In this document: piece by piece, positions 1 through 64,000 of the stretch
Layout: each line of letters starts with the position of its first letter
How positions within the stretch are numbered: the first letter of the stretch is position 1
Source of the DNA: a virus
Virus record (IMG/VR): IMGVR_UViG_3300042311_001128
Location: 23,617-87,616 of that record
DNA length: 64,000 nt
Reading direction: 5' to 3' (one strand)
Notes under the pieces: model-generated
The model's input: only the letters and a program-made list of their open reading frames with translations
Told to the model about the DNA's origin: nothing
Databases searched by the model: none
Translations under genes and position numbers: made by a program

Positions 1-555
1 GATACCTTCCGTCCCTACGGGCATTTAAACCAAATTGCTCAAAAAATTGCGGTGAGTGAGGGCAATACCTTGCAAGAAGATGCCAGCCTATTTGCCGCGT
101 TAAATACCGCGCTGGCAGATTCGGTAATCGTTGCTTGGAAAGAGAAATACACTGAACTCCAACCTCGCCCCGATGACGTAATTGCTGGAGGATTTGCGGC
201 TAATGACGGGATAGCTGCTACGGTGGGCGATCCCAATTGGAAGCCCTTGCTGTCACCATTAATGGAGGTTAATTCCCCACCTTTCCCGGATTATATGTCA
301 GGGCATTCTGCCATGGGGGGAGCATTTGCGGGAGTGATGACCGAATATTTTGGTGAGGACTATGTATTTAGTGCTGTCTCCCAAGAGCTTCCAGGTGTCG
401 TTCGTAATTTCGATAGCTTCTATGAAGCGGGAATGGAAAATGCCCTCAGCCGTATTTATGGCGGGGTTCACGTCCGGGAGGCTTGTATTGATTCTTTTGA
501 CATGGGGTTAGCTGTGGGCGAGTTTGTCGCACAAAACTTCTTTCGGCCTATCTAG
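1..555 (+). CDS. Vanadium-dependent haloperoxidase / PAP2-superfamily protein, C-terminal part
   Basis: The reading frame is open from the first base, so the N-terminus lies left of the window. Two PAP2/haloperoxidase signature blocks are visible: DYMSGHSAMGG (around 290-325) and SRIYGGVHVREA (around 445-480), which in this family carry the vanadate- or phosphate-binding Ser-Gly-His and Arg/His residues. The family oxidises halides with peroxide or removes phosphate from lipids; the sequence alone does not tell which. It looks like a cyanobacterial chromosomal gene rather than a phage gene, so it may mark the prophage boundary or be cargo. Family call is fairly sure, substrate is not. Confidence 0.75.
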   Translation, partial: DTFRPYGHLNQIAQKIAVSEGNTLQEDASLFAALNTALADSVIVAWKEKYTELQPRPDDVIAGGFAANDGIAATVGDPNWKPLLSPLMEVNSPPFPDYMSGHSAMGGAFAGVMTEYFGEDYVFSAVSQELPGVVRNFDSFYEAGMENALSRIYGGVHVREACIDSFDMGLAVGEFVAQNFFRPI

Positions 556-626
556 TATCAAAAAGCTAAACTTGATAAATCAGAAAAAATCCAAGAATTA
601 TTATGACGGATTAGGAGACAAATAAT

Positions 627-797
627 ATGACAGATAAATTCAACCCAGAAGATAAAAACCTACAGCCAATTAGTCAGTTGCTAGAGAGAGCCAAAGTAAC
701 AGCCAATGACATCCAAAAAGCTATCGATGACTGGAAAAAAAAACCCCCAGATGATGAATTTAAAAACCTATTAGAACCTGAAATAAGTTATGAGTGA
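627..797 (+). CDS. Small hypothetical protein (56 aa)
   Basis: An ATG follows an AGGAG ribosome-binding site at a good distance. The 56-residue product is charged and helix-prone, with no recognisable motif. It overlaps the next gene by 8 bp, which suggests translational coupling with the minor head protein. Function unknown. Confidence 0.55.
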   Translation: MTDKFNPEDKNLQPISQLLERAKVTANDIQKAIDDWKKKPPDDEFKNLLEPEISYE

Positions 798-1434
798 TTT
801 TTCTTTTAACCCTGCAACTCGACGCTATCGAGACAATCGAACGGGGAGATTTGTCTCTACTGAAAAAGTTAGACAAATCTCCCAACAAACTATTAATGCC
901 CGTACTCAAAAAACAGATAAACTTACCCGTGACCTTTTACAGAAAAAAATAACTGTCAGCGAGTGGGAAGAAAAAATGTCTTTTGAGATTAAAAACCTAA
1001 CTATTCAGCTTTATCAAGTTGGTAAGCCCGATATGAACGCTTCTGACTATGGCAGAATTGGTCAGATGCTTAGAACACAATACGCACGATTAAGAAAGTT
1101 TTCCCGTGATATTATTTTTGGTACTCAATCAGAGGCTCAAATAATCAATCGCTCTAAACAGTACATTGCCAAGTCTAGGGAAGCTTTTGAAGAGGGAAAC
1201 AGGAGAGGACACGCTCTAGTCAACAAGTGGGAAAAGAGAATAATTACCAAAAAAGAATCTTGCCAAGAGTGTCTTTTTTATGAAAGTGCTGGTTGGCAGC
1301 CTATTGGAACACTCCCCCGACCGACTGAAAGATGTACTTGTCGGGCTAATTGCGGTTGTTACTTTATTTTTTCTAACTCTAGGACACGACCTACCCAGAA
1401 TATGCTTTCGTTAAACTTTGGCTGGACGAAATAA
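790..1434 (+). CDS. Probable phage minor head / head morphogenesis protein (214 aa)
   Basis: Residues 1-160 are basic and helical; the C-terminal 60 residues hold a cysteine cluster (CQEC ... CTCRANCGC) like the metal-binding tail of some Mu gpF/SPP1 gp7-type minor head proteins. It sits directly ahead of the prohead protease and capsid genes, where such proteins usually lie. The portal gene expected just before it is absent. The assignment is inferred from position plus the Cys cluster. Confidence 0.45.
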   Translation: MSDFSFNPATRRYRDNRTGRFVSTEKVRQISQQTINARTQKTDKLTRDLLQKKITVSEWEEKMSFEIKNLTIQLYQVGKPDMNASDYGRIGQMLRTQYARLRKFSRDIIFGTQSEAQIINRSKQYIAKSREAFEEGNRRGHALVNKWEKRIITKKESCQECLFYESAGWQPIGTLPRPTERCTCRANCGCYFIFSNSRTRPTQNMLSLNFGWTK

Positions 1435-1436
1435 AA

Positions 1437-1460
1437 AACGCAGGGTATTAATCCTGCGTT
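1437..1460 (+). terminator. Hairpin after minor head gene
   Basis: Arms AACGCAGG and CCTGCGTT form a perfect 8-bp stem three bases after the stop codon, followed by GTTT. It is a weak terminator or an mRNA 3' stabiliser. Confidence 0.45.
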
Positions 1461-1616
1461 GTTTCCTCAGATATACACTTTCTATGGAGACAAATATTTT
1501 GTATTGAAATTTTATATTTATAGGTTGGGCTGGAGACGACACTATTAATATACATCAACCAACCATAAACGTCAAGTCTTTAGATAGAATTATTTATATA
1601 AGTATTTTTTATTGAC

Positions 1617-2336
1617 ATGGAACTAGAACTAACCCGCGCTAAATTAGAGATATTGCTACAGACCCGTCATCCTACCGACGAGGAGATGTCGCTAATCAAT
1701 CAATTCAAACCCTACGGACTTGATCCGTGGGAACCATCGGAACTGATGCGATTTGCTTTAATTGCTTCAAATAACTTAATTCACAGTTCTGGCCAGGTAT
1801 GGGATAAAAATGTTTTAGAAACCATGGTAGCTAGTTACCCTGGATGCGCTTTGATGATCGATCATGAATGGGAAGATCAGACCAAAACTTTTGGGATGAT
1901 CTATGATTCTTTTATTTATTCCTTGCCTCGTGTAAGCAAGGAAGGGATAGCACGAATCCTCGAAAAATCTCCTAATCCAGGCGAAGATTATCGAATAATC
2001 CAAAAAGACGGCTATCATCAGGTCTTAGTCTTTGGATTTATAGAAACGACTCACCCGATTGTTTCGGAGATTTCCTATGGCAGAAAAGCCGATGTTTCAA
2101 TGGGGGGAATTTTTTATGGCGAGTCGATTTGTCCTATCTGCGATATTCCTTACAGTGATCCTAAATGTCCCCACTACCCCCCGTATATGGCAGGGCTAGT
2201 AGATGAAGAAACGCTAACCCCTTACTATCGCCGTTCCGGAAAAATGGATTCTATCGAATGCAGTTTTGTTGCCAGTGGCAATTGTCGCCAAGCAAGATTA
2301 ATAGATTCCCGTCCCAATACTTTTGTTTTTACCTAA
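1617..2336 (+). CDS. Prohead protease, S78-like (239 aa)
   Basis: The HK97-type prohead protease signature is visible: a His in CALMIDHEW (H83) followed by a G-x-x-D strand, and a Ser in ADVSMGGIF (S161), the family's catalytic His-Ser pair. The segment KMDSIECSFVASG near the C-terminus matches the 'elSlV..p' end of the fold. A Cys/His cluster (C172, C175, C184, H186) is inserted after the serine strand and may bind zinc. It precedes the major capsid protein, as usual for a maturation protease that cleaves scaffold domains. No good ribosome-binding site precedes the ATG, so the exact start is uncertain. Confidence 0.65.
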   Translation: MELELTRAKLEILLQTRHPTDEEMSLINQFKPYGLDPWEPSELMRFALIASNNLIHSSGQVWDKNVLETMVASYPGCALMIDHEWEDQTKTFGMIYDSFIYSLPRVSKEGIARILEKSPNPGEDYRIIQKDGYHQVLVFGFIETTHPIVSEISYGRKADVSMGGIFYGESICPICDIPYSDPKCPHYPPYMAGLVDEETLTPYYRRSGKMDSIECSFVASGNCRQARLIDSRPNTFVFT

Positions 2337-2391
2337 AACAGAAAGTTCTGTAGTACAATTATATCTAATAGTTAGTGATCAGCAATCAGTA

Positions 2392-4278
2392 ATGAATACC
2401 CTAAAAGAAATTAAACGGGTTACTCCCGTAGTTATTAAAGATTCAGCAGAAGGAAGTGATGCTCCTTCTCAAGAAGAAATCTACGCCCTGACTCAAAAAG
2501 CCACTTTTCGAGGTGATTTAAAGTCTTCTGAGGGTGGTGTACCAGTTAAAAATTCTGACCCCAAACCCGCTACTGCTACTGCTCCTGCGCCAGCTTTTGA
2601 CCCCAAAATGCTTGAAGAGCTTGTACAAAATACCGTGGTGGCATCCGTAGCCTCAGTAAAGCAAGCGATGGAATTGGAAAAACAATCTGCATTAGAAGCC
2701 CAAAAGCAACAGTTTGAGACTGCAAAAGCTACTCTAGAAGCTTCTCTCAGTCTTGCTACAGAAACTATCCAAAAATCTAATGAAAAAATTGCTCAATTAG
2801 AAGCTAAAGTCACTGAGTCAGAAAAAACGATTAATAATTTTGCTGACTTAGGAAAGCTTTACGGTAGCCAAACACCAGCAAAAATGCAGTTGCCTAACTT
2901 CAATAAAACCGTCGCCCATGATGCCGATAAAATCACTGGTGCGCTTCAAGAAACCTTTGACTTGATTGAAGACATCCAGAAAAATTCTGGCATGATCCGT
3001 CAGGCGGTTATGGGTGGCAATCAAACGATGGACTTGTACAACAAAGCTCCCCTAGATCGCCATATTCGTAATAACCGAGAAGCAGTTATTAATTCCTTAG
3101 AAGATTTTGGACGTAAACGCGGATGGTTCCGCGGCAATAGTGCGGCTCCAGTACTAGGTGAAAGCTCGAAAAATAGCCCAACGACTGCGGATAATCTTCC
3201 CCCATTTTTTCTCGACACTTTGTCAGCAATCGTCCGCACAACACACATTTCAGGACTGACCTTTTGGCAGATTCCTACTTATGCCTTAGATTTTACGGCT
3301 CGCAGTGGAACTGTTATTCGGATTCCTAGACTAAATTATTTGACCAGTTCTCCGGCGGTAAACGATTACTTACTATCAGGAAAAGGTGAGTATGCTGACC
3401 TGACTTCTGAATCTGACAACAGTAGTGCGTCCAGTGTATCGGCAGAAATCTTTGAATATGGACGCGGTAAAGTAGGAGCTTCTACTCCAATTCGACCCGT
3501 GGCCATCCCATCATTCACAGAATTTTTCAGTGCAATGCCTATGATTGATTGGATGCAAAAAAGTCTTTTCCGAGATTATGCCGCATGGGATAATAACATG
3601 ATCAAGACGATGCTCGATAGTACGTCATTGCATCTTTACAATAAAAACGGCACTCTTGTCACTTCCCCCACTGGATTATCAGCAGCAGGAGACAATGGAA
3701 CTTTTACCAAGAAGTTCATGCGAAAACTGTATCAATACGCCCACGATAACCAGTTTCAAATGAATGACGATGAGACATTTTTCTTGTTTCTTAACTCGAC
3801 TCAAATTCTACAACTTAAAGAGTCATATGAAAACGAACGCGACTGGCAAGCAAATACAAAACGTGACCTAGATGACTTGTTAAATATTCTTAATCCTTCC
3901 TATATTCCCCCCGGAGATACAGGTCGGGTAACTGGATATCTAGGATTGGTAGAGAAATTCCATATCTTTGAAACTGGGCAAAGCGTCGGAACCGGTGCAG
4001 CTGGTCAACCTGGTGTTCAAAACGAGACTTTAGGTGGTTCTTTGGGTTCTAGAATTACCCGTACTGGGTATTTAATCGGAGCCGGCGCTCTAGGTATTGG
4101 TGAAGCGATGCCTTTTGAAATTCGTCAAGATGAGGTAACCCAGTTTGATCGTAGAACGCGCATGACTTGGTTGGCGTGGCGGGGTTACAAAACCTTAGAC
4201 GTTGATCCCGTAGGTACTGGTGAGCCTTCTCAACAGTTACGAGTAGCTGAATTACGCACCCTAGATGTAGCGGCATAA
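2392..4278 (+). CDS. Major capsid protein with N-terminal scaffold-like domain (628 aa)
   Basis: I place the start at ATG 2392 (MNTLKEIK) because the longer frame from 2323 would overlap the protease and cover a TTATCAG-like intergenic repeat. Residues about 70-165 form an acidic-basic coiled coil typical of a delta/scaffold domain removed by the upstream protease. The rest is beta-rich, with an RSGTVIRIPRL strand and a long C-terminal region rich in Gly and Thr, consistent with an HK97-fold major capsid protein. Size, position after the protease, and the coiled coil plus globular layout support the call. Confidence 0.7.
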   Translation: MNTLKEIKRVTPVVIKDSAEGSDAPSQEEIYALTQKATFRGDLKSSEGGVPVKNSDPKPATATAPAPAFDPKMLEELVQNTVVASVASVKQAMELEKQSALEAQKQQFETAKATLEASLSLATETIQKSNEKIAQLEAKVTESEKTINNFADLGKLYGSQTPAKMQLPNFNKTVAHDADKITGALQETFDLIEDIQKNSGMIRQAVMGGNQTMDLYNKAPLDRHIRNNREAVINSLEDFGRKRGWFRGNSAAPVLGESSKNSPTTADNLPPFFLDTLSAIVRTTHISGLTFWQIPTYALDFTARSGTVIRIPRLNYLTSSPAVNDYLLSGKGEYADLTSESDNSSASSVSAEIFEYGRGKVGASTPIRPVAIPSFTEFFSAMPMIDWMQKSLFRDYAAWDNNMIKTMLDSTSLHLYNKNGTLVTSPTGLSAAGDNGTFTKKFMRKLYQYAHDNQFQMNDDETFFLFLNSTQILQLKESYENERDWQANTKRDLDDLLNILNPSYIPPGDTGRVTGYLGLVEKFHIFETGQSVGTGAAGQPGVQNETLGGSLGSRITRTGYLIGAGALGIGEAMPFEIRQDEVTQFDRRTRMTWLAWRGYKTLDVDPVGTGEPSQQLRVAELRTLDVAA

Positions 4279-4297
4279 CCTTATCTTTTTAAAAATT

Positions 4298-4522
4298 ATG
4301 GCAAACAAAGAAACCCTCGAAGAAACTTTACCCACTGCGACAGGTGGAACTAAAAACCTTCCCCCGACAAATGGAACCAATAAAGTTACTTATGACAATC
4401 TGAAAGCACTGGGTTATCCAGTCTGTAACCGGTGTAAAGGTAAACTCAGTACCGATCTTGATCGTCGCCCATTTTGTCCAGTTAACGACACCAGTTGTCC
4501 TCTATTGAGCAAAATTTCCTAA
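4298..4522 (+). CDS. Small zinc-ribbon-like head protein (74 aa)
   Basis: The C-terminal half contains CNRCKG ... FCPVNDTSC, a possible four-Cys metal site; the N-terminal half is low complexity and rich in Thr, Gly and Pro. It lies between capsid and adaptor genes, and its stop overlaps the next start (TAATG). Role unknown; possibly capsid decoration or head completion. Confidence 0.5.
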   Translation: MANKETLEETLPTATGGTKNLPPTNGTNKVTYDNLKALGYPVCNRCKGKLSTDLDRRPFCPVNDTSCPLLSKIS

Positions 4523-5193
4523 TGATTTTTAGCATTGATGACCTCTCTATTTTCGCACCATCAGTATCTTTACCAGAAGATGCCGTCACTGGTGCGATTT
4601 ACTTTGTTCAATCAATCATTGAAGGCGATAGAGGAGCAGATCGACCCCTAGAAATTACCCGTCACCGGGAAAGACTAAGAGTTAATCTAAAATTCCAAAA
4701 TTTTAGATTAACTTATGTCAGTATAAATACTCCAATTATTAGTGAACCTGCTCTGATAATTAAAGCTAGACTAGGCAATATTACCGATGGATTTAATCGG
4801 GCTATCGCTCCTGATAATTGGCAAATTTTAGGTTCTAACGACTACATAATCGATATAGACGGGCAAATTCACTTATCTACAGCAATTGGTAGATCGTGGG
4901 GATATGGCGGCTATCACGGCTATGGTCGTGAACCATATCCTGAGTTTTCCGAGGCTGATGTGGAATATTCCAGTGGCATTGATTTCTCTCAAGATACCCG
5001 ACAAACAAGAGAGATAAAAGCGGCTTTTGGTCGTGTTTTAGATTGGGTATGCAATACAGGTTCTTTTAGAGGTGTTTCGTCAGTTGAATTACCTTTTGAA
5101 GAGGCAAAAATCAATTATGGGACTGGTCAACTTGGTACAATTCCTGATGATTTGCTAATGATATTTAAAAAGTATCGCCCAATAAGATTATGA
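4522..5193 (+). CDS. Head-tail adaptor / head completion protein candidate (223 aa)
   Basis: The ATG at 4522 shares bases with the preceding stop (TAATG), so this start is preferred over an in-frame upstream ATG. The product is a mixed beta protein with a Gly/Tyr-rich loop (GYGGYHGYGREPY, about residues 123-136). It ends in an ATGA-type overlap with the RusA gene. Position after the major capsid protein suggests a connector or head completion role; no diagnostic motif was seen. Confidence 0.45.
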   Translation: MIFSIDDLSIFAPSVSLPEDAVTGAIYFVQSIIEGDRGADRPLEITRHRERLRVNLKFQNFRLTYVSINTPIISEPALIIKARLGNITDGFNRAIAPDNWQILGSNDYIIDIDGQIHLSTAIGRSWGYGGYHGYGREPYPEFSEADVEYSSGIDFSQDTRQTREIKAAFGRVLDWVCNTGSFRGVSSVELPFEEAKINYGTGQLGTIPDDLLMIFKKYRPIRL

Positions 5194-5600
5194 GAGCAAT
5201 TTTTATCTGTCCACTTCCGCCGACTCTTAATGATCAAATAAGATTAGCTCGTGCAAATAAATTTAAAAGCGCAACTACTAAAAAAGAATGGGACTTTAAT
5301 ATACAAAAACTTATTATAGAACAAAAAATTCCATGTTTTCCTGACAAAGTATGGATGTTTTACGAATGGCGAATTAAAAACTTTGGACGTGACCCTGATA
5401 ATGTTTGTGGTAGCGCAAAATACGTTAATGACGGACTGAAAAAAGCGGGAGTTATTGCCAATGATAATTTAAAATATATCTATGGATACGATTCAATATT
5501 CACAAAATGGACGAAAGACGAATTAAAGTTAACAATTAGTGATAAACCAATTCTAAAAAAAATTTTTATAGAGGATGGTGATAGCAATGCCACATCTTAA
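5190..5600 (+). CDS. rusA: RusA-family Holliday junction resolvase (136 aa)
   Basis: The protein begins with PLPPTLND and contains FGRDPDNV ... KYVNDGLKKAGVIANDN, matching the RusA pattern of conserved acidic residues that bind metal at the four-way junction. RusA cuts Holliday junctions as a dimer and helps phage recombination and genome resolution before packaging. Length fits the family. The start overlaps the previous stop by 4 bp and the next small gene begins within its end. Confidence 0.8.
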   Translation: MRAIFICPLPPTLNDQIRLARANKFKSATTKKEWDFNIQKLIIEQKIPCFPDKVWMFYEWRIKNFGRDPDNVCGSAKYVNDGLKKAGVIANDNLKYIYGYDSIFTKWTKDELKLTISDKPILKKIFIEDGDSNATS

Positions 5601-5748
5601 ATTAGACCCGTCTATTGTCTGTGTTTCAATTGTTTTCGCCTGCTTGATTCATTCTTTCTTTACTCCTGAAACTACTGACACCTACGGCAATGTTATCGTA
5701 GCAGTTGTTTCAGGATACCTCGGCTACTTAAAAGGTTCCGATACTTAA
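5587..5748 (+). CDS. Small membrane protein (53 aa)
   Basis: ATG 5587 lies inside the rusA 3' end. Residues 9-25 and about 35-48 are hydrophobic and could form two membrane helices, so a holin-like role is possible but unproven. Its stop overlaps, on the other strand, the stop of the convergent gene at 5745. Confidence 0.5.
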   Translation: MPHLKLDPSIVCVSIVFACLIHSFFTPETTDTYGNVIVAVVSGYLGYLKGSDT

Positions 5749-6179
5749 CTACCCTGATCAAATCTTGCATAAAGTTTAATTCTCCGCCCTAGTTTTGCGG
5801 CAATTCCTAGCTGTTGACTTGTCGGGGACTCAAATACATTTAACTGCCTGACAAGACCGATTCTGCCATTAATTGTTACCTGTAATTCTCCTGTACTCAT
5901 GATCGGGAGCGGGTAATCTTTAGGCTTTACCAATCTTCCCTCAAAATATTCACAATCGAGATAACTACCTTCTTGTACTTCTGCCACAGGCGGTTTTGAC
6001 TGTTGCAACCAACAGGTAATTACTACAGACTCTATAGAAGATGCTCGCATAACAGGATTACCAACGGCATCGGTAATCATGGTAGAGCCTGTAGCCACAG
6101 AAAAGGATAGAGAAGCATTAGCCTTAATTGTGGGATTTTCTAAAAATTTCCCCGCAACTCCAATAGCACTGTCGAACAT
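5745..6179 (-). CDS. Probable phage structural protein (144 aa)
   Basis: A longer frame reaches 6236, but the ATG at 6179 (MFDSAIGVAG) lies just downstream of a promoter-like TTGTCA / TAAGAT pair and is preferred. The product is beta-rich with Gly/Pro turns (VTDAVGNPV-like loops), like small head-tail or tail proteins. It is convergent with the head operon. No family recognised. Confidence 0.45.
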   Translation of the reverse strand: MFDSAIGVAGKFLENPTIKANASLSFSVATGSTMITDAVGNPVMRASSIESVVITCWLQQSKPPVAEVQEGSYLDCEYFEGRLVKPKDYPLPIMSTGELQVTINGRIGLVRQLNVFESPTSQQLGIAAKLGRRIKLYARFDQGS

Positions 6180-6224
6180 TTGTATTAATATAAATTTTTC
6201 TAATCTTAGTGTATCAAAATTATC

Positions 6225-6253
6225 TTGACAATTCAAGTAAGAAGGCGTATAGT
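6225..6253 (+). promoter_or_regulatory. Sigma-70-type promoter
   Basis: Perfect -35 TTGACA (6225-6230), 17-bp spacer, -10 TATAGT (6248-6253). It reads into the small genes at 6290 and 6423 and on towards nblA. Confidence 0.7.
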
Positions 6254-6289
6254 TTAATTATGGTAAATTTGTAAAAACAAGATAAAATT

Positions 6290-6385
6290 ATGTCAAAACA
6301 ATTACTGATAGATTTAACATTTTTCATGTTAAATATTGCGATAGTAGTTCTATGGGTTTCTTGGCTTTTCTTAGAAAGAAGTTAA
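6290..6385 (+). CDS. Single-helix membrane peptide (31 aa)
   Basis: A 31-codon frame begins about 37 bp after the -10 box at 6248. Residues 7-28 are one hydrophobic segment (FFMLNIAIVVLWVSWLF). No clear ribosome-binding site. It could be a small holin or membrane-acting phage peptide. Confidence 0.35.
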   Translation: MSKQLLIDLTFFMLNIAIVVLWVSWLFLERS

Positions 6386-6422
6386 CTTATAAAGCCAAAT
6401 AGTTATCTAAAGGAGGTACATC

Positions 6423-7061
6423 ATGGACAAATCCAAGCTTCATAAAACCTCGTTATCTCTTGGAGTAAAAATAGGAACCACATTAAGTTATGTAGTTTTT
6501 TGTAACTACTGTGGTTTTGAAATTCAAGAATGTCCAGACATTAAAAGCATTGAACTGCTAAAAAATGTTATACAGGAAATTGTCGAGGTTAATCTGATAA
6601 AAAAGTACACGCAAGTAAACTGGAAAAATTGGATAAAAACCAGTCAATTAATTATTCCAAATTTTAATGACGCATGGAAGAAATTAAAGAAAATTAGGCA
6701 AAATTATTTCAGAAAAACAATACAAAAAATGTGGCAAAAAATGAACGACTTTGACTACAGTCAATACGAATATGATATATACGAAAAACGATGGGACGAG
6801 AAAGCGTGGGATGAATTTCAGAAATCATGGGAAGAAGATTGCAGAAAAAGACAAAGAAAACTGGCTAGAGAACTAGCCTACACTAACGACCTGTGGGAAG
6901 TTTTAGTAAAGACAAAGCAAAAAATCACCTACTCTCATTCCCTAACAGATGATTTAAGCGATCTTGATTCTTGGACAAGAAACTTAGTGGGGGTTGTTGA
7001 TTTAGGCTCAGAAGACCCCAAAGAATCGTATATTGATTATTTAGTGGAGAAGTATCGGTAA
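6423..7061 (+). CDS. Hypothetical protein, Trp/Lys-rich helical (212 aa)
   Basis: A strong AAAGGAGG site precedes the ATG. The N-terminal 40 residues contain CNYCGF and a later Cys; residues 80-150 are rich in Lys, Asp, Glu, Trp and Tyr and predicted helical. No family recognised. It is the first well-expressed gene after the promoter at 6225. Confidence 0.65.
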   Translation: MDKSKLHKTSLSLGVKIGTTLSYVVFCNYCGFEIQECPDIKSIELLKNVIQEIVEVNLIKKYTQVNWKNWIKTSQLIIPNFNDAWKKLKKIRQNYFRKTIQKMWQKMNDFDYSQYEYDIYEKRWDEKAWDEFQKSWEEDCRKRQRKLARELAYTNDLWEVLVKTKQKITYSHSLTDDLSDLDSWTRNLVGVVDLGSEDPKESYIDYLVEKYR

Positions 7062-7071
7062 GAGCTAAAAC

Positions 7072-7275
7072 ATGAGTATCAAACAATTTCAAATAGAGTT
7101 TAGTGGGAAAAGCTCAGAACATCTCGAAGAAATATCTCAGCAGTTGAATTTATCGAAGACTGAAATTATTCGCAAAGGATTAAAGTTTATGGCTTTATAT
7201 GCTAAATCTCAGGCAGAAAAAGATACTCGGTTAATACTCGAAAAAAATGGCGATCAAAAAGAGATAATTATCTAA
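7072..7275 (+). CDS. Ribbon-helix-helix-like regulator (67 aa)
   Basis: The pattern KQFQIEFSG...HLEEISQQLNLSKTEIIRKGLKFM fits one beta strand plus two helices of an RHH (CopG/MetJ-type) DNA-binding fold. Such proteins dimerise on short operator repeats. It starts 10 bp after the previous stop, so it is probably in the same operon. Confidence 0.6.
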   Translation: MSIKQFQIEFSGKSSEHLEEISQQLNLSKTEIIRKGLKFMALYAKSQAEKDTRLILEKNGDQKEIII

Positions 7276-7290
7276 AAGAGGTGTTATGGT

Positions 7291-7569
7291 ATGGATGCGA
7301 ATCTAATAAAAAACCTTAAAAAAGACTTAATAGAATTAAGAAGTCAAATTTGGGATAAAATGTCGGATGCTCAAAAAGAACAATATTATCAAGATGAAGC
7401 TAACAATGCTATCAGCCTTGAAAACATTATTTCTTTTGTACATGAATACTCTGATAGAATAAAAAAAGAAATTGATAATCCTAATTTTCAAGATTTATTT
7501 GACAGAAGATTAGAGATGAAAATCACTTGTTTTGACAATTTTTGGGAGGAATTAGGCAGTGGAAGATAA
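7291..7569 (+). CDS. Hypothetical protein (92 aa)
   Basis: Preceded by AAGAGGTG. The product is acidic and helical, without a known motif. Its last codons overlap the GTG of the next, interrupted reading frame, implying an operon. Confidence 0.5.
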   Translation: MDANLIKNLKKDLIELRSQIWDKMSDAQKEQYYQDEANNAISLENIISFVHEYSDRIKKEIDNPNFQDLFDRRLEMKITCFDNFWEELGSGR

Positions 7570-7753
7570 ATTCACGCTAGAAGATTATATCTATGTTCCC
7601 ATTGAACCAGAAATGGTAAGAAAGCTACTCAAACATCACGGAAAAGACTGAGAACCTTCTGACGAATTTAATGGCTTTTATCATTGCTTAAAACAAACAT
7701 TACAAGACTTTGATAATAGATTTGAACCTCAAAAAGAAGAGTCTGAATTTTAA
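7559..7753 (+). pseudogene. Small gene interrupted by in-frame TGA at codon 31
   Basis: A GTG overlapping the previous stop opens a frame of 64 codons ending in TAA, interrupted by a single TGA at 7649-7651. The frame continues with protein-like composition after the stop (EPSDEFNGFYHCLKQTL). Trp would fit the position. Ordinary nonsense mutation is the simplest explanation, because large genes in the window use TGA as a normal stop and TGG for Trp. Confidence 0.45.
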
Positions 7754-7768
7754 TTTAGGAGTAATGCT

Positions 7769-7972
7769 ATGCTTCAACCTAACGAACTTTCCTTAGAACA
7801 GCAGTTCAATATTCGTTCTTTTCAGGCTCAGGTAGAAAAAATGAGTCAGGAGCAAGCGCAGGATTTCTTGATCAAGCTCTACGAACAAATGATGGTCAGA
7901 GAAAATATGTACAAAGCTTTTCTTAAGCATCGATGGGGATTAGATGATAATCCCTTTCTAAAGCCAGAGTAA
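7769..7972 (+). CDS. nblA: NblA phycobilisome degradation protein (67 aa)
   Basis: The whole protein matches the NblA pattern: a LSLEQQFNIRSFQAQVE N-terminal helix, MSQEQAQDFLIKLYEQMMVRE and the end KAFLKHRWGLD. NblA is a small helical adaptor that binds phycobiliproteins and directs the antenna to Clp proteolysis during nutrient stress. Freshwater cyanophages carry it, probably to dismantle the antenna and free amino acids during infection. Length is typical; a TTTAGGAG site precedes the ATG. It implies a phycobilisome-bearing host. Confidence 0.93.
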   Translation: MLQPNELSLEQQFNIRSFQAQVEKMSQEQAQDFLIKLYEQMMVRENMYKAFLKHRWGLDDNPFLKPE

Positions 7973-8027
7973 TACTACAGTGCCAGTTATCGGTTATCGG
8001 ATCAATGTACACTAACCCAAAAAACCA

Positions 8028-8396
8028 ATGAAAACCATCTGGAAGTACCCTATTAGAACTTCTTGTCATGAGATTGAAATGCCTTTAAACGCAGAGATAT
8101 TATGCGTTCAGTTGCAGAATCATATTCCTACACTTTGGGCATTAGTAGAAACAGAAGAACCTAAGAGGATTTTTGATATTTTGACTTACTATACTGGTGA
8201 CGATACTGGTGACGATTTGATAGATAAAAAAGGACGATACATTGGAACTTATCAACTAGCTGGATTGGTACATCATGTATTTGTTAGACCTCATCCTGCA
8301 TCTCCTCAGATAGACCAGGAGCATCTCACCTTTGCAACCCCTAAATCAGGTTTTATGTCAAGCTATTTTGAAAGCCTTGCTAGAAACCAGTTTTAG
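8028..8396 (+). CDS. Conserved phage protein, DUF7352-like (122 aa)
   Basis: The N-terminus (KTIWKYPI...EIEMPLNAEILCVQLQNHIPTLWALVE) resembles a widespread small phage/bacterial family of unknown function with a compact beta fold. The middle has a GDDTGDD duplication. It stands between nblA and the nucleotide genes. Function unknown. Confidence 0.55.
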   Translation: MKTIWKYPIRTSCHEIEMPLNAEILCVQLQNHIPTLWALVETEEPKRIFDILTYYTGDDTGDDLIDKKGRYIGTYQLAGLVHHVFVRPHPASPQIDQEHLTFATPKSGFMSSYFESLARNQF

Positions 8397-8455
8397 GGAC
8401 AAGTATAATTACTTACTTGCATAAATGAGATGCTCCCGATAGACCTTTCGTATAT

Positions 8456-8674
8456 TTGTTAAAGTTTCTGATCGCATCCCTAATATTTGCCTTTTGTAAA
8501 AAATTCTCAAATAAAGAGGGACTTATAACTATCACAGAAATTGACAAAAGAATATTGATTCTTTTTCAAAAAGTAAGAAAATTGCTTGCCAATAAAAAAG
8601 AATCAATCAAAAAAACATTAGCAGAAATAAAATCTCTTGAACAAAGTAGAGGTAAAATCAATTATGACTCTTGA
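8456..8674 (+). CDS. Hypothetical protein (72 aa), TTG start
   Basis: The frame opens with TTG and no convincing ribosome-binding site. Residues 2-14 are hydrophobic, the rest is a Lys-rich helix. It overlaps the next small gene by 11 bp. Weak call. Confidence 0.3.
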   Translation: MLKFLIASLIFAFCKKFSNKEGLITITEIDKRILILFQKVRKLLANKKESIKKTLAEIKSLEQSRGKINYDS

Positions 8675-8807
8675 AGAAATCAACGCAAAATTAGACTCAC
8701 TTCTTGAAGAAATAGAAAACTGGAAACCTAGATCTAATTTATATCTTAAAGAAATAAAAGACTGGAAGCAACCAAATCTTAAAGAAAAAGGAAAACCTAA
8801 TGTTTAA
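8664..8807 (+). CDS. Small helical protein (47 aa)
   Basis: ATG preceded by AGAGGTAAA. The product is an acidic amphipathic helix (MTLEEINAKLDSLLEEIENWK) and overlaps the thymidylate synthase gene by 8 bp, suggesting translational coupling. It resembles in style the 56-aa protein at 627. Function unknown. Confidence 0.45.
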   Translation: MTLEEINAKLDSLLEEIENWKPRSNLYLKEIKDWKQPNLKEKGKPNV

Positions 8808-10365
8808 TTCAATCTACAAGCCCAATCAATTAATTGTCGGGACAGGTTGTACTGCTGTCTGTACAGGATGGACTCCTGCTAAGTCAGTAGCGTCAAAACT
8901 CGATTCTTCTGATTATGCCGTGATTGGCAATCTTTATAGCGCGTCAAGGGGAATTAACTTTTTAGTCCGTAATCTTTTAGCTAATCCCCACGTTCGTTAT
9001 CTTGTCGTAATGGATTCAACCCGTGAAGACAAAAATTCTGGTAGCGTTCAATGTCTAAAAGACTTCTTTAAAAATGGAGTTTATAGAGAAAAAAATGATG
9101 TAGGAAAAATGTGCTGGGTAATTGATTCTTTGGTGAAAGGGTATATCGATATAGATATTCCTTTAGAAGTTTTAAATCAATTACGGTTTCAGGGAGTTGA
9201 CTTATTTTCAATTTCTAGCCAAGCAAATTTTATAGACTTGATATCAGAGATAAAAAACTTAGCTCTTTACTCTAATTTAGCTAGTCCGTGGGCAAAACCG
9301 ATGGTTTTTCCTTACAATGAACCTACATCAGAGGTAAAACCCGGTCCACGATATGGTTATCGGATTGAAAGTAAAACCATTGCTGAAACTTGGATAAAAA
9401 TACTACAAAGAATCAAAACTACTGGCACTATCAGACCTACTGGCTATGACGGTAAATGGCAAGAATTAATCGATTTAATGGCGATAGTTACCGATGAACC
9501 AGAAGACTTTTATTTTCCAGAACCTAATTACTTACCTTTAGATAGAGAATATCTAAAGAACTATATCCCACAAATACTTGATGATGCCGATTATCGGGAA
9601 GGAGTTAAATATACCTACGGTCAAAGATTACGCTCTTGGTTTGGTCAGGATCAGATTAAAGCAGTTACCACAAAATTAATCAAAGAAATCGACTCTGCCA
9701 GTGCAGTTATGTCCCTCTGGGATAGTGGGAGTGGCAACGCTCAAATACTTGCCGAACATAATAGTTGGCGTGGACACGATTATCATACAATCGTGCGAGG
9801 AGAAAGAAAAAGTGGAGATTCAGATCATAATCACGGCGGATCTCCCTGCCTCAATCATATTTGGGTAAGAGTAGTAGATAATGAACTGTCTTTAACAGCT
9901 ACCTTTAGAAGTAATGATATGTTTTCCGCTTGGCCGGCTAATGCAATGGGATTACGGGCTTTACAGCGTCATATCAGAGATGAAATTGCTAGTCAATCTG
10001 AGTACAATTTAACAATAGGTCCACTGATTACTATTAGTCAATCAGCCCATATTTACGATGACTGCTGGGAAACCGTAGAACAGTTAATTAACAATCAGTA
10101 CCAATTAATTATTAGTCAAGAACTTCGAGAGTACAGTGATCCTGCTGGTAACTTTTTAGTGGAAACAGATGGTAATAATATCACAGTCAGCCAGCTAACT
10201 CTCAGTGGTGAATTTGTAGGAAAATGGGAAGGTAAGAATCCTTTGAAGCTAATCCGTCAAATAATTGCCGATTGTCCCAGTATTCAATCTTTTCATATCG
10301 GCTACCTAGCTAGAGAAATTGAACGGGCATCTCAACTAAAAACAAATTACACTCAGGATAAATAA
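8800..10365 (+). CDS. Thymidylate synthase with N-terminal MtrA-like and C-terminal DUF4346 domains (521 aa)
   Basis: Three parts are visible. Residues 1-165 (LIVGTGCTAVCTGWTP...YLVVMDSTREDKNSGS) resemble the MtrA-like domain found in archaeal/cyanobacterial relatives. Residues about 250-425 carry a thymidylate-synthase fold: YTYGQRLRSWFGQDQ, SPCLNHIWVRVVDNELSLTA, RSNDMFSAWPANAMGL and a folate/nucleotide-site YDDCWE. The last 90 residues match DUF4346. The enzyme should make dTMP from dUMP for phage DNA. With nrdA and nrdB downstream it forms a deoxynucleotide supply module. Confidence 0.75.
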   Translation: MFNSIYKPNQLIVGTGCTAVCTGWTPAKSVASKLDSSDYAVIGNLYSASRGINFLVRNLLANPHVRYLVVMDSTREDKNSGSVQCLKDFFKNGVYREKNDVGKMCWVIDSLVKGYIDIDIPLEVLNQLRFQGVDLFSISSQANFIDLISEIKNLALYSNLASPWAKPMVFPYNEPTSEVKPGPRYGYRIESKTIAETWIKILQRIKTTGTIRPTGYDGKWQELIDLMAIVTDEPEDFYFPEPNYLPLDREYLKNYIPQILDDADYREGVKYTYGQRLRSWFGQDQIKAVTTKLIKEIDSASAVMSLWDSGSGNAQILAEHNSWRGHDYHTIVRGERKSGDSDHNHGGSPCLNHIWVRVVDNELSLTATFRSNDMFSAWPANAMGLRALQRHIRDEIASQSEYNLTIGPLITISQSAHIYDDCWETVEQLINNQYQLIISQELREYSDPAGNFLVETDGNNITVSQLTLSGEFVGKWEGKNPLKLIRQIIADCPSIQSFHIGYLAREIERASQLKTNYTQDK

Positions 10366-10539
10366 ATGTCAACACAAATCATCCCAAAAGGACAATCCTT
10401 TCCCGACGGCACTTATCTGTATAAATGCCCTTGCTATGTTAATCCTTGCAACCTGTGTTTTAACGGCAATGAGACTGCTATAATTAACTCTTTAAAGACA
10501 GCAAATAGAAAACAAATTGATAGAAAAATGCAAAGTTGA
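10366..10539 (+). CDS. Small Cys-rich hypothetical protein (57 aa)
   Basis: The ATG abuts the thymidylate synthase stop (TAAATG). The product has CPCYVNPCNLC, a compact cysteine cluster that could bind metal or act in redox. Its end overlaps the next short frame by 23 bp in the -1 frame, so the two might also be joined by frameshifting. Unknown function; a small redox partner for the reductase would be speculation. Confidence 0.4.
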   Translation: MSTQIIPKGQSFPDGTYLYKCPCYVNPCNLCFNGNETAIINSLKTANRKQIDRKMQS

Positions 10540-10639
10540 GGACGTAAAAGATTGCCAAGCCGCAATGCTTGCAAAATTTGGTGAGGCGATCACGTTACAG
10601 AAAATTCCACAAGGCTATCACAATTTTAAAAATCTGTAG
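10517..10639 (+). CDS. Short frame ahead of nrdA (about 40 aa)
   Basis: The frame runs from a TTG to TAG just before the nrdA ribosome-binding site and encodes KCKVEDVKDCQAAMLAKFGEA..., which looks protein-like. No standard start or ribosome-binding site exists, so it may be the continuation of the 10366 gene after a -1 slip or an old frameshift. Confidence 0.25.
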   Translation: MIEKCKVEDVKDCQAAMLAKFGEAITLQKIPQGYHNFKNL

Positions 10640-10649
10640 GAGTAAATAA

Positions 10650-12914
10650 ATGATTAACGTAATTCAAAGAAGTGGAGAAACTCGTTCTTTAGACATCACT
10701 AAAATTCGACGAGTAGTTGAATGGGCGTGTGAAAGGTTAGAAGTAAATCCCCTCGCTTTAGAATCAGGATTAACTTCTCGATTACGAGATGGCATTACTA
10801 CGCGAGAAATTCAAGAAAATTTAATCAATGTTGCCACACAATTGTTTTGTGTAGAAGAAACCGATTGGAAGTATGTAGCCGGAAGACTTCACATCTGGGG
10901 ATTATGGAAAGATACAAGGATTAAAAGAGAATTTGGCGGCTATTTATCTCGCACGGTTTTCAGAAGATTGGAAGGAACCGACTACGCTAAATATGTCCAG
11001 TGGCAAGTGGGTAGAGGTATTTATGATCCGAAAATCACAGAAATCTATGACGAAAACGATTTAAAGATTGCGGGGGATTGGATATACCCAGAATACGATA
11101 AAGATTTTGACTACGCTGGTGCAATCATGCTGTCAGAAAGGTATTTGCTTGATTGTGAATTACCTCAAGAGGCTTTCCTGGCTTGCGCTTTATTGCTTGC
11201 GAGTGTAGAGGAAAACCCAGAGAATAGATTAAAAATTGCGTTTCAAATTTACTTAGCTATAGCTCAAAGAAAAATCTCTTTAGCTACTCCAATTTTAGGC
11301 AATCTAAGAACCCCTAATGGTTCCTTGAGTAGTTGCTTCATCGTAGCAATGGAAGACAATCTAGAGAGTATTTTTAGCGAGATTACCAATACTGCTCGCA
11401 TCTCAAAAAATGGCGGCGGTGTTGGGGTAAATGTAAGTAGAATCCGTGCCACTGGTAGCTGGGTAATGGGGAAAGCTAATGCTTCCGGTGGGATTATTCC
11501 TTGGATTAAATTACTCAACGATACAGCTATTGCAGTAAATCAGGGGGGAAGACGCGCCGGGGCAGTAACTGTTGGGGTTGATATTTGGCATCTAGACGTG
11601 CCAGAATTTCTGGAAATGCAGACAGAAAACGGCGATCAAAGACGCAAAGCCTATGATGTTTTTCCTCAATTAGTTATCTCCGATGAATTTATGCGTCGGG
11701 TAATAAATAAAGCCGAGTGGACATTAGTTGATCCTTATGAGGTTCGGGCAAAACTAGGGATAGAATTAGCAGAATTATGGGGCAAAAAATTTGAAGATGC
11801 TTACAAATTAATTGAAGATAATCTAGGGACAGAAATTACTCTCTACAAAAAAGTTAACGCTAGGGAGTTATTTAAAGATGTTATGCGATCTCAGATTGAG
11901 ACGGGTATGCCCTATCTTGCCTTTAAAGATACTATCAATCGCGCTAATCCTAATAAACATGATGGCTATATCCCAGGTGTAAATTTGTGCTGCGAATCTT
12001 TTAGTAACGTTACGCCAAGTAAAACAGCCCATTGCTGTAATTTAGTTAGTCTTAATCTTGCTAACATTGACACTCCTACTAATTTATCAGAAATGTGTCA
12101 TCTTGCTGTCAGGATGCTTGACAATACCATCGACCTCACTTGTCCCCCAATTGGCGAGGCTAAAGAACATAATGATAAATATCGAACGATTGGAGTTGGG
12201 GTTATGGGATTAGCTGATTGGTTGGCTAAACGTAAATTATCGTATAAATCTTTTGCATTTATCAACATTTTGTTTGAAAATATTAGCTATTTTTGTACTC
12301 ACGCTTCAATAGAATTAGCTAAAGAACGCGGACATTATCAAGCCTTTTCTAGCAGTGAATGGGATCAAGGTAAATTATTAGGGACTAAACCATTAGATTG
12401 GTTTAAGTCAAATTCTCCCCATAAATCTCACCATTTTTATAGATGGCAACGACTAGCTTCCGATGTACAACGCTACGGGATTAGAAACTCCCATATTACC
12501 GCTATAGCCCCCAATACCACATCATCTTTAATTCAGGGTTGTACTGCTAGTGTTTTGCCCGTCTTTAAGCGGGTATTCACAGAAAAAAATTCAAAAGGTG
12601 CTATTCCTAATTGTCCTCCTTTTATCAAAGATTCTTTTTGGTATTATCAAGAGAATCAAAATCTTGACCAAAAGATTGTCGTTCAGGCAATTGCTGAAAT
12701 GCAAAAATGGATTGATACAGGGATTTCTATGGAATTGCTGTTTAACCTTAATCAAGGAGTTTATTTTCCTGACGAACCTAACCGCACACTAACAGTTAAA
12801 GAAATTTATGAAACTTTAATCTTAGCGTGGGAATCAGGATGTAAAGCAGTCTATTATGTACGAACTGTTCAAAAGGATAACTTTAAAGATAGCTGTTCTA
12901 GTTGTGCTAATTAA
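10650..12914 (+). CDS. nrdA: Class I ribonucleotide reductase, large subunit (754 aa)
   Basis: Residues 1-90 are an ATP-cone allosteric domain (VIQRSGETRSLDITKIRRVV). The barrel has SSCF (Cys229), NGGGVGV, and NLCCE (Asn445, Cys447, Glu449: the thiyl-radical cysteine with its partners). HCCN (Cys462/463) supplies the partner of the redox pair. The C-terminus CSSCAN is the mobile Cys pair that passes electrons from thioredoxin or glutaredoxin. It reduces ribonucleotides to deoxyribonucleotides with the small subunit at 13369. GTAGGAG precedes the ATG. All key residues are present, so the enzyme should be active. Confidence 0.93.
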   Translation: MINVIQRSGETRSLDITKIRRVVEWACERLEVNPLALESGLTSRLRDGITTREIQENLINVATQLFCVEETDWKYVAGRLHIWGLWKDTRIKREFGGYLSRTVFRRLEGTDYAKYVQWQVGRGIYDPKITEIYDENDLKIAGDWIYPEYDKDFDYAGAIMLSERYLLDCELPQEAFLACALLLASVEENPENRLKIAFQIYLAIAQRKISLATPILGNLRTPNGSLSSCFIVAMEDNLESIFSEITNTARISKNGGGVGVNVSRIRATGSWVMGKANASGGIIPWIKLLNDTAIAVNQGGRRAGAVTVGVDIWHLDVPEFLEMQTENGDQRRKAYDVFPQLVISDEFMRRVINKAEWTLVDPYEVRAKLGIELAELWGKKFEDAYKLIEDNLGTEITLYKKVNARELFKDVMRSQIETGMPYLAFKDTINRANPNKHDGYIPGVNLCCESFSNVTPSKTAHCCNLVSLNLANIDTPTNLSEMCHLAVRMLDNTIDLTCPPIGEAKEHNDKYRTIGVGVMGLADWLAKRKLSYKSFAFINILFENISYFCTHASIELAKERGHYQAFSSSEWDQGKLLGTKPLDWFKSNSPHKSHHFYRWQRLASDVQRYGIRNSHITAIAPNTTSSLIQGCTASVLPVFKRVFTEKNSKGAIPNCPPFIKDSFWYYQENQNLDQKIVVQAIAEMQKWIDTGISMELLFNLNQGVYFPDEPNRTLTVKEIYETLILAWESGCKAVYYVRTVQKDNFKDSCSSCAN

Positions 12915-12958
12915 CTATAAATATTACTTCTAATGTCATTAATGTCATTTTATGTATT

Positions 12959-13066
12959 ATGAATATTGTAGTATTTACAATACTTGTACTAATTTTTGTA
13001 TGATTTATTGTAGCTATTATTGTTGAAGCTCTTAAAGATTTTATCAATACTCGAAAAAATAAATAA
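12959..13066 (+). pseudogene. Membrane peptide with in-frame TGA at codon 15
   Basis: A 35-codon frame (MNIVVFTILVLIFV, TGA, then FIVAIIVEALKDF...) would encode one long membrane helix if the TGA at 13001 were a sense codon. The first codons resemble those of the membrane protein that follows at 13072, so it may be a decayed partial duplicate. It could also be two unrelated peptides. Confidence 0.3.
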
Positions 13067-13071
13067 TCATT

Positions 13072-13359
13072 ATGAATATTGTATTAGTAATTATTAACTT
13101 TTTAGCAACTATTATATTAAGTATATTTTTACTTTATACTGCTTTAATTGTCGCTGTTGTCTTGTATAGAGTGTTTTTTAGATTTAAGACTAATTTAATC
13201 TGCACAGTTAAACAATTCAAATACTATTTAACAGATGAATATAATCGGATTAGTTCTTGTAAATATTATAATCCTGAAACCCATAAAGACTTTAATCTAA
13301 AATGTAGCGTAAATCCTTCTATTTCTTGTGTACAATGTAAAGAGTGGAAACCAAAGTAA
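13072..13359 (+). CDS. Membrane-anchored Cys-rich protein, DUF6464-like (95 aa)
   Basis: Residues 1-36 form one or two membrane helices. The cytosolic or lumenal tail has CKYYNPETH...LKCSVNPSISCVQCKEW, four cysteines in the spacing of a cyanobacterial family of unknown function (DUF6464). It lies between nrdA and nrdB, so it may be expressed with them. Function unknown. Confidence 0.55.
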   Translation: MNIVLVIINFLATIILSIFLLYTALIVAVVLYRVFFRFKTNLICTVKQFKYYLTDEYNRISSCKYYNPETHKDFNLKCSVNPSISCVQCKEWKPK

Positions 13360-13368
13360 AGTAAAACT

Positions 13369-14436
13369 ATGTCATTGATCAGTCTTAGCAATAAAATGCC
13401 CATTTCCCCGATCTTCAATCTGTCGGGAGATGATGCAATCGAAACCCGTTCGATCTGGTTTGGTAACACCACCAACTTGATGCAATTAAATGATGTTCGC
13501 TATACTTGGGCTGTAAGTTTGTATCAACAGATGCGTGAGAATTTTTGGATTCCGCAAAAAATAGATATTACTCAAGATATAACTGACTATAATAATTTAA
13601 CCCTTGACGAAAGACGTGCCTATAATGGTATTTTGTCTTATCTAACTTTTCTTGATTCTGTACAAACCTGTAATATTCCTCACTTAAAATCTTGCGTCAC
13701 AGCCCCAGAGATCAGCCTTTGTATGGCAGAACAAATTTCTCAAGAAGCTATGCACAATCAAAGTTATCAATACTTGATTGAGACTATTATTCCCTCAAAC
13801 AAAAGGGCTGAAATTTATGATTTATGGCGCACCGATAAAGTTCTCAAGGATCGCTGTGAATTTATTGCTAGTTCTTATCAAAAATATATTGACAGCCCAA
13901 CACAGAGTAATTATTTTGGTTCTCTTGTCGCTAATTATATTCTAGAAGGGCTGTATTTCTATAATGGGTTCCAGTATTTTTATAATTTAGCTTCTAGACA
14001 TCTAATGGCCGGTAGTGCTGATATTTTTAGGATGATTAATCGAGATGAATTGAGTCATGTTCGTTTGTATCAAAAATTAATTGTGGAAGCATTGCAATTA
14101 TTCCCAAAAGAGTCAATTAAAAAAGATATAGCAAGTTCATTTTTAGAGGCTGTCAATCAAGAAATTAATTGGTCTAACCATATTATCGGCAATCAAATAT
14201 TAGGAATTACAGAAGATAGCACTGATCAATATACAAAATATTTGGCCAATATTCGACTAAGAGCGATTGGCTTAAATCCAATTTTTACTGAGGATAAATA
14301 CAAAAAGTCTCCCTATTCTCATTTAGAAAAATTCTCTGATACTCAAGGGGAAGGTCATACCAAATCAAACTTTTTTGAAGCTACTGTTACCAGCTATGTC
14401 ATGTCTTCTGGATTAAGTGGATGGGATGATATTTAA
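13369..14436 (+). CDS. nrdB: Class I ribonucleotide reductase, small subunit (355 aa)
   Basis: All six iron ligands of the diiron R2 fold can be assigned: Asp96 (LDSVQ), Glu126 and His129 (QEAMH), Glu193 (ILEGLYF), Glu227 and His230 (RDELSH). Tyr133, seven residues after Glu126, matches the stable tyrosyl radical of canonical R2. It makes the radical used by NrdA. The start is probably ATG 13369, though an in-frame ATG at 13396 is possible. It is the last gene of the nucleotide module. Confidence 0.92.
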   Translation: MSLISLSNKMPISPIFNLSGDDAIETRSIWFGNTTNLMQLNDVRYTWAVSLYQQMRENFWIPQKIDITQDITDYNNLTLDERRAYNGILSYLTFLDSVQTCNIPHLKSCVTAPEISLCMAEQISQEAMHNQSYQYLIETIIPSNKRAEIYDLWRTDKVLKDRCEFIASSYQKYIDSPTQSNYFGSLVANYILEGLYFYNGFQYFYNLASRHLMAGSADIFRMINRDELSHVRLYQKLIVEALQLFPKESIKKDIASSFLEAVNQEINWSNHIIGNQILGITEDSTDQYTKYLANIRLRAIGLNPIFTEDKYKKSPYSHLEKFSDTQGEGHTKSNFFEATVTSYVMSSGLSGWDDI

Positions 14437-14691
14437 GCATCAGAGACAAGCGGCGATCGATTTTTAAAAGGGTGGTTTGTTGGCAAAAGAGACTGCAAAT
14501 CACGTAGATGCTTCCAAGCAAGATAGCCTTTAATGGCATCAAGTGCGTTGTAGGCAATCCATCAATCTTTGAAATTTTTGGCATCCGATTACCTGACTTG
14601 ATTTCCTTGATGGTGAGGGATAGAGTCGGGAAATCAGTGGCAAAATGCGGCACGCAACCCTGTCAATCAATCTTGCAAAAGCTTAAATAAT
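14437..14691. other. 255-bp non-coding stretch with decayed coding traces
   Basis: No intact gene is visible. On the minus strand two out-of-frame stretches look protein-like (PHFATDFPTLSLTIKEIKSG and WIAYNALDAIKGYLAWKHL), as left by a frameshifted remnant, perhaps of a transposase or fibre gene. It separates nrdB from the convergent tail-fibre operon. Confidence 0.25.
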
Positions 14692-14889
14692 TTAGCTGTA
14701 TTGATAAATTCCATTATTTTTTATTGCCGGATTCGACTGCTGATAAATTCCATTGATTTTAATGAAAGGTACTGCAAGTTGATAAGCTCCATTGACCTTA
14801 ACGTAACTTTGAGTAAATTGAATTAAATCAATAATGGGAATTTGTCCAATTTCTATTGTTGCGGAATCAAATAAACGCCGTGAAGCCAT
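14692..14889 (-). CDS. Tail-associated small protein with repeated KxNGxYQ motif (65 aa)
   Basis: A GGGGAG site precedes ATG 14889 (MASRRLFDSATIE). The C-terminal half has three imperfect repeats, YVKVNGAYQ, FIKINGIYQ and AIKNNGIYQ, a short beta-hairpin motif common in phage tail and fibre proteins. It is the last gene of the minus-strand fibre operon, with which it slightly overlaps upstream spacing. Likely structural. Confidence 0.6.
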   Translation of the reverse strand: MASRRLFDSATIEIGQIPIIDLIQFTQSYVKVNGAYQLAVPFIKINGIYQQSNPAIKNNGIYQYS

Positions 14890-14893
14890 ACGA

Positions 14894-15697
14894 TTACTCC
14901 CCAAAAAAAAGAGAACCTGAAACAGACTGAGTGCCTGTCCCTGGACATAAAAAAACAGACAAACAAGCGTCTGGAAAGATTTTGCAAAGGCTTCCAGTAA
15001 ATCCCCCAGTACTTACAGCGTCAATCGGCTGACTGAATGACACCGACATCATAGCCAAAGGCTTAAATAATGCCACCCCAAAATTACCAGCCGTGCCAGT
15101 GCTGGCTGATAAAGTTACCGACTTCACTTCCCGCACACCAGTATCTCCAGGAGCAAGAGGTATCAAATGTATTCTACCCGGGCTTCGATCAGATCCCCCA
15201 GTAGAGGAAGGGAAAGATATCGGAGGGCTAATTCGCTCTGATATATTATTTTGATTGATATAATTAATCGAAGATGTAGAAACTATGCCTCCTGTAATTG
15301 CCCAAATAATTAAACCAGCAAATACCCCTTCCCCATTTGCATATCTTGTTAGGGGTGCTGATGGCAAATTTGTAGTTTGCTCTGTGGTCAAAACCGCATT
15401 TAGCCCGCCAGAAATATTAAGCAAATCTACCAGGATCAAAGTGTGTGTTCCTGGAGAATTAAATTGGCCTCCCAGCAACAACAACTCACTTGTGCCTAAT
15501 AAATTATTATTTATCCCATGCAGGCTGGTATTATCTAGCGCAATACTTGAAGAAGGGATAGAAGCCGCAGTAGGAAAAAATCTGGAAATTAATATTAATC
15601 TAGCAGGTGTGAACTGCGTTGTTATATTAGCTTGAAAATTTTCTGCATTTTGCAGAGAGATTTGGCTAAGATAATCTTGATAATTATTAATAGGCAT
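14894..15697 (-). CDS. Tail fibre / receptor-binding protein paralogue A (267 aa)
   Basis: Start chosen at ATG 15697 (MPINNYQDY), right after the stop of the upstream paralogue and a GGAG site, not at 15865 inside that gene. The C-terminal half (IPLAPGDTGVREVKSVTLSASTGTAGNFGVALFKP) closely matches the upstream gene at 15700. The protein is beta-rich, Gly/Ser/Thr-rich and likely part of the adsorption apparatus. A 37-bp segment is identical to the paralogue, indicating recent duplication or gene conversion. Confidence 0.6.
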   Translation of the reverse strand: MPINNYQDYLSQISLQNAENFQANITTQFTPARLILISRFFPTAASIPSSSIALDNTSLHGINNNLLGTSELLLLGGQFNSPGTHTLILVDLLNISGGLNAVLTTEQTTNLPSAPLTRYANGEGVFAGLIIWAITGGIVSTSSINYINQNNISERISPPISFPSSTGGSDRSPGRIHLIPLAPGDTGVREVKSVTLSASTGTAGNFGVALFKPLAMMSVSFSQPIDAVSTGGFTGSLCKIFPDACLSVFLCPGTGTQSVSGSLFFGE

Positions 15698-15699
15698 TT

Positions 15700-16539
15700 T
15701 TATTTCTCCACAAAAGCCAAGCATCCAAAAATTTCTGGGGCAGTTGCCCCTCCCGATCGAAGCATATAAGAAAGACAGGCATTCGGGTGGATCGCCGGGA
15801 TACCTGGCAACCCCGTCGTGTAATCGCGCCAACCCATCACCCCTGCTAAAGGTATAGACTGCCAAGATATCGGCATCGCAAGGGTGATGCCAAAATTACC
15901 AGCCGTGCCAGTGCTGGCTGATAAAGCAATTTTTTCAATTGCTCTGATTCCGGTATCCCCTGAAGCTAAAGGAATTCTTTGTGCGCGAGTCGCTTCTCGA
16001 AATCCAGTTCCTCCGATATTAATGGATGATACTTTTCCTGGTACACCTGCTTGATTGGTGTAGGTCATAGTCAAGTTGGCGCTGGTTGCGCCAACTTGAC
16101 TATAGATTTCGTAAAAAGCAATATTTCCAAGTCCATTCGTATTTCGCGTCAGAGCGGTAGAACCTTGAATCGGCTGATCCGTGGTTATTGCAGCGCTCAA
16201 TCCTCCTATATGAAACAAGCGATCATACAGAAGATAAATTCCAGGAACAGTAGAGGTAATTCCATCCTGAATTAAAAATTTTTCCTGCGAGTTGCTAGGA
16301 GCAAGAAAAGGCATCGACCCAATCATCGATCGGACTGGAATTTCGGCAATTGTAGGAATAGCCCCACCACTCGGAAGTCCGTCGTATTGCCACAAAGAAT
16401 GATCCCTCCCGACGACCAGTGCCGCAGCACTAGCTCCCCCGATTCGTGGAACTTTATGGAAAAAAAGATTATCGGGATTGCCATTGTTGCCCCCCGATTG
16501 CCTATTAATTAAATCTGATAACCCACTTAAAGCGGCCAT
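15700..16539 (-). CDS. Tail fibre / receptor-binding protein paralogue B (279 aa)
   Basis: Residues about 160-240 (GFREATRAQRIPLASGDTGI...LSASTGTAGNFGITLAMP) are paralogous to the downstream gene. The N-terminus is variable and Gly/Ala-rich. It overlaps the upstream small gene by 13 bp. Presumed adsorption protein; no enzymatic motif. Confidence 0.6.
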   Translation of the reverse strand: MAALSGLSDLINRQSGGNNGNPDNLFFHKVPRIGGASAAALVVGRDHSLWQYDGLPSGGAIPTIAEIPVRSMIGSMPFLAPSNSQEKFLIQDGITSTVPGIYLLYDRLFHIGGLSAAITTDQPIQGSTALTRNTNGLGNIAFYEIYSQVGATSANLTMTYTNQAGVPGKVSSINIGGTGFREATRAQRIPLASGDTGIRAIEKIALSASTGTAGNFGITLAMPISWQSIPLAGVMGWRDYTTGLPGIPAIHPNACLSYMLRSGGATAPEIFGCLAFVEK

Positions 16540-16742
16540 AATTCTCTCGCAGATACAAACTCGTGAACTTCGACTATAAAAGTTGATAAATTCAAGAAAT
16601 TAACTGGACTGGCTACGATTAGCCTTGAATCTAGTAAAAATTGAGGCAAAATCTCAACACCTTCATCTTTATACCATTTGCAATGCCAGTCGCCCGCATC
16701 GGACTGAAAAGTGTAAGATTCTATTGTTTCTATGATTTTCAT
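16527..16742 (-). CDS. Small hypothetical protein in fibre operon (71 aa)
   Basis: A compact acidic protein (SDAGDWHCKWYKDEGVEILP...) overlapping the next gene by 13 bp, indicating coupling. It may be a fibre accessory or assembly protein; no family recognised. Confidence 0.5.
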   Translation of the reverse strand: MKIIETIESYTFQSDAGDWHCKWYKDEGVEILPQFLLDSRLIVASPVNFLNLSTFIVEVHEFVSARELWPL

Positions 16743-16763
16743 AATTTTATCGAAGGGATTAAG

Positions 16764-16952
16764 TTAGGTGGAAATTTGAAAATACAGGGATCCGTCCGGA
16801 TATCCATCGCTATTATTAGGAGCCGCAGTTCCGTAGGTAATAATTGGAATGGTTGGTTTCCCGGAAATATTAGCCCAAGTCATGTAATTTGATACCCATC
16901 GGGATGTGGCAATGCTATCTAAGGTGTCAATTGGTCCGAGATACTCTTTCAT
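16764..16952 (-). CDS. Short tail-structural protein (62 aa)
   Basis: The C-terminus YGTAAPNNSDGYPDGSLYFQ is typical of phage fibre modules that read 'G..aP....DGd.y.q'. It lies 3 bp after the large fibre gene. Probably a small fibre or fibre-domain protein. Confidence 0.5.
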   Translation of the reverse strand: MKEYLGPIDTLDSIATSRWVSNYMTWANISGKPTIPIITYGTAAPNNSDGYPDGSLYFQIST

Positions 16953-16955
16953 GCA

Positions 16956-17765
16956 CTAAGCTAATAATTTGGCTACAAAACCATTTACGGGGGGTACTGC
17001 TGTAGAAGCAAAGGTTAAGCGAATCGAAGTATTACTCAATCGCTCCGTAAAAACTCCTACAGTATCTCTATTACCGCTATTGCGAATTATTTCTACGCTG
17101 GGATTAGTATCAGTCAGGATATGTGTGATCACAAAGACTGTATTAGTTCCATCTCCAAAAGGATTAGTAGTTACTGATCGCCGTCTGCCAGACCAACTAG
17201 CAAGCAAAGAAGGGGTGACATATTTGGCTGTATCTGCCCCCGCTTCTAGTTCGGCTAAAGTAGCCCTCTGTACTTTACCTGCTGTAGTTTCACTTGCGTC
17301 GGGAACACCCGACCCGTGAACTTGCCAGATTACAGGGGACGTTCCGAGTGTTACAGATTGAGTAATCTGCCTGTAAGTCACGCCCTCATCATTATTCCCG
17401 CTACCAGAGGCAACAGTTACAATCGCGTTTCTGAGTTCGGCTCCTGTACTAGCGTCAGCAGTGCGGGTAGCTGGAACAGAAGCTCCGTTCCAGTTGTATA
17501 GTCCATTCTCTGTATTATTAGTTTGATTTGCGGCAATAAAGCGAGAGTTGGCTAGAGTCATTGTGACCCCACCAATTACCGACCCAGGGGCATTTAAATT
17601 GATATTTGATGGGGCAGAAGCGAATACGGCATCTTTGTAGTCAAATCCTTCTAGAAGGGCATTTACAGTACCAAAATTAACCAAATCGCTAGGATTTTCT
17701 GGAGCAACAGAAGCTCGAATTTTTCCTTTAAATTCAGCGTCAGACCAAAATTCGATGAATGTCAT
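16956..17765 (-). CDS. Tail fibre protein (269 aa)
   Basis: Contains the fibre signature DASETTAGKVQRATLAELEAG followed by TAKYVTPSLLAS, common in tail fibres of many phages, and a C-terminal beta-sandwich-like part (VFVITHILTDTNPSVEIIRNS). The first 90 residues (DAVFASAPSNINLNAPGSVIGG...) also resemble trimeric fibre repeats. It should form part of the adsorption structure. Confidence 0.7.
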   Translation of the reverse strand: MTFIEFWSDAEFKGKIRASVAPENPSDLVNFGTVNALLEGFDYKDAVFASAPSNINLNAPGSVIGGVTMTLANSRFIAANQTNNTENGLYNWNGASVPATRTADASTGAELRNAIVTVASGSGNNDEGVTYRQITQSVTLGTSPVIWQVHGSGVPDASETTAGKVQRATLAELEAGADTAKYVTPSLLASWSGRRRSVTTNPFGDGTNTVFVITHILTDTNPSVEIIRNSGNRDTVGVFTERLSNTSIRLTFASTAVPPVNGFVAKLLA

Positions 17766-17770
17766 GGTTT

Positions 17771-18214
17771 TTACCTCGATAAAATTGCATAACCACTAAA
17801 GGGACTACTAAAAATAATTTGAGTAGTATTTAAAGAAAGGTTTTGTACAAAAGCTTCTATTTTTACTCCTCCTGAACTAAAAACTTGAGTTTGTGGCTCA
17901 AAGCCTAAATTATGAATAATTGTCCAGATTGCAGACGCAGGCGATTGAGTATGCTTGTAAAAAGCACCCCCCTCTCCCGGTAGTCCAGGAGAACCCCGAA
18001 CATCAACAGCAGAGCTAATTGAAGAAACTGGTCCAGACGGTCCAATATAACCACCCGTTGCTGGAGGAGTACCCGAACCTCCTACCCAATTAACTATTTG
18101 AAAAACCCGTCGATTACCATCAGCAACTAAGGATAAAACAGGCGACCATCCAGCACCTCCAAGAGTAGCCGAAACAATTACTTGCCTAGAACTTCCAGTT
18201 ATCTCAATTGGCAT
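17771..18214 (-). CDS. Tail fibre/baseplate protein with Gly-Pro-rich linker (147 aa)
   Basis: Residues 45-80 are Gly/Pro/Ser-rich, including a short collagen-like GSPGLPGEGG. The C-terminal domain (WTIIHNLGFEPQTQVF...) is a recurrent phage fibre beta-domain. Stop and start overlap with neighbours show one operon. Confidence 0.6.
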   Translation of the reverse strand: MPIEITGSSRQVIVSATLGGAGWSPVLSLVADGNRRVFQIVNWVGGSGTPPATGGYIGPSGPVSSISSAVDVRGSPGLPGEGGAFYKHTQSPASAIWTIIHNLGFEPQTQVFSSGGVKIEAFVQNLSLNTTQIIFSSPFSGYAILSR

Positions 18215-18693
18215 CAGACTTGCCCCCTAACAACTACGGGAATTAAATCTAGTCCTAAAGGTTCAATGACGAGCCGATTAGCAATAGTTTTGGAGGCTTC
18301 CAAGTCAGCTTGCCAGTAATCTCTTCCTGCTTTTGGTTGTGCGATTTCTTTAAAAGCAATAGGAGTAACTTCCATTTCATCCGTAACATTGCTGTCAACG
18401 ATTAGACGAAAATAAGTATAATCTTGATATTCAATTAGATCTTCTCCATCTTCATTAGAAGGTAAAATAAAATCCCCAAACTGCAATTCATCAACTCGCC
18501 CGACTGCCATGCGATCTTCACCGAATTGCTTTGCTACATAAAAGTTAATATCCCATGTAGTAAAATCCCCTTGAACAAAAAACTCTTCATCCCAAGTCGA
18601 TCCTTTTTTAATCTCAATAACAATTTCACTGGCAATCGTAGGATACGACTGCCCTTTAAGAAAATAGTTACCAGTAAGGACTTTTTGAGCCAT
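18214..18693 (-). CDS. Phage tail/baseplate-associated protein (159 aa)
   Basis: First gene of the minus-strand fibre operon; its stop overlaps the next start. The fold looks like a beta-sandwich (GSTWDEEFFVQGDFTTWDINFYVAKQ), similar in style to proteins placed before fibres in other siphophages. Exact role unknown. Confidence 0.5.
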   Translation of the reverse strand: MAQKVLTGNYFLKGQSYPTIASEIVIEIKKGSTWDEEFFVQGDFTTWDINFYVAKQFGEDRMAVGRVDELQFGDFILPSNEDGEDLIEYQDYTYFRLIVDSNVTDEMEVTPIAFKEIAQPKAGRDYWQADLEASKTIANRLVIEPLGLDLIPVVVRGQV

Positions 18694-18967
18694 CGATGAG
18701 GTGCATACTGTTTCTTGTACTATTATATCTTGAATTTTCTTTTTTGAGATATAATTAAAAGGAAAACATATTTACACCGCCGCGCTCTTTTATACCACCC
18801 GGGAGTGCGGTTATTTTTTTGTCTTGACAATTTTGTTAAGACTGTGATAGATTTTTTTTAAAAGATTGACATGGGTAGCCGCTCTCTCGTAGGGCGGTAT
18901 TTTTTTATTTATTTGTACTATATATACTATATATACTACAGATACTACAGAGCGATTGTTCTTTTGT

Positions 18968-19060
18968 AATTGATTGTAGATAAGGTTATTAACAATCAGA
19001 ACCTATACAGGGTATAGGCTTTAGACTTTGTAGATATTGTCGATGCTTTATAGAGAAAAA
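18968..19060 (+). repeat. AT-rich dispersed repeat, copy 1
   Basis: Begins with GATTGTAGATAAGGTTATT and its partial inverse AACAATC, then a tract ending in TTTATAGAGAAAAAAG. Near-copies occur at 19203, 34665, 53475 and 63535. Confidence 0.65.
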
Positions 19061-19202
19061 AGAAAGAGAAAAAAAGATGCACAGCAAAGTCAGCAATAAA
19101 AAGTCATTAAATGCAAAACCGACTCTATTGACAAAATGCCGTATTTTCGGTTAATCAGAGAATTTTAAAAGCGAGAAGTGCTTTATCTCTAATTTGTTCT
19201 TT

Positions 19203-19310
19203 TTGTGTTTGATTGTAAATAACCTTATTTACAATCAAAACTTTTGCGCTGCCTAGGTTTCAGACTTTGTAGATATTGTTGATGCTCTATAGAGAGAAAA
19301 AAGATAAAGA
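19203..19310 (+). repeat. AT-rich dispersed repeat, copy 2
   Basis: Same order as copy 1: GATTGTAAATAACCTTATTTACAATC hairpin arms, a CCTAGGTTTCAGACTTTG tract, then CTATAGAGAGAAAAAAG. Truncated inverted pieces follow at 19375-19640. Confidence 0.65.
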
Positions 19311-19691
19311 AACCAAACAAGGTCAGCAATAAGAAAACACCAGGCTCAACAGTAAAACAAAAAAAATACACACGGGGTAATTATTAACAATATCTACAAA
19401 GAAGTAAAAAAAAGATGAAAGCTATATATATCAACACTTTCATCTTTTCTATCTTTGTAAATACCCTTATTTACAATCTATTTACAAACTAACAATCTAA
19501 TTAATCGGGGTCAGCAATAAAAACATAAAAAATCCTGACACGGGAATAAGGCTAACAATATAAACAAAGTCTGAAATCTATATATATCAAGGGTTCCATT
19601 GTTAATAAGAGTATCTACAATCTATCAACAATCTAACAACCAGCCAATCTCCGAACATTACCCACTAATCTCCGAGCATTAGACAACAAAA

Positions 19692-19716
19692 AACCCCTGT
19701 AGAGACTACAGGGGTT
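19692..19716 (-). terminator. Rho-independent terminator of the minus-strand gene at 19800
   Basis: Arms AACCCCTGTA and TACAGGGGTT form a perfect 10-bp stem. On the minus strand the stem is followed by TTTT, 84 bp after the gene's stop. Confidence 0.8.
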
Positions 19717-19799
19717 AGCTTTATCAGTTATGTACCAGTTATGGTGTCAATTTCTGTTTTTTATTTTAGCAGTAAACAAGGTTGTTTACTGATTTTCCC

Positions 19800-20324
19800 C
19801 TAATATCCCCCCATTAACTCGATTTGTTCCTCTAGAGTAGAGTTCTCGCTCTCAAGCTTTTTAATTTGGTCTTTTAAGCCGAGGACTTCATCGATATAGT
19901 CAACTTCTCGATAATCCAATTCGTCGATTTTGGCAGTCAATTCAGCGACTTGGCTCTCAAGTTGCTTGTTAGTCTCAATTGCCTCACTTTTGACCTGAAA
20001 ACCGGCTAAGGTGTGAAGGAATAAGCGAACGCCCAACTGCATTACTTTTAGGGCTAGTTCGTGATTGTCTTTAATTAGCCACTGGCAGATTAAATTTTCT
20101 GGGATTAATGCAACGGTTCGTAACCCACTTGCCGTCTCAATTTGAGCCTGTTCAAGACCCTTTTCACGCAAACCACTCATGGTCAAACGGCGAGAAATAG
20201 TCGAAGGTATTTTCCCTGACATCCGGGCATATCCACTAATTGAGGCAAAGCTCTCACCGGTCTCGATATTAATAATTAATTCAATACCATCGTGATCAAA
20301 ACGCTGTAAACTAGAATTAGTCAT
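19800..20324 (-). CDS. Phage antirepressor-like regulator, paralogue 1 (174 aa)
   Basis: The N-terminal 45 residues (LQRFDHDGIELIINIETGESFASISGYARMSGK) are almost the same as those of the 33855 gene. They look like a small DNA-binding domain of KilA-N/BRO-type phage regulators that tests 'domain plus coiled coil' layouts. Residues 115-170 form a leucine-rich coiled coil. Promoter, leader hairpin, terminator and flanking AT-rich repeats are all shared with the 33855 copy, so the whole cassette is duplicated in inverted orientation. The family name is inferred. Confidence 0.5.
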   Translation of the reverse strand: MTNSSLQRFDHDGIELIINIETGESFASISGYARMSGKIPSTISRRLTMSGLREKGLEQAQIETASGLRTVALIPENLICQWLIKDNHELALKVMQLGVRLFLHTLAGFQVKSEAIETNKQLESQVAELTAKIDELDYREVDYIDEVLGLKDQIKKLESENSTLEEQIELMGGY

Positions 20325-20354
20325 GATTTACTCTGTAGTAGTAATTGTGATGAG

Positions 20355-20388
20355 TCCCCCGTTAACGCGGGGGCATACCAATATTATA
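20355..20388 (-). promoter_or_regulatory. Promoter -10 box and 5'-terminal leader hairpin
   Basis: On the minus strand TATAAT (20383-20388) is followed within 10 bp by the stem CCCCCG/CGGGGG with a 6-nt loop (20356-20373), then GACTCATCA. The same layout precedes the genes at 33855 and 53898. Confidence 0.6.
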
Positions 20389-20401
20389 CCGTATTTAAAA
20401 T

Positions 20402-20641
20402 ATGTCTGACAAATTTGACCGATGTGGTGGGTATTCAGCAAAAATTGACCGATTACCGGGGATTCCTCCTGATTTCAAGTCGAATGTCGTCAAACCACCA
20501 CAATCTAGGGTTATTGTTTTACTGAAAACCAGAGAGATCAGAGAAATCCCCGATGATCAGCTAGAGTCTTTCCTTGAGGAAAACCAAGATTTAATTCAAG
20601 ATCGACAATCACCCAGAAAAAGACCGATTAGAAAACTTTAA
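20402..20641 (+). CDS. Small hypothetical protein upstream of PadR (79 aa)
   Basis: Begins just beyond the divergent promoter. Basic N- and C-termini (RKRPIRKL) flank an acidic middle. It is followed after 4 bp by a PadR-like regulator and is probably its operon partner. No family recognised. Confidence 0.5.
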   Translation: MSDKFDRCGGYSAKIDRLPGIPPDFKSNVVKPPQSRVIVLLKTREIREIPDDQLESFLEENQDLIQDRQSPRKRPIRKL

Positions 20642-20645
20642 AACG

Positions 20646-20939
20646 ATGACACCTAAAGAAATTCTTGTCTTGCAGACTCTTTACAATAAAGAATTGTCGG
20701 GATTACAGATAATTGAATCTATAGCCAATACTAAAGGTCAAAGCCTTGATATTGGCTCGTTTTACCCTGTATTTCAGAAATTAGAGGAAAAAGGACTCAT
20801 TAAATCTCGATGGGGAACCGAGCGATCTAACGATAGAGCCGGTGCTAGAAAAAGATACTATCGACTTACCCAATCAGGAGAAAAATCCCTTGCTGATATT
20901 CAAGGATTTGATAATTCTCTTAATTGGAATTTTACTTGA
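20646..20939 (+). CDS. PadR-family transcriptional regulator (97 aa)
   Basis: The winged-helix pattern is clear: LSGLQIIESI, GSFYPVFQKLEEKGLIKSRWG, then RKRYYRLTQSGEKSL, which is the PadR recognition helix and beta wing. PadR proteins repress their own or neighbouring promoters. The 3' end of this gene is repeated in degraded form at 22684. Length fits the small PadR class. Confidence 0.8.
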   Translation: MTPKEILVLQTLYNKELSGLQIIESIANTKGQSLDIGSFYPVFQKLEEKGLIKSRWGTERSNDRAGARKRYYRLTQSGEKSLADIQGFDNSLNWNFT

Positions 20940-21014
20940 AATGTCGGTTTTCATCTCATCGGTAAAACTGAGAGTCTTCAAACCGAATTTTAGATAATTT
21001 AGTTTAGAGGATTG

Positions 21015-21042
21015 CACCCGACCGTCGCGATCGGTCGGGGTG
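21015..21042. terminator. Bidirectional hairpin between convergent genes
   Basis: CACCCGACCG and CGGTCGGGGTG form a strong GC stem between the PadR gene and the convergent gene at 21052. No long T run, so it may end transcription only partly. Confidence 0.55.
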
Positions 21043-21051
21043 ATTATCGCT

Positions 21052-21633
21052 TTAACTTGCCACTAGATCAGCTTCTGAGATGCCAGACTCGATTAATCGG
21101 TGAATCAGGATGAATTTCGCACCCTTACTATCTAATCGGTGTTTTTTGGCTAGTTTTCGCAGTTCATTGATTCCTAACTTGTTTAGGAAAGCTGTGAGGT
21201 CACTGACCCCTATCTCTAACGCTTCTATGTCAATGGCGTGACCGTTCCCATTGCCATTGTGACCATTGTGACCGTTCTCATTGGGGGAAGTCTTGATCGC
21301 ATCCTCAATCGCATCATCCGACGGTTCGGGATCGGGATCGGGTTCGGCGCTTGCCAGTAAGGGAATGTCAGCGTCATCAAAAAGGCTAATTAGGGCATCC
21401 TTGAAGGTAGCTTTTTCATCCGGGCTAATGGCTTTAATCATAGCCAATGCAGTTTTGACCTGTTCGATCGCACTCTCGGAAGCATTTTCAGCCGATCCGA
21501 GTTGCTGTTGATACTGTTCCAGTTCAAGCTTTTCGATCCTTAAAGCTTCAATCCGTGCCTGTAAATCCTCGATTTCATGGGAAATCTGAGAAATAGTTGC
21601 ATTAACTTCATTGATCTTGGAAGCGAATAACAT
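21052..21633 (-). CDS. Coiled-coil protein with C-terminal SAP-like DNA-binding domain (193 aa)
   Basis: Residues 1-50 form a coiled coil; a flexible acidic and Asn/Gly/His-repeat linker (NGHNGHNGNGNGH) follows. The last 40 residues (INELRKLAKKHRLDSKGAKFILIHRLIESG) fit a SAP/Rho-N-like helix-extended-loop-helix that binds DNA. It is divergent from an RHH-like gene across a repeat-rich intergenic region, so the pair may form a partition or regulatory unit. A short protein at 37756 has a similar SAP-like motif. Confidence 0.55.
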   Translation of the reverse strand: MLFASKINEVNATISQISHEIEDLQARIEALRIEKLELEQYQQQLGSAENASESAIEQVKTALAMIKAISPDEKATFKDALISLFDDADIPLLASAEPDPDPEPSDDAIEDAIKTSPNENGHNGHNGNGNGHAIDIEALEIGVSDLTAFLNKLGINELRKLAKKHRLDSKGAKFILIHRLIESGISEADLVAS

Positions 21634-21659
21634 ATCTTTAATCCTCTTTAGTTTTCTAG

Positions 21660-21855
21660 GTTCTGCGGGGTTTTCTGTGGTGTTCTCTCAACCCCTTATA
21701 TCTCTATAATACCCTAGTCACTTACCTAAGTCAACTACCCATTAATCAGACTTTACTAGGTAATTGACCACAAAACATTACTATATCTTATAGGTCACTT
21801 ACTAGGGTACGGTAAGGTATTAGACTAAAGAAGTAACCGACTAGGTAACTTACCC
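21660..21855. promoter_or_regulatory. Divergent intergenic region with repeated ACTAGGTAA/TTACCTAG-type operators
   Basis: At least four related sites are visible: CCCTAGTCACTTACCTA, ACTAGGTAATTGACC, AGGTCACTTACTAGGGTA and GACTAGGTAACTTACCC, in both orientations. They lie between the SAP-like gene (minus) and the RHH-like gene (plus). Likely operators, or a centromere-like site for a two-gene partition unit. Confidence 0.55.
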
Positions 21856-22437
21856 ATGACCACAAACAACAAGGCTGTAACTTGCTATTTACCAAAGGAT
21901 ATAGAAGATTTCATTACTGGATACTGCAATAAATACGGTATCACCCGGAAGGATAAGGAAGGGAATATTTACCCTTCTCTTGGCACTGGAATCGTCGAAT
22001 TATTAAAGCTTTTAGCCTATAATCCTGAGTTAGTAGGTAGTCCGTTACTCGATACCGTACCTAGTAAATTTAGTGAGGATGCGATCAAGAAAAAGATTGA
22101 TGAGATTCTCGAAAAAAAGCTATCTAATCACTTACCCGATAATGTACCGAGTATAGAGGTTGTAGAGGTTGTAAAGGATCGGCTTGGCAACTGGGTTCTG
22201 GCTGTTGACGGCGACATCAAGGATGTTAATCAAAAAATCAGAGATAGGTCGCTTCAAGTCGATCATCAAATAGCGTCAATTAAATCACGGCTAGACAATA
22301 TGGAAAGACTGCTAAGGTTACAGCAATCGGCTTTGATCGCTTCCCCAATTTCCACCGGGGAACCTTCCCCCCTTCCCCCTCCGTCCCGACTGGCGATCGA
22401 AACCGTGACACCGGAAGTTTCACCCTCACCGCCGTAA
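21856..22437 (+). CDS. RHH-like DNA-binding protein with coiled coil (193 aa)
   Basis: The N-terminal 55 residues (KAVTCYLPKDIEDFITGYCNKYGITRK...GTGIVELLKLLAY) match a strand-helix-helix arrangement seen in cyanobacterial RHH proteins. Residues 75-165 are coiled coil and the tail is Pro/Ser-rich. It starts at the edge of the repeat-rich intergenic region, whose sites it may bind. Function is inferred. Confidence 0.5.
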   Translation: MTTNNKAVTCYLPKDIEDFITGYCNKYGITRKDKEGNIYPSLGTGIVELLKLLAYNPELVGSPLLDTVPSKFSEDAIKKKIDEILEKKLSNHLPDNVPSIEVVEVVKDRLGNWVLAVDGDIKDVNQKIRDRSLQVDHQIASIKSRLDNMERLLRLQQSALIASPISTGEPSPLPPPSRLAIETVTPEVSPSPP

Positions 22438-22683
22438 ACGGACGGTGATTCCCAAACCTCACGATTTAGGTTTCTGTTTCTTTCCCTTGCGGGGTTCTGC
22501 ACCTGATTTAAAGAACTAGCGATTCTAAGCAAAAAGCTAACGAAAGAATTAGGGACAGGAGCAAGCTTACTAAAAATTATTATTAATAAGCGAGATATGG
22601 TGCGGCGAATTTTTTCGAGCTAAAACCATGAAAAGCTTATGATATATGGATTCAGCCTTCTTGTCCCCCTGTCAGTCAAAAAC
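22438..22683. other. Non-coding stretch upstream of tRNA
   Basis: No gene is credible. It contains a CTTACTAAAAATTATTATTAATAAG imperfect hairpin near 22568 and a GC-rich CCCTTGCGGGG motif near 22486. Nothing else is recognised. Confidence 0.4.
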
Positions 22684-22730
22684 CCCTTACTGACATTCAA
22701 AAATTCGATAATTCTCTTAATTAAGATTTT
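22684..22730 (+). repeat. Degraded copy of the PadR gene 3' end
   Basis: 47 bp match 20887-20933 at 39 positions; all eight differences are transitions. It lies 10 bp from the tRNA gene, suggesting an old duplication or recombination scar. Confidence 0.6.
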
Positions 22731-22739
22731 GTTCCTTAG

Positions 22740-22812
22740 TGTGGGGTCTAGGAGTCGAACCTAGTGTTTTAGGCTTATGAGGCCTATGTGTAAACCATTT
22801 CACTCACCCCGC
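22740..22812 (-). tRNA. tRNA with CAT anticodon (Met or Ile2)
   Basis: Cloverleaf on the minus strand: acceptor GCGGGGT/ACCCCAC, D stem GTG/CAC, anticodon stem TAGGC-CTCATAA-GCCTA, T arm CTAGG-TTCGACT-CCTAG. The acceptor has a C2-A71 mismatch. Whether it is elongator Met or lysidine-modified Ile cannot be told from sequence alone. Confidence 0.85.
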
Positions 22813-22842
22813 TTTTATATTAGCGCATCAAAAAACAGAATG

Positions 22843-23511
22843 TCAAGTGTATTGTACTAATAAGTTTACTGTTTTTTGTTCCCGACTTAAACCAGTCAAA
22901 TAGTTAACTATTTGGTTGTTAAAAATTTGACTATTTCTAACTACAATACAGCCCGCGCTTCCAGGCACATTAGCGTCTCGATGTAATCCAAGTTCTGATC
23001 GAGAAAACCCTGATCCTTTGTAAGGATCAGGCGTAATATGAAAAAACATCCCCTCAACACCTTTTGTATCCAACCAATACCCCCTAGTATTGATTTGCCA
23101 ATGATTTCCTTCTGGTATTTGTCCCTTGCCTACAATTTTTTCGGCACTTCGGTATTGATACCCAATTGAGCCACTGGTAGCCACTACTTCAATTGCTTTA
23201 TCATTTCCTCGATAAAATTGCAAAATTCCTTCAATCAACTTAGGAGATCGACTTACAGGAAACTTAAAAACGGCTGTCACAGGTAAGGTATTAGGTAAAT
23301 CAGATAAATCCCAATGCGGCTTGAATATCCACCAATCACCTGCGCTGTAGCTAAGTTTTACCTGAATGTGCAATCCATATTCAGATAAAACTTTATCTAC
23401 AGGATAATTTCGATTTTTTTCTACAAAAATTAACTGATCTTCTTTCAAATCAGACGCTGAGTCTGGAGTTTTTTTCAGATAAGTGTTAAATATTGCTGTA
23501 ATTTGCTTCAT
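22843..23511 (-). CDS. Putative peptidoglycan-active enzyme (lysin or L,D-transpeptidase-like, 222 aa)
   Basis: Residues 150-192 contain FFHITPDPY ... LGLHRDANVPGSAGCIVV, the H-x(n)-SxGC signature (His158, His177, Cys188) of YkuD-like and DUF5675-type phage cell-wall enzymes. The N-terminal 70 residues look like an SH3-like wall-binding or scaffold domain. It is alone on the minus strand near the repressor, where a phage lysin is plausible. Catalytic class is uncertain. Confidence 0.5.
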   Translation of the reverse strand: MKQITAIFNTYLKKTPDSASDLKEDQLIFVEKNRNYPVDKVLSEYGLHIQVKLSYSAGDWWIFKPHWDLSDLPNTLPVTAVFKFPVSRSPKLIEGILQFYRGNDKAIEVVATSGSIGYQYRSAEKIVGKGQIPEGNHWQINTRGYWLDTKGVEGMFFHITPDPYKGSGFSRSELGLHRDANVPGSAGCIVVRNSQIFNNQIVNYLTGLSREQKTVNLLVQYT

Positions 23512-23546
23512 TTGTCCTAGCCTACATTTTCCTTAATTCTAGCTTT

Positions 23547-23750
23547 TCAATCAATCCAATAGACAATTTCGTTAGGCTGTATCTCGTACCTATCACAGAT
23601 TACCTGCAAAACTGTGATAGACGGCAAGTGATTAGGATTCTGAGATAGCTTGTATCCCGTGGACATCGCAATCCCTGTTTGCTGAATGAATTTATAGATT
23701 GTGATGCCTCTAGATTCTGTAAATTCCTTGACTCTGTTTTTTAGTACCAT
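23547..23750 (-). CDS. XRE-family repressor-like regulator (67 aa)
   Basis: The helix-turn-helix (RGITIYKFIQQTGIAMSTGYKLSQNPN...ITVLQVICDRYEIQPNEIV) is a Cro/C1-type domain of typical size. It is divergent from the promoter at 23803, which contains a dyad, so it likely represses the early operon starting at 23912. Confidence 0.75.
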   Translation of the reverse strand: MVLKNRVKEFTESRGITIYKFIQQTGIAMSTGYKLSQNPNHLPSITVLQVICDRYEIQPNEIVYWID

Positions 23751-23802
23751 TGTATTAGTTTTGTGTCTCTATAATTTATTATAACTTTTTTTGGAATAAT
23801 GC

Positions 23803-23832
23803 TTGACAATATTACTGACTTTACGGTAATAT
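23803..23832 (+). promoter_or_regulatory. Early promoter with internal operator dyad
   Basis: -35 TTGACA (23803-23808), 18-bp spacer, -10 TAATAT (23827-23832). ATATTAC (23809-23815) and GTAATAT (23826-23832) form a dyad spaced by 10 bp, a good target for the divergent XRE protein. Confidence 0.65.
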
Positions 23833-23911
23833 ACAGATATAGAGAAAGACGACCACTCCCAATTCCACTTAGTGTGATCGCCTTTCCGTTAACCCTTATT
23901 AGGTCTAAGTC

Positions 23912-24349
23912 ATGTTAGCATCCAATCGCGTATCTGTCAAATCTAACTCCGTCCCCGTCGTATCTGGCAATTTCACTATGATCGCCAAAGGTCAAAAGCA
24001 CCGTGTCGCTCTTGAAGTATGGGGAGAGGGACAAATAACGACCCTCCGAGTCACTTGTCAGCAAACTGGTAAAGAATGGTTTTTCGATACCTTTAATGGC
24101 AAGTTAAGTCGTGGGTTTAGTCCCGATGGGAAACTTCCCAACCGCGAATTACCTGAGATTAAATTTCAACCCGTCAAAAAATCTTTTGTTATTTCCTCTA
24201 CGATGGGATTCGTGGATTGCGGAGGGCGTTGCTACGAGATTCCTTCTAATGAACGTACAGACGATTTTATTTATGATGATACTGAGCCGTCGGATTTAAG
24301 TCGATACAGCGAACCAATGACCGACCCAATGACATGGCAAGAGTTTTAA
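23912..24349 (+). CDS. Hypothetical early protein (145 aa)
   Basis: First gene after the promoter at 23803. Beta-rich N-terminal half with GQKHRVALEVWGEGQITTLRVTCQQTGKEWFFDTFNGKL; an acidic C-terminus. No family recognised. A TTATCAG-type repeat follows the gene. Confidence 0.55.
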   Translation: MLASNRVSVKSNSVPVVSGNFTMIAKGQKHRVALEVWGEGQITTLRVTCQQTGKEWFFDTFNGKLSRGFSPDGKLPNRELPEIKFQPVKKSFVISSTMGFVDCGGRCYEIPSNERTDDFIYDDTEPSDLSRYSEPMTDPMTWQEF

Positions 24350-24355
24350 TATACT

Positions 24356-24395
24356 AGTTATCAGTTGTCAGTCATCAGTTGTCAGCTAACAATTA
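24356..24395 (+). repeat. TTATCAG-type intergenic heptad repeats
   Basis: Short tandem units (AGTTATCAGTTGTCAGTCATCAG) fill the gap between genes. The same type lies at about 24707-24728, 25291-25315, 25665-25698, 26452-26470, 26756-26775, 27257-27283, 37450-37468, 37709-37735 and 37982-37998. Such heptad repeats are common in cyanobacterial genomes. Confidence 0.7.
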
Positions 24396-24411
24396 TTTAG
24401 GGGTCAAAAAA

Positions 24412-24699
24412 ATGAAAAGTATTCGCATCGAAGGTGTTTCTTTGAGGTCAGGCGGCAGAATTGCTGTTATTGTCAGTACGAAATACATACTATGTGTTTT
24501 AGATACTTACGAGAATTTATTACCTTGTTCGCAAATTGAAAACACTGAACAATATTATGTAGTGTTCGACGATCCAATTGCATCATATTCAGTCATTACA
24601 ACACTTGAATTATCGCCGGGTCTAAAAGAATGGATTGATGAGCAAATCGTTGGTCGAGTTTGGACTGGGTACGGTAATGAGTATGATATTCCTGACTAA
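24412..24699 (+). CDS. Hypothetical protein (95 aa)
   Basis: Start chosen at ATG 24412 after TTTAGGGG. The product is a small beta-rich protein (RIEGVSLRSGGRIAVIVSTKYILCVLDTYENLL). Early operon; unknown role. Confidence 0.5.
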   Translation: MKSIRIEGVSLRSGGRIAVIVSTKYILCVLDTYENLLPCSQIENTEQYYVVFDDPIASYSVITTLELSPGLKEWIDEQIVGRVWTGYGNEYDIPD

Positions 24700-24755
24700 A
24701 TATTAGTTATCAGTTGTCAGTTATCAGCAAAAACAAATTATTTAGGAGTAAAACA

Positions 24756-25286
24756 ATGATTGAGATTGAAATGATAGAGATTCCGAATGTAACCTTTAAA
24801 ATTGGAAAATATCCAATAACTCAAGAACAATATCAAGAGGTAATGGAAACTAATCCTTCTTATTTTATGAACAACCCCCAACATCCAGTAGAGCAGGTTA
24901 GTTATAATAATGCCGTAGCTTTTTGCCAAAAATTAAGTGAAATAACAGGGAAAAACTATCGCCTACCTACAAATTCAGAATGGGAATATGCTTGTCGAGC
25001 AGGTACAACTACTACATATTATTTTGGTAATGATGTCAATCAGTTAGGAGATTATGCTTGGTATAGCGAAAATTCTGGATTTATAACTCATCCTGTGGGG
25101 CAGAAAAAGCCCAATGGTTGGGGATTGTACGATATGCACGGCAACGTCTGGGAATGGTGTCAAAACGTTCCCCGTGGGGGCGGATTCGACACCTGTGATC
25201 ATGGATGTCGTGCGGCACGACTTAGTTACCGCTATTTTGAAGAATATTGCCCCAGCAATATTGGTTTTCGGGTAGTTTGTGATTAA
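24756..25286 (+). CDS. Formylglycine-generating-enzyme-like C-type-lectin protein, possible DGR target (176 aa)
   Basis: A TTTAGGAG site precedes ATG 24756. The protein follows the FGE-sulfatase fold: KYPITQEQYQEVM, PVEQVSYNNAVAFCQKLSEITGKNYRLPTNSEWEYACRAGT, GLYDMHGNVWEWC. The end has the frame RGG ... CRAAR ... NIGFRVV with unusual residues at the positions that diversity-generating retroelements change (FDTCDHG, LSYRYFEEYCPS). It lacks the N-terminal half of full FGE enzymes. No reverse transcriptase or template repeat was found, so DGR control is inferred. Confidence 0.7.
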   Translation: MIEIEMIEIPNVTFKIGKYPITQEQYQEVMETNPSYFMNNPQHPVEQVSYNNAVAFCQKLSEITGKNYRLPTNSEWEYACRAGTTTTYYFGNDVNQLGDYAWYSENSGFITHPVGQKKPNGWGLYDMHGNVWEWCQNVPRGGGFDTCDHGCRAARLSYRYFEEYCPSNIGFRVVCD

Positions 25287-25343
25287 TGAATTAGTCATCA
25301 GTTATCAGTTATCATTCATTAGTAATCATTTAGGAGCAAACAA

Positions 25344-25655
25344 ATGGATTTTGATAAATTATTTGAAGAACTAGACCTGTGGAAAAGATTTCACCCAGAA
25401 GAAATAGGGCATAAAAACAAATACCAAGAGTTATTCTCAGAAAAAAAACCTCTTTTATTTTCTTCGCTAAGAAAAATAATATCTGGATACTATCCAGTAA
25501 TTATTAAATATGTATATTGTGACTATATTTATTATAGGCTTGAGTGGGTTAGGCAGTATGAAGTTATTAACAGAAAAGAATGTACTGGAATTATTACCGA
25601 CATGGTTTCTCCACTAAGATTATTAATCCCATCTATTTTTTTAGTAATTTGGTGA
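25344..25655 (+). CDS. Hypothetical protein (103 aa)
   Basis: TTTAGGAG precedes ATG. Aromatic-rich middle (IISGYYPVIIKYVYCDYIYYRLEWV) and a hydrophobic C-terminal segment that could anchor it in the membrane. No family recognised. Confidence 0.45.
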   Translation: MDFDKLFEELDLWKRFHPEEIGHKNKYQELFSEKKPLLFSSLRKIISGYYPVIIKYVYCDYIYYRLEWVRQYEVINRKECTGIITDMVSPLRLLIPSIFLVIW

Positions 25656-25715
25656 ATCATTAATTAGTTTCCAGTTATTAGTTATCAGTTATCAGCAACC
25701 TATTAGGAGTAAACA

Positions 25716-26093
25716 ATGACTATTCTCAACGCCACGCCTCACGAAATAACCCTTGTTTCCAAACAAAGGGTAGAACAGGATAGCAAAAAACAGTTTCTTG
25801 CTGAAACTGTTGAAATTATCAGAAGTATTCCTCCGAGTGGGATACTTCCCCGTGTGTCAATTGCCAATTCTTCTGCGGGGGAAATTGACGGTATTCCTGT
25901 TGAATCCGTCACTTATGGGCAGATCGAAGGGCTTCCTGACTATCAAGAAGGGGTTTACTACATCGTGTCAGGCTTAGTGGCCTCTGCGGCCGCTAAGATA
26001 GGACGCACGGACTGTCTTGCACCCGGAGGATTAGTCCGAGACAAGAATAACCCCGGACTAATTCTAGGGTGCTTGTTCTTACAAAAGCCTTAG
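25716..26093 (+). CDS. Conserved phage/bacterial protein of unknown function (125 aa)
   Basis: ATTAGGAG precedes the ATG. The layout ILNATPHEITL ... IPPSGILPRVSI ... GEIDGIPVESVTYGQIEGLP ... GVYYIVSGLVASAAAKIGRTDCLAPGGLVRD recurs in many phages and bacteria as a stand-alone small protein without known function. Confidence 0.65.
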   Translation: MTILNATPHEITLVSKQRVEQDSKKQFLAETVEIIRSIPPSGILPRVSIANSSAGEIDGIPVESVTYGQIEGLPDYQEGVYYIVSGLVASAAAKIGRTDCLAPGGLVRDKNNPGLILGCLFLQKP

Positions 26094-26127
26094 ATTAGCT
26101 ATCAAGTAGTACAAACGTTCAGAAATT

Positions 26128-26170
26128 ATTCTCCCAGATAGTTAATTTTACTGGGAGAATAATGCAAGAT
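26128..26170 (+). promoter_or_regulatory. Operator-promoter module, copy 1
   Basis: ATTCTCCCAG (26128-26137) and CTGGGAGAAT (26151-26160) form a dyad around a weak -35 (TTAATT); AAGATA at 26165-26170 lies 17 bp downstream. Most divergent of five copies; drives 26206. Confidence 0.65.
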
Positions 26171-26205
26171 AAAATCAAGTAAACAAAAGCACAAAGTAAC
26201 AAGCT

Positions 26206-26451
26206 ATGACTTCTATTAATTTTCACGAAAGAGATGCAGTTTTTTCCTATACAGGGACTCAAACCATAACATTCAAATTGAGGATAGAGGCTAAAAGCCG
26301 AGAAAAAGCAGAAGAAAAATTTAAGAAAATTTGGCTAAATTCCCACATTGATCAAGATTGCTGGTGGGATATAGAGCAGGAAGGCATCAAAATTATTTAC
26401 GACAATTTTGATGATGTTGTAGCAAATGCAGATTGGCGCATAGAAGATTAA
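26206..26451 (+). CDS. Hypothetical protein with MTSINFHERD start (81 aa)
   Basis: The first ten codons nearly match those of the gene at 36526 (MTSINFYERD), and both follow the same operator-promoter module, so promoter and start were copied together. The rest (KLRIEAKSREKAEEKFKKIW) is helical and unrelated to the other gene. Unknown function. Confidence 0.55.
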   Translation: MTSINFHERDAVFSYTGTQTITFKLRIEAKSREKAEEKFKKIWLNSHIDQDCWWDIEQEGIKIIYDNFDDVVANADWRIED

Positions 26452-26797
26452 GGTTATCAGTAATCAGTTGCACAAAAACAGAAAAAAACATCAAAGAAAA
26501 AATTGCTGTTTAAAAAAAATAGAAAAATTGATTAGGAGATAAGTGTCATAAGGCAAAAACAAGGCAATCAAAACAATTCTGACTAGACAGGCGAAGCCCA
26601 AATGTAGGCATGGAATCAATGACTCAATTCCGAGATAATTCATGCAATATGGTATAAAACAAGCAGTAAAGCTGAATTTTACGAACATTGCAAAAAATGG
26701 TTAAACTTATACAGACCAATCGACTACTCTGTTCAATTTTTGATTAATTTTAGCTAGGTATCAGTTATCAGTAAACAAATTATTTAGGAGTAAAAAA
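26452..26797. other. Non-coding stretch with decayed coding traces
   Basis: No intact gene. A plus-strand frame about 26632-26753 reads like protein (AEFYEHCKKWLNLYRPIDYS) without a start. TTATCAG-type repeats occur at both ends and TTTAGGAG at the right end serves the next gene. Confidence 0.35.
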
Positions 26798-27253
26798 ATG
26801 GCAACGATAAACATAGGGCAATTCCCTAAAATTGACTCAGAGCCACAAGACTTTAAGTTAAAGTGGTACGAAACAAAGTTATTCCCGTTTCGATATTCGG
26901 AAGGCATTCACTATTTTATTCAAAAGGGTCAAAGACAAATAATAGATGAAATTGATAAATGGATAAAGGAAAATTATTTTAAAGAAGATTTTCCTTTGAT
27001 TATTGACTGGAAACTAAAAATAAATTTAGATCATTCTGCTACACTAACCTGCGAAAATCGCCAAAATGCCGACTTTAAGTTTGGCTTTATGACAAGATTC
27101 CCATATACTGATATTGAGTTATTCTACGATGGTAATCCTATAAACAAAGTTAACTTTTGTTTGTTTAATATAGCCGATTCTTCTAAAACGGAATTAATGC
27201 TTGAAGAAGAATGGATATATTTACTTAGTATTGCATCAAGACTGTTTACTTAG
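26798..27253 (+). CDS. Hypothetical protein (151 aa)
   Basis: TTTAGGAG precedes the ATG. Mixed alpha/beta protein with FPLIIDWKLKINLDHSATLTCENR. No family recognised; part of the early gene series separated by heptad repeats. Confidence 0.5.
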   Translation: MATINIGQFPKIDSEPQDFKLKWYETKLFPFRYSEGIHYFIQKGQRQIIDEIDKWIKENYFKEDFPLIIDWKLKINLDHSATLTCENRQNADFKFGFMTRFPYTDIELFYDGNPINKVNFCLFNIADSSKTELMLEEEWIYLLSIASRLFT

Positions 27254-27304
27254 TTTATCGATCAGTTATTAGTTATCAGTCAATAACCATCAACCAAATA
27301 AAAA

Positions 27305-27841
27305 ATGAAACCTCTGCATAAATTAGGCAAATATCGCAATTTAGACAAGCTAAACAAGATAGTAGAATTGGTTTGCAGTTCTACTACCTTTTCTACAAGA
27401 GCAAAACACAATTGGGTTAACAATCCTTTAGAGTTGTTTGATCCTTATTCTCTATGGTGGACATTGGGAGTAGAATGGCACGTTGACGACATTGATGAAG
27501 ATAAAAAATATTCAATTATTTTAGTTGTTCAGAGTGACAACTATAAATTATACGCTTCTACAGTAAACAATAATACTTTAGAAAAACTCCTGAAAGATTA
27601 TAATCCCTTTAAAAGTATGGATGATCAAATAAACTCTTTATTAGTCCAAAGAAAAGATACTCAAAAATTAGTCTTAAAAGCAGGAGATATTTTACTGCTG
27701 GACATATCCTGCTGCCATAAGCTGGAAAACACAAAAAAAACAGAAGACCCTTTTATGTTTATTACCTTAGATATTGATTTTATTCCAAGAGGCAAGGAAG
27801 CAGTCAAGGTTGTCAATTATTTTGTTCACGATTTTTTGTAA
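27305..27841 (+). CDS. Possible 2-oxoglutarate/Fe(II) oxygenase-like protein (178 aa)
   Basis: The region VEWHVDDIDEDKKYSIILVV ... LKAGDILLLDISCCHKLENT ... FIPRGK fits the HxD ... H ... R/K order of double-stranded beta-helix dioxygenases, with the GD(I/L)LL(L)D strand before the distal His. The protein is short for the family and some barrel strands are not obvious. In phages such enzymes modify DNA or proteins. Tentative. Confidence 0.4.
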   Translation: MKPLHKLGKYRNLDKLNKIVELVCSSTTFSTRAKHNWVNNPLELFDPYSLWWTLGVEWHVDDIDEDKKYSIILVVQSDNYKLYASTVNNNTLEKLLKDYNPFKSMDDQINSLLVQRKDTQKLVLKAGDILLLDISCCHKLENTKKTEDPFMFITLDIDFIPRGKEAVKVVNYFVHDFL

Positions 27842-27859
27842 TCAATGAGGAGTAAAACA

Positions 27860-28210
27860 ATGGAAGAAGAAATTGAAGAATGTATGTCTCCAAGCCAGCG
27901 TCATTTTTGGCTTTGCTGGTATCAATTATCTCTTTTAGAGAAAAAAATCTGTTTTTATTTTCTTTGTAGGTTTGATAATAAAGAAATTGCTAAAAAACTT
28001 TTACTAAAAACTGAAATAGTAAATGATTATACGACGGCAATTTTAAAAAAATTTAATATTTCGACTCAACCTAAGTTTATGTTCTTTTTCTATCAGCATA
28101 CAGGATGGGATATAGCCAAAGACATGATTGACGATGACGAAAAAAAACAATGCGCTTTATGGGGTGTTCAAAAATGTCTAATTCCGCCTGGAATATGGAA
28201 AAATATGTAG
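27860..28210 (+). CDS. LuxR/sigma-region-4-like HTH protein (116 aa)
   Basis: ATG 27860 follows GAGGAG, so it is preferred over 27845. Residues 25-70 (LSLLEKKICFYFLCRFDNKEIAKKLLLKTEIVNDYTTAILKKFNI) read as a GerE/LuxR-type helix-turn-helix. The C-terminus has three Cys and could fold separately. Likely a transcription regulator of the early region. Confidence 0.5.
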   Translation: MEEEIEECMSPSQRHFWLCWYQLSLLEKKICFYFLCRFDNKEIAKKLLLKTEIVNDYTTAILKKFNISTQPKFMFFFYQHTGWDIAKDMIDDDEKKQCALWGVQKCLIPPGIWKNM

Positions 28211-28224
28211 TTTAACGAAAATCT

Positions 28225-28503
28225 ATGACTAATACTACCGAGAACACATACACCCCAAATTTTGTGTCTCCGCCGGGAGAAACCCTTGCTAAAATCCTAA
28301 AAGAAAGAAAAATAACTAGAACTGAATTTGCTAGTCGCATGGAGTTGCCGAAAAAGACTATTAATCAACTCATAAAAGGTAAGGCAGAAATTACTGTTTG
28401 CATTGCTTATAAAATGGAATTAGCTTTAGGCGTACCTTCTGCTCGTTTCTGGATAGAGCGTGAAAGACTTTATCGGGAGTCTCTAGTAAATCAAATTGAT
28501 TAG
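28225..28503 (+). CDS. higA: HigA-family antitoxin / XRE regulator (92 aa)
   Basis: Pattern SPPGETLAKILKERKITRTEFASRMELPKKTINQLIKGKAEIT...ALGVPSARFWIERERLYRE is characteristic of HigA antitoxins. No HigB toxin lies directly upstream or downstream, so it may act as an orphan regulator or immunity protein. Confidence 0.75.
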   Translation: MTNTTENTYTPNFVSPPGETLAKILKERKITRTEFASRMELPKKTINQLIKGKAEITVCIAYKMELALGVPSARFWIERERLYRESLVNQID

Positions 28504-28532
28504 AATATTTTTACAACTATTAACGAGGATTT

Positions 28533-28709
28533 ATGAATCTGTATTTAATTAAAGATTCAGTTACATCATTTAGTCTTCTTATTGCAGCAAAATCAGAACC
28601 AGAGGCTATCTGGCATTGGTGCAGCTATTTTGATAGCAATAACGACAATCCAATCGAAATAGAGCGTATTAACATTAATACTTCTGGTATCGTTTGGGAA
28701 TGTGGATGA
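28533..28709 (+). CDS. Small hypothetical protein (58 aa)
   Basis: ACGAGGAT precedes the ATG. The sequence NLYLIKDSVTSFSLLIAAKSEPEAIWHWCSY is typical of small phage proteins that end a plus-strand operon. Convergent with the terminase. Unknown function. Confidence 0.5.
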   Translation: MNLYLIKDSVTSFSLLIAAKSEPEAIWHWCSYFDSNNDNPIEIERININTSGIVWECG

Positions 28710-28719
28710 ACTACTAATA

Positions 28720-30375
28720 CTAACCCCTAAAACCGCTCCTAAACCGATTAACAGGAGCAGAAGTAACAATCGTGCTAATAACCTTTTCATGTCCCTGAAA
28801 CTCATTTTCAAGAGAATAAAATGCCCCTGATAGACTATCTACGATGTCATTAGTCGGGGGTGTTTTTTTGCTGCCATCAAAACCTTGACAGGCATTTAAA
28901 AACCGAGTGTTCCACGTCCCATCTCTTAAGATAAAGATTTGTCCCCGACTAGCTGCCGTGGCTACTGGCAAAGCCCGCGTTAGTTTATCCCCTTGAGGTA
29001 CGATCGCTTTAATGTCATGGTTCGGATGATTTTCTCTAATTACATTAGTAATGGTATTTTCAACAAATTTACCGCTCGACCCCCCTTCCTGTTCCCATCT
29101 TACAGCTACAGTTTTCCCATCCAATTCAGCAGTATTTTTAAGCATTAACTCAACTTCCCCTACCTTTTTCTGCTCACAGATATTATCGGCAATCACATAA
29201 GCAAATTCCTTGATTTCAGTTGAATCTGGCAATGTGCTTTTAATTCTTTGGTATTTATAGACAAGAGTGCCACTGGTATAGCAATGATAGTTCTCAGCAT
29301 TCTCTTTAGCAGTTGCCGCTAAATCCCAGAATCTTACTTTACCTATTAACTTCCAATCATCGGGTATTTTGTCGAGAATCTCAAACCAAGTCCGATCAAA
29401 TACTGTACCAGCTTCGTATTTAATCTTCCAGTTACCCCTAAGAAGTCTTTCTCGTTCAACTTGATGAAGTGAATAAAGGTTAGCTAAGTAGGTAGGGTTA
29501 ACTTTTATCAGTTCTCTATTATCAAAAATCGTGGCAGGAATAAAAGTAAAACTCTTGATTAAGTCTTCTGGTTTAATGCTTATTTCTTCATTTAATAAAA
29601 ACTTTTTTTGAATATTATTAGGAATCATTTCAAAAAGCTTATCTTTAAGGCTAAATTTATCAATTAATTCTTGTTTATTATCAGCCCAATAAACCGTATC
29701 TCCCTGCCTAATAAAGTATCGAACTATTCCCGACCTTTCTTCAATAGCATAGCCGTCTTTTGGGTTGATCCACCAAGAGATAAACCTAGCTACCCATGAA
29801 TCAGCGTCGGGGTTACAGGTTGCTCTAACAGCGGGTTTAATTCCTGATACAGACCGGTTTCTAGAGAGAAGATAGAAAAACTGTTCCTGCGTAAAATGGG
29901 TTAGTTCGTCAAAACCGATCCTAGTAATCTGAGAGCCTTGATAAATATGCACGGTTTTTTCATGCTGTAAATGCCTAAAAGATACCCTAGCACCACTAGG
30001 AAACCGCCATTCAAGACTAGGCTTTTCTATAAAAGTACCCTTGATAGGATAATAGATTTTACGACTTTCATCTACTAATCCCCCAGCTTGAGTAAATTCA
30101 GGATAAGTCCGGCGAAACATGACAGCCCGGTAATCAGGATTGTCAATATATTCTTGACGAACAAAATCAGTTAATAAGGCTCTGGTCTTTCCTGCTCCTG
30201 CGGCTCCACCGAATATAATTACATCAGCGTCAATTTTCCCAAATAAAGCTTGTTTTCCCTCTTGTAATTGAGGAAAAACAATTTCTTCTTTGGTGTTAAC
30301 AAGTCGATATTTTTCGGTCGCTGTTTTTATCTTTGAGAGATTTTTTAATGATAATTTACTCGCTTTCATCGTCAT
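28720..30375 (-). CDS. terL: Terminase large subunit (551 aa)
   Basis: The ATPase domain has Walker A GGAAGAGKT (56-64) and Walker B GFDE (Asp156, Glu157). The C-terminal RNase-H-like nuclease shows Asp351 (RFWDLAATA), Glu428/Glu430 (RWEQEGG) and Asp513 (NDIVDSLSGA). It packages DNA into the prohead with the small subunit encoded just upstream (20-bp overlap). Length is typical. It lies far from the head genes and on the other strand, an unusual layout. Confidence 0.95.
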   Translation of the reverse strand: MTMKASKLSLKNLSKIKTATEKYRLVNTKEEIVFPQLQEGKQALFGKIDADVIIFGGAAGAGKTRALLTDFVRQEYIDNPDYRAVMFRRTYPEFTQAGGLVDESRKIYYPIKGTFIEKPSLEWRFPSGARVSFRHLQHEKTVHIYQGSQITRIGFDELTHFTQEQFFYLLSRNRSVSGIKPAVRATCNPDADSWVARFISWWINPKDGYAIEERSGIVRYFIRQGDTVYWADNKQELIDKFSLKDKLFEMIPNNIQKKFLLNEEISIKPEDLIKSFTFIPATIFDNRELIKVNPTYLANLYSLHQVERERLLRGNWKIKYEAGTVFDRTWFEILDKIPDDWKLIGKVRFWDLAATAKENAENYHCYTSGTLVYKYQRIKSTLPDSTEIKEFAYVIADNICEQKKVGEVELMLKNTAELDGKTVAVRWEQEGGSSGKFVENTITNVIRENHPNHDIKAIVPQGDKLTRALPVATAASRGQIFILRDGTWNTRFLNACQGFDGSKKTPPTNDIVDSLSGAFYSLENEFQGHEKVISTIVTSAPVNRFRSGFRG

Positions 30376-31120
30376 CGCTTATCCTAGTGGGAACCATTAC
30401 ATCATCATCAAATTCTGCACTATCACGAATAATCGAGGTCAGTCCGTCATCGAGTTTCTCTATGCCAGGATGTCCTATAAGTTTTCCGTCAGGGTCAATA
30501 ACAGCTAATCCGTGCTTTTGAACAATATTAATTGCGTACTCGATGGTGTCAAAACCTAAAACTTTTTCAAAGGTATCAGTCAACGTTTTAGCCATAGTCA
30601 CTGCGTCTCTATGATTCCAATTTCCGTTAGGTTCAATTGTTATGGCAATCGGTCGGCCCGATTCATCTACAGAATCTATCCGACGGCGAGAAATCGGATA
30701 ATTAGTCATCTGTTCAATCTTTTCGAGGTTTTTTAGAGTAATCTTTAGAGTCTTCTCTCGGATTTCTCGTAAAATGCTATCGGTGTAAGCTTGTTGCTCT
30801 TGAATTTTTAAAAGCCAATAGGCTTTTGCTCTTTCTTCCCACCGATAATTTTTGTGTGCTAACTGCCAGTCATCGGGGACAGTTTTAGCTCGTTTAAATT
30901 TAGTTTTTTCTATTTGTTCCCCAGAAGCTTCCCCACAGTTACTGTAAGCTCGGTTTAAAGTGCGATAGCCTGATGGAATAGGAAGGTAAAAAATCTGAAA
31001 TCTTTCAAACCAATCAGGGGTTTCTAGTTCTTGCTGTTCCCAGATAGGATATTTGGTAAACTCGATTACCTCTTCATGAATAGAGTATGTACGCTTTCTG
31101 CCTCGATTAGTGACAACCAT
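30356..31120 (-). CDS. terS: Terminase small subunit candidate (254 aa)
   Basis: It overlaps the start of terL. The segment DDWQLAHKNYRWEERAKAYWLLK matches the Trp-x-Trp-x-x-RA pattern near the N-terminus of many small terminases, followed by long helices that would form the oligomer ring. Position and motif support DNA recognition for packaging. Confidence 0.7.
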   Translation of the reverse strand: MVVTNRGRKRTYSIHEEVIEFTKYPIWEQQELETPDWFERFQIFYLPIPSGYRTLNRAYSNCGEASGEQIEKTKFKRAKTVPDDWQLAHKNYRWEERAKAYWLLKIQEQQAYTDSILREIREKTLKITLKNLEKIEQMTNYPISRRRIDSVDESGRPIAITIEPNGNWNHRDAVTMAKTLTDTFEKVLGFDTIEYAINIVQKHGLAVIDPDGKLIGHPGIEKLDDGLTSIIRDSAEFDDDVMVPTRISDDDESE

Positions 31121-31161
31121 TGGTTATTATAGTAGTAGAGTTACTTAATCTTACATCAATC

Positions 31162-31866
31162 ATGAGAGATAAATTAGAAATCGAGTATCGACGGCTTTGC
31201 GACCTAAAACAACTAAAGGGTAATTCCAAAAAACACGCCACTGAAAACACCATAGCTTCAATATTGGAGTTGGGATTTAAAGACCCAATTGGCTACGATC
31301 CGAGCTTAAACGGCGGAAAAGGGGGGATTACTGAGGGTCATGATCGGTGTGCCGCACTATTAGCAATTAACAAGCGCAAAATAGATCGACCTAGAGGTAT
31401 AGATATTGACAATGATGGGGAGTGGATGGTTCCTATTTTAGTAGGAGTTCACGCTAAAAATGAGGCTCAAGCTATAAAATACTCGATTATTCACAACCAT
31501 TCTACGATTCACGGGGCGGGGCTTGACCTTGCTACGGAATTAAAGCTTTTTGATACTGACTTACTAATTAGCCAAGCTGAATACCTTGATGAAGAGGGGG
31601 AGAATTTAGGAGTAATCGGCGATTTAAATTCAATCCTAGAAGCTTTAAATACTTCAGATAATTTAGATAATTCTGATAATTTTGAATCGAATATAACAAA
31701 TAATTTTTCGGGAAAAAACAAAGAAATTGACATCGAGGGTATGGATGGGCAAATGATAATTAAATTAAGTTATACCGAAAATGAATACTGGCAAGTAAAA
31801 GAACAATTAAGTAAAATAGCATCGACACCCGAACAAGCAGTATGGAAGCTTTTAGGTAATGACTAA
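31162..31866 (+). CDS. ParB/Srx-fold nuclease-like protein (234 aa)
   Basis: Start at ATG 31162 is preferred to the earlier in-frame ATG at 31120, which overlaps the terS start. ITEGHDRCAALLAI matches the ParB 'GHxR' box and PIGYDPSLNGGKGG the preceding strand of ParB-like nuclease domains. Such proteins often sit next to phage DNA methylases, as here, where the methylase overlaps by 8 bp. Likely part of a DNA-modification or protection pair. Confidence 0.65.
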   Translation: MRDKLEIEYRRLCDLKQLKGNSKKHATENTIASILELGFKDPIGYDPSLNGGKGGITEGHDRCAALLAINKRKIDRPRGIDIDNDGEWMVPILVGVHAKNEAQAIKYSIIHNHSTIHGAGLDLATELKLFDTDLLISQAEYLDEEGENLGVIGDLNSILEALNTSDNLDNSDNFESNITNNFSGKNKEIDIEGMDGQMIIKLSYTENEYWQVKEQLSKIASTPEQAVWKLLGND

Positions 31867-32905
31867 ACATAAATTTGCATATAAGTGGAATTTGTCAGAT
31901 GGATACCCAGCACCCGGAATTGAAAAACATGGGTTAAAAGTATTTGGTACTTTTATCTGTGGCGGTGGTTCGACTATGGGTTACAAGTTAGCAGGTTTTG
32001 ACCATTTAGGAGGTGTTGAAATAGACTCGCAGGTAGCTGATGTATATAAAGTTAACCACAATCCTAAATATTTATTTATTGAAGATATAAGAGATTTTGC
32101 TGATCGTACAATCTTTCCTAATGAACTTTATAACCTAGATATTTTAGACGGCTCACCTCCCTGCTCTTCATTTAGCATGGCAGGAAATAGAGAAAAAGAC
32201 TGGGGGAAAGAAAAGGTATTTAGGGAAGGTCAGGCTAAACAGCGACTTGATGACCTTTTCTTTGATTACATACGATTAGCAAAAAAACTACAGCCAAAGG
32301 TCGTTATCGCTGAAAATGTTAAAGGAATTATTCAAGGTAATGCCAAAGCGTATGTAAAGCGAATAAAAGATGAATTTGAAAAAGCAGGATATAAAGTACA
32401 GTTATTTCTTTTGAACGCTGCGAGCATGGGAGTGCCTCAAAAACGTGAGCGAGTATTTTTTATTTGCCAAAGGAATGATTTAAACTTTAAAAATCTAGAG
32501 TTAAGTTTTGATGAAAAATCAATTATTTATAGTGAATTTAAGTCAAAAAAATTAGGAAAAGAATTAACCAATGAAACAAAAGCTGTATGGGATAAAAGAA
32601 TAAAAACAGATCAAGATTTAGCGAGTATTCACGAAAGAATTGGAAATAAAAGAAAAAGATTTCAAGCTAAATTTATTCACGATAACCAGATTTCTCCTAC
32701 TACAGTAGCAAGTGAAGATTCTGTCCCAATAAGATTTGATCATCCAAATAGAATAACAATGGATGAAGTTAAAATGATTGGTAGCTATCCGCTTGATTAC
32801 AACTTTAAAAATATTAAACCAAATTATTTAATAGGAATGAGTGTACCGCCTGTAATGACTGCACAGATAGCGCATCAGATTTATTTACAGTGGTTTACAG
32901 AATAA
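31859..32905 (+). CDS. C5-cytosine DNA methyltransferase (348 aa)
   Basis: Motif I FICGGGSTMG (SAM site), motif IV DGSPPCSSFS with catalytic Cys102, motif VI ENV (Glu152), motif VIII QKRERVFF and the C-terminal motif X IGMSVPPVM are all present. The target-recognition region between VIII and IX is short. It should methylate cytosine in phage DNA, probably to evade host restriction. No cognate restriction gene is adjacent. Confidence 0.9.
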   Translation: MTKHKFAYKWNLSDGYPAPGIEKHGLKVFGTFICGGGSTMGYKLAGFDHLGGVEIDSQVADVYKVNHNPKYLFIEDIRDFADRTIFPNELYNLDILDGSPPCSSFSMAGNREKDWGKEKVFREGQAKQRLDDLFFDYIRLAKKLQPKVVIAENVKGIIQGNAKAYVKRIKDEFEKAGYKVQLFLLNAASMGVPQKRERVFFICQRNDLNFKNLELSFDEKSIIYSEFKSKKLGKELTNETKAVWDKRIKTDQDLASIHERIGNKRKRFQAKFIHDNQISPTTVASEDSVPIRFDHPNRITMDEVKMIGSYPLDYNFKNIKPNYLIGMSVPPVMTAQIAHQIYLQWFTE

Positions 32906-32910
32906 TCAGT

Positions 32911-32964
32911 ACAAAAGTATCCACAGTGACACTTGATAAACTGTCACACTTCGCCAACTACCTG
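32911..32964 (+). promoter_or_regulatory. Dyad-containing regulatory repeat, copy 1
   Basis: A 54-bp block with the dyad GTGACA-(10 bp)-TGTCAC (32926-32947) recurs in inverted orientation at 63455-63507 with only a few differences. Here it precedes the structured repeat element at 32990; there it precedes the gene at 63140. Confidence 0.7.
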
Positions 32965-32989
32965 AAAATTATCATGATATATTTAGAAT

Positions 32990-33267
32990 ATAAGCACTAA
33001 ACCAAGTGCATCCATTAATTAGAGCCTCCATAAGCTACTGGGCGGATCAGTAACCGACTTGAAATAGTAGTCGGCTGGTGAGACTGGTTAATGAAGTGCA
33101 TCCATTAATTAGAGCCTCCATAAGCTACTGGGCAGATCAGTAACCGACTTGAAATAGTAGTCGGCTGGTGAGACTGGTTAATGAATCATCCTAAGCTTGC
33201 TGGTGTAAGCCCAGTAACCGATTTGAAATAGTAGTCGGCTGACGCACGCACTTGGTTTAGTGCTTAT
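32990..33267 (+). ncRNA. Unassigned structured RNA/DNA element: 90-nt tandem repeats inside a 20-bp terminal stem
   Basis: ATAAGCACTAAACCAAGTGC (32990-33009) and its exact reverse complement (33248-33267) close the element. Inside, two 90-nt units (33005-33094 and 33095-33184) differ at one position; a third, shorter unit keeps only the most structured part. Each unit has the hairpin CCGACT/AGTCGG and can pair CATTAA with TTAATG. No reading frame fits. Strand follows the upstream regulatory repeat and is inferred. I do not recognise a known RNA family. Confidence 0.6.
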
Positions 33268-33285
33268 TATTTTAAATAGATTCTT

Positions 33286-33320
33286 AGTTATTCCAGTGAT
33301 TTACTGCCACTGGAATAACT
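33286..33320 (+). promoter_or_regulatory. Perfect 13-bp hairpin/dyad before the HTH gene
   Basis: AGTTATTCCAGTG and CACTGGAATAACT flank a 9-nt loop, 13 bp before the start at 33334. No T run follows, so operator or leader hairpin is more likely than terminator. Confidence 0.5.
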
Positions 33321-33333
33321 GCTTTGGGCAAAA

Positions 33334-33579
33334 GTGATAACACCTAGACAAGCCTACATCTATCTAGTGTGGGCAAAAAACAACAATCTTGACCCAGTGC
33401 CTGTTACTTCCCGGCATCGGAACTATCGCTTTAGAGTGGCATCAACTACAGCAGAATTAGGAATAGGTAAAGAACGAGTTAGGCAAGTTTTGGCTAAAGT
33501 CCTTGAACTGCTATCAAAAGGAAACCAAATTGAGGAGGCAACCGACCTAATACTACAAGAGTACAAAAAATTTAATTAA
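33334..33579 (+). CDS. HTH protein (81 aa)
   Basis: The C-terminal half (TTAELGIGKERVRQVLAKVLELL) reads as a sigma-region-4-like helix-turn-helix. It lies between the structured repeat element and a strong terminator, as a one-gene unit. Likely a small transcription regulator. Confidence 0.5.
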   Translation: MITPRQAYIYLVWAKNNNLDPVPVTSRHRNYRFRVASTTAELGIGKERVRQVLAKVLELLSKGNQIEEATDLILQEYKKFN

Positions 33580-33581
33580 TC

Positions 33582-33610
33582 AAAACCCGTCAATCAATTG
33601 ACGGGTTTTT
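33582..33610 (+). terminator. Rho-independent terminator
   Basis: AAAACCCGTCAAT and ATTGACGGGTTTT form a perfect stem with a tiny loop and a T run, starting 2 bp after the stop of the HTH gene. Confidence 0.9.
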
Positions 33611-33788
33611 AGTTAATACACTGCTAACAATCTGTTAGAAGTGTATTAACAGTGAAAAGTATTGATATATATACGTTTTATTAGTTTGTTGCTACTGTTA
33701 ATAGGTTTCCCGATTCTCGTTTTTTTTTGTGTTCAGATTCCCTAATATAGAAAATTCTATATTAGGGAATAATTGATTATTTAATGTA

Positions 33789-33822
33789 GTACAATATTAA
33801 TATGCCCTCGTTGACGCGAGGG
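33789..33822 (+). promoter_or_regulatory. Promoter -10 box and 5'-terminal leader hairpin
   Basis: TACAAT (33789-33794) is followed by the stem CCCTCG/CGAGGG (33805-33822) and GACTAACCA, then the gene at 33855. Same layout as at 20355 and 53808. Confidence 0.6.
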
Positions 33823-33854
33823 ACTAACCAAGTCAACCTACTGTAGAGGCTAAC

Positions 33855-34559
33855 ATGGCTGATCTAATTTTACAACGTTTTGATCACGACGGCATTGAGC
33901 TAATTATCGACACTCAGACCGGTGAAAGCTTTGCCTCAATCAAAGGATATGCTCGTATGTCCGGGAAAAGCCACAACGCTATCACTATGCGATTAAACCG
34001 GCTATCTAAAGAAGATAGCAAGGGGGTAACTTCTGAATCTCCAAATCACCCTCAAATTCAAACAGGGAGCGGGTTACAAGGGGGTAACACAATGGGGTTA
34101 GGATTAGGATTGCTAAAACAGGCTCAAATTCAAACAGAGGGCGGGTTGCAAGGGGTTTATCTAATCCCAGAAGACCTAATCTGTAAGTGGTTGCCAAAGG
34201 ATAATCCTGAGTTAGCCTCTCAAGTGCTTAAGCTAGGAGTCCGATTATTCCTTCACACATTAGCTGGTTTTCGCGTCAAGAGCGAGGCAATTAAAGAGGT
34301 AAGGCAACTTGAGAGCCAAATCGTCAAACTAAGCGAAGAGAAGCAAATACTAGAGGAGTTGATCAAAACTCAAAAGACTATGATCGCTGACTTTAGCAGT
34401 AAAAACTCGATGCTTGACTATAAGCGGCTAGTGATCGAAGAATTACACGCTGAAAAAGAGCGCGACATAGCTAAATTTAACCTACTTGAAACCGAACGAG
34501 AAAAAGCACGGGGATGGCGAGGCGGTCGAATGCTTATGAGAAACGATAAAAAACGGTAA
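33855..34559 (+). CDS. Phage antirepressor-like regulator, paralogue 2 (234 aa)
   Basis: The N-terminus (LQRFDHDGIELIIDTQTGESFASIKGYARMSGK) is near-identical to the 19800 protein. The middle carries an inserted internal duplication (QIQTGSGLQGG / QIQTEGGLQGV). Residues 95-140 (LIPEDLICKWLPKDNPELASQVLKLGVRLFLHTLAGF) are shared with paralogue 1. A coiled coil and a basic C-terminus (RGWRGGRMLMRNDKKR) follow. Likely a DNA-binding phage regulator of the BRO/KilA-N type; family name inferred. Confidence 0.5.
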   Translation: MADLILQRFDHDGIELIIDTQTGESFASIKGYARMSGKSHNAITMRLNRLSKEDSKGVTSESPNHPQIQTGSGLQGGNTMGLGLGLLKQAQIQTEGGLQGVYLIPEDLICKWLPKDNPELASQVLKLGVRLFLHTLAGFRVKSEAIKEVRQLESQIVKLSEEKQILEELIKTQKTMIADFSSKNSMLDYKRLVIEELHAEKERDIAKFNLLETEREKARGWRGGRMLMRNDKKR

Positions 34560-34574
34560 AAATACCTAAACCCA

Positions 34575-34612
34575 TTTGACACTCCCATCGCTAAAAGCGA
34601 GGGTCTTCACCC
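34575..34612 (+). mobile_element. IS200/IS605-type end remnant
   Basis: TTTGACACTCCC followed by a short hairpin ATCGCTAAAAGCGA and GGGTCTTCA resembles the right end of cyanobacterial IS200/IS605 elements. No transposase is next to it. A second such end lies at 52551. Confidence 0.4.
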
Positions 34613-34625
34613 CGACATTCAAGAT

Positions 34626-34653
34626 AAACCCCCTATGGACTCATAGGGGGTTT
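34626..34653 (+). terminator. Rho-independent terminator of paralogue 2
   Basis: AAACCCCCTATG and CATAGGGGGTTT form a perfect 12-bp stem with a short loop. Confidence 0.8.
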
Positions 34654-34654
34654 A

Positions 34655-35110
34655 TAGTTTGTTAGTTTGTAAATAGATTGTAGATAAGGTTATTAACAAT
34701 AAAAAGCATTGATATATATAGGTTTCAGACTTTGTTAGTATTGTTACTCTATTTCTCTGTGTCAGGATTTTTTATCCTTTTCTTATTGTCCAGTTCGTTT
34801 ATCTCTCCCTATTTTTTCTCTCCCCTGTATAGAGTGTCAACAAGATAAACAAACTTTGAAACCTATACCCTGCAAGGCTTTCGATTGTAGATAAGGTTAT
34901 CTACAATCGAATCACAATCCAACAGCCTTGCTGTTGACTTTGTTTGCTTTTTTTACTCTACAGTTTTTTATTGTCCAGTCTAGTTTATTCTTTTATCTTT
35001 TTCCTTTATAAGACATCGACATTATCAACAAAGTCTAGAACCTTTACATGGTAACGGTTTCGGTTGTCGATCACCCTATCTACAATCTATCTACAATGAT
35101 AACAAGTAAA
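34655..35110. repeat. AT-rich dispersed repeats (copies after paralogue 2)
   Basis: Non-coding. Contains GATTGTAGATAAGGTTATT at 34676 and again near 34874, GGTTTCAGACTTTGTTAG, and reverse-orientation pieces ending in CTATCTACAATC. This is the same repeat set as at 18968-19640, 53475-53740 and 63535, here largely in inverted order. Confidence 0.6.
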
Positions 35111-35137
35111 TATACTTAGTACATCTGCTCAAAAATA

Positions 35138-35180
35138 ATTCTCCCATCTACTTGACTTTATTGGGAGAATGATCCATAAT
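35138..35180 (+). promoter_or_regulatory. Operator-promoter module, copy 2
   Basis: ATTCTCCCA (35138-35146) and TGGGAGAAT (35162-35170) flank -35 TTGACT (35152-35157); -10 CATAAT (35175-35180) is 17 bp downstream. The stretch TAGTACATCTGCTCA upstream is also conserved. Drives 35211. Confidence 0.8.
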
Positions 35181-35210
35181 AGAAAAGTAAACAAAACACA
35201 CAACAACGAC

Positions 35211-35879
35211 ATGAACACTTTACAAACTAAATTAGCTCGATTGGAATCTCAACTTAAAATTACAAAAGGCAATCGTGCCAAAGCTAAGATTGTTATAGAA
35301 ATTCTAAAAGTAGAATCAGCTATTGAATGGATCGAAAAAAAACAAGCATTTAAAGACGAGTTTTATCGAAAACCAGAAAAGACAATTAATAAATTCAAGG
35401 ATACTCAAATCAATATAACCGAAACTCAAGCAATTGAACTCAGAACCAAACAGTTAGAATTAAATCTTTTTTGTGAGATGCCATGCGTAAATAAGTTTCA
35501 AGAAGTCGATAACACAAAATTTACCAAACAGACCATATCTATTCTAAACAAAGAAGGTAAAACTAGAAAAGTAAAAGGAGAAGCTTTGGGCGATTATCTG
35601 ATTTCTGCGGGAGGAAATGACGCTTACTGCATTTATCACATCCCAACAGGATTAAAAATAATGTCTAGTGTAGGATTTAAAACTAGAAACCCAGTTAAGT
35701 ATGAAAATCTAAGCGAAAAAGAAGCGGCTAGGTTAGCTGTCAAAAAGTTGGTCGCCGCTAACATTGACATTCCAGGTTCTTACTTAGAATGGAATAAGTC
35801 TAGCGCAATTGAAAAAGCAAAAATAGGGCAAAACATCATAGATGCTTTTGATGACAAGATTAAGGCTAAAGCTTCATGA
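35211..35879 (+). CDS. Hypothetical protein (222 aa)
   Basis: Start chosen at ATG 35211, about 30 bp after the -10 box. Residues 1-55 form a Lys-rich helix; the C-terminal half (EGKTRKVKGEALGDYLISAGGNDAYCIYHIPTGLKIMSS...) looks like a small alpha/beta domain. No family recognised; expressed from the repeated operator-promoter. Confidence 0.55.
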   Translation: MNTLQTKLARLESQLKITKGNRAKAKIVIEILKVESAIEWIEKKQAFKDEFYRKPEKTINKFKDTQINITETQAIELRTKQLELNLFCEMPCVNKFQEVDNTKFTKQTISILNKEGKTRKVKGEALGDYLISAGGNDAYCIYHIPTGLKIMSSVGFKTRNPVKYENLSEKEAARLAVKKLVAANIDIPGSYLEWNKSSAIEKAKIGQNIIDAFDDKIKAKAS

Positions 35880-35904
35880 GTACATTTATCGCTTAGTCAG
35901 CAAT

Positions 35905-35935
35905 AAAAAACGCTTAACTAAGCTAAGTGTTTTTT
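35905..35935 (+). terminator. Terminator
   Basis: AAAAAACGCTTA and TAAGTGTTTTTT pair with one G-T and end in a T run, 26 bp after the stop of the 35211 gene. Confidence 0.75.
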
Positions 35936-35958
35936 ATTAGTACATCTGCTCAAAAATA

Positions 35959-36002
35959 ATTCTCCTATATACTTGTATTTTATGGGAGAATAATATGGGA
36001 TA
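35959..36002 (+). promoter_or_regulatory. Operator-promoter module, copy 3
   Basis: ATTCTCCTA (35959-35967) and TGGGAGAAT (35983-35991) flank TTGTAT; a poor -10 (GGGATA) follows. Drives 36069. Confidence 0.65.
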
Positions 36003-36068
36003 AAAACAATCGGCCAAATCAAAACGGGGAATTATCTCAGTTTCATATTAACACTAACAAAAACCACT

Positions 36069-36449
36069 ATGATTTTAATCTTGTCTCTTAAATTAGAAGA
36101 TTTTGAGGTTTTAAAATCTTCTATTCAAAAAATCGACAATACTGACACTAACTTAAGTCTTGTTAAGCTACAAAATTACTCTTTATCAGGCATAGCCTTG
36201 GCAAGAGTAACCTTGGTCTGTGATAAGCCTCCTCAGATAATCGCAAAAAAAGAAATCAACTTTTCTACAGAAGCAATTATCCCTGAAACTAAATACTGTG
36301 CTGCCTGCTTAGTTTTGGGTGAATTTACAGCACTCAATACCCGTAACAATTCTGGATACTGCTTGGAACACCGAGAACTCGATCCTAAACGAAAACAGGA
36401 TCAACACCAACGTTACAAACAAAGACGTAGTACAAATGCTCAGAAATAA
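36069..36449 (+). CDS. Zinc-finger-like hypothetical protein (126 aa)
   Basis: The C-terminus has CAACLVLGEFTALNTRNNSGYCLEHRE, a C-x2-C ... C-x2-H site, then a basic tail (RKQDQHQRYKQRRS), suggesting nucleic-acid contact. The next operator-promoter module starts at its last codon. No family recognised. Confidence 0.5.
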   Translation: MILILSLKLEDFEVLKSSIQKIDNTDTNLSLVKLQNYSLSGIALARVTLVCDKPPQIIAKKEINFSTEAIIPETKYCAACLVLGEFTALNTRNNSGYCLEHRELDPKRKQDQHQRYKQRRSTNAQK

Positions 36450-36491
36450 TTCTCCCATATACTTGACTTTATTGGGAGAATTTTGTAAGAT
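36449..36491 (+). promoter_or_regulatory. Operator-promoter module, copy 4
   Basis: ATTCTCCCA (36449-36457), -35 TTGACT (36463-36468), TGGGAGAAT (36473-36481), -10 TAAGAT (36486-36491), spacer 17 bp. It begins inside the end of the previous gene and drives 36526. Confidence 0.8.
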
Positions 36492-36525
36492 AAGACTAAG
36501 CAAACAAACACAAGAGGACAAAAAA

Positions 36526-37446
36526 ATGACTTCTATTAATTTTTACGAAAGAGATACAATTATCAGGTTTTTCCAAAACACCCTCAATCAAATTAACCAA
36601 GAGTGTTTCGGAGAAAAATTGTCAGTCACTGATAACGGTGATTATGTTACGGTCAAAACGCAAGGGTTATTTGTTGCAAATTATAACATCCAAAAGCTTT
36701 GGGACGCACTAGAAAACTATGATCAAGATGACTGTGTTAAATTTGATAATTTGTGGGATTATCTTGATAATTGCAAATACATCCCACGAGAGGATCAAGA
36801 AACTGACAACGGGTTAAAAACCAATGATGAGTTATCTTTTTCTGAAAAACGACAAGTTGCGCTTGTTGATATTATGTTGTTAAGTGAACCTGACGAAGAA
36901 TACCAAGAGTTCAATAAAGCATGGATTGAAAAAGAAAACTTAAAGCAACAAATATATGATCTTGAATGTACAGTTTCTCTACTGCAAAGAAAAACAAATC
37001 AAATAACAGTTCTAAACGAATCTGTTACTCAATTACATACTCGTATTTATCAACTGGAACAGGAAAATGAGCAACTAAAAACCAATCAACCAGAAACCAA
37101 AGCAGAACCTAAATCAGATAAAAAACCGACGGCTAAAAAATCTAAGTTTAAACTACCAGAGAACTTTGTTAGCTACCAACAAGAGTGTGACGACTTAATT
37201 GATGCCTTATCCTGTTTTTACAGCATCAAAAAAGGTAAGTGGGGGAAAGACATTCTCCAGTTTATTCTTACTCCCAACGATACCGAAAAAGCAAAGCATC
37301 CATATCCTGACAAGTGGAAAGCAGGGCTATATTTACATGGACAGTGGACAGTCGATAAAGTCAATCTATCCGACCCTGATGAATGGGAAGATTGGTTCAT
37401 GGATGTCAATGACTTTGCTGACGCTAACGACATAGAGATTAGTTAG
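36526..37446 (+). CDS. Coiled-coil hypothetical protein (306 aa)
   Basis: ATG 36526 (MTSINFYERD) follows AAGAGGAC and is preferred over an upstream in-frame ATG lying in the previous gene. Residues 135-190 form a coiled coil, followed by a Lys/Pro-rich linker and a C-terminal domain rich in Trp and Asp (YPDKWKAGLYLHGQWTVDKVNLSDPDEWEDW). The first ten codons are shared with 26206. Unknown role. Confidence 0.55.
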   Translation: MTSINFYERDTIIRFFQNTLNQINQECFGEKLSVTDNGDYVTVKTQGLFVANYNIQKLWDALENYDQDDCVKFDNLWDYLDNCKYIPREDQETDNGLKTNDELSFSEKRQVALVDIMLLSEPDEEYQEFNKAWIEKENLKQQIYDLECTVSLLQRKTNQITVLNESVTQLHTRIYQLEQENEQLKTNQPETKAEPKSDKKPTAKKSKFKLPENFVSYQQECDDLIDALSCFYSIKKGKWGKDILQFILTPNDTEKAKHPYPDKWKAGLYLHGQWTVDKVNLSDPDEWEDWFMDVNDFADANDIEIS

Positions 37447-37488
37447 TTTCTAGTTATCAGTTATCAGTAGTACATCTGCTCAAAAATA

Positions 37489-37531
37489 ATTCTCCCACAT
37501 ACTTGACTTTATTGGGAGAATGATCTACTAT
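37489..37531 (+). promoter_or_regulatory. Operator-promoter module, copy 5
   Basis: ATTCTCCCA (37489-37497), -35 TTGACT (37503-37508), TGGGAGAAT (37513-37521), -10 TACTAT (37526-37531), spacer 17 bp. Drives 37566. Confidence 0.8.
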
Positions 37532-37565
37532 AGAAATGTAAACAAAACACACGAGGTACTAAGTC

Positions 37566-37709
37566 ATGTCTAACGATAAACAACCAATCGAAACAACACA
37601 AATTCCTGAAATTAAAAAGGCTCAAATTTTCTACGAAGAGATTGAGCAAATAACTCAATCTTTAAATCAGAAAGCACAAACAGTGCTAGACAAATATCCG
37701 ATGCTGTAA
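37566..37709 (+). CDS. Small hypothetical protein (47 aa)
   Basis: Starts 35 bp after the -10 box of module 5. Short helical protein (EIKKAQIFYEEIEQITQSLNQKAQ). TTATCAG repeats follow its stop. Unknown function. Confidence 0.45.
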   Translation: MSNDKQPIETTQIPEIKKAQIFYEEIEQITQSLNQKAQTVLDKYPML

Positions 37710-37755
37710 TCAGTTATCAGTTATCAGTTATCAGCAAATTAATAGGAGTAAAAAT

Positions 37756-37941
37756 ATGCTACAAAATATAGCAAGTTATCGACTAAATTTTCTAAAAATG
37801 TCCGAATTAAGAAAATTGGCATCTAAGTATGGACTTCCAAAGCAACGATGGAACCGCTCAATTTTAATCGTTAAACTCAGTAAAATTGTTGACTGGACGA
37901 CACTACCAAAGCCTAACATAGTTATTGACTATTTTAGCTGA
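37756..37941 (+). CDS. SAP-like small protein (61 aa)
   Basis: AATAGGAG precedes the ATG. LKMSELRKLASKYGLPKQRWNRSILIVKL fits the SAP/Rho-N-type helix-loop-helix, like the C-terminus of the 21052 protein. Likely binds DNA. Confidence 0.5.
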   Translation: MLQNIASYRLNFLKMSELRKLASKYGLPKQRWNRSILIVKLSKIVDWTTLPKPNIVIDYFS

Positions 37942-38027
37942 TAAAATTCAGTTATGCCCTATAGAAATGAGTTATTAAATTAGTTTATCAGTTATCGGTT
38001 ATTAACCACAAATCAACAAAGGTAATT

Positions 38028-38120
38028 ATGTTTCACTTAAACTTTGCAGAAGAAGATAAAAATGGCAATCCTAAAAACCAGACTTTTACTGCTGGGGCTA
38101 TTATATACGACAAAGAGTGA
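38028..38120 (+). CDS. Very small protein (30 aa)
   Basis: AAAGGTAATT precedes the ATG; MFHLNFAEEDKNGNPKNQTFTAGAIIYDKE reads like a truncated or natural micro-protein. Uncertain. Confidence 0.3.
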   Translation: MFHLNFAEEDKNGNPKNQTFTAGAIIYDKE

Positions 38121-38136
38121 ATCAACGGGAGTAATT

Positions 38137-38409
38137 ATGCTATCATTTCAAGAGTTTCAATCTACAATCAAAGAAAATATTCCCTATTATCTTTGGGAAT
38201 TTGAGCAAAATCAATCTTCTGACAATAATGGCGAATATCGAGCAAAAATAAAAAATTCCCAGATAGGAGTACGTTATCTTTGTCGATTAAATAAGTTTAT
38301 CGTTATTTTGCAAAATAATGATAAAGACTATGGCGATCAAACAACTATAGCTACAGACTTAAGGTTTGTTCACGATGCCGTCGTGAGCTATATTCAATTA
38401 GAGTTTTAG
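38137..38409 (+). CDS. Hypothetical protein (90 aa)
   Basis: ATG 38137 follows GGGAG, so it is chosen over upstream in-frame starts. Small alpha/beta protein (SFQEFQSTIKENIPYYLWEFEQN). Unknown. Confidence 0.5.
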   Translation: MLSFQEFQSTIKENIPYYLWEFEQNQSSDNNGEYRAKIKNSQIGVRYLCRLNKFIVILQNNDKDYGDQTTIATDLRFVHDAVVSYIQLEF

Positions 38410-38413
38410 TGTA

Positions 38414-38908
38414 ATGATTAGATTTTACTGGAATGATAAATTAGTGTCTTATCACGAGACACAAGAGGAAGCTTTTGAACAAGGATTTAAGTATTTACAT
38501 CAGCATCCTGCGTCGCCTGATTTTAAGCGTATGCCTCATAGACAGTGTTCATTCGTAGACACAACAGAAATCGATTGGTGGAAACATTCAAAAATTCTTT
38601 TTGAACGGTTTACTGATTGGATTTGCCATAAGCGGTATTCTGATAATGGAGGCGTACTTATGGACATGAAGCGTATCCTTTCAGAAATAAAAAGAAAAGG
38701 GTATTTATCTTTAGACGATATAAATCAACTAATAGAGATTAACCCATACTTCTTAAATAACTTTGCAAGGTGCTATAAATTAACTCCAGAAGAGGTAAAA
38801 GTGTTAGCATCTGAAAGAAAAGTAACGTTTAACATGGTTTTTGAGTACATAGAAATTGATTATTCGGCATTAGCGCATTGGTTACGCAAATCAAAAATCA
38901 CTCCCTAA
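38414..38908 (+). CDS. Hypothetical protein (164 aa)
   Basis: Starts 5 bp after the previous stop. N-terminal 60 residues beta-rich and aromatic; the C-terminal part (YLSLDDINQLIEINPYFLNNFARCYKLTPEEVKVLASERK) is helical and HTH-like. Last gene before the tail module. Unknown. Confidence 0.5.
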   Translation: MIRFYWNDKLVSYHETQEEAFEQGFKYLHQHPASPDFKRMPHRQCSFVDTTEIDWWKHSKILFERFTDWICHKRYSDNGGVLMDMKRILSEIKRKGYLSLDDINQLIEINPYFLNNFARCYKLTPEEVKVLASERKVTFNMVFEYIEIDYSALAHWLRKSKITP

Positions 38909-38928
38909 AACCAATAAAAATAAATTGT

Positions 38929-38960
38929 TATAATAGCTGTAAGGATAACTTACAGCTATT
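38929..38960 (+). promoter_or_regulatory. TATAAT box overlapping a hairpin with T run ahead of tail module
   Basis: TATAAT (38929-38934) overlaps AATAGCTGTAAG, whose partner CTTACAGCTATT (38949-38960) is followed by TTTTT and then ATG 38966. It can act as terminator for the upstream genes or as a 5' leader hairpin of the tail transcript. Confidence 0.55.
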
Positions 38961-38965
38961 TTTTA

Positions 38966-39364
38966 ATGATTAACTGGAATCTAGGAAAAGACTTAGCTAC
39001 TGAAGCTTTTGGGGAAATGGTGTCCGAGTTTGCCCAAGAAATTAATTTTCAGGTAGAAGATAGTAAATGGAACTGGCCACGGGAAACCGTACGAAAAAAT
39101 GGCAGTGTAGTTGGCTCACCCCGGGACATTGTGGATACAGGTGAGCTAAAAAATAGCCAATTTATTGAAGATGTATCCGATGTCTATAAAGTAATCGGTT
39201 ACACGGCTGATCATGCCGCTCTTGTCCATGAAGGGTATCAAATAGAGCGTAACGATGGGACGGTGACAGATGTTCCCGCCCGCCCATTTATCGACACGGC
39301 TATAGAAGACTATAATCCAATTGAGGCTTATAGTGAAATCTTAAAGGAAAAATTAAATGAGTGA
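38966..39364 (+). CDS. HK97 gp10-like tail completion protein (132 aa)
   Basis: The pattern DTGELKNSQF ... VIGYTADHAALVHEGYQ ... VPARPFIDTAIEDY is typical of HK97 gp10/minor tail neck proteins. It opens the tail module, overlapping the next gene by 8 bp. Probably part of the head-tail or tail terminator complex. Confidence 0.65.
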   Translation: MINWNLGKDLATEAFGEMVSEFAQEINFQVEDSKWNWPRETVRKNGSVVGSPRDIVDTGELKNSQFIEDVSDVYKVIGYTADHAALVHEGYQIERNDGTVTDVPARPFIDTAIEDYNPIEAYSEILKEKLNE

Positions 39365-39806
39365 ATCAGAATTAAGAAATATTTTATTAGGTATTAGAAA
39401 CAATTTAAAGATACTTATCGGTACTGACTTAGGTAAATACGAAATAACAAGCCCTACAGGGCAAAATTTAAAAGAAATTGATGCTATTTGGGTAGAGCCT
39501 CCTGAATTACCCCCTAACTATAAAGTAAAACCTAATAGCGGCATCGAAGCAATTATTCAAAGAGAGCCTAATCCTTATCACGAAAATTTACTAGGATATA
39601 CCGTAGGTATAAATAACTATTGCATTACCCTAAAACAGTACAATCTAGAGAAAAGCCTAACACCAGTGATTGAAACACTTAAATCTTCTCGCTACTGGAA
39701 TTTTCTAGATCAGCCTCGCCTAACCCCCTATACCAAAACTTCTGAGGGGATTATCAGACCAAAAGCGACCTTTAAAATCACTACTGCTAGGCTTTTAGAC
39801 TTCTAG
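39357..39806 (+). CDS. Tail terminator / tail completion protein candidate (149 aa)
   Basis: Size, overlap with the gp10-like gene and place directly before the major tail protein fit a tail terminator. The alpha/beta layout (ITLKQYNLEKSLTPVIETLKSSRYW) supports it. No diagnostic motif. Confidence 0.5.
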   Translation: MSESELRNILLGIRNNLKILIGTDLGKYEITSPTGQNLKEIDAIWVEPPELPPNYKVKPNSGIEAIIQREPNPYHENLLGYTVGINNYCITLKQYNLEKSLTPVIETLKSSRYWNFLDQPRLTPYTKTSEGIIRPKATFKITTARLLDF

Positions 39807-39868
39807 AGTACACATTTACTAATCTTTTATAGTACAATATAACTAGAAAAGTTTAGTCAGTGATTAGA

Positions 39869-40600
39869 ATGTCGAATCAAATTCTAGAATTAAATCGGAG
39901 TGACAACCTCACCCCTAGCCGTGATACGCAATTTTTTATTTCTGGTGCTTACGGATTTGGACAAGAACCTTCCACACGAGTAGCCGATTTAGGTGGTGCA
40001 ATCGTCTTAGGTGATTCCACTCTTACCGTGGCGACTGGGGGTTTTGGCCGAATTTTATATGCTGGCACTTTAATTTATGTGGGGACTGCCGGTGATTATG
40101 TGGTCGTCCGAACAAAAACGACGACAGCAACCCAGACAGCAATCCAGATCGAACCTTCCAAAATTGCTGCTACCCTTGCTACTCCCGCTCAAAAATGCAC
40201 AATTAAATCTTGGGTTCCTTTTTTGAGCGCCAAGACCTTTAACGTTGACACCTCCTCTACTGAGGTTACTGATTCTGTCTTTGGTGAAATGGCGGTGGAG
40301 AAATTTATCTCTGAGATCATGAGTACTGGGTCGGTATCGGGTCCGCTTGTATTTGGTGATCCTGGATATGAAATCGTAAAGGCCGCAGAGCAAAAAGGTG
40401 AGCGAATTTACCTCGAAATTGTCTATATGGGACAGCGCGGCGGCTTAGGTTTTCAGACAAATGTTAGCCAAAATGTTAGTGGTGAAAAAGGCAATTTCCT
40501 ACAAGGAAACGTAACTCTAACTATTAGTGGCAATGTGTTTGACATTAAACCGATGGCAACGTCGCCATTCTCTCCTAATGTAGCTGATGACCTCAATTAA
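39869..40600 (+). CDS. Major tail tube protein (243 aa)
   Basis: ATG 39869 (MSNQILELN) is taken as start; an in-frame GTG lies 9 bp upstream. The C-terminal half (SAKTFNVDTSSTEVTDSVFGEMAVEKFISEIMSTGSVSGPLVFGDPGYEIVKAAEQKGERIYLEIVYMG) fits siphophage tail tube proteins. Position before the chaperones and tape measure is canonical. Confidence 0.7.
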   Translation: MSNQILELNRSDNLTPSRDTQFFISGAYGFGQEPSTRVADLGGAIVLGDSTLTVATGGFGRILYAGTLIYVGTAGDYVVVRTKTTTATQTAIQIEPSKIAATLATPAQKCTIKSWVPFLSAKTFNVDTSSTEVTDSVFGEMAVEKFISEIMSTGSVSGPLVFGDPGYEIVKAAEQKGERIYLEIVYMGQRGGLGFQTNVSQNVSGEKGNFLQGNVTLTISGNVFDIKPMATSPFSPNVADDLN

Positions 40601-40868
40601 AATAGTTAAACTCCTTGTTGATGAAGACCAAGAGGTAATGTTAGTCAATTCTAGAATAATCAATAATTACCTCTGGTTTTCTTTCGGTACGTTTGATCGA
40701 GAAATAAGTCAACAAGAAAAGATATTAATCGAGCCACCAGACGGAACAAAAAATCAAGAAAGAATACAGGTATCTGTAACCCTTGATCCTCTGTGCCTCA
40801 ATACTGAACAAAGTGCAAAAAGAAATCAAAAGGTAAAAATAAATGGCGAAGTTAAGCGTATTAGGTAA
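40587..40868 (+). CDS. Small tail-module protein (93 aa)
   Basis: Overlaps the tail tube gene by 14 bp and the chaperone gene by 26 bp. Beta-rich (VKLLVDEDQEVMLVNSRIINNYLWFSFG). Tail accessory protein of unknown role. Confidence 0.45.
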   Translation: MTSIKIVKLLVDEDQEVMLVNSRIINNYLWFSFGTFDREISQQEKILIEPPDGTKNQERIQVSVTLDPLCLNTEQSAKRNQKVKINGEVKRIR

Positions 40869-41625
40869 ATTGAAGTTTAATGAAACATTCTTTTTCCCTT
40901 TAAAAAAAGAATGGATTTTTTACATTCAAGACAATGATGCTTTATTGGAAAAGATAGACGCAATTGTTACAGAAGAAAATGAAGAGATTGGTATCAAGTT
41001 TTTAAAAAGGTACGGGATTAATCCAAAGGAAAATGAAACAGTCAAGAAATACTTAGAGGCACGGGAAAAAGCTGACAAAGCTTATCTTGAGAAAATTAAA
41101 GCTATCGGGCAAAAAACGGGACTATCCACTGCTGAAATTGAAGGAGTAGTAGTTAACGACGGTTCGATCCGAGAACGAATTGAACAGGTCATGGTTGATG
41201 CCCTTGACGGGGTAAAATCTGACAGCGTAGAACAAAAAGTAGAAACCGCCGCTATCGTGCAGCAATCAATTTTAAGCAACCGTAAAAAAACAAGAGAACT
41301 AACAAGAGAATCTATAGAACTTGTAGAGCCTTATCTCGATGAATTAAACGCTTTATTTAAGGATCGGGAAACAACCTATGAAACTTACAATAAAGCCTTG
41401 TTAGCTAAATTTCTAGGTAGTCCTCGACGGGTAGTTAAACTTAAAGACAAATCTTCTGTTGATTTCACCATACAAGACATTAATGATATGTCTCAATTTA
41501 TGGTAGTAAAACTCTATCAAGACTATCTCTGGCAAGACATAACTCAGTGGCAGAACTCAGAACCTGAAAAACTGGAAGAAAAACCAGAATCAGAGCCAAC
41601 GGAGGACGACGAAAAAAACGAATAG
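40843..41625 (+). CDS. Tail assembly chaperone G-type (260 aa)
   Basis: Helical, acidic protein just before the tape measure, where lambda G lies. Its last codons are GAA AAA AAC GAA TAG and contain an A AAA AAC slippery heptamer, so a fraction of ribosomes should shift -1 and make a GT-type fusion with the frame at 41619-42071. Such chaperones coat the tape measure during tail assembly. Confidence 0.7.
   Translation: MAKLSVLGKLKFNETFFFPLKKEWIFYIQDNDALLEKIDAIVTEENEEIGIKFLKRYGINPKENETVKKYLEAREKADKAYLEKIKAIGQKTGLSTAEIEGVVVNDGSIRERIEQVMVDALDGVKSDSVEQKVETAAIVQQSILSNRKKTRELTRESIELVEPYLDELNALFKDRETTYETYNKALLAKFLGSPRRVVKLKDKSSVDFTIQDINDMSQFMVVKLYQDYLWQDITQWQNSEPEKLEEKPESEPTEDDEKNE
41613..41619 (+). 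promoter_or_regulatory. -1 programmed ribosomal frameshift site (A AAA AAC)
   Basis: The heptamer obeys X XXY YYZ in the reading frame of the chaperone, two codons before its stop. Slipping back by one joins the frame to CGA ATA GAT..., which stays open to 42071. Confidence 0.75.
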
Positions 41626-42071
41626 ATGACGCAATTAATGCACGGTTAGAGGCAATCGCTAACCCCATTAATTGGGAAGAAATCTATTACAAATGGTGTG
41701 CCTGGGGATTACCCATCGAGGAGTGGGAAGATTGGCCAGACTGGTTAATCCTGAAAAAATATTCAGGGATTCAAAAAGTCAAATGTGAAGAAATTAATTC
41801 ACTATCGGCTACGGTTAGTCAAATTGCCGCCATGGTTCACGCCTACCTAATAGCACAATCTAAAGAAGGTTCTAAGTCACAAAGTCTTAATCCTGGTGAT
41901 TTTCTGCCTTACCAGTTTAAAGAAAATAAAAAATATTTTCTTGATCAAGAAACCGCTCAAATTCTGTTAGAAGCTATGCAAGCTGGCCAAGTGCCAGTCT
42001 TCGCCACTCAGATAATAGTCGATTGCGGACTATACGACGAAATAATTCAATTAGTAGGGGAGAAAAGCTAA
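41619..42071 (+). CDS. T-type extension of the tail assembly chaperone (about 150 aa, by -1 frameshift)
   Basis: No start codon exists near its beginning; the frame is entered from the slippery site. It contains KWCAWGLPIEEWEDWPDW, aromatic-rich as in lambda T-like or GT C-terminal parts, and its stop overlaps the tape measure start (TAATG). An internal ATG at 41832 would give only the last 79 residues. Confidence 0.7.
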   Translation, partial: RIDDAINARLEAIANPINWEEIYYKWCAWGLPIEEWEDWPDWLILKKYSGIQKVKCEEINSLSATVSQIAAMVHAYLIAQSKEGSKSQSLNPGDFLPYQFKENKKYFLDQETAQILLEAMQAGQVPVFATQIIVDCGLYDEIIQLVGEKS

Positions 42072-45000
42072 TGTCTTTATCACTTGGTACTTTAGAAATC
42101 GGTCTAGGGCTAAATACATCTCAGTATGATGCCGGTATCAAATCGGCTAAAGACCAGCTTTCTTCCTTAGAGCAAAAAGTTATTACTCCCAAGGTCGATC
42201 ACCGTCCGTTAGATGCCTTGAACCAGCATCTAACGGTTAAAGAGAATCATTATGATAAACTTAATAAAAAGATTATTGCTCCTAAAGTCAATCACGTTGC
42301 ATTAGAAGCATTAAACGAGTATTTAACTGTTACAGAAAAGCGCATCGATGAATTTAATAAGAAAGTCATTAAAGTTCAAGTTGATGACACAGAATTATTG
42401 GCACTTCAAAAACAATTAGAAGAAACTCTTGCTTTACAAAATCAAGTTATTGAGTCTTCTAAAGAAACTACTATTAAGCCAACAACAGACAGTCAAAATC
42501 TTACAAAACTTCAAAAAGACCACGAAAAAACAAATATTGCACAAGAAAAAACAAGAAAAAAAGCCAATCAAAACGTATCAATAACAACAAGTAATCAAAA
42601 TCTAACAAAACTTGATCAACAGCACAAACAAACTCAAATCAAGACAATACCTGTTACAACAGAACAGCAAAATATATCTCAAAGACCTGTTGCACCAGAG
42701 CAGCAAAATATATCTCAAAGACCCAATATTCGAGGTGGTGGGTTTAGTGCAATGGTAGCCGTGGAGTTATTGTCGCAAATTTTGTCAGGATCATTGACCA
42801 AAATTTTGTCAGCAGTATTACCAGCAATACTAAAAGTTGTTGAAACTAGAAAGAATTTTGTCAGTGCAGTAATGTCAATGCCTGCCAACTTTTTAAAGAG
42901 CTATTCAGAAGGCGCGGCTTACACTTACGCGGATATATTTACCAGGAATAATATTAAAGCTTTTGACAAAGAAGCAGGAACAAACTTGTACGAAACTGGT
43001 GGATCCGATCTCGGTAAGCTTGCTGGGAAAACAGTTAGAAAAGGCAAAACAGTATTAAACGAGCATTTAGAAACTGAATCGGCACAAAAAGGTTCTGAGG
43101 CTATAGCAGACGCAACTAAAAGAACAAAAGAAGAAATGGCAGAATTAAAAAAGTTAGCCATTGAATTTTATAATACTCAAGACCCTAGTAAAGCACAAGA
43201 GTTAGCAAAACAATTGTTAAAAGTATCTGATTCAATGAGACAAGTTGCAATGTCTCCTATCGATACTTTTGCTAATGCAAGAAAAGAACTAAAATCAGGT
43301 GAGTCTATCGCAAAAGCTAGAAAACAATCAGCAACAGTCCAACTAGACGAAAAAGCTGTAAGTGAAGCAAAAAAAATAGTTTTTGTTTCTGGGGGTTTTG
43401 CTGGTAAACAGGGAGAAGGAAGCAAAGAAATTGCTGAAAATCTTCAACCAAAACTAGAAGATGGGGTTTTAGTTATCCCTATTGCTAATAAAGCAACTGA
43501 TTTAAGTACATCCATTAAAGATAATCCCTTGAAATGGGCTGGTGAAGCAGCCGCTCAAACAGTGGGGCAAGGATTGTCAGGGACTAACGAAGATTCAGTT
43601 TCAATGCTTGCTGCAGTTATCAAGGCTAGAGAATTAAATCCTAATGCTCAAATTGATTTACTTGGTTATTCTGCTGGGGGTTTTGTTTCTGAAGGTGCGA
43701 CTAGATTGGCAAACCAAGCTGGTATTGAAAATATAAAAGGGGTAGCTATTGCTACCCCGTCAATGGTCGGGACTACTCAAATGGATAATTTTTCTCGTTA
43801 TATAGGAGAGAATGACCCTATTAGACTAGCAGAACAAACTATGGGGACATCAGATGTATCCAAGCAAAGTCAAGTTATTTCCGATATTGCGTCACATTCT
43901 TCTTCTGACTACCTTGAAAACGCAGAAATTATCAAGATATTGAATAAAGAAGTTGATAAATTACAGGAAAATATTGAAGATATTCCTGATCAATTAGAAC
44001 TATTTGATATGTCATCTTTGCAATTAAAGCAAAGAGAATTAGTAGCTATTGAAACACAGCTAAAAGAAGTCAAAGAAGCTACAAAACCTTTAGAACATTT
44101 AAAAGTTGATAGTATAGTAGCAACCAATATTCCTAACATTAAATTAGGCACTGAAGAGAAATCGTTTGAGATTCCTAGTATTAGTTCAAAAAATAACCCG
44201 TCTAAAAATATAACAACCGACAATAAAGTTAGTAGCAATATAGGTGTTAAAGAAAAAGAACTTGTGTCACTGTCTAAACAGACAAAAGACTTAAAGTCTT
44301 TAATTCAAAGTAATCCTGCATCTGCTGATATTGTTAAAGCACAGGCTCAAACTGACGCAATTAGAAAATGGTTTAGTGATCGTTATCAAAAATTAAAAAC
44401 ATTAATAGATTCTGGTGAATTAGACCAAGCAAAAAAAGTAGCTAATGAAATATTAATTGCCAAAGAACAAGCCTCTTCTGATTTAGAAGACATACTAAAA
44501 TTACTCAAAGAAGCTGGACAGCCCACTTCTATAGCTTCTGGGGGAGTCGGTGCTTCTGTTCAGTCTGCAAAAGGATACTTAAGTAGTACAGGAAAAAAAG
44601 TTCAGACTGCTCAAGAAACAATTGGTATAAAAGAATTATCTCCTATTAAATCAGGACTAATTCAACAAATTCAGAAAACTGGTGTCAATACTACTACAGT
44701 AGGCTTTAAAACTCTATTCGCAAAGGCTATAGAACAATCGGCAAAATCAATAGCTTCTGGTGGGAATAAAGAGTTAATAGAGGCTAATTTAGAGAAACTA
44801 ATCTTAAGCTTAAATCCTGTTTTAGCAAATAAAAATAAGACTAAAGGACTTGGCTCTGACATTATAGAAGGGATAAAAATAGGAATTAAAAGCGAGTCTG
44901 GTGATTTAGATGCAGAAATGCGGGAAATTGCTTTAACCTTACCGAAAACAATTAGAGATACACTTGAGATTCAATCTCCATCAAAAGTTATGATGCGAAT

Positions 45001-48000
45001 TGGTCGTGACATCAAAAGAGGTTTAATACTAGGACTAGATGGAATAACAACTGAATTAAAATTTAAGGAGATAGAGATAAAAGATTTTGTCGGGAAAGTA
45101 AAATCTTTAGACCGTGAATCCTTAAAAACTAATGTCCAAAAAGCAGGGAAAAGAATTTTTAATGCACTTCCTAGTAATGTAAGAAATGAAGTAAAGTTTA
45201 GACAATGGGAGATGGAAGAATCTGCTAAACAAATGCAACCCCTAAACCGTGAAACAATAAAAACAAATATTAAACAGGTAGGGAGAAAAGTTTTTAATAT
45301 TGGAGGGATTCTTGATAAAATTGATGATTTTAAAAGTAAAAGTAAGCTAGAGCAACTTAGCACCATTGCTGATAAAGTTGAAAGATCACTTGATAAATTA
45401 CCAGAACCAATTAAGAAAGTTGCTGGACTAATAAGAAACGCAATATTAGGTATAGTTGGTTTTAACGTCCTTGAATCAACTATTGGTTTATTAAATAAAT
45501 TTGGAAAAGAAGCTTTTCAAACAGCAATTGAAGCAGAGCGGTTAGAAATGGCTTTATCTTTAACCACAGACGACGCTGAGTCTGCTTTATCTAGGCTAAA
45601 AGTACAAGCAGATAAACTTGGAACATCTTTTTTGTCTTCTGCCAAAAACTATCAGCAGTTTAGTGCTGCTGTAATAAACACTTCACTAGAGTTTCAAAAA
45701 GATAAAATTTTTGAAGGAATAACATTAGGATTGGCTACTAGAGGTGCTAATTCTCAACAGCAAGACAGAGCTTTACTAGCTATTACTCAAATAGCTAGTA
45801 AAGGTCGTGTTTCAATGGAAGAACTTAACTCTCAGTTAGGTGAAGCAATGCCAGGCGCGTTACAGATTGCCTCTAGAGCTTATGGTGTAACGTCTCAAGA
45901 ATTTATTAAATTAATTGAGTCTGGATCAGTAGCATCAGATGAATTTTTGTCGAAATTTGCAACTCAAACTACTTTAGAATCAGCAGGAGGGATTAATGTA
46001 ATTAATGACACGGCTTTTGCTCAAGTTGCAAAACTTGAAAATCAATTAAACTTGCTTCGCATAGAAATGGGAAAACCTTTATTAGAAGTGGCTAAATTAG
46101 GGATACCTACAGTTATCAATGGACTTAGGACTTTAGAGGATCATGGAGATAAAATTGTAGCTACTTTTGTTTCGATGGGGATTGTCGTATCGGGTGTATT
46201 TGTTCAAATGTTACACAGGCTTGGTCTTTTAAAGTTAGGGCTAAAAGCACTAGGAGTTACCGCAGCATCTACAAAAGCATCAATTGCACAAATAGGTATA
46301 GGATTTGTTAAAGGGCTAGGATGGACTGCTTTAGTCTTTGGTGTAATGGAAGCTTTTAAAGGGCTTTATCAATACATCAACGCAGGCTCCGAAGAGTCTA
46401 AACGATCCCTTAAATCAACTCAAGAATCGTTACAAGAATTGAGACGATTACTAGAAAAACCTTTACCTATACCTAAAGCTTCTACTGTTATAACTGATAG
46501 TGCAACCGCAATTCAGCAATTTAAAAACAACAGAGAAAGAGATAAAAGTTTAGAGTTTGCTGCGGGGGGACTAAGTGATACAACACAAATCTTAAAATTA
46601 TCAACTGACACATTTAGTGATACAAAGATTACCGAATTTACGGGTAAACTTGACACATTGCGGCAAAAAACGAAAGACCTCAAGATAGATGAAATCATAG
46701 CTAGTGGAGATGCTGACGTTAAAAAAGCTACATCTGTTCGTCAAGAAATTGCGAAAGTAAACCAAGAAATACAAGCTTTAACGGAAAAATACTTTCCTCA
46801 AATTGGGCTTATTGTTAATGAGATAGCATCTACAGAAGAAAGAATTACAGCAATTAAAAAAGTTTTAGACGATCCAGAGTCTTCTAATTCCCAAAAAGAT
46901 AATGCTAGTATCCAGCTAGAAATTACTGAAGTTCAACTTAGAAAATTAAAAGAATCGCAAGAAAAATATAACGAAGCAGTCAAAGAGAATTTAGTCAACT
47001 ATCAACGATTAACAGAACAAATAAATAAAGTAGCAAGAGCTTTATCTAATATTGAATTTGTCTCTAGTGGTCGAACTATTTTGTCTGAAACAGATATTAA
47101 ACGACAAGTTTTATCTGGGAACCTGAAGCCGTTTGAAATAGACTTGACCGTTAGAGAACAGAGCCTATCTATTGTCAAGGATCAGTTTAATTCGCTTAAT
47201 GGATTACTGGCAACTAAAGAAAAAGAATTACAAAACACTCTAACAGATCAGATTAATCAGCGAATAACTGAGTTAATGCCTGAATTAAATGGAATAGATT
47301 TTAGAACGGCATTACAGCAGGGAAGTGTGTCACCAGAAGCTATAGGTGATCGGTTACAGCAGTTGGGAGATCAAGCGCCTTTTGAATTAAACCAGGTATT
47401 AGAAACAGCTAAACAGCAAGCATCTATTAGACGACAAACTTTAACTATTGATAAATCAATTGTTGATACAGAACTAGAAATTGCTAACGCTAGACGAGAG
47501 CGTGCAAGAAATGCCAGACAAGCATCCATAGTCGGCGACAATGTCAACGAGAGAATTGCTACTTTAAGGCAATTACCCTTTGGGGGGACAGCCGCTTCCT
47601 ATCGGGATGCCTTATCAGAAGTTCGCAACCAAGAGAGATTATTAGGAGAGGCTTATCGTCGATTAGAAAGTGCGTCAGACGACCCTAATGTGATTCAGCA
47701 AGAGGTTGATAATACCCGATTAGCCCTAGAACAAGCCCGCGCTAACCTATTACAGCAACAAACATCACTACAAGACTATTACCGCAACCTTGGCCGTCAG
47801 ATAATCGACTTTAATCGTCAGATTGAAGATTATAGAAGACAGATTGAAGATGCTCAACTGTCAGCTTTTAGAGGAAATCGTTCTCTATCTGAAAGTTACA
47901 CTGATTTAGTCAGGGAACTCGATAAGAACCTCTTAAATGCCCAAAATCAGCTACTGGATGCGACCGATAGAATCAGGGTACAGCAAGTTAAAAACCGTTT

Positions 48001-51000
48001 ATTAATACCCGGTACAAGCGACGCTGGTAAAGAATTAGGTGACATTTTCCTAGAATTTGTCCAGGGACAAGCTGACCTTGCCAGTCGCGGTCGCACCTTC
48101 CAATCCCGAACCGAGGAGATAGAAACTTCCTATATCTCTACTCTAAGAAATATTCGTAACTTACAAGAGCAACAGCAAGACGCTGAAAGAAGCCGACTAA
48201 GAACGATTGAGGATATTAAACGGACTCAAGAAAACCTTAATCGCACCTTAGCTGACTTAATCCGACAAACCAATAAAGAATTAGGCTTTATTCCCCAATC
48301 AATCAAGGATATTGTCACAAATCTTAATACACTTCCAGAACCAATTAAATTAATCAATTCTGAGTTAGTGGCTATTCCCCCAAATATTAAGACCTCTGGA
48401 GAAGACTTAATAAAAAGTATAGAAGAAACTGCGGAGGGAATTAGAAAAGCTAAGGAAGGTTTGATACTACCAGCACCTAGTAATTTCACCCCTGCTCCTG
48501 TGTGGAATGGGGGAGGGTTTTTACCGCCGCCACCGCCACAGTCGTCTTCAATTTCCAAAGGGTTAACACCACGCGGTCAAGAATTATCTCAGCATTTAAA
48601 CAATCCTCGCGTCAAGGCCTTTCTTGATGTTATTGCTTACGCAGAAGGTACTGCCAAGATGCCAAATCAGGGATATAACACCCTTTTTGGCCATGGACAA
48701 TTTAGTTCTTTCGCAGACCATCCACGCCAAAGAATTCCGTTTGGATCAACCAGTTCATCGGCATCTGGAAGATACCAGATCATGGATTTTACATGGAATG
48801 AAGAAAAAGCAAAATTAGGATTAAAAGATTTTTCTCCTGTCTCTCAAGATTTAGTCGCATTAAGCCGTATTCTAATGAGAGGTGGATTAGACGAGCTTCT
48901 TAAGGGAGATATTCGTGGGGCAATTAACGCAACCCGCAAAGAATGGGCATCTTTCCCAGGGGCTAATTACCCAGGGCAAGGCATGAAACGGATGGAAGAC
49001 CTGTTAAAGGTTTACGATCAGTCTTTACGAAAATACCAACCAAATGCCCCTCGTACTCAATCCGAACTAGACGCACTGCGATATGACGGCAATCCTGCTA
49101 ACAGCGGAGCATCAAACCGTATTCGACAAATCAGAAGAAATCAAGGCGGTTTACCCACTCCATCAACTTCCACCCCTAACCCTTCTCCATCAGTTCAGCA
49201 ACAAATCACCAACAGATTACCAAAAAATATTCAATCTGTTTTAGTTCAAGAAGTTGGCGGAAAAACTGTATATTCTAAAAACGCTCAAACACCCCCAGCG
49301 TCACCAGCTAGTACAATTAAAGTTATTATTGCTGATTTGATTGCCAAAGAAATAACAAGCGGAAAACTTTCCTTAAAAGATGCTATCGCCATAAAATTGC
49401 CTTTGGTTGATCCACACGGACAATTAAAAGCCAATCAAGTTAAAACAGTTGAACAGCTAGTACAGTTAATGCTAGAAAAGTCAGATAATACGGCAACTAA
49501 TGTTTTAATTGATCGGCTAGGTGGGCTAACCAAAGCTACAGAATTAGCCAGAAAAGAAGGTTATAAAAACACTACTATTTCTAGGTATTTAAATATACCA
49601 GGCAGTGGAACTCCAAACATTTCAACAGCACAAGACGTAACGTCAGCTATGCAGTCTTTAATTAAAAATCAAAATCCTGCAAGTCAATTAGCTGAACAAT
49701 CTCTGAGACAAACAAGAAATTTTAAGTATAATAATGAAATCGGCGGAAAAATTGGAAATAACTCTAAAGTTATTGGTAATGTTGGACTGGTAAACATTAA
49801 TGGGAAAGAATATATTGTAACTGCTTATGCAAACATTAACGGCAATCAACTAAATAATCGAAAAATAATAACTAATGCTACTAATGCAATTAGCCAATCC
49901 ATTAAAGACTCCACCCCTAATCCTTCTCCTGCCCGTGTTTTAACAAAAGAAGAAACAAAAGAAGGAAAAGGTGGTCCAGAATTTAGTAGTCCTCCACCTA
50001 TAGCCCAATTACCGACTCTACCTAATCAAAATCAAGATAATTTCTGGGATGCCGATTTACCACCGGTTCTTAAAGACAATCCGATTAACTTCCAGAGTCC
50101 TAATTTACCGCCCGTTCCTAATCTTCCTACAGGTAATCTTGGCGCAGCGGCTGATCAAAATCGCAAAGCTGAAATAGCCAATCAAAACGCTGAGGAGTTC
50201 TTAAGACAACTAGAAGAGCAACAAAATCTAAACAATGCTCTTGACAGATCAATGAAATTTAGACGGCAGCAAGAGGAAGATGCCCGTGCATTAGAACGTA
50301 CTTTAAGAGATGCTTCCGAGAATGTCGCTGATTTGACTATCAACTCTAAAGGGTATCTGACAGTACAAGAAGAAATTAATAAGAGTGCTACAGAAGTCTC
50401 TCGACAATATCGCTCTCAGATTGAATCACTAGAAGACCAGCGACGGACTTTACTTTTAAATGCTGAGGCTCAACAAAAATACAGCGACGCGATAAAAGAA
50501 ATCTTAGGAGAATTTCAAAGAAAAGGTATAGCTCTCCCCCCTGAATTTCTCAAAGAAATGACAGATAGTATTGATGCTTTAGCTAAACGCGCTGAATTAG
50601 CTAAAGAACAGGTAGCAATTCTTGATCAAGCGATTGAACAATTAGGCAAGAATCAGGGAGTAGCCAGCTTAGAAGCATCATTTAGAAAAACCAGAGATAC
50701 AGTCAGGAGTATTCGTGATCGGTTAAATGATTTAACTGTTCAAAGAATGAAATTAGAGAATCAATCCCGACCGACTTTATTTGATGATTCTGCTATCCTT
50801 GCCGAACGTATTAGCCTACAAAAAGAAAAAGAGGAACTAGAAGATTATTTAGAGCCTTACAAAGACTTACCACAGTACGCTGATTTTGTAGCTAATATCC
50901 GATCAGAATGGGAAAAACTTGCAGAATTAAGATTAGAGCGAGTAGCATTAGATGCCTCTCCAAATCGCGGCGCAGCTGAAAGCTTTTTCTCTGATATTAG

Positions 51001-51811
51001 AGAAGGAAAAGGAATAGGATCGGCTTTTAGTAGTCTTGGATTAAATATTGCAACTAAATTTGTCGAAGGTATCACTAGGCCTGCTATCGATGCTTTAACT
51101 TCTGCTATCGATGGTTTTACTAAACCAATAACTCAGGCATTTGAGTCAGTATTTAATGCAATCATCGGGCCAGTAGGTAACTTTTTCACTAATGCCCTCA
51201 GTAGCATTTTTAAACCAGTAGGTAACATCTTTTCCTCTATCTTTGGGGGAGGTGGCGGCGGTGGCTTATTTAATGGCTTGCTTAGCGGAATAACAGGGAT
51301 TTTTAGTGGAGGGCTTGGGGGACTTGGTTCGATTGGATTACTTGGTAGTATAGGAGCCTCTAGCTTTGCTTCTGCTCCGGCTTCTGCTTTTTCTCTAGGT
51401 ACAGGATTCAGCCTATTTAGTGATGGTGGGAAAGTTGGGGATGCCAATGCTCCGATAGAGAAAAATATCATTTCAGCTTTTCAGCGCGAACGAGCAATGT
51501 CGGGAGGCCGAAAACCTCGATTAATCGTAGCCAATGAAGACGAATTGGTTCTTAACCCTAAAGAAACAGAAGCATATCTAGAGTACAGAAATAATGCTCC
51601 TATTAAGAACTATGCTAATGGAGGATTTGTCGGGGGTAAGCCTAATTACTCCACAACCTCAAATAACAATAGCTCTAATCAGTCTTTGGTAATTAATAGC
51701 ACCAATAACGTGACTGTAGAATCACGGAATGATATGGGTTATAGTTTGAATCAATTGAAAGAACGGGAAAATACACAAAATGAACGAACTAAAAAACGAT
51801 TCTTTGGGTAA
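42071..51811 (+). CDS. Giant tape measure protein with alpha/beta-hydrolase, muramidase and beta-lactamase-like domains (3246 aa)
   Basis: ATG 42071 overlaps the previous stop (TAATG). Long coiled coils alternate with membrane-like stretches and Gly-rich ends, as in tape measures, which set tail length. Three enzyme-like insertions are visible. About 430-640: alpha/beta hydrolase with LGYSAGG (Ser534), Asp582 (ENDPIR) and His609 (ASHSS). About 2165-2315: lysozyme-type muramidase with AYAEGT (Glu2192), SGRYQIM and SQDLVAL. About 2385-2625: class A beta-lactamase/DD-peptidase fold with S-T-I-K (Ser2414, Lys2417), SDN (2471-2473) and K-I-G (2560-2562). The C-terminus holds a Gly-rich run and SDGGKVG...IVANEDELVLNPKE typical of tape-measure ends. 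The family call is near certain; the domain activities are inferred from motifs. Confidence 0.9.
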   Translation: MSLSLGTLEIGLGLNTSQYDAGIKSAKDQLSSLEQKVITPKVDHRPLDALNQHLTVKENHYDKLNKKIIAPKVNHVALEALNEYLTVTEKRIDEFNKKVIKVQVDDTELLALQKQLEETLALQNQVIESSKETTIKPTTDSQNLTKLQKDHEKTNIAQEKTRKKANQNVSITTSNQNLTKLDQQHKQTQIKTIPVTTEQQNISQRPVAPEQQNISQRPNIRGGGFSAMVAVELLSQILSGSLTKILSAVLPAILKVVETRKNFVSAVMSMPANFLKSYSEGAAYTYADIFTRNNIKAFDKEAGTNLYETGGSDLGKLAGKTVRKGKTVLNEHLETESAQKGSEAIADATKRTKEEMAELKKLAIEFYNTQDPSKAQELAKQLLKVSDSMRQVAMSPIDTFANARKELKSGESIAKARKQSATVQLDEKAVSEAKKIVFVSGGFAGKQGEGSKEIAENLQPKLEDGVLVIPIANKATDLSTSIKDNPLKWAGEAAAQTVGQGLSGTNEDSVSMLAAVIKARELNPNAQIDLLGYSAGGFVSEGATRLANQAGIENIKGVAIATPSMVGTTQMDNFSRYIGENDPIRLAEQTMGTSDVSKQSQVISDIASHSSSDYLENAEIIKILNKEVDKLQENIEDIPDQLELFDMSSLQLKQRELVAIETQLKEVKEATKPLEHLKVDSIVATNIPNIKLGTEEKSFEIPSISSKNNPSKNITTDNKVSSNIGVKEKELVSLSKQTKDLKSLIQSNPASADIVKAQAQTDAIRKWFSDRYQKLKTLIDSGELDQAKKVANEILIAKEQASSDLEDILKLLKEAGQPTSIASGGVGASVQSAKGYLSSTGKKVQTAQETIGIKELSPIKSGLIQQIQKTGVNTTTVGFKTLFAKAIEQSAKSIASGGNKELIEANLEKLILSLNPVLANKNKTKGLGSDIIEGIKIGIKSESGDLDAEMREIALTLPKTIRDTLEIQSPSKVMMRIGRDIKRGLILGLDGITTELKFKEIEIKDFVGKVKSLDRESLKTNVQKAGKRIFNALPSNVRNEVKFRQWEMEESAKQMQPLNRETIKTNIKQVGRKVFNIGGILDKIDDFKSKSKLEQLSTIADKVERSLDKLPEPIKKVAGLIRNAILGIVGFNVLESTIGLLNKFGKEAFQTAIEAERLEMALSLTTDDAESALSRLKVQADKLGTSFLSSAKNYQQFSAAVINTSLEFQKDKIFEGITLGLATRGANSQQQDRALLAITQIASKGRVSMEELNSQLGEAMPGALQIASRAYGVTSQEFIKLIESGSVASDEFLSKFATQTTLESAGGINVINDTAFAQVAKLENQLNLLRIEMGKPLLEVAKLGIPTVINGLRTLEDHGDKIVATFVSMGIVVSGVFVQMLHRLGLLKLGLKALGVTAASTKASIAQIGIGFVKGLGWTALVFGVMEAFKGLYQYINAGSEESKRSLKSTQESLQELRRLLEKPLPIPKASTVITDSATAIQQFKNNRERDKSLEFAAGGLSDTTQILKLSTDTFSDTKITEFTGKLDTLRQKTKDLKIDEIIASGDADVKKATSVRQEIAKVNQEIQALTEKYFPQIGLIVNEIASTEERITAIKKVLDDPESSNSQKDNASIQLEITEVQLRKLKESQEKYNEAVKENLVNYQRLTEQINKVARALSNIEFVSSGRTILSETDIKRQVLSGNLKPFEIDLTVREQSLSIVKDQFNSLNGLLATKEKELQNTLTDQINQRITELMPELNGIDFRTALQQGSVSPEAIGDRLQQLGDQAPFELNQVLETAKQQASIRRQTLTIDKSIVDTELEIANARRERARNARQASIVGDNVNERIATLRQLPFGGTAASYRDALSEVRNQERLLGEAYRRLESASDDPNVIQQEVDNTRLALEQARANLLQQQTSLQDYYRNLGRQIIDFNRQIEDYRRQIEDAQLSAFRGNRSLSESYTDLVRELDKNLLNAQNQLLDATDRIRVQQVKNRLLIPGTSDAGKELGDIFLEFVQGQADLASRGRTFQSRTEEIETSYISTLRNIRNLQEQQQDAERSRLRTIEDIKRTQENLNRTLADLIRQTNKELGFIPQSIKDIVTNLNTLPEPIKLINSELVAIPPNIKTSGEDLIKSIEETAEGIRKAKEGLILPAPSNFTPAPVWNGGGFLPPPPPQSSSISKGLTPRGQELSQHLNNPRVKAFLDVIAYAEGTAKMPNQGYNTLFGHGQFSSFADHPRQRIPFGSTSSSASGRYQIMDFTWNEEKAKLGLKDFSPVSQDLVALSRILMRGGLDELLKGDIRGAINATRKEWASFPGANYPGQGMKRMEDLLKVYDQSLRKYQPNAPRTQSELDALRYDGNPANSGASNRIRQIRRNQGGLPTPSTSTPNPSPSVQQQITNRLPKNIQSVLVQEVGGKTVYSKNAQTPPASPASTIKVIIADLIAKEITSGKLSLKDAIAIKLPLVDPHGQLKANQVKTVEQLVQLMLEKSDNTATNVLIDRLGGLTKATELARKEGYKNTTISRYLNIPGSGTPNISTAQDVTSAMQSLIKNQNPASQLAEQSLRQTRNFKYNNEIGGKIGNNSKVIGNVGLVNINGKEYIVTAYANINGNQLNNRKIITNATNAISQSIKDSTPNPSPARVLTKEETKEGKGGPEFSSPPPIAQLPTLPNQNQDNFWDADLPPVLKDNPINFQSPNLPPVPNLPTGNLGAAADQNRKAEIANQNAEEFLRQLEEQQNLNNALDRSMKFRRQQEEDARALERTLRDASENVADLTINSKGYLTVQEEINKSATEVSRQYRSQIESLEDQRRTLLLNAEAQQKYSDAIKEILGEFQRKGIALPPEFLKEMTDSIDALAKRAELAKEQVAILDQAIEQLGKNQGVASLEASFRKTRDTVRSIRDRLNDLTVQRMKLENQSRPTLFDDSAILAERISLQKEKEELEDYLEPYKDLPQYADFVANIRSEWEKLAELRLERVALDASPNRGAAESFFSDIREGKGIGSAFSSLGLNIATKFVEGITRPAIDALTSAIDGFTKPITQAFESVFNAIIGPVGNFFTNALSSIFKPVGNIFSSIFGGGGGGGLFNGLLSGITGIFSGGLGGLGSIGLLGSIGASSFASAPASAFSLGTGFSLFSDGGKVGDANAPIEKNIISAFQRERAMSGGRKPRLIVANEDELVLNPKETEAYLEYRNNAPIKNYANGGFVGGKPNYSTTSNNNSSNQSLVINSTNNVTVESRNDMGYSLNQLKERENTQNERTKKRFFG

Positions 51812-52211
51812 TCAAATTGTTACCGAAGCTCTTGAATGGCTCGGTACTCCTTGGTTTCATGGTCAATCGCTTAAAGGGATTGGAACCGATTGTGTAGGAT
51901 TTATTGCTGGCGTAGGGATTAAAGTCGGATTCTTGCCCCATAATTTCATTATTGAAAACTACGAACGGATTCCCCGGAATAACTTCTTAGTCAAATTCCT
52001 TGATCGGTTACTAGATAGAGTTGAAGGTGATTTGTGTAAAGGAGATATTTTGATGTTTCGTAAGTCAGGAGTAAATGGTCATGTGGGGATTTATCTGGGA
52101 GATAGTGAGTACATCCATGCTGATTCAATAAATGGCGTGATGAAGACCTATATTCATGAATACCCGCCTGCACTAATTTATCGAGTACTTACTTTAGGAG
52201 TGGTAAAATAA
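51780..52211 (+). CDS. NlpC/P60 tail-tip peptidase (143 aa)
   Basis: GTDCVGF (Cys38), GHVGIYLG (His101) and YIHAD (His113) match the NlpC/P60 catalytic triad. Phage K-type tail proteins use this fold to open peptidoglycan at entry. It overlaps the tape measure end by 32 bp. Length is that of the isolated peptidase domain. Confidence 0.85.
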   Translation: MNELKNDSLGNQIVTEALEWLGTPWFHGQSLKGIGTDCVGFIAGVGIKVGFLPHNFIIENYERIPRNNFLVKFLDRLLDRVEGDLCKGDILMFRKSGVNGHVGIYLGDSEYIHADSINGVMKTYIHEYPPALIYRVLTLGVVK

Positions 52212-52232
52212 TAGAAAGCTACCTTAATCCCG

Positions 52233-52541
52233 ATGAAAAAGATTATTTTAAGTTTATTGTTTTTGGGAGTGTTGCCTACCGTGGCACTGTCCCTCGATAA
52301 TCAGACTCAAGAGATACTTGAGGAAAGAACTTGCCAGTATCTTAAGTCTGGACTGACACTGGGAGAAACTATGGGAGCGATCAGATATGCTGTTGAACAG
52401 AACAGTAGTTCGAGGTCACAGGACGAACTAATTAATATTTGGCGTGATTACTTTAACAACGAAACAATAAAGCAAATCCTTGTCAATGCTAAAAAAAGAT
52501 GTCCAGAGTTTTTCCTGCGTAACCGAGAGTCCATACCGTAA
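52233..52541 (+). CDS. Secreted small protein (102 aa)
   Basis: A signal peptide is clear (KKIILSLLFLGVLPTVALS), with cleavage likely after ALS. The mature part is helical with two Cys (C34, C92 region). It may act in the periplasm, for example in superinfection exclusion or lysis; unknown. Confidence 0.55.
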   Translation: MKKIILSLLFLGVLPTVALSLDNQTQEILEERTCQYLKSGLTLGETMGAIRYAVEQNSSSRSQDELINIWRDYFNNETIKQILVNAKKRCPEFFLRNRESIP

Positions 52542-52550
52542 GAAGTTAGA

Positions 52551-52593
52551 TTTTGACACTCCCCGCTCTAAAGAGACGGGGATTTTTGGTTCA
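52551..52593 (+). mobile_element. IS200/IS605-type end remnant
   Basis: TTTTGACACTCCCCG, CTCTAAAGAG and CGGGGATTTTTGG have the layout of a cyanobacterial IS200/IS605 right end with its hairpin. No transposase remains. Confidence 0.5.
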
Positions 52594-52606
52594 CAGAGAT
52601 CGAGAA

Positions 52607-52857
52607 ATGCTTGCTTCTGTTCATATCCCATTACCTGAGCCAGCTACTAAGCTAAACGGCGCTTAACCTGCATGATCCAATAGCTATAACCCTTTTGGAG
52701 TCTATATCGGTGATCCGAAGTAAAAGCCGTTTAGCTTAGAAATGAAATTGGCGATCTAGTTCTCAAAGCCAACCAACTACGCGATCGAGCTTGGCGTAAC
52801 GAACAAGAAGCAATTTTTAAATTAGAAAAACTAATTTCTTCTAAATCAAATACACCT
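52607..52857 (+). pseudogene. Remnant of a type I restriction S-subunit-like C-terminus, split by a MITE-like element
   Basis: MLASVHIPLPEPATKLN is cut by the 52647 element and resumes after it as LRNEIGDLVLKANQLRDRAWRNEQEAIFKLEKLI. The second part resembles the C-terminal helix of cyanobacterial restriction subunit S proteins. The frame then runs into the antitoxin gene. Assignment is tentative. Confidence 0.35.
52647..52739. mobile_element. 93-bp MITE-like element with 14-bp inverted repeats
   Basis: CTAAGCTAAACGGC and GCCGTTTAGCTTAG bound an insert without coding potential that interrupts a reading frame. Confidence 0.5.
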
Positions 52858-53040
52858 ATGAATAATCAAACACCTATCGAAAGCTTCTCCTTAGCAAATA
52901 TTAAATTTGACTATAATGCAGAACCAATCTGGGAATTAGCCGCCCGACTTTCTGCCAAAATTCCCAATGAAGAATGGGCAAAACTACCAAAAGACTTAGC
53001 CCAAAACTTTGACCATTATCAACAGCAACAGGATAGTTAG
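52858..53040 (+). CDS. VapB-type antitoxin (60 aa)
   Basis: The product (QTPIESFSLANIKFDYNAEPIWELAARLSAKIPNEEWAKLPKDLAQNFDHYQQQQ) matches a small cyanobacterial antitoxin family always placed before a PIN toxin. Its stop overlaps the GTG of the toxin. It looks intact, whereas its toxin is broken. Confidence 0.7.
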   Translation: MNNQTPIESFSLANIKFDYNAEPIWELAARLSAKIPNEEWAKLPKDLAQNFDHYQQQQDS

Positions 53041-53462
53041 TGAGAGTCGTTTTCGCCGATACAGGTTATTGGGTTGCCCTACTTAACCCCAGTGATAATT
53101 TGCATAAAAAAGCTGTTTAGCTATCAAAAACATTGCATCCCGTCTATATTGTCACCAGTGAAGCCGTCCTTATCGAAGTTTTAAACGACTTTTCTAAACG
53201 TGGTGAGTATTTCCGTGACTTAGCCATAGAGCTAACTAAAAATTTGCGTTCTAACCCCAATGTTCGTATTGTTCCCCAAACCAGTGAGCAATTTGAACAA
53301 GGATTAAGACTATATCAACAGCGTAAAGACAAAGCATGGAGTCATACAAATTGCGTATCTTTCAAAATAATGGAAGAAAATGGAATCACAGAAGCACTCG
53401 CTTTTGACAAACATTTTGCCCAAGCGGGCTTCACTGCTCTGATGCGGAATTGTCGGGTTTGA
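53040..53462 (+). pseudogene. VapC-type PIN-domain toxin, broken by amber codon 27
   Basis: GTG start overlaps the antitoxin stop. The PIN start (VFADTGYWVALLNPSDNLH, Asp7) is followed by TAG at 53118-53120, after which the frame continues with SEAVLIEVLNDF and AWSHTNCVSFKIMEENGITEALAFDKHFAQAGF. The third acidic position normally reading TDC appears as TNC, so a catalytic Asp may also be lost. Such toxins cut RNA; this copy is probably inactive. Confidence 0.7.
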
Positions 53463-53474
53463 GTTCGCAAGTAA

Positions 53475-53745
53475 TTCGATTGTAGATAGGGTTATTAACA
53501 ATCGAAATCTTTGCCCTGTCTAGGTTTCAGGCTTTGTCGATGTCGTTGATGTCGTATAGAGAAAAAAAGAAAATAGGGTAAAGGGGCAAGACAGCCTCAG
53601 CAGTAAGAGTGTAAAAAAATAATATCGGGGAATAGCGTTAACAGTATTAACAAAGCGTAAAAGCTAATCCCTGTAAGGGTTTTATTGTTAATAACAATAT
53701 CTACAATTTAACTACAAACTAACAATGACTGCCAGCATAGGACAC
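53475..53745. repeat. AT-rich dispersed repeats between VapC and Rha genes
   Basis: Non-coding. GATTGTAGATAGGGTTATTAACAATC hairpin arms at 53480, GGTTTCAGGCTTTGTCGATG, TATAGAGAAAAAAAG, then inverted pieces (GTTAATAACAATATCTACAA) around 53685. Same family as 18968 and 63535. Confidence 0.6.
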
Positions 53746-53752
53746 TAAAAAA

Positions 53753-53779
53753 GAAAGGGGATTATCTTAATCCCCTTTC
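53753..53779 (-). terminator. Terminator oriented to the minus strand
   Basis: GAAAGGGGATT and AATCCCCTTTC form an 11-bp stem; a T run follows on the minus strand. No minus gene reads into it now, so it may be left over from a cassette like those at 19692 and 34626. Confidence 0.65.
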
Positions 53780-53807
53780 CCTGACTATTTCTTCCTACTG
53801 ACTAGAA

Positions 53808-53866
53808 TTGTCAAGCAACTATTTGAAATGGTACAATTGTAGCAATGCCCCCGGTACCAACGGGGG
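53808..53866 (+). promoter_or_regulatory. Promoter and 5'-terminal leader hairpin of the Rha-like gene
   Basis: -35 TTGTCA (53808-53813), 18-bp spacer, -10 TACAAT (53832-53837), then the stem CCCCCG/CGGGGG (53848-53866) and GACTAACCA. AGGAGG before ATG 53898. Confidence 0.65.
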
Positions 53867-53897
53867 ACTAACCACATTACCTGAATAGGAGGCCAAT

Positions 53898-54644
53898 ATG
53901 GCTATTGAAATAGTATCACAGAATGATTGTCTTGTCGTTGATTCTCGTTTGATTGCTGGTGAGTTGGGGATTGAACACCGCGCCTTGCGTCAAACCATAG
54001 AAAAATACATTAACGAGATTCAAGAGTTTGGAGTTGTCGCATTTCAAATGTCGAAACCCCTAGAAGGCTCTAGCGGCGGTCGTCCTGAGCGTTACTGCTA
54101 CCTGAATGAAGAGCAAGCAACTTTTTTGATGACACTGTCTCGAAATACTTCACAGGTCATTGCTTGTAAGCGCAACTTAGTCAAGGCATTTAGTCAAGCA
54201 AAGCAACTTATCAAAGAAGTAATCCCCGCTCAAAGTGGACGTATTCGAGAATTAGAACTTGAGTTAGAACTGACAAAAGCTAAAACCTACTACATGGATC
54301 GGCGTGACGCAATTCGATTAATACATGGTGCTGAGGTTTTAGCCTTGTTAGATGGCCGTCCAGATATTGTGATCGAGAAGGTTGAAAAAGTCACCGAGAC
54401 AATTATCTGTAAAAACGGACGAAACGTGAGTTTTGAGGGTCGTTCTACTGCTGAGTTAGGGAAAGAACTAGGATTCAAGTCTGGAAGAGAGTTAGAGCGT
54501 TGGTTAGAGAAGAATGGACACTCTCATTTAGTGTGTCAGGGGTTGCGAGTTAATCAAGCATCCTATGTCCCCACCGAAAACCTCAAGGAAGTTAAGCATC
54601 TTTTTTCTAAGGCTAGAAACCGTCAACTGTTAATCGGAAAATAA
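53898..54644 (+). CDS. Rha-family phage antirepressor/regulator (248 aa)
   Basis: The N-terminal domain (CLVVDSRLIAGELGIEHRALRQTIEKYINEIQEFGVVAFQMSK...RYCYLNEEQATFLMTLSRNT) fits the Rha/ant N-terminal domain. A coiled linker follows, then a C-terminal DNA-binding-like domain (STAELGKELGFKSGRELERWLEKNGHSHLVCQGLR). Such proteins modulate phage repressors or lysogeny. Strong AGGAGG site; expressed with the shared 5' hairpin leader. Confidence 0.7.
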   Translation: MAIEIVSQNDCLVVDSRLIAGELGIEHRALRQTIEKYINEIQEFGVVAFQMSKPLEGSSGGRPERYCYLNEEQATFLMTLSRNTSQVIACKRNLVKAFSQAKQLIKEVIPAQSGRIRELELELELTKAKTYYMDRRDAIRLIHGAEVLALLDGRPDIVIEKVEKVTETIICKNGRNVSFEGRSTAELGKELGFKSGRELERWLEKNGHSHLVCQGLRVNQASYVPTENLKEVKHLFSKARNRQLLIGK

Positions 54645-54645
54645 A

Positions 54646-54681
54646 GTTAAAAGTGCCGGTCTGTGAACTGGCACTTTTAAC
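54646..54681. terminator. Bidirectional terminator
   Basis: GTTAAAAGTGCC and GGCACTTTTAAC form a 12-bp stem between the Rha-like gene and the convergent RHH gene. Confidence 0.7.
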
Positions 54682-54710
54682 ACTAGCTATCCCGACAACA
54701 CTCTTGAGTA

Positions 54711-54863
54711 TTAGTCATCGGGTAAACTTCTAATCAATTCCCGGACTACATCGGTTATTGACCGATGGTAAGTTTCACAGTATTTTTTTAGCTTTTTCTC
54801 TTCAAGTGGCGAGATACGGGCGTTGAGGGGATAATAATTTATATCTTTATTTTTACTTGACAT
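54711..54863 (-). CDS. RHH regulator divergent from the CRISPR locus (50 aa)
   Basis: The product (NYYPLNARISPLEEKKLKKYCETYHRSITDVVRELIRSLPDD) is a classic ribbon-helix-helix protein. Its start codon lies inside the plus-strand promoter at 54857, so it probably represses that promoter. A near-copy of the same promoter precedes the cas12 gene, which makes control of the CRISPR effector likely. Confidence 0.65.
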   Translation of the reverse strand: MSSKNKDINYYPLNARISPLEEKKLKKYCETYHRSITDVVRELIRSLPDD

Positions 54864-54886
54864 TTCTAGTAGGCTTATGGTAGATT
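54857..54886 (+). promoter_or_regulatory. Promoter copy 1 (for 54918)
   Basis: -35 TTGACA (54857-54862), 18-bp spacer containing TTTCTAGTAGG, -10 TAGATT (54881-54886). It overlaps the RHH start codon. 37 of 39 bases around it recur at 55296-55334. Confidence 0.65.
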
Positions 54887-54917
54887 TAAATATAGTTTAG
54901 CACTACTTTAAATATTT

Positions 54918-55289
54918 ATGAATGCAGATTATATTATCAAATTTGTGGCTTATGTAGATTCAAGTAATTACAATAAAGAGTATTTTGCGTGGAAAAAACT
55001 GCTTACAAAAGAAATTCTTGTTAAAATTACTTCTGAATTAGCTAAAAAATCGGATAAATTTGACGACACTAACTATATTCACATTGAAATCGTGCCTACA
55101 GTATTTGAAAAGTTTATTATTACTGAAACAGGATTAAATCATAAGTCTCAGATTGTTGATGTGCCAAGATTATTAGAATGTTGGGAATCGCTAAAGTTTC
55201 CCTTTCATATTGATACTACTGGCTTTGACTTTTACAAAAGTTGGGCTATAGGTTCTGATGTAGAGACTGGTATCTCAAAAAATCTTTAG
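54918..55289 (+). CDS. Hypothetical protein upstream of cas12 (123 aa)
   Basis: Driven by promoter copy 1. A mixed alpha/beta protein (IIKFVAYVDSSNYNKEYFAWKKLLTKEILVKITSEL) ending 66 bp before the cas12 start. No family recognised. Its place between regulator and effector suggests a role tied to the CRISPR locus, or an unrelated phage gene. Confidence 0.5.
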   Translation: MNADYIIKFVAYVDSSNYNKEYFAWKKLLTKEILVKITSELAKKSDKFDDTNYIHIEIVPTVFEKFIITETGLNHKSQIVDVPRLLECWESLKFPFHIDTTGFDFYKSWAIGSDVETGISKNL

Positions 55290-55298
55290 GCTTCTTAC

Positions 55299-55328
55299 TT
55301 GACATTTCTAGCAGGGTTATGGTAGATT
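55299..55328 (+). promoter_or_regulatory. Promoter copy 2 (for cas12 and array)
   Basis: -35 TTGACA (55299-55304), 18-bp spacer TTTCTAGCAGGGTTATGG, -10 TAGATT (55323-55328). No other promoter is visible before the array, so effector, anti-repeat and array may share one transcript. Confidence 0.65.
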
Positions 55329-55355
55329 TAAATAAGAATGAAAGAAGGTCGATCC

Positions 55356-57041
55356 ATGAAAGCCATGCTAGTCAAAAAAACTATTGCGGACACAAAGCTT
55401 AACCTTAATGCCACTCAGCGAGCCTATATTGATCGCTGGATGGACGAGCTTAAAGCTGTCTGGAATTTTGGACTAGAGCTACTGATGGAATATCAGCTTA
55501 ATAAGTATTACGACGAGCTTGAGCAAATAACAGGAAAACCAGTTAAACGGGTTAAACGTCGTTTAGCTAAAAAACCTCAATTTATTGACTCCCTGAAAAA
55601 CGAAAAAGGTAAATCCCTTCCTAATCCCCTTTACACCCCCAAATATTTAACTGGCAAGCAAAAAGTTAAAATACAGATAGCTAGAGAAAAAAGACAAAAA
55701 ACAGGTCACTCTTATCCTGTTCATGTCCCTATTCAACGGCGGTTAAAATCTGATAATTATTTTGGGTTATGTGGCTGTATTACAAAAGAAAAATGTCCAG
55801 AACTATGCAAGGACATCCCTATGGCTTTTGTCCAAGGGGTTTTAAAAAAGCTTGCTGATTCTTGGAAAGCTTACACCAAACTCGATAAAAAGAATTTAGA
55901 CAGAAAACTTCCTAGATTTAAAAGAAAAGAAGATAAAATTAAATCTCTTTATTCTGAGATCAGCAATTGCGCTGTTAGAAAAGGGGATAAAATATCTATA
56001 GGTAGCTGTGGCAAAACATTAGGCGATTTAAAGATTGTCAACAATACCTTAGACATTCGGTGGGGTGACAGAAAAGCCTCTACTGTATCAATTATCAAAT
56101 ACCCATCGGGATATTATCTAAGTCTATTTGGTGAATTTGAAGTAGATGATCTACCTGATTCCGATAAAGCAATCGGTATTGACGTAAAACTAGAATATAT
56201 AATTAGTACCAGCGACGGGCAACAAATTGACCCGCCCAAATACTATAGAAAACGGCAAAAAAGACTAGCAAGACTGCAAAGAAAAACCGCTAGACAGTAT
56301 AAAGCAGGGGAAAATAAAGACGGCAAAAATCTCGCTAAAACTCGTGCTAAAGTTGCCAAAACTCACGAAAAAATAGCAAGACAACGCAAAGGATTTAATC
56401 ATGCCTTAAGTACCGATATTGCTAGAAATCATGGCGCTGTAGCCGTAGAAGACCTCAACTTAAAGAATTTAATGCGACGACCTAAACCGAAAAAAAGAGA
56501 AGACGGTAAAGGCTACGAACGCAATAACGCGAAAGCCAAAGGGGGATTAAATAAATCCTTTGCTGATGCTAGTTTAGGACAATTAACCGGTTTTCTTGAA
56601 ACGAAAATGAAAACTCCCAACCGAGAGTTTATCAAAGTTCAACCAGCTTACACCAGCCAGGATTGTCCTCGCTGTGGCAATCGTGTTAAAAAAAGTTTAT
56701 CAACCCGCACCCATAAATGTTTAGAGTGTGGATGTACTTTACCTAGAGATGTGGCCGCCGCAATCAACATCTTAGGGAAAGCAGACTTCGTAAGAAGCTA
56801 CCCGGCTTGTACCGGGGAAGTTAAGCCTCTGAAGGATTTCGATAAGGAATCAGCGCAGGAGGAATTACTTGACAAGTCCAGCCGATTGTTACTTGGGGAA
56901 GAAACCCTCGAAACCTTACTGGTTTTGACCTCCGAGCCAGTGACACCCAAGAAAAAAACAAGGAAAAGGTCGATCCACTCGCAACCCGCGCAAACAGTCA
57001 ACGCAGGCTATACGCAGCTTACACTCTGGGAGACTGGGTAA
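55356..57041 (+). CDS. Miniature type V-U-like Cas12 effector, TnpB-related (561 aa)
   Basis: ATG 55356 (MKAMLVKKT) has AAGAAGGT upstream and follows the promoter closely; an in-frame ATG at 55338 is possible. N-terminal half is helical and basic; CGCITKEKCPELC (about 139-151) may bind zinc. RuvC-I AIGIDVKLEYI (Asp276), RuvC-II VAVEDLNLKNL (Glu365), zinc ribbon CPRC...CLEC (Cys437, 440, 455, 458) and RuvC-III PRDVAAAINI (Asp465) are intact, so it should be an active nuclease. An 86-residue tail beyond RuvC-III spans the anti-repeat at 56866. The stop codon lies inside the first CRISPR repeat. No transposon ends or TnpA were seen; adjacent array argues for Cas12 rather than plain TnpB. Confidence 0.85.
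   Translation: MKAMLVKKTIADTKLNLNATQRAYIDRWMDELKAVWNFGLELLMEYQLNKYYDELEQITGKPVKRVKRRLAKKPQFIDSLKNEKGKSLPNPLYTPKYLTGKQKVKIQIAREKRQKTGHSYPVHVPIQRRLKSDNYFGLCGCITKEKCPELCKDIPMAFVQGVLKKLADSWKAYTKLDKKNLDRKLPRFKRKEDKIKSLYSEISNCAVRKGDKISIGSCGKTLGDLKIVNNTLDIRWGDRKASTVSIIKYPSGYYLSLFGEFEVDDLPDSDKAIGIDVKLEYIISTSDGQQIDPPKYYRKRQKRLARLQRKTARQYKAGENKDGKNLAKTRAKVAKTHEKIARQRKGFNHALSTDIARNHGAVAVEDLNLKNLMRRPKPKKREDGKGYERNNAKAKGGLNKSFADASLGQLTGFLETKMKTPNREFIKVQPAYTSQDCPRCGNRVKKSLSTRTHKCLECGCTLPRDVAAAINILGKADFVRSYPACTGEVKPLKDFDKESAQEELLDKSSRLLLGEETLETLLVLTSEPVTPKKKTRKRSIHSQPAQTVNAGYTQLTLWETG
56866..56892 (+). ncRNA. Anti-repeat (candidate tracrRNA/scaffold) inside the cas12 coding end
   Basis: 27 bases match the reverse complement of the first 27 bases of the CRISPR repeat at 25 positions; as RNA this gives 25 Watson-Crick pairs, one G-U and one mismatch. 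Flanking hairpins CCCGG/CCGGG (56801-56816) and ACTGG/CCAGT (56918-56941) suggest a structured RNA of roughly 56.78-57.04 kb overlapping the effector frame. RNA ends are unknown. Confidence 0.75.
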
Positions 57042-57583
57042 CAATCGGCTTGACTTGTTAAGTAGATTGCAAGTTGCCAATTCAGATAGCATGATAGGCC
57101 TCATCCACACAGGTAACAATCGGCTTGACTTGTTAAGTAGATTGCAAGCTTTTAACGTTGGGGTCGTGACATTTTGAGGGTCATGTAACAATCGGCTTGA
57201 CTTGTTAAGTAGATTGCAAGTATCCAAAACTCAGGAAACCTTAGAGCCTTTAATGGTAACAATCGGCTTGACTTGTTAAGTAGATTGCAAGGGCCACATT
57301 TACTATATGGAGTATCTATAGCAATTGTAACAATCGGCTTGACTTGTTAAGTAGATTGCAAGCCAGAGAATATCGGTTTTATCCAAGTGATCGACTTAGG
57401 TAACAATCGGCTTGACTTGTTAAGTAGATTGCAAGAGTGAGTTTACCGACGCGATTAGCGAATGTTTTTAGCCGGTAACAATCGGCTTGACTTGTTAAGT
57501 AGATTGCAAGAGTTGTACCATTGTATATCATCCTATGGTAGGTTTTTGTAACAATCGGCTTGACTTGTTAAGTAAATTGCAAG
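57038..57583 (+). CRISPR. CRISPR array, 8 repeats and 7 spacers
   Basis: The 36-bp repeat starts GTAACAATCGGCTTGACTTG and ends TTAAGTAGATTGCAAG. Repeats start at 57038, 57113, 57185, 57256, 57327, 57400, 57475 and 57548; spacers are 35-39 bp and all different. Seven repeats are identical; the last has one change (AAATTGCAAG), which marks the distal end, so the array reads away from cas12. The first repeat begins in the last codon and stop of cas12, leaving no leader. The repeat can pair CAATC with GATTG. No cas1, cas2 or cas4 lies nearby. Confidence 0.95.
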
Positions 57584-57646
57584 GAAACAAATACAAGACA
57601 AGGCAAGGCAAACTAAGGCAAGGAAACAAAACAAAACTCCAAAACC

Positions 57647-58108
57647 ATGCTACAAATTATCTCAGGATATAAATTAGAGGGATTATCGATTGCATCCATC
57701 GGGATGTGTCAATCTCTAGAAGCAATCGATGCTCTAGTATCTGACTTCGTAAGTAGAAGCGACTACCCAGTAATTTCTAATGTTTTGGATTTTTTCAGTT
57801 ACTGGCAATTAGAGGAAACAAAACTATGCCAACTTCTAAAACACTGGCGACTTAGCAATACATTAATTAAATTAGTATTTTGGGTAATTGAAAAAGACCT
57901 GCTTAGTGGACTATTTCTTTTTTACCAATTACTAAAAGGATGTAGCAAAGAAGCTAGAATACACACAACTTCAATAGAACTCGTTGATTTTCTGCTAGAA
58001 TACTGGCCAAGCAATCAGATTACTGTGATTAAAAAATCAAAAGTATTTAATAAAGACCTTGCTCAAAGAATCAGAAATCGAGGGCTAGATATATTAAGAT
58101 TAAACTAA
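57647..58108 (+). CDS. Hypothetical protein after the array (153 aa)
   Basis: Starts 63 bp after the last repeat, behind an AAGGCAAGG microrepeat. Helical protein (SIASIGMCQSLEAIDALVSDFVSRSDYPVISNVLDFFSYW...). No family recognised. It could read through from the array or belong to the small-gene series that follows. Confidence 0.5.
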   Translation: MLQIISGYKLEGLSIASIGMCQSLEAIDALVSDFVSRSDYPVISNVLDFFSYWQLEETKLCQLLKHWRLSNTLIKLVFWVIEKDLLSGLFLFYQLLKGCSKEARIHTTSIELVDFLLEYWPSNQITVIKKSKVFNKDLAQRIRNRGLDILRLN

Positions 58109-58129
58109 ATATTAAACCCGAAAAAAACA

Positions 58130-58417
58130 ATGAATCAAACACAACTAGATAAAAAGATTGGTCAATTTTTAAGGAAAAAATTGACCAAAGCGGAACTAAA
58201 AAAAATGGAAATAAAACCACGTTCTTTAATCTTAACAATACGCAATTTTGTCGAGAGGTATCTACTTATCATTTTAGATAGTATTTTTGTTGATGTCCCT
58301 CGTGGATGGGATAACTTTTTTGAAAGGTTTCGTTTTTGGCAAAAGCTAATACTTAAAAGAAATAAATCTCTGCTAGTAATTTATTTCTGGGAAACTATTA
58401 ATAATTATAAAGAATAA
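58130..58417 (+). CDS. Small hypothetical protein, paralogue of 59213 (95 aa)
   Basis: Residues 37-75 (NFVERYLLIILDSIFVDVPRGWDNFFERFRFWQKLI) match the protein at 59213 (hydrophobic stretch, then DVP-GW-NFFE-FR-W-KLI). A membrane-associated helix followed by an aromatic motif. Unknown function. Confidence 0.5.
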   Translation: MNQTQLDKKIGQFLRKKLTKAELKKMEIKPRSLILTIRNFVERYLLIILDSIFVDVPRGWDNFFERFRFWQKLILKRNKSLLVIYFWETINNYKE

Positions 58418-58420
58418 ATA

Positions 58421-58735
58421 ATGAATCACAAAATTTATCTTATTGGAATACCAACTTTATTACTAGGATTTCTCTTGGGAACATAGTTAGCCTATTTCTC
58501 GTGGGCTGACACTCGAAACAAAAAACTTGATATAGACTTTAAATACCGGTACAAAAAACCGATTAGTGCTAAGGAATTTGCCATAGAAAACTGTATTTCT
58601 TTAAAACAATCCAAGCAATTTCTTGACAATAAACTCTTAGAGTTTGGGGGAATAGTAGTTTCCCAAAATGGTGACAGTGAATATCATTTCGATATATCGG
58701 GATTTCTTACTGGTAATGATGAAATAGAATTGTAA
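58421..58735 (+). pseudogene. Membrane-anchored protein broken by amber codon 22
   Basis: The 104-codon frame encodes a signal/membrane helix (KIYLIGIPTLLLGFLLGT), then TAG at 58484-58486, then LAYFSWADTRNKKLDIDFKYRY... to a TAA. Composition is protein-like on both sides. Probably a recent nonsense mutation. Confidence 0.45.
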
Positions 58736-58741
58736 ACGGTT

Positions 58742-58933
58742 ATGGAAAAATACACTTTGATTAAAATAGAACAGGATGGAAGTGCTAAAACTTTCATTTA
58801 TGAACCAAGTGACACAGAACCCACTAAAAAAGAACTTAAGGATAAATTAGTAGAAATCTTAATGAAAATCAAAACACTGACATCGGAAAAAGTAAATTTA
58901 ATTTATTTTCTTATCAAAGTTATAGACAAATAA
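58742..58933 (+). CDS. Small hypothetical protein (63 aa)
   Basis: Starts 7 bp after the preceding stop. Acidic/basic helix-rich protein (EPTKKELKDKLVEILMKIKTL). Unknown. Confidence 0.4.
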   Translation: MEKYTLIKIEQDGSAKTFIYEPSDTEPTKKELKDKLVEILMKIKTLTSEKVNLIYFLIKVIDK

Positions 58934-59212
58934 CTTTAATTGTGGTAAAGTAATATAGAACACCTAAAAAGATTAAACTAAAATGAAGTCTAAAAAACAG
59001 AAAAACCTTATTTATTAGTGGCTGTAAATTTAATTATTTTTACTTGTGTATTTACTGTCATAAGACTTAACAACTTACAGCTAACATGATCGGAGTTGTT
59101 TCTCAGGTTTTGGTATATTTGGCTTTGGTTTGCATTTTGTTTAGGATTAACTTTTGAAAAATTAAATGTAAAATAAGTGGTAGGATTTAAATAAAGTCAA
59201 GACTATTAAGAC
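58934..59212. other. Non-coding or micro-gene stretch
   Basis: No convincing gene. A hydrophobic frame (YLLVAVNLIIFTCVFTVIRL) ends in ATGA overlapping a 22-codon hydrophobic frame at about 59086, both without ribosome-binding sites. Looks like decayed membrane peptides. Confidence 0.3.
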
Positions 59213-59437
59213 ATGAAAAAGACTAAAATAAACTATTACCTTTTGATTGCTGTCATGACTATCAAAAGCTATTTACCTATTATTTGGACTACCCTTAGAG
59301 AAGATGTTCCTTTTGGATGGTATAATTTTTTTGAGAATTTTCGTCTTTGGCGAAAATTAATAGCCGAAAAAAATATACAATTGATAAATTTTTGGAAAGA
59401 TTCCTTTTGGTGTGATCTTAATTTTTACAGAGAATAA
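59213..59437 (+). CDS. Small hypothetical protein, paralogue of 58130 (74 aa)
   Basis: Shares the motif IWTTLREDVPFGWYNFFENFRLWRKLI with the 58130 protein. One hydrophobic segment at residues 8-26. Unknown function. Confidence 0.5.
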   Translation: MKKTKINYYLLIAVMTIKSYLPIIWTTLREDVPFGWYNFFENFRLWRKLIAEKNIQLINFWKDSFWCDLNFYRE

Positions 59438-59499
59438 ATCTAATATGGTTAATCTGTAACAAATTATTAAACTTTCCTAATATTTTGATAGCAAACAAT

Positions 59500-60030
59500 A
59501 TGCCCTTTATGTTTCCATTTAATCCCTGTCATTCTTGCTCTATTCAAGACAGTGAGTCAGTAAAACCTGTTGAAAACTATCCTCAACAGCATCAAGGACT
59601 TTTCAGTGATATTAATAAAAACCGTCAAACTCAAAAAGGATTAGAAGGTTATTTAGAAACCTTTCTAAATATTTGGAATCGAGAATTAGAGCCTGATGGT
59701 GAATTTAGTTGGCAGATTATTCGTTTTCAGTTTAAAGAAACAAAAAGTTTTATGTTAGCTGTTGTTTTCTCCACACAAGAGTACGGAGAAAACCCTCAAC
59801 CCGTTTCTGAATTAGAACAAAAGCAAAAATTAGAAGCCATTAATCAACTAATAAAACAGAAAAATGATTTAGTTTGTTTAGTTTCTAATACAGAAATTAT
59901 CATTATCAAGCGCAATGAACAAAGACTCTGGACTTGTAGCATGGCGCGTAAAGACGCAGGAGAGGCAATGCTTCAACTTCTTAATTTGCAAGAATCTCAA
60001 AAGAATCAAGAAAATCAAAAACCAATATGA
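59500..60030 (+). CDS. Hypothetical protein (176 aa)
   Basis: ATG 59500 chosen over an in-frame TTG at 59485. N-terminus MPFMFPFNPCHSCS has a CxxC; the body (GYLETFLNIWNRELEPDGEFSWQIIRFQF) is alpha/beta. Gln/Lys-rich C-terminus. No family recognised. Confidence 0.5.
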   Translation: MPFMFPFNPCHSCSIQDSESVKPVENYPQQHQGLFSDINKNRQTQKGLEGYLETFLNIWNRELEPDGEFSWQIIRFQFKETKSFMLAVVFSTQEYGENPQPVSELEQKQKLEAINQLIKQKNDLVCLVSNTEIIIIKRNEQRLWTCSMARKDAGEAMLQLLNLQESQKNQENQKPI

Positions 60031-60088
60031 TTGACAAGCATTAAGAATTATAGTAAGATAAATTTAGACAAGGGATTGAAACAAACAA

Positions 60089-60171
60089 GGGTTAGTGACC
60101 GAGTAGCCGAAGGTGACAGACTGTAAATCTGTAGATTTAATTCCACGCTGGTGCAAATCCAGCCTAACCCA
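60089..60171 (+). tRNA. tRNA-Tyr (GTA)
   Basis: Acceptor GGGTTAG/CTAACCC, anticodon arm ACAGA-CTGTAAA-TCTGT, long variable arm (class II) and T arm GCTGG-TGCAAAT-CCAGC. Discriminator A. Confidence 0.9.
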
Positions 60172-60211
60172 CTTAAAATCAAACATATTGACAAAATCAA
60201 AGACTTGACCT

Positions 60212-60655
60212 ATGATAAAAAGTTACAGCGATTACAGTCACACTATGTTTGATACAAATAAATACTTAGAATTATTAAAACAATACCCTCCTCGTCCTAT
60301 TTACGACAAGGAAGAGCTAGAAAACACGGAAAGAGTTATCAGTTCTTTTTTAGATAAAATCATATTAGATAAAATTCAATTGACAATAGAAGAAAGGGAG
60401 TATTTAAGTGTTTTAGGAACTTTGATTTATGAGTATGAGGAAAATCAAAAGCCAATACCTGATATTTATGGAGTTGAGCTATTGAAATTTTTGTTAGAAC
60501 TAAAGAACTTGCAAAAGCAAGACTTATTATCTATTTTTGAGGATCAATCAATCCTAGATGATATTTTTGATAGACAGCGAGAGATAACAGATATTCACGT
60601 TCAAAAATTAGCCGATTTTTTTAATATCTCTCCTACTTTATTTTTTCCTAAATAG
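60212..60655 (+). CDS. HigA/XRE-like antitoxin-type regulator (147 aa)
   Basis: The layout YLELLKQYPPRPIYDKEELENTERVISSFL ... LTIEEREYLSVLGTLIYEYE ... DLLSIFEDQSILDDIFDRQREITDIHVQKLADFFNISPTLFF matches HigA-type antitoxins that pair with HigB/RelE toxins. No toxin lies next to it. An ATG at 60245 is an alternative start. Confidence 0.65.
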   Translation: MIKSYSDYSHTMFDTNKYLELLKQYPPRPIYDKEELENTERVISSFLDKIILDKIQLTIEEREYLSVLGTLIYEYEENQKPIPDIYGVELLKFLLELKNLQKQDLLSIFEDQSILDDIFDRQREITDIHVQKLADFFNISPTLFFPK

Positions 60656-60660
60656 GTCAA

Positions 60661-60733
60661 GGGTTGATGGCCGAGCGGTTAAGGCAACGAACTCATAATT
60701 CGTCTTAGGTAGGTTCGATTCCTACTCAACCTA
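60661..60733 (+). tRNA. tRNA with CAT anticodon (Met or Ile2)
   Basis: Acceptor GGGTTGA/TCAACCT (one G-U), D stem GCC/GGC, anticodon arm ACGAA-CTCATAA-TTCGT, T arm GTAGG-TTCGATT-CCTAC. Differs strongly from the CAT tRNA at 22740, so the two may serve Met and Ile. Confidence 0.9.
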
Positions 60734-60767
60734 TTAGAATAGAGAAAATACTATCTTTTAAAAAGCC

Positions 60768-63068
60768 GTGGCTAATTTTCTCATTCCCGTAGCGATAGGA
60801 ATCGGAGCTAACCTATTATTATCTCTATTTGCTCCTAAACCCCCTACCCAACAAAAAGGAAAAATTGAGGATACTGGTGTTCCCGATGCTGAATACGGCA
60901 GAAGCCTATCCTATCCTTTTGGAAGGGTGAGGAAAGAAGGGCTAACTATGATGTGGGGGATTCCTCTTAAGGAAGTCGTCACATCCGAAAGGCAAGGCGG
61001 AAAAGGTGGTGGTGGTGGGCAAACTACCGAAGTTTACACTTATTTTTTGACAGCCGCTTATCCAATTGCTAGAAAAATTGGCTCTGTTAGGCGGGTTTGG
61101 ATGAACAGCGTCCTCGTTTACAATTCCGAAACTAATGACGAAAAAAGCCTAAAGTTTATTGAGCATACAACTATTTATACTGGCAATCAAACTACACCAT
61201 CGTCAGTAATTCAGTCAAAAGAATCTAATCCAGTACCTGCTTTTACTGGAATGTCTTTTTTAATTTTTAATAATTATCCGATTGCTAATTATGATGGCAC
61301 TGGATTTCCTACTATTGATGTTGAAGTGATTGGAGAAAGTGGAAACAATCCAAAAATAAAAGATATTTTGAAAACTATTTGTGAATTAGCTAGTAGAACA
61401 GACGATCAAATTGATGTGACTGACATTCCTGATGATTACCGAATTCAAGGATTTGATTTATTGTTTGATGGGACATCTTTTGCTGATCAGTTAGAAGAAC
61501 TTATGAGAGCTTTTTTTATTGTAGCAAGGGAGCCAAAAGATAAAATCATTTTTAAAAGACAAGAACAATCATCTGATCCTATTTTTATCCCTAAAAGCTC
61601 TTTTGGGTCTAAAAAATTTGGAGAAAATCCTATTGACATTAATGAAAAAAAACTGACTCATTTTAGAGAAACTCCCAGTGCTGTTACGGTATCTGGGCTA
61701 AATGTTTTAAAAAATTATGAACCTATTACTGCAGTAGCTAAAGACCCATCAGATACTCACACAAACGAGCTTAGTTTTCAAACTAAGCTAATAGATATAG
61801 ATATGTTTTTCATGAATATTGCCTCAAAAATTCTTTTTTTAGGGAAAACGCAATCAAAAACTTTTTCAAAAATGTTTTTATTACCAGCATGGGAAAATTT
61901 AAAGGTTGGGGATGTAATTTTTACTAATGATAATAACAATTATCATCAGGAATTGATGCAAATCACGAAAAAAGTAAGAGGCGTAAATTATTTAATTGAA
62001 ATTGAAGCTACTCGATTTCAAGGAGTAGGATATTTGCCAGATATTCCTATAGATAACGAATTTCCGCCAGACAATAACACTCCTCGTTCCTATAACGAAT
62101 TTCCGCCAGACAATAACACTCCTCGTCCCTACGGACGCGCTAACGCTATTCCTATTGAATGCCCAATAGTTAACAGCCGAGATACAGATATAGGAATTTA
62201 TGTGGCAATTGAAGGTAACTCTAGTTTTAGGAAAGGAGCATTATTTTATTCTGATGACAACGGATTAAGCTATGATTTTGCTGTTGGTAATGTTGCCAAC
62301 AGCGTAACTGGTACTGTATTAAGCTTCTCCCCGAATTTTAACAACGCTTCTCCTAGTTTTATTGACGATTTAAATTGGATACGAGTAAGCATAAATTCAG
62401 GGCAATTAGAGCCAGTTACCCTTGAAACATTTTTGTCAGGCAAACAATTAGGTTGGTTTTCTACTGGAGAAATTGTAGCTTTTAAAAATGCTGCTATTGT
62501 GTCCAACAATCCCTTGACATTTGATATTTCATATACAATTCGTGGAGTCAAGGGAACTGAACCAGCCATTTCTAGGCATATAACAGGGGAAAAATTTGTG
62601 TTACTAACTAATTATTTAGTTCGATTCCCCTTAAATCTTTCTGATATTAATCGAGAATATTTATTAAAAGTAGTTCCTAATGGATTACTTGAAACTGATA
62701 TAGAGGAGGAAGTTTCTCACACAATCACCTTAGAAGGATTGAAGCCTTTCCCTTGTGCTGTAAGAGGGGAAAAAGATAATAACGATTTAATTATTACTTG
62801 GTATCGACGGACGCGGTTAGATGGTCGTTGGATCGACTATATCGACATTGCTTACGCAGCAGGAGAATTGGACAGCTATGTAGTCAGAATTTACGACGAG
62901 TCCACAGTAAAACGAGAATGGTCAGTATCGTCAGCCCGAAGCGTCGTTTATACAGAGGCACAACAAATAGCCGATTGGGGGTCAGTCCAATCGGCTTATA
63001 CAGTACGGGTTTTTCAAAATTCAAGCTATCCAGTACCTTTTAAAGAATCACTGGCAACGATTATTTGA
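60768..63068 (+). CDS. Tail-tip / host-specificity protein (766 aa)
   Basis: GTG start at 60768. It begins with a hydrophobic helix (VAIGIGANLLLSLFAP) and a Gly-rich loop (GGKGGGGG), followed by FDLLFDGTSFADQLEELMRAFF and a beta-rich core with WENLKVGDVIFTNDNN, the layout of siphophage/GTA-type tail hub proteins. The C-terminal 250 residues are probably receptor-facing. A 39-nt tandem repeat (NEFPPDNNTPR twice) lies at 62055. The gene is 8 kb away from the tail genes, separated by debris and the CRISPR locus. Confidence 0.65.
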   Translation: MANFLIPVAIGIGANLLLSLFAPKPPTQQKGKIEDTGVPDAEYGRSLSYPFGRVRKEGLTMMWGIPLKEVVTSERQGGKGGGGGQTTEVYTYFLTAAYPIARKIGSVRRVWMNSVLVYNSETNDEKSLKFIEHTTIYTGNQTTPSSVIQSKESNPVPAFTGMSFLIFNNYPIANYDGTGFPTIDVEVIGESGNNPKIKDILKTICELASRTDDQIDVTDIPDDYRIQGFDLLFDGTSFADQLEELMRAFFIVAREPKDKIIFKRQEQSSDPIFIPKSSFGSKKFGENPIDINEKKLTHFRETPSAVTVSGLNVLKNYEPITAVAKDPSDTHTNELSFQTKLIDIDMFFMNIASKILFLGKTQSKTFSKMFLLPAWENLKVGDVIFTNDNNNYHQELMQITKKVRGVNYLIEIEATRFQGVGYLPDIPIDNEFPPDNNTPRSYNEFPPDNNTPRPYGRANAIPIECPIVNSRDTDIGIYVAIEGNSSFRKGALFYSDDNGLSYDFAVGNVANSVTGTVLSFSPNFNNASPSFIDDLNWIRVSINSGQLEPVTLETFLSGKQLGWFSTGEIVAFKNAAIVSNNPLTFDISYTIRGVKGTEPAISRHITGEKFVLLTNYLVRFPLNLSDINREYLLKVVPNGLLETDIEEEVSHTITLEGLKPFPCAVRGEKDNNDLIITWYRRTRLDGRWIDYIDIAYAAGELDSYVVRIYDESTVKREWSVSSARSVVYTEAQQIADWGSVQSAYTVRVFQNSSYPVPFKESLATII
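62055..62132 (+). repeat. 39-bp in-frame tandem duplication
   Basis: Two copies that begin AACGAATTTCCGCCAGAC, differing at two bases, encode NEFPPDNNTPRSY and NEFPPDNNTPRPY in the tail-tip protein. Confidence 0.9.
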
Positions 63069-63139
63069 TTGGAATCAAGACCATTATCGCCTGACATAGT
63101 GGGATTAGCGAGATGTAATTTTAGGGGCATAATTACAAG

Positions 63140-63400
63140 CTATTTCTCACAAAATTGAAGATAATGGAATATGTCGTCATATTCTTTATTCATTTTACGA
63201 ACCCAAGCTTCAAGAGTAGCTATTTCGCTATAATCAAACCATTTTCCGTGTCCAGATAATTCTTTTTCGCGATCTATAAATTCTGCCAGTTCAATTTTGG
63301 GAAAATGCCACGCTATTCTAACTTTTTGAGTTTTTCTCGACTCGTCTAATAAATCATTACGACGCATTAGCATTTTTTCATTTACCAATGTTGTATTCAT
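63140..63400 (-). CDS. Small hypothetical protein (86 aa)
   Basis: AAGAGGAC precedes the ATG, as for the phage gene at 36526. Basic/aromatic protein (KVRIAWHFPKIELAEFIDREKELSGHGKWFDYSEIATLEAWVRKM). Upstream lies the dyad repeat shared with 32911. Unknown function. Confidence 0.5.
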   Translation of the reverse strand: MNTTLVNEKMLMRRNDLLDESRKTQKVRIAWHFPKIELAEFIDREKELSGHGKWFDYSEIATLEAWVRKMNKEYDDIFHYLQFCEK

Positions 63401-63454
63401 TTGATTTGTCCTCTTTGTTTTGATTACTTTTCTAATATAAATCGATTCTCTCGG

Positions 63455-63507
63455 CAGGTGTTGGCGAAGTGTGACAGTTCATCAAGTGTCACTATGGGTA
63501 CTTTTGT
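63455..63507 (-). promoter_or_regulatory. Dyad-containing regulatory repeat, copy 2
   Basis: Minus-strand copy of the block at 32911-32964 with the dyad GTGACA-(10 bp)-TGTCAC and about four differences. It lies upstream of the gene at 63140. Confidence 0.7.
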
Positions 63508-63534
63508 ATCAAATATATCTTCTGTTCTTTTGTA

Positions 63535-63640
63535 ATTTGATTGTTAATAACCTTATTAACAATCGAAACCTTTACCCTGACTAGGTTTCAGGCTTTGTTG
63601 ATGCCGTTGATGCTTTACGGAAAAAAAAGAAAAGAAGATA
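63535..63640 (+). repeat. AT-rich dispersed repeat near right end
   Basis: GATTGTTAATAACCTTATTAACAATC arms, then CTAGGTTTCAGGCTTTG and TTTACGGAAAAAAAAG. Same family as at 18968 and 53475. Confidence 0.65.
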
Positions 63641-63727
63641 TAATAACTTCCCCTTTTTTGGATATGAGGTAAGGGGGATAATCCTCACGTCCGAGTAAAG
63701 GGTAAAAAGGGAAAAAGGGAAAAAGGG

Positions 63728-64000
63728 TTAGAGAGTTTTCCCGAATACACAGACTACCCGAAAACCGTAGTCGAAGTCGTAGAGGTCGGGGCGGTTGTTG
63801 ATGCGTTTGGCAGAACGGCAGAAATCTGGATTGTGGTACCAACAACCGCCCCGCATGACAAAAAAGGGAGTATCTCCGTCTTTTTCAGTAGATTCTAAGC
63901 TATTTTCAGCATCAAGATTTTCCTCTTGATTATTATCAAGCCAAGCACTGCCGTCACTAGGCGCATTTTCATAATTGTCATGCCAGTCATCCATACACCA
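63728..64000 (-). CDS. C-terminal part of an FGE-like protein, likely DGR target (partial)
   Basis: The 5' end lies right of the window. W-C-M-DDWHDNYENAPSDGSAWLDN and RGGCWYHNPDFCRSAKR...GFRVV are the standard end of formylglycine-generating-enzyme-like C-type-lectin proteins. Between RGG and GFRVV the varied residues (YHNPDF, I, LYDFDY) are those encoded by Asn (AAY) codons in DGR template repeats, as expected after adenine mutagenesis. No reverse transcriptase is inside the window. Confidence 0.75.
   Translation of the reverse strand, partial: WCMDDWHDNYENAPSDGSAWLDNNQEENLDAENSLESTEKDGDTPFFVMRGGCWYHNPDFCRSAKRINNRPDLYDFDYGFRVVCVFGKTL

Follow-up and report, generated by a model that had tools for sequence, protein, structure and literature searches.

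A structured RNA with tandem modules behind a shared promoter cassette in phages of Microcystis, and its possible action as a protein decoy

In a stretch of phage DNA of 64,000 nucleotides (the window) positions 32990-33267 specify an element which, judged from the alignment of its homologues, is a structured RNA under selection, with one lineage providing the compensatory changes. Its architecture and its sequence family are new in that no description was met in the databases searched; structured small RNAs of phages are otherwise of a known kind.

Architecture of the element and conservation of its fold

The element is present once in the 87.6-kb record. It is closed by a terminal stem, P1, the arms of which (5' arm 32990-33009, 3' arm 33248-33267; all features are on the plus strand unless stated otherwise) are 20 nt each, 100% complementary and 238 nt apart. 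Two copies of a 90-nt unit A follow in tandem (33004-33093 and 33094-33183), identical at 89 of 90 positions with G33044 versus A33134 as the single difference. A third, divergent unit B (33184-33247) consists of UAAGC, the hairpins hp1 and hp2, and CUGACGCAC; it has 29 of 30 nt in common with unit A, at 33212-33241. In the first copy of A the 5' strand of stem P2 (CATTAATTAG, 33013-33022) has its partner at 33084-33093, the equivalents in the second copy being 33103-33112 and 33174-33183. Hairpin hp2, which reads CCGACT-UGAAAUAGU-AGUCGG in the first copy, is located at 33054-33074, 33144-33164 and, in unit B, 33218-33238. For the three CCGAYT/AGTCGG hairpins the predicted pair probabilities were about 0.7-0.98, while support for hp1 was weak in single-sequence folding. 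The whole element folded with -101.3 kcal/mol (z -5.8), and none of 200 dinucleotide shuffles was as stable; the folding energy alone did not distinguish the plus from the minus strand. The longest of the reading frames overlapping the element has at most 36 codons and none spans it. For the window, this bore out a preliminary description of exact 20-bp arms, two 90-nt units with a single difference, a partial third unit and a CCGACT/AGTCGG-type stem in all three.

Homologues were collected by searching IMG/VR for exact occurrences of the hairpin CCGAYTTGAAATAGTAGTCGG. It matched 24 contigs; 24 of 24 carry the element, and all belong to one phage family. In its usual form the element consists of two units, A and B, 74 nt apart; it is about 200 nt long in most phages compared to about 280 nt in the window. 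Three units are restricted to the window, L010, L012 and L015 (the last contig stops before unit B is complete) and derive from tandem duplication of unit A; the second A copy is missing in most relatives. The bases which distinguish the two A copies of the window are alleles that segregate among relatives. The three-unit architecture reported previously is correct for the window, but it is not the general form. The number of modules is two or three, and one and the same hairpin has been retained in units A and B. The interior of the element is nearly invariant among relatives, both in the inner AACCGAGTGC/GCACTTGGT stem and in the hairpin modules that it repeats. Conservation is highest in the loops (UGAAAUAGU and GUGUAA), which are kept even on a changed stem. 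In P1 the inner half is kept and the outer half is variable: about 10 outer bp vary without compensation in L018, L022 and L023. A perfect 20-bp terminal stem, which had been put forward as the defining feature, is thus broken in its outer half in these phages.

Does the conservation reflect an RNA fold? Among 12 distinct two-unit elements 98.4% of the cells of the consensus structure pair, and in four pairs both partners have changed, where 0.6 would be expected from shuffles; many pairs never vary. For hp2 alone three double-changed pairs were counted, a number reached in 0 of 500 shuffles. Three of the four double changes are in the unit B hairpin of the divergent relative L023, where CCGATT/AGTCGG is replaced by CTATCT/AGATAG around an unchanged UGAAAUAGU loop. 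Because of these three compensatory changes, in a single lineage as L023 and L107 are the same contig, we consider the folded RNA to be under selection. At variable pairs G-U on the plus strand outnumbered A-C by 14 to 6; therefore an RNA from the plus strand is favored. The earlier claim of selection on structure is thus sustained by the compensation in L023 and by the pairing in the homologue alignment. Its original argument, a compensating G-U in the third unit, is not: the change is one-sided, and relatives have either allele in unit A as well as in unit B.

Beyond this phage family the element was not encountered. Distant blastn against annotated phages and plasmids gave no match. Among 85,000 species genomes of bacteria and archaea 52 matches were obtained, all single and without the hairpin, and for this reason they were regarded as chance. 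A relaxed hairpin pattern gave additional matches in viral contigs, which were deemed chance from their flanks. A covariance model of the whole element found nothing in distant phages (43-63% TerL identity), in 12 Microcystis-type genomes, or among the few candidates scored per genome in 391 genomes from one cyanobacterial order. With a model of the module the same cyanobacterial and Microcystis-type genomes yielded weak matches only, which were rejected by eye. At the Rfam gathering score the 64 kb contained only three tRNAs, and relaxed thresholds gave the element no convincing match either. The proposal that it corresponds to no known RNA family is in line with this search, in which an alignment to RF02681, discussed below, stayed under the cutoff.

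Promoter cassette and variable gene neighborhood

Upstream of the element is a palindromic repeat, GTGACACTTGATAAACTGTCAC plus ACTTCGCCAAC (32926-32960), which recurs at further expression cassettes within the phage family. A second copy of it is located at 63458-63492 on the minus strand before a protein start, and in relatives the repeat also precedes several different genes. At the element, the palindrome GTGACACTTGATAAACTGTCAC is accompanied by ACTTYGCCAAC. A probable -10 box, TATATT (32978-32983), aligns with the TATATT of the family's coding cassettes; a clear -35 box was not seen upstream of the element. From this arrangement transcription would be expected to start near 32990. The promoter stretch GAAAATTATCATGATATATTT was found in 26 viral contigs, always immediately upstream of the element (2 of the 26 contigs end inside it). 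This substantiates the previously noted regulatory repeat and adds an element-linked variant of the promoter. The same cassette, TATATT followed by GTAAGC, heads several small protein genes with ribosome-binding sites of their own in relatives which lack the element.

On the downstream side the RNA is followed in the window by a 13-bp hairpin (33286-33320), possibly a weak terminator. The two contigs that diverge most, L018 and L107, carry hairpins of 16 bp at this place; with GUUUU after them, these resemble strong terminators. Between phages, the loop of this downstream hairpin occurs in inverted orientations (GATTTACTGTCA versus GACAGTAAATCA; L022, L026, L006; L008, L013, L016), and in some phages the hairpin merges into a further copy of the palindrome of the promoter.

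Next in the window is a gene for an 81-aa putative HTH protein (33334-33579). The protein had no match in Pfam, PHROG or PADLOC, and its structure model was of low confidence, too weak for use. The HTH gene lies 85-93 nt downstream of the element in the window and in some ten relatives; elsewhere the distance is 334, 402, 1395 or 1650-1731 nt, and in some element-bearing contigs the gene was not seen within the available sequence. The hairpin and HTH gene noted initially are thus present in the window, but the RNA has no fixed association with the HTH gene. Upstream of the element, too, the gene varies: a methyltransferase gene, another small gene or that of the terminase small subunit was found there. 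The fixed promoter, the variable gene distance and the terminators in the two most divergent contigs argue for an independent non-coding RNA gene and against a leader, a riboswitch or a MITE. Very probably, as far as genome comparison can tell, this gene specifies an RNA acting in trans.

Two interrupted genes were seen. The 234-aa gene after the element (33855-34559 in the window) is split by about 1.3 kb in L025 (11564-13560). The gene of the terminase large subunit, uninterrupted in the window, is split in many relatives (L005, L011, L013, L014, L015, L025 and L105), with about 1.2 kb inserted behind residue ~55; this interruption is a candidate intein or intron.

Host and CRISPR neighborhood

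Microcystis-type genomes have CRISPR arrays with the repeat GTTCCAATTAATCTTAAACCCTATTAGGGATTGAAAC, in which 34 of 341 spacers match the phage family and 23 of 341 match the window. From PMC4428289 the repeat is DR1 of subtype I-D from M. aeruginosa, and the array position in genome G275 agrees with the NIES-843 position printed there. Because type I-D arrays of Microcystis aeruginosa carry many spacers against the phage family (also L258 and L259), this species is established as the host. A fragment at 24801-25168 of the window, by eye like a formylglycine-generating enzyme, has 82% DNA identity to Microcystis-type genomes, which suggests a recent exchange with the host.

The exchangeable region which harbors the element contains another conserved non-coding module, in 22 contigs, several of which also have the element. 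This module holds TCCTATTAGGAATTGAAAC, i.e. the hairpin and handle of DR1 in which T-A replaces C-G as the closing pair, and its likeness to DR1 exceeded that of all 1000 shuffles. Examples, with GTAGCTGCACAAAGAACTCCTATTAGGAATTGAAAC, are L105 (7540-7640, minus strand) and L022 (4600-4740, minus strand), and others include L089, L112, L010, L016 and L026. In some phages the module lies behind the shared promoter, in L089 it starts 170 nt past the element, and in the window it is not present. It resembles the solitary repeat units or Racrs of PMC10651486, and from its sequence we regard it as a strong candidate for an RNA anti-CRISPR.

The phage has CRISPR components of its own. At 55338-57610 the window encodes a Cas12u2/Cas12f-like protein (PADLOC E 7e-123) together with an array of eight repeats (GTAACAATCGGCTTGACTTGTTAAGTAGATTGCAAG); a strong anti-repeat within the 3' end of the Cas12-like gene (~56860-56900) is a possible tracrRNA. 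Spacers of this array had no match among the phage contigs compared. The distribution of the Cas12-like gene does not follow that of the element. Because the element and the phage repeat both start with GTAAC and share CGRCTTGA, a kinship was suspected; the similarity was no better than in shuffles, and the idea was dropped.

Mimicry of a CRISPR repeat by the element was likewise discarded. It was compared with six Microcystis repeats, the repeat of L283 and that of the phage itself. Of the 16 strand comparisons 15 had p > 0.07. The remaining one, an antisense match to DR5 (p = 0.003), was at ~0.05 after correction and thus not significant.

Possible functions of the RNA

As the best explanation, held tentatively, we propose that the element is a trans-acting, multivalent protein-decoy RNA; we infer its transcription, its decoy action and its target. 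The RNA would be made from the phage-wide promoter cassette, probably early in infection. Its closing stem would hold two or three tandem Y-shaped modules, each of which ends in two side-by-side hairpins with conserved loops. All modules would bind one and the same kind of partner, in all likelihood a defense or RNA-binding protein of the host, and would thereby titrate it; such a decoy might help the phage to gain control of the cell. This fits the location in an exchangeable counter-defense region beside the RNA anti-CRISPR candidate, and from that neighborhood alone the element may have a role in counter-defense. Neither a target nor a binding motif nor a host homologue was found.

How does such an RNA relate to known systems? 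Titrating RNAs of the CsrB/RsmZ type carry repeated protein-binding hairpins. Like these, the element has several copies of one hairpin module in variable number, but it has no repeated GGA loop motif and no Rfam match. ToxI-type RNAs of type III toxin-antitoxin systems have tandem repeats of ~35-50 nt with a promoter ahead and a hairpin after. The element, too, has tandem units (two or three) behind a promoter and a hairpin thereafter, yet its units are 60-90 nt long, and no ToxN-like toxin gene was found directly downstream, where the neighbor varies and is the 81-aa protein in the window. A reverse transcriptase as in retrons (msr/msd) was absent from the ten flanking and regional proteins scanned. 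With GOLLD, ROOL and OLE (PMC12286853) the element has in common that these are structured RNAs of undescribed function, some of them phage-encoded; it differs in being just ~200-280 nt long, with no common motif found and no Rfam match. Racrs (PMC10651486) and the element are both small non-coding RNAs of phages directly behind a promoter of their own (predicted here) without adjacent cas genes, and the element shares its region with the module that carries a host-like CRISPR repeat. In contrast to Racrs it has no CRISPR-repeat-like sequence and is tandem, branched and 200-280 nt long.

Among other explanations, a base-pairing small RNA is possible although we consider it unlikely. The invariant loops, UGAAAUAGU and GUGUAA, would pair with host or phage mRNAs and alter their translation or stability. 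That the loops surpass even the stems in conservation, and that the RNA has an independent cassette with a terminator in relatives, would suit such a function. Yet predicted duplexes with 81 phage translation-start regions were no better than those of a shuffled element.

A structural or replication RNA, i.e. a packaging RNA, an origin transcript or a primer near the terminase genes, is improbable. The element does adjoin the gene of the terminase small subunit in L018 and L023, and a terminase gene is near in all phages, but L092, L105, L111 and L112 lack the element in a similar terminase and replication context. Because these close relatives keep that context, the element is not essential to packaging or replication. 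Moreover, its cassette is of the same kind as that of accessory genes.

Slightly less probable still is a cis-acting leader, in which tandem aptamers would control the HTH gene. Tandem aptamers occur among the riboswitches treated in PMC9481103, and the short HTH distance in the window and its ten or so relatives would be compatible. However, the next gene differs, at the longer distances other promoters and terminators intervene, and L105, L111, L112 and L092 possess the same HTH gene without the element. As judged from the variable downstream gene, this reading is largely refuted.

Very little speaks for a self-cleaving ribozyme akin to Twister-sister in unit B. Unit B and the 3' arm align full-length to RF02681 with 15.3 bits, sharing a short loop motif (GGUGUAAGCC against GGUGCAAGCC), but the gathering score is 34 and E is ~1. 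The positions after GUGUAA vary freely (AAGC, AATT, AAAC, AAGT), the strand that would be cleaved, GUGCUUAU, coincides with the variable outer arm of P1, so that neither catalytic strand nor loop is conserved among the homologues, and unit A has no such loop. A mobile DNA element (MITE) can practically be dismissed: the perfect 20-bp terminal inverted repeats of the window would be expected, but there is a single copy in the record, relatives have it at one locus behind the same promoter, and the outer arm halves are not conserved. A known MITE or ribozyme family had been named at the outset as what might overturn the description; both were checked and neither was recognized.

Returning to the multivalent decoy, the RNA could, with rather low confidence, represent a new class of RNA counter-defense. 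Three-way-junction modules would capture a host protein of immunity or RNA processing without mimicry of CRISPR repeats, alongside the RNA anti-CRISPRs. With the element, a well-supported family of structured phage RNAs that lacks any described relative is present in viruses of a bloom-forming cyanobacterium of global importance, and the spacers of the host indicate that these phages are under CRISPR attack. Given the RNA anti-CRISPR candidate in the same region, the question what such phage RNAs bind becomes directly testable. Should the element prove to be a new RNA inhibitor, RNA-based counter-defense would reach beyond CRISPR-repeat mimicry, and the class would be new.
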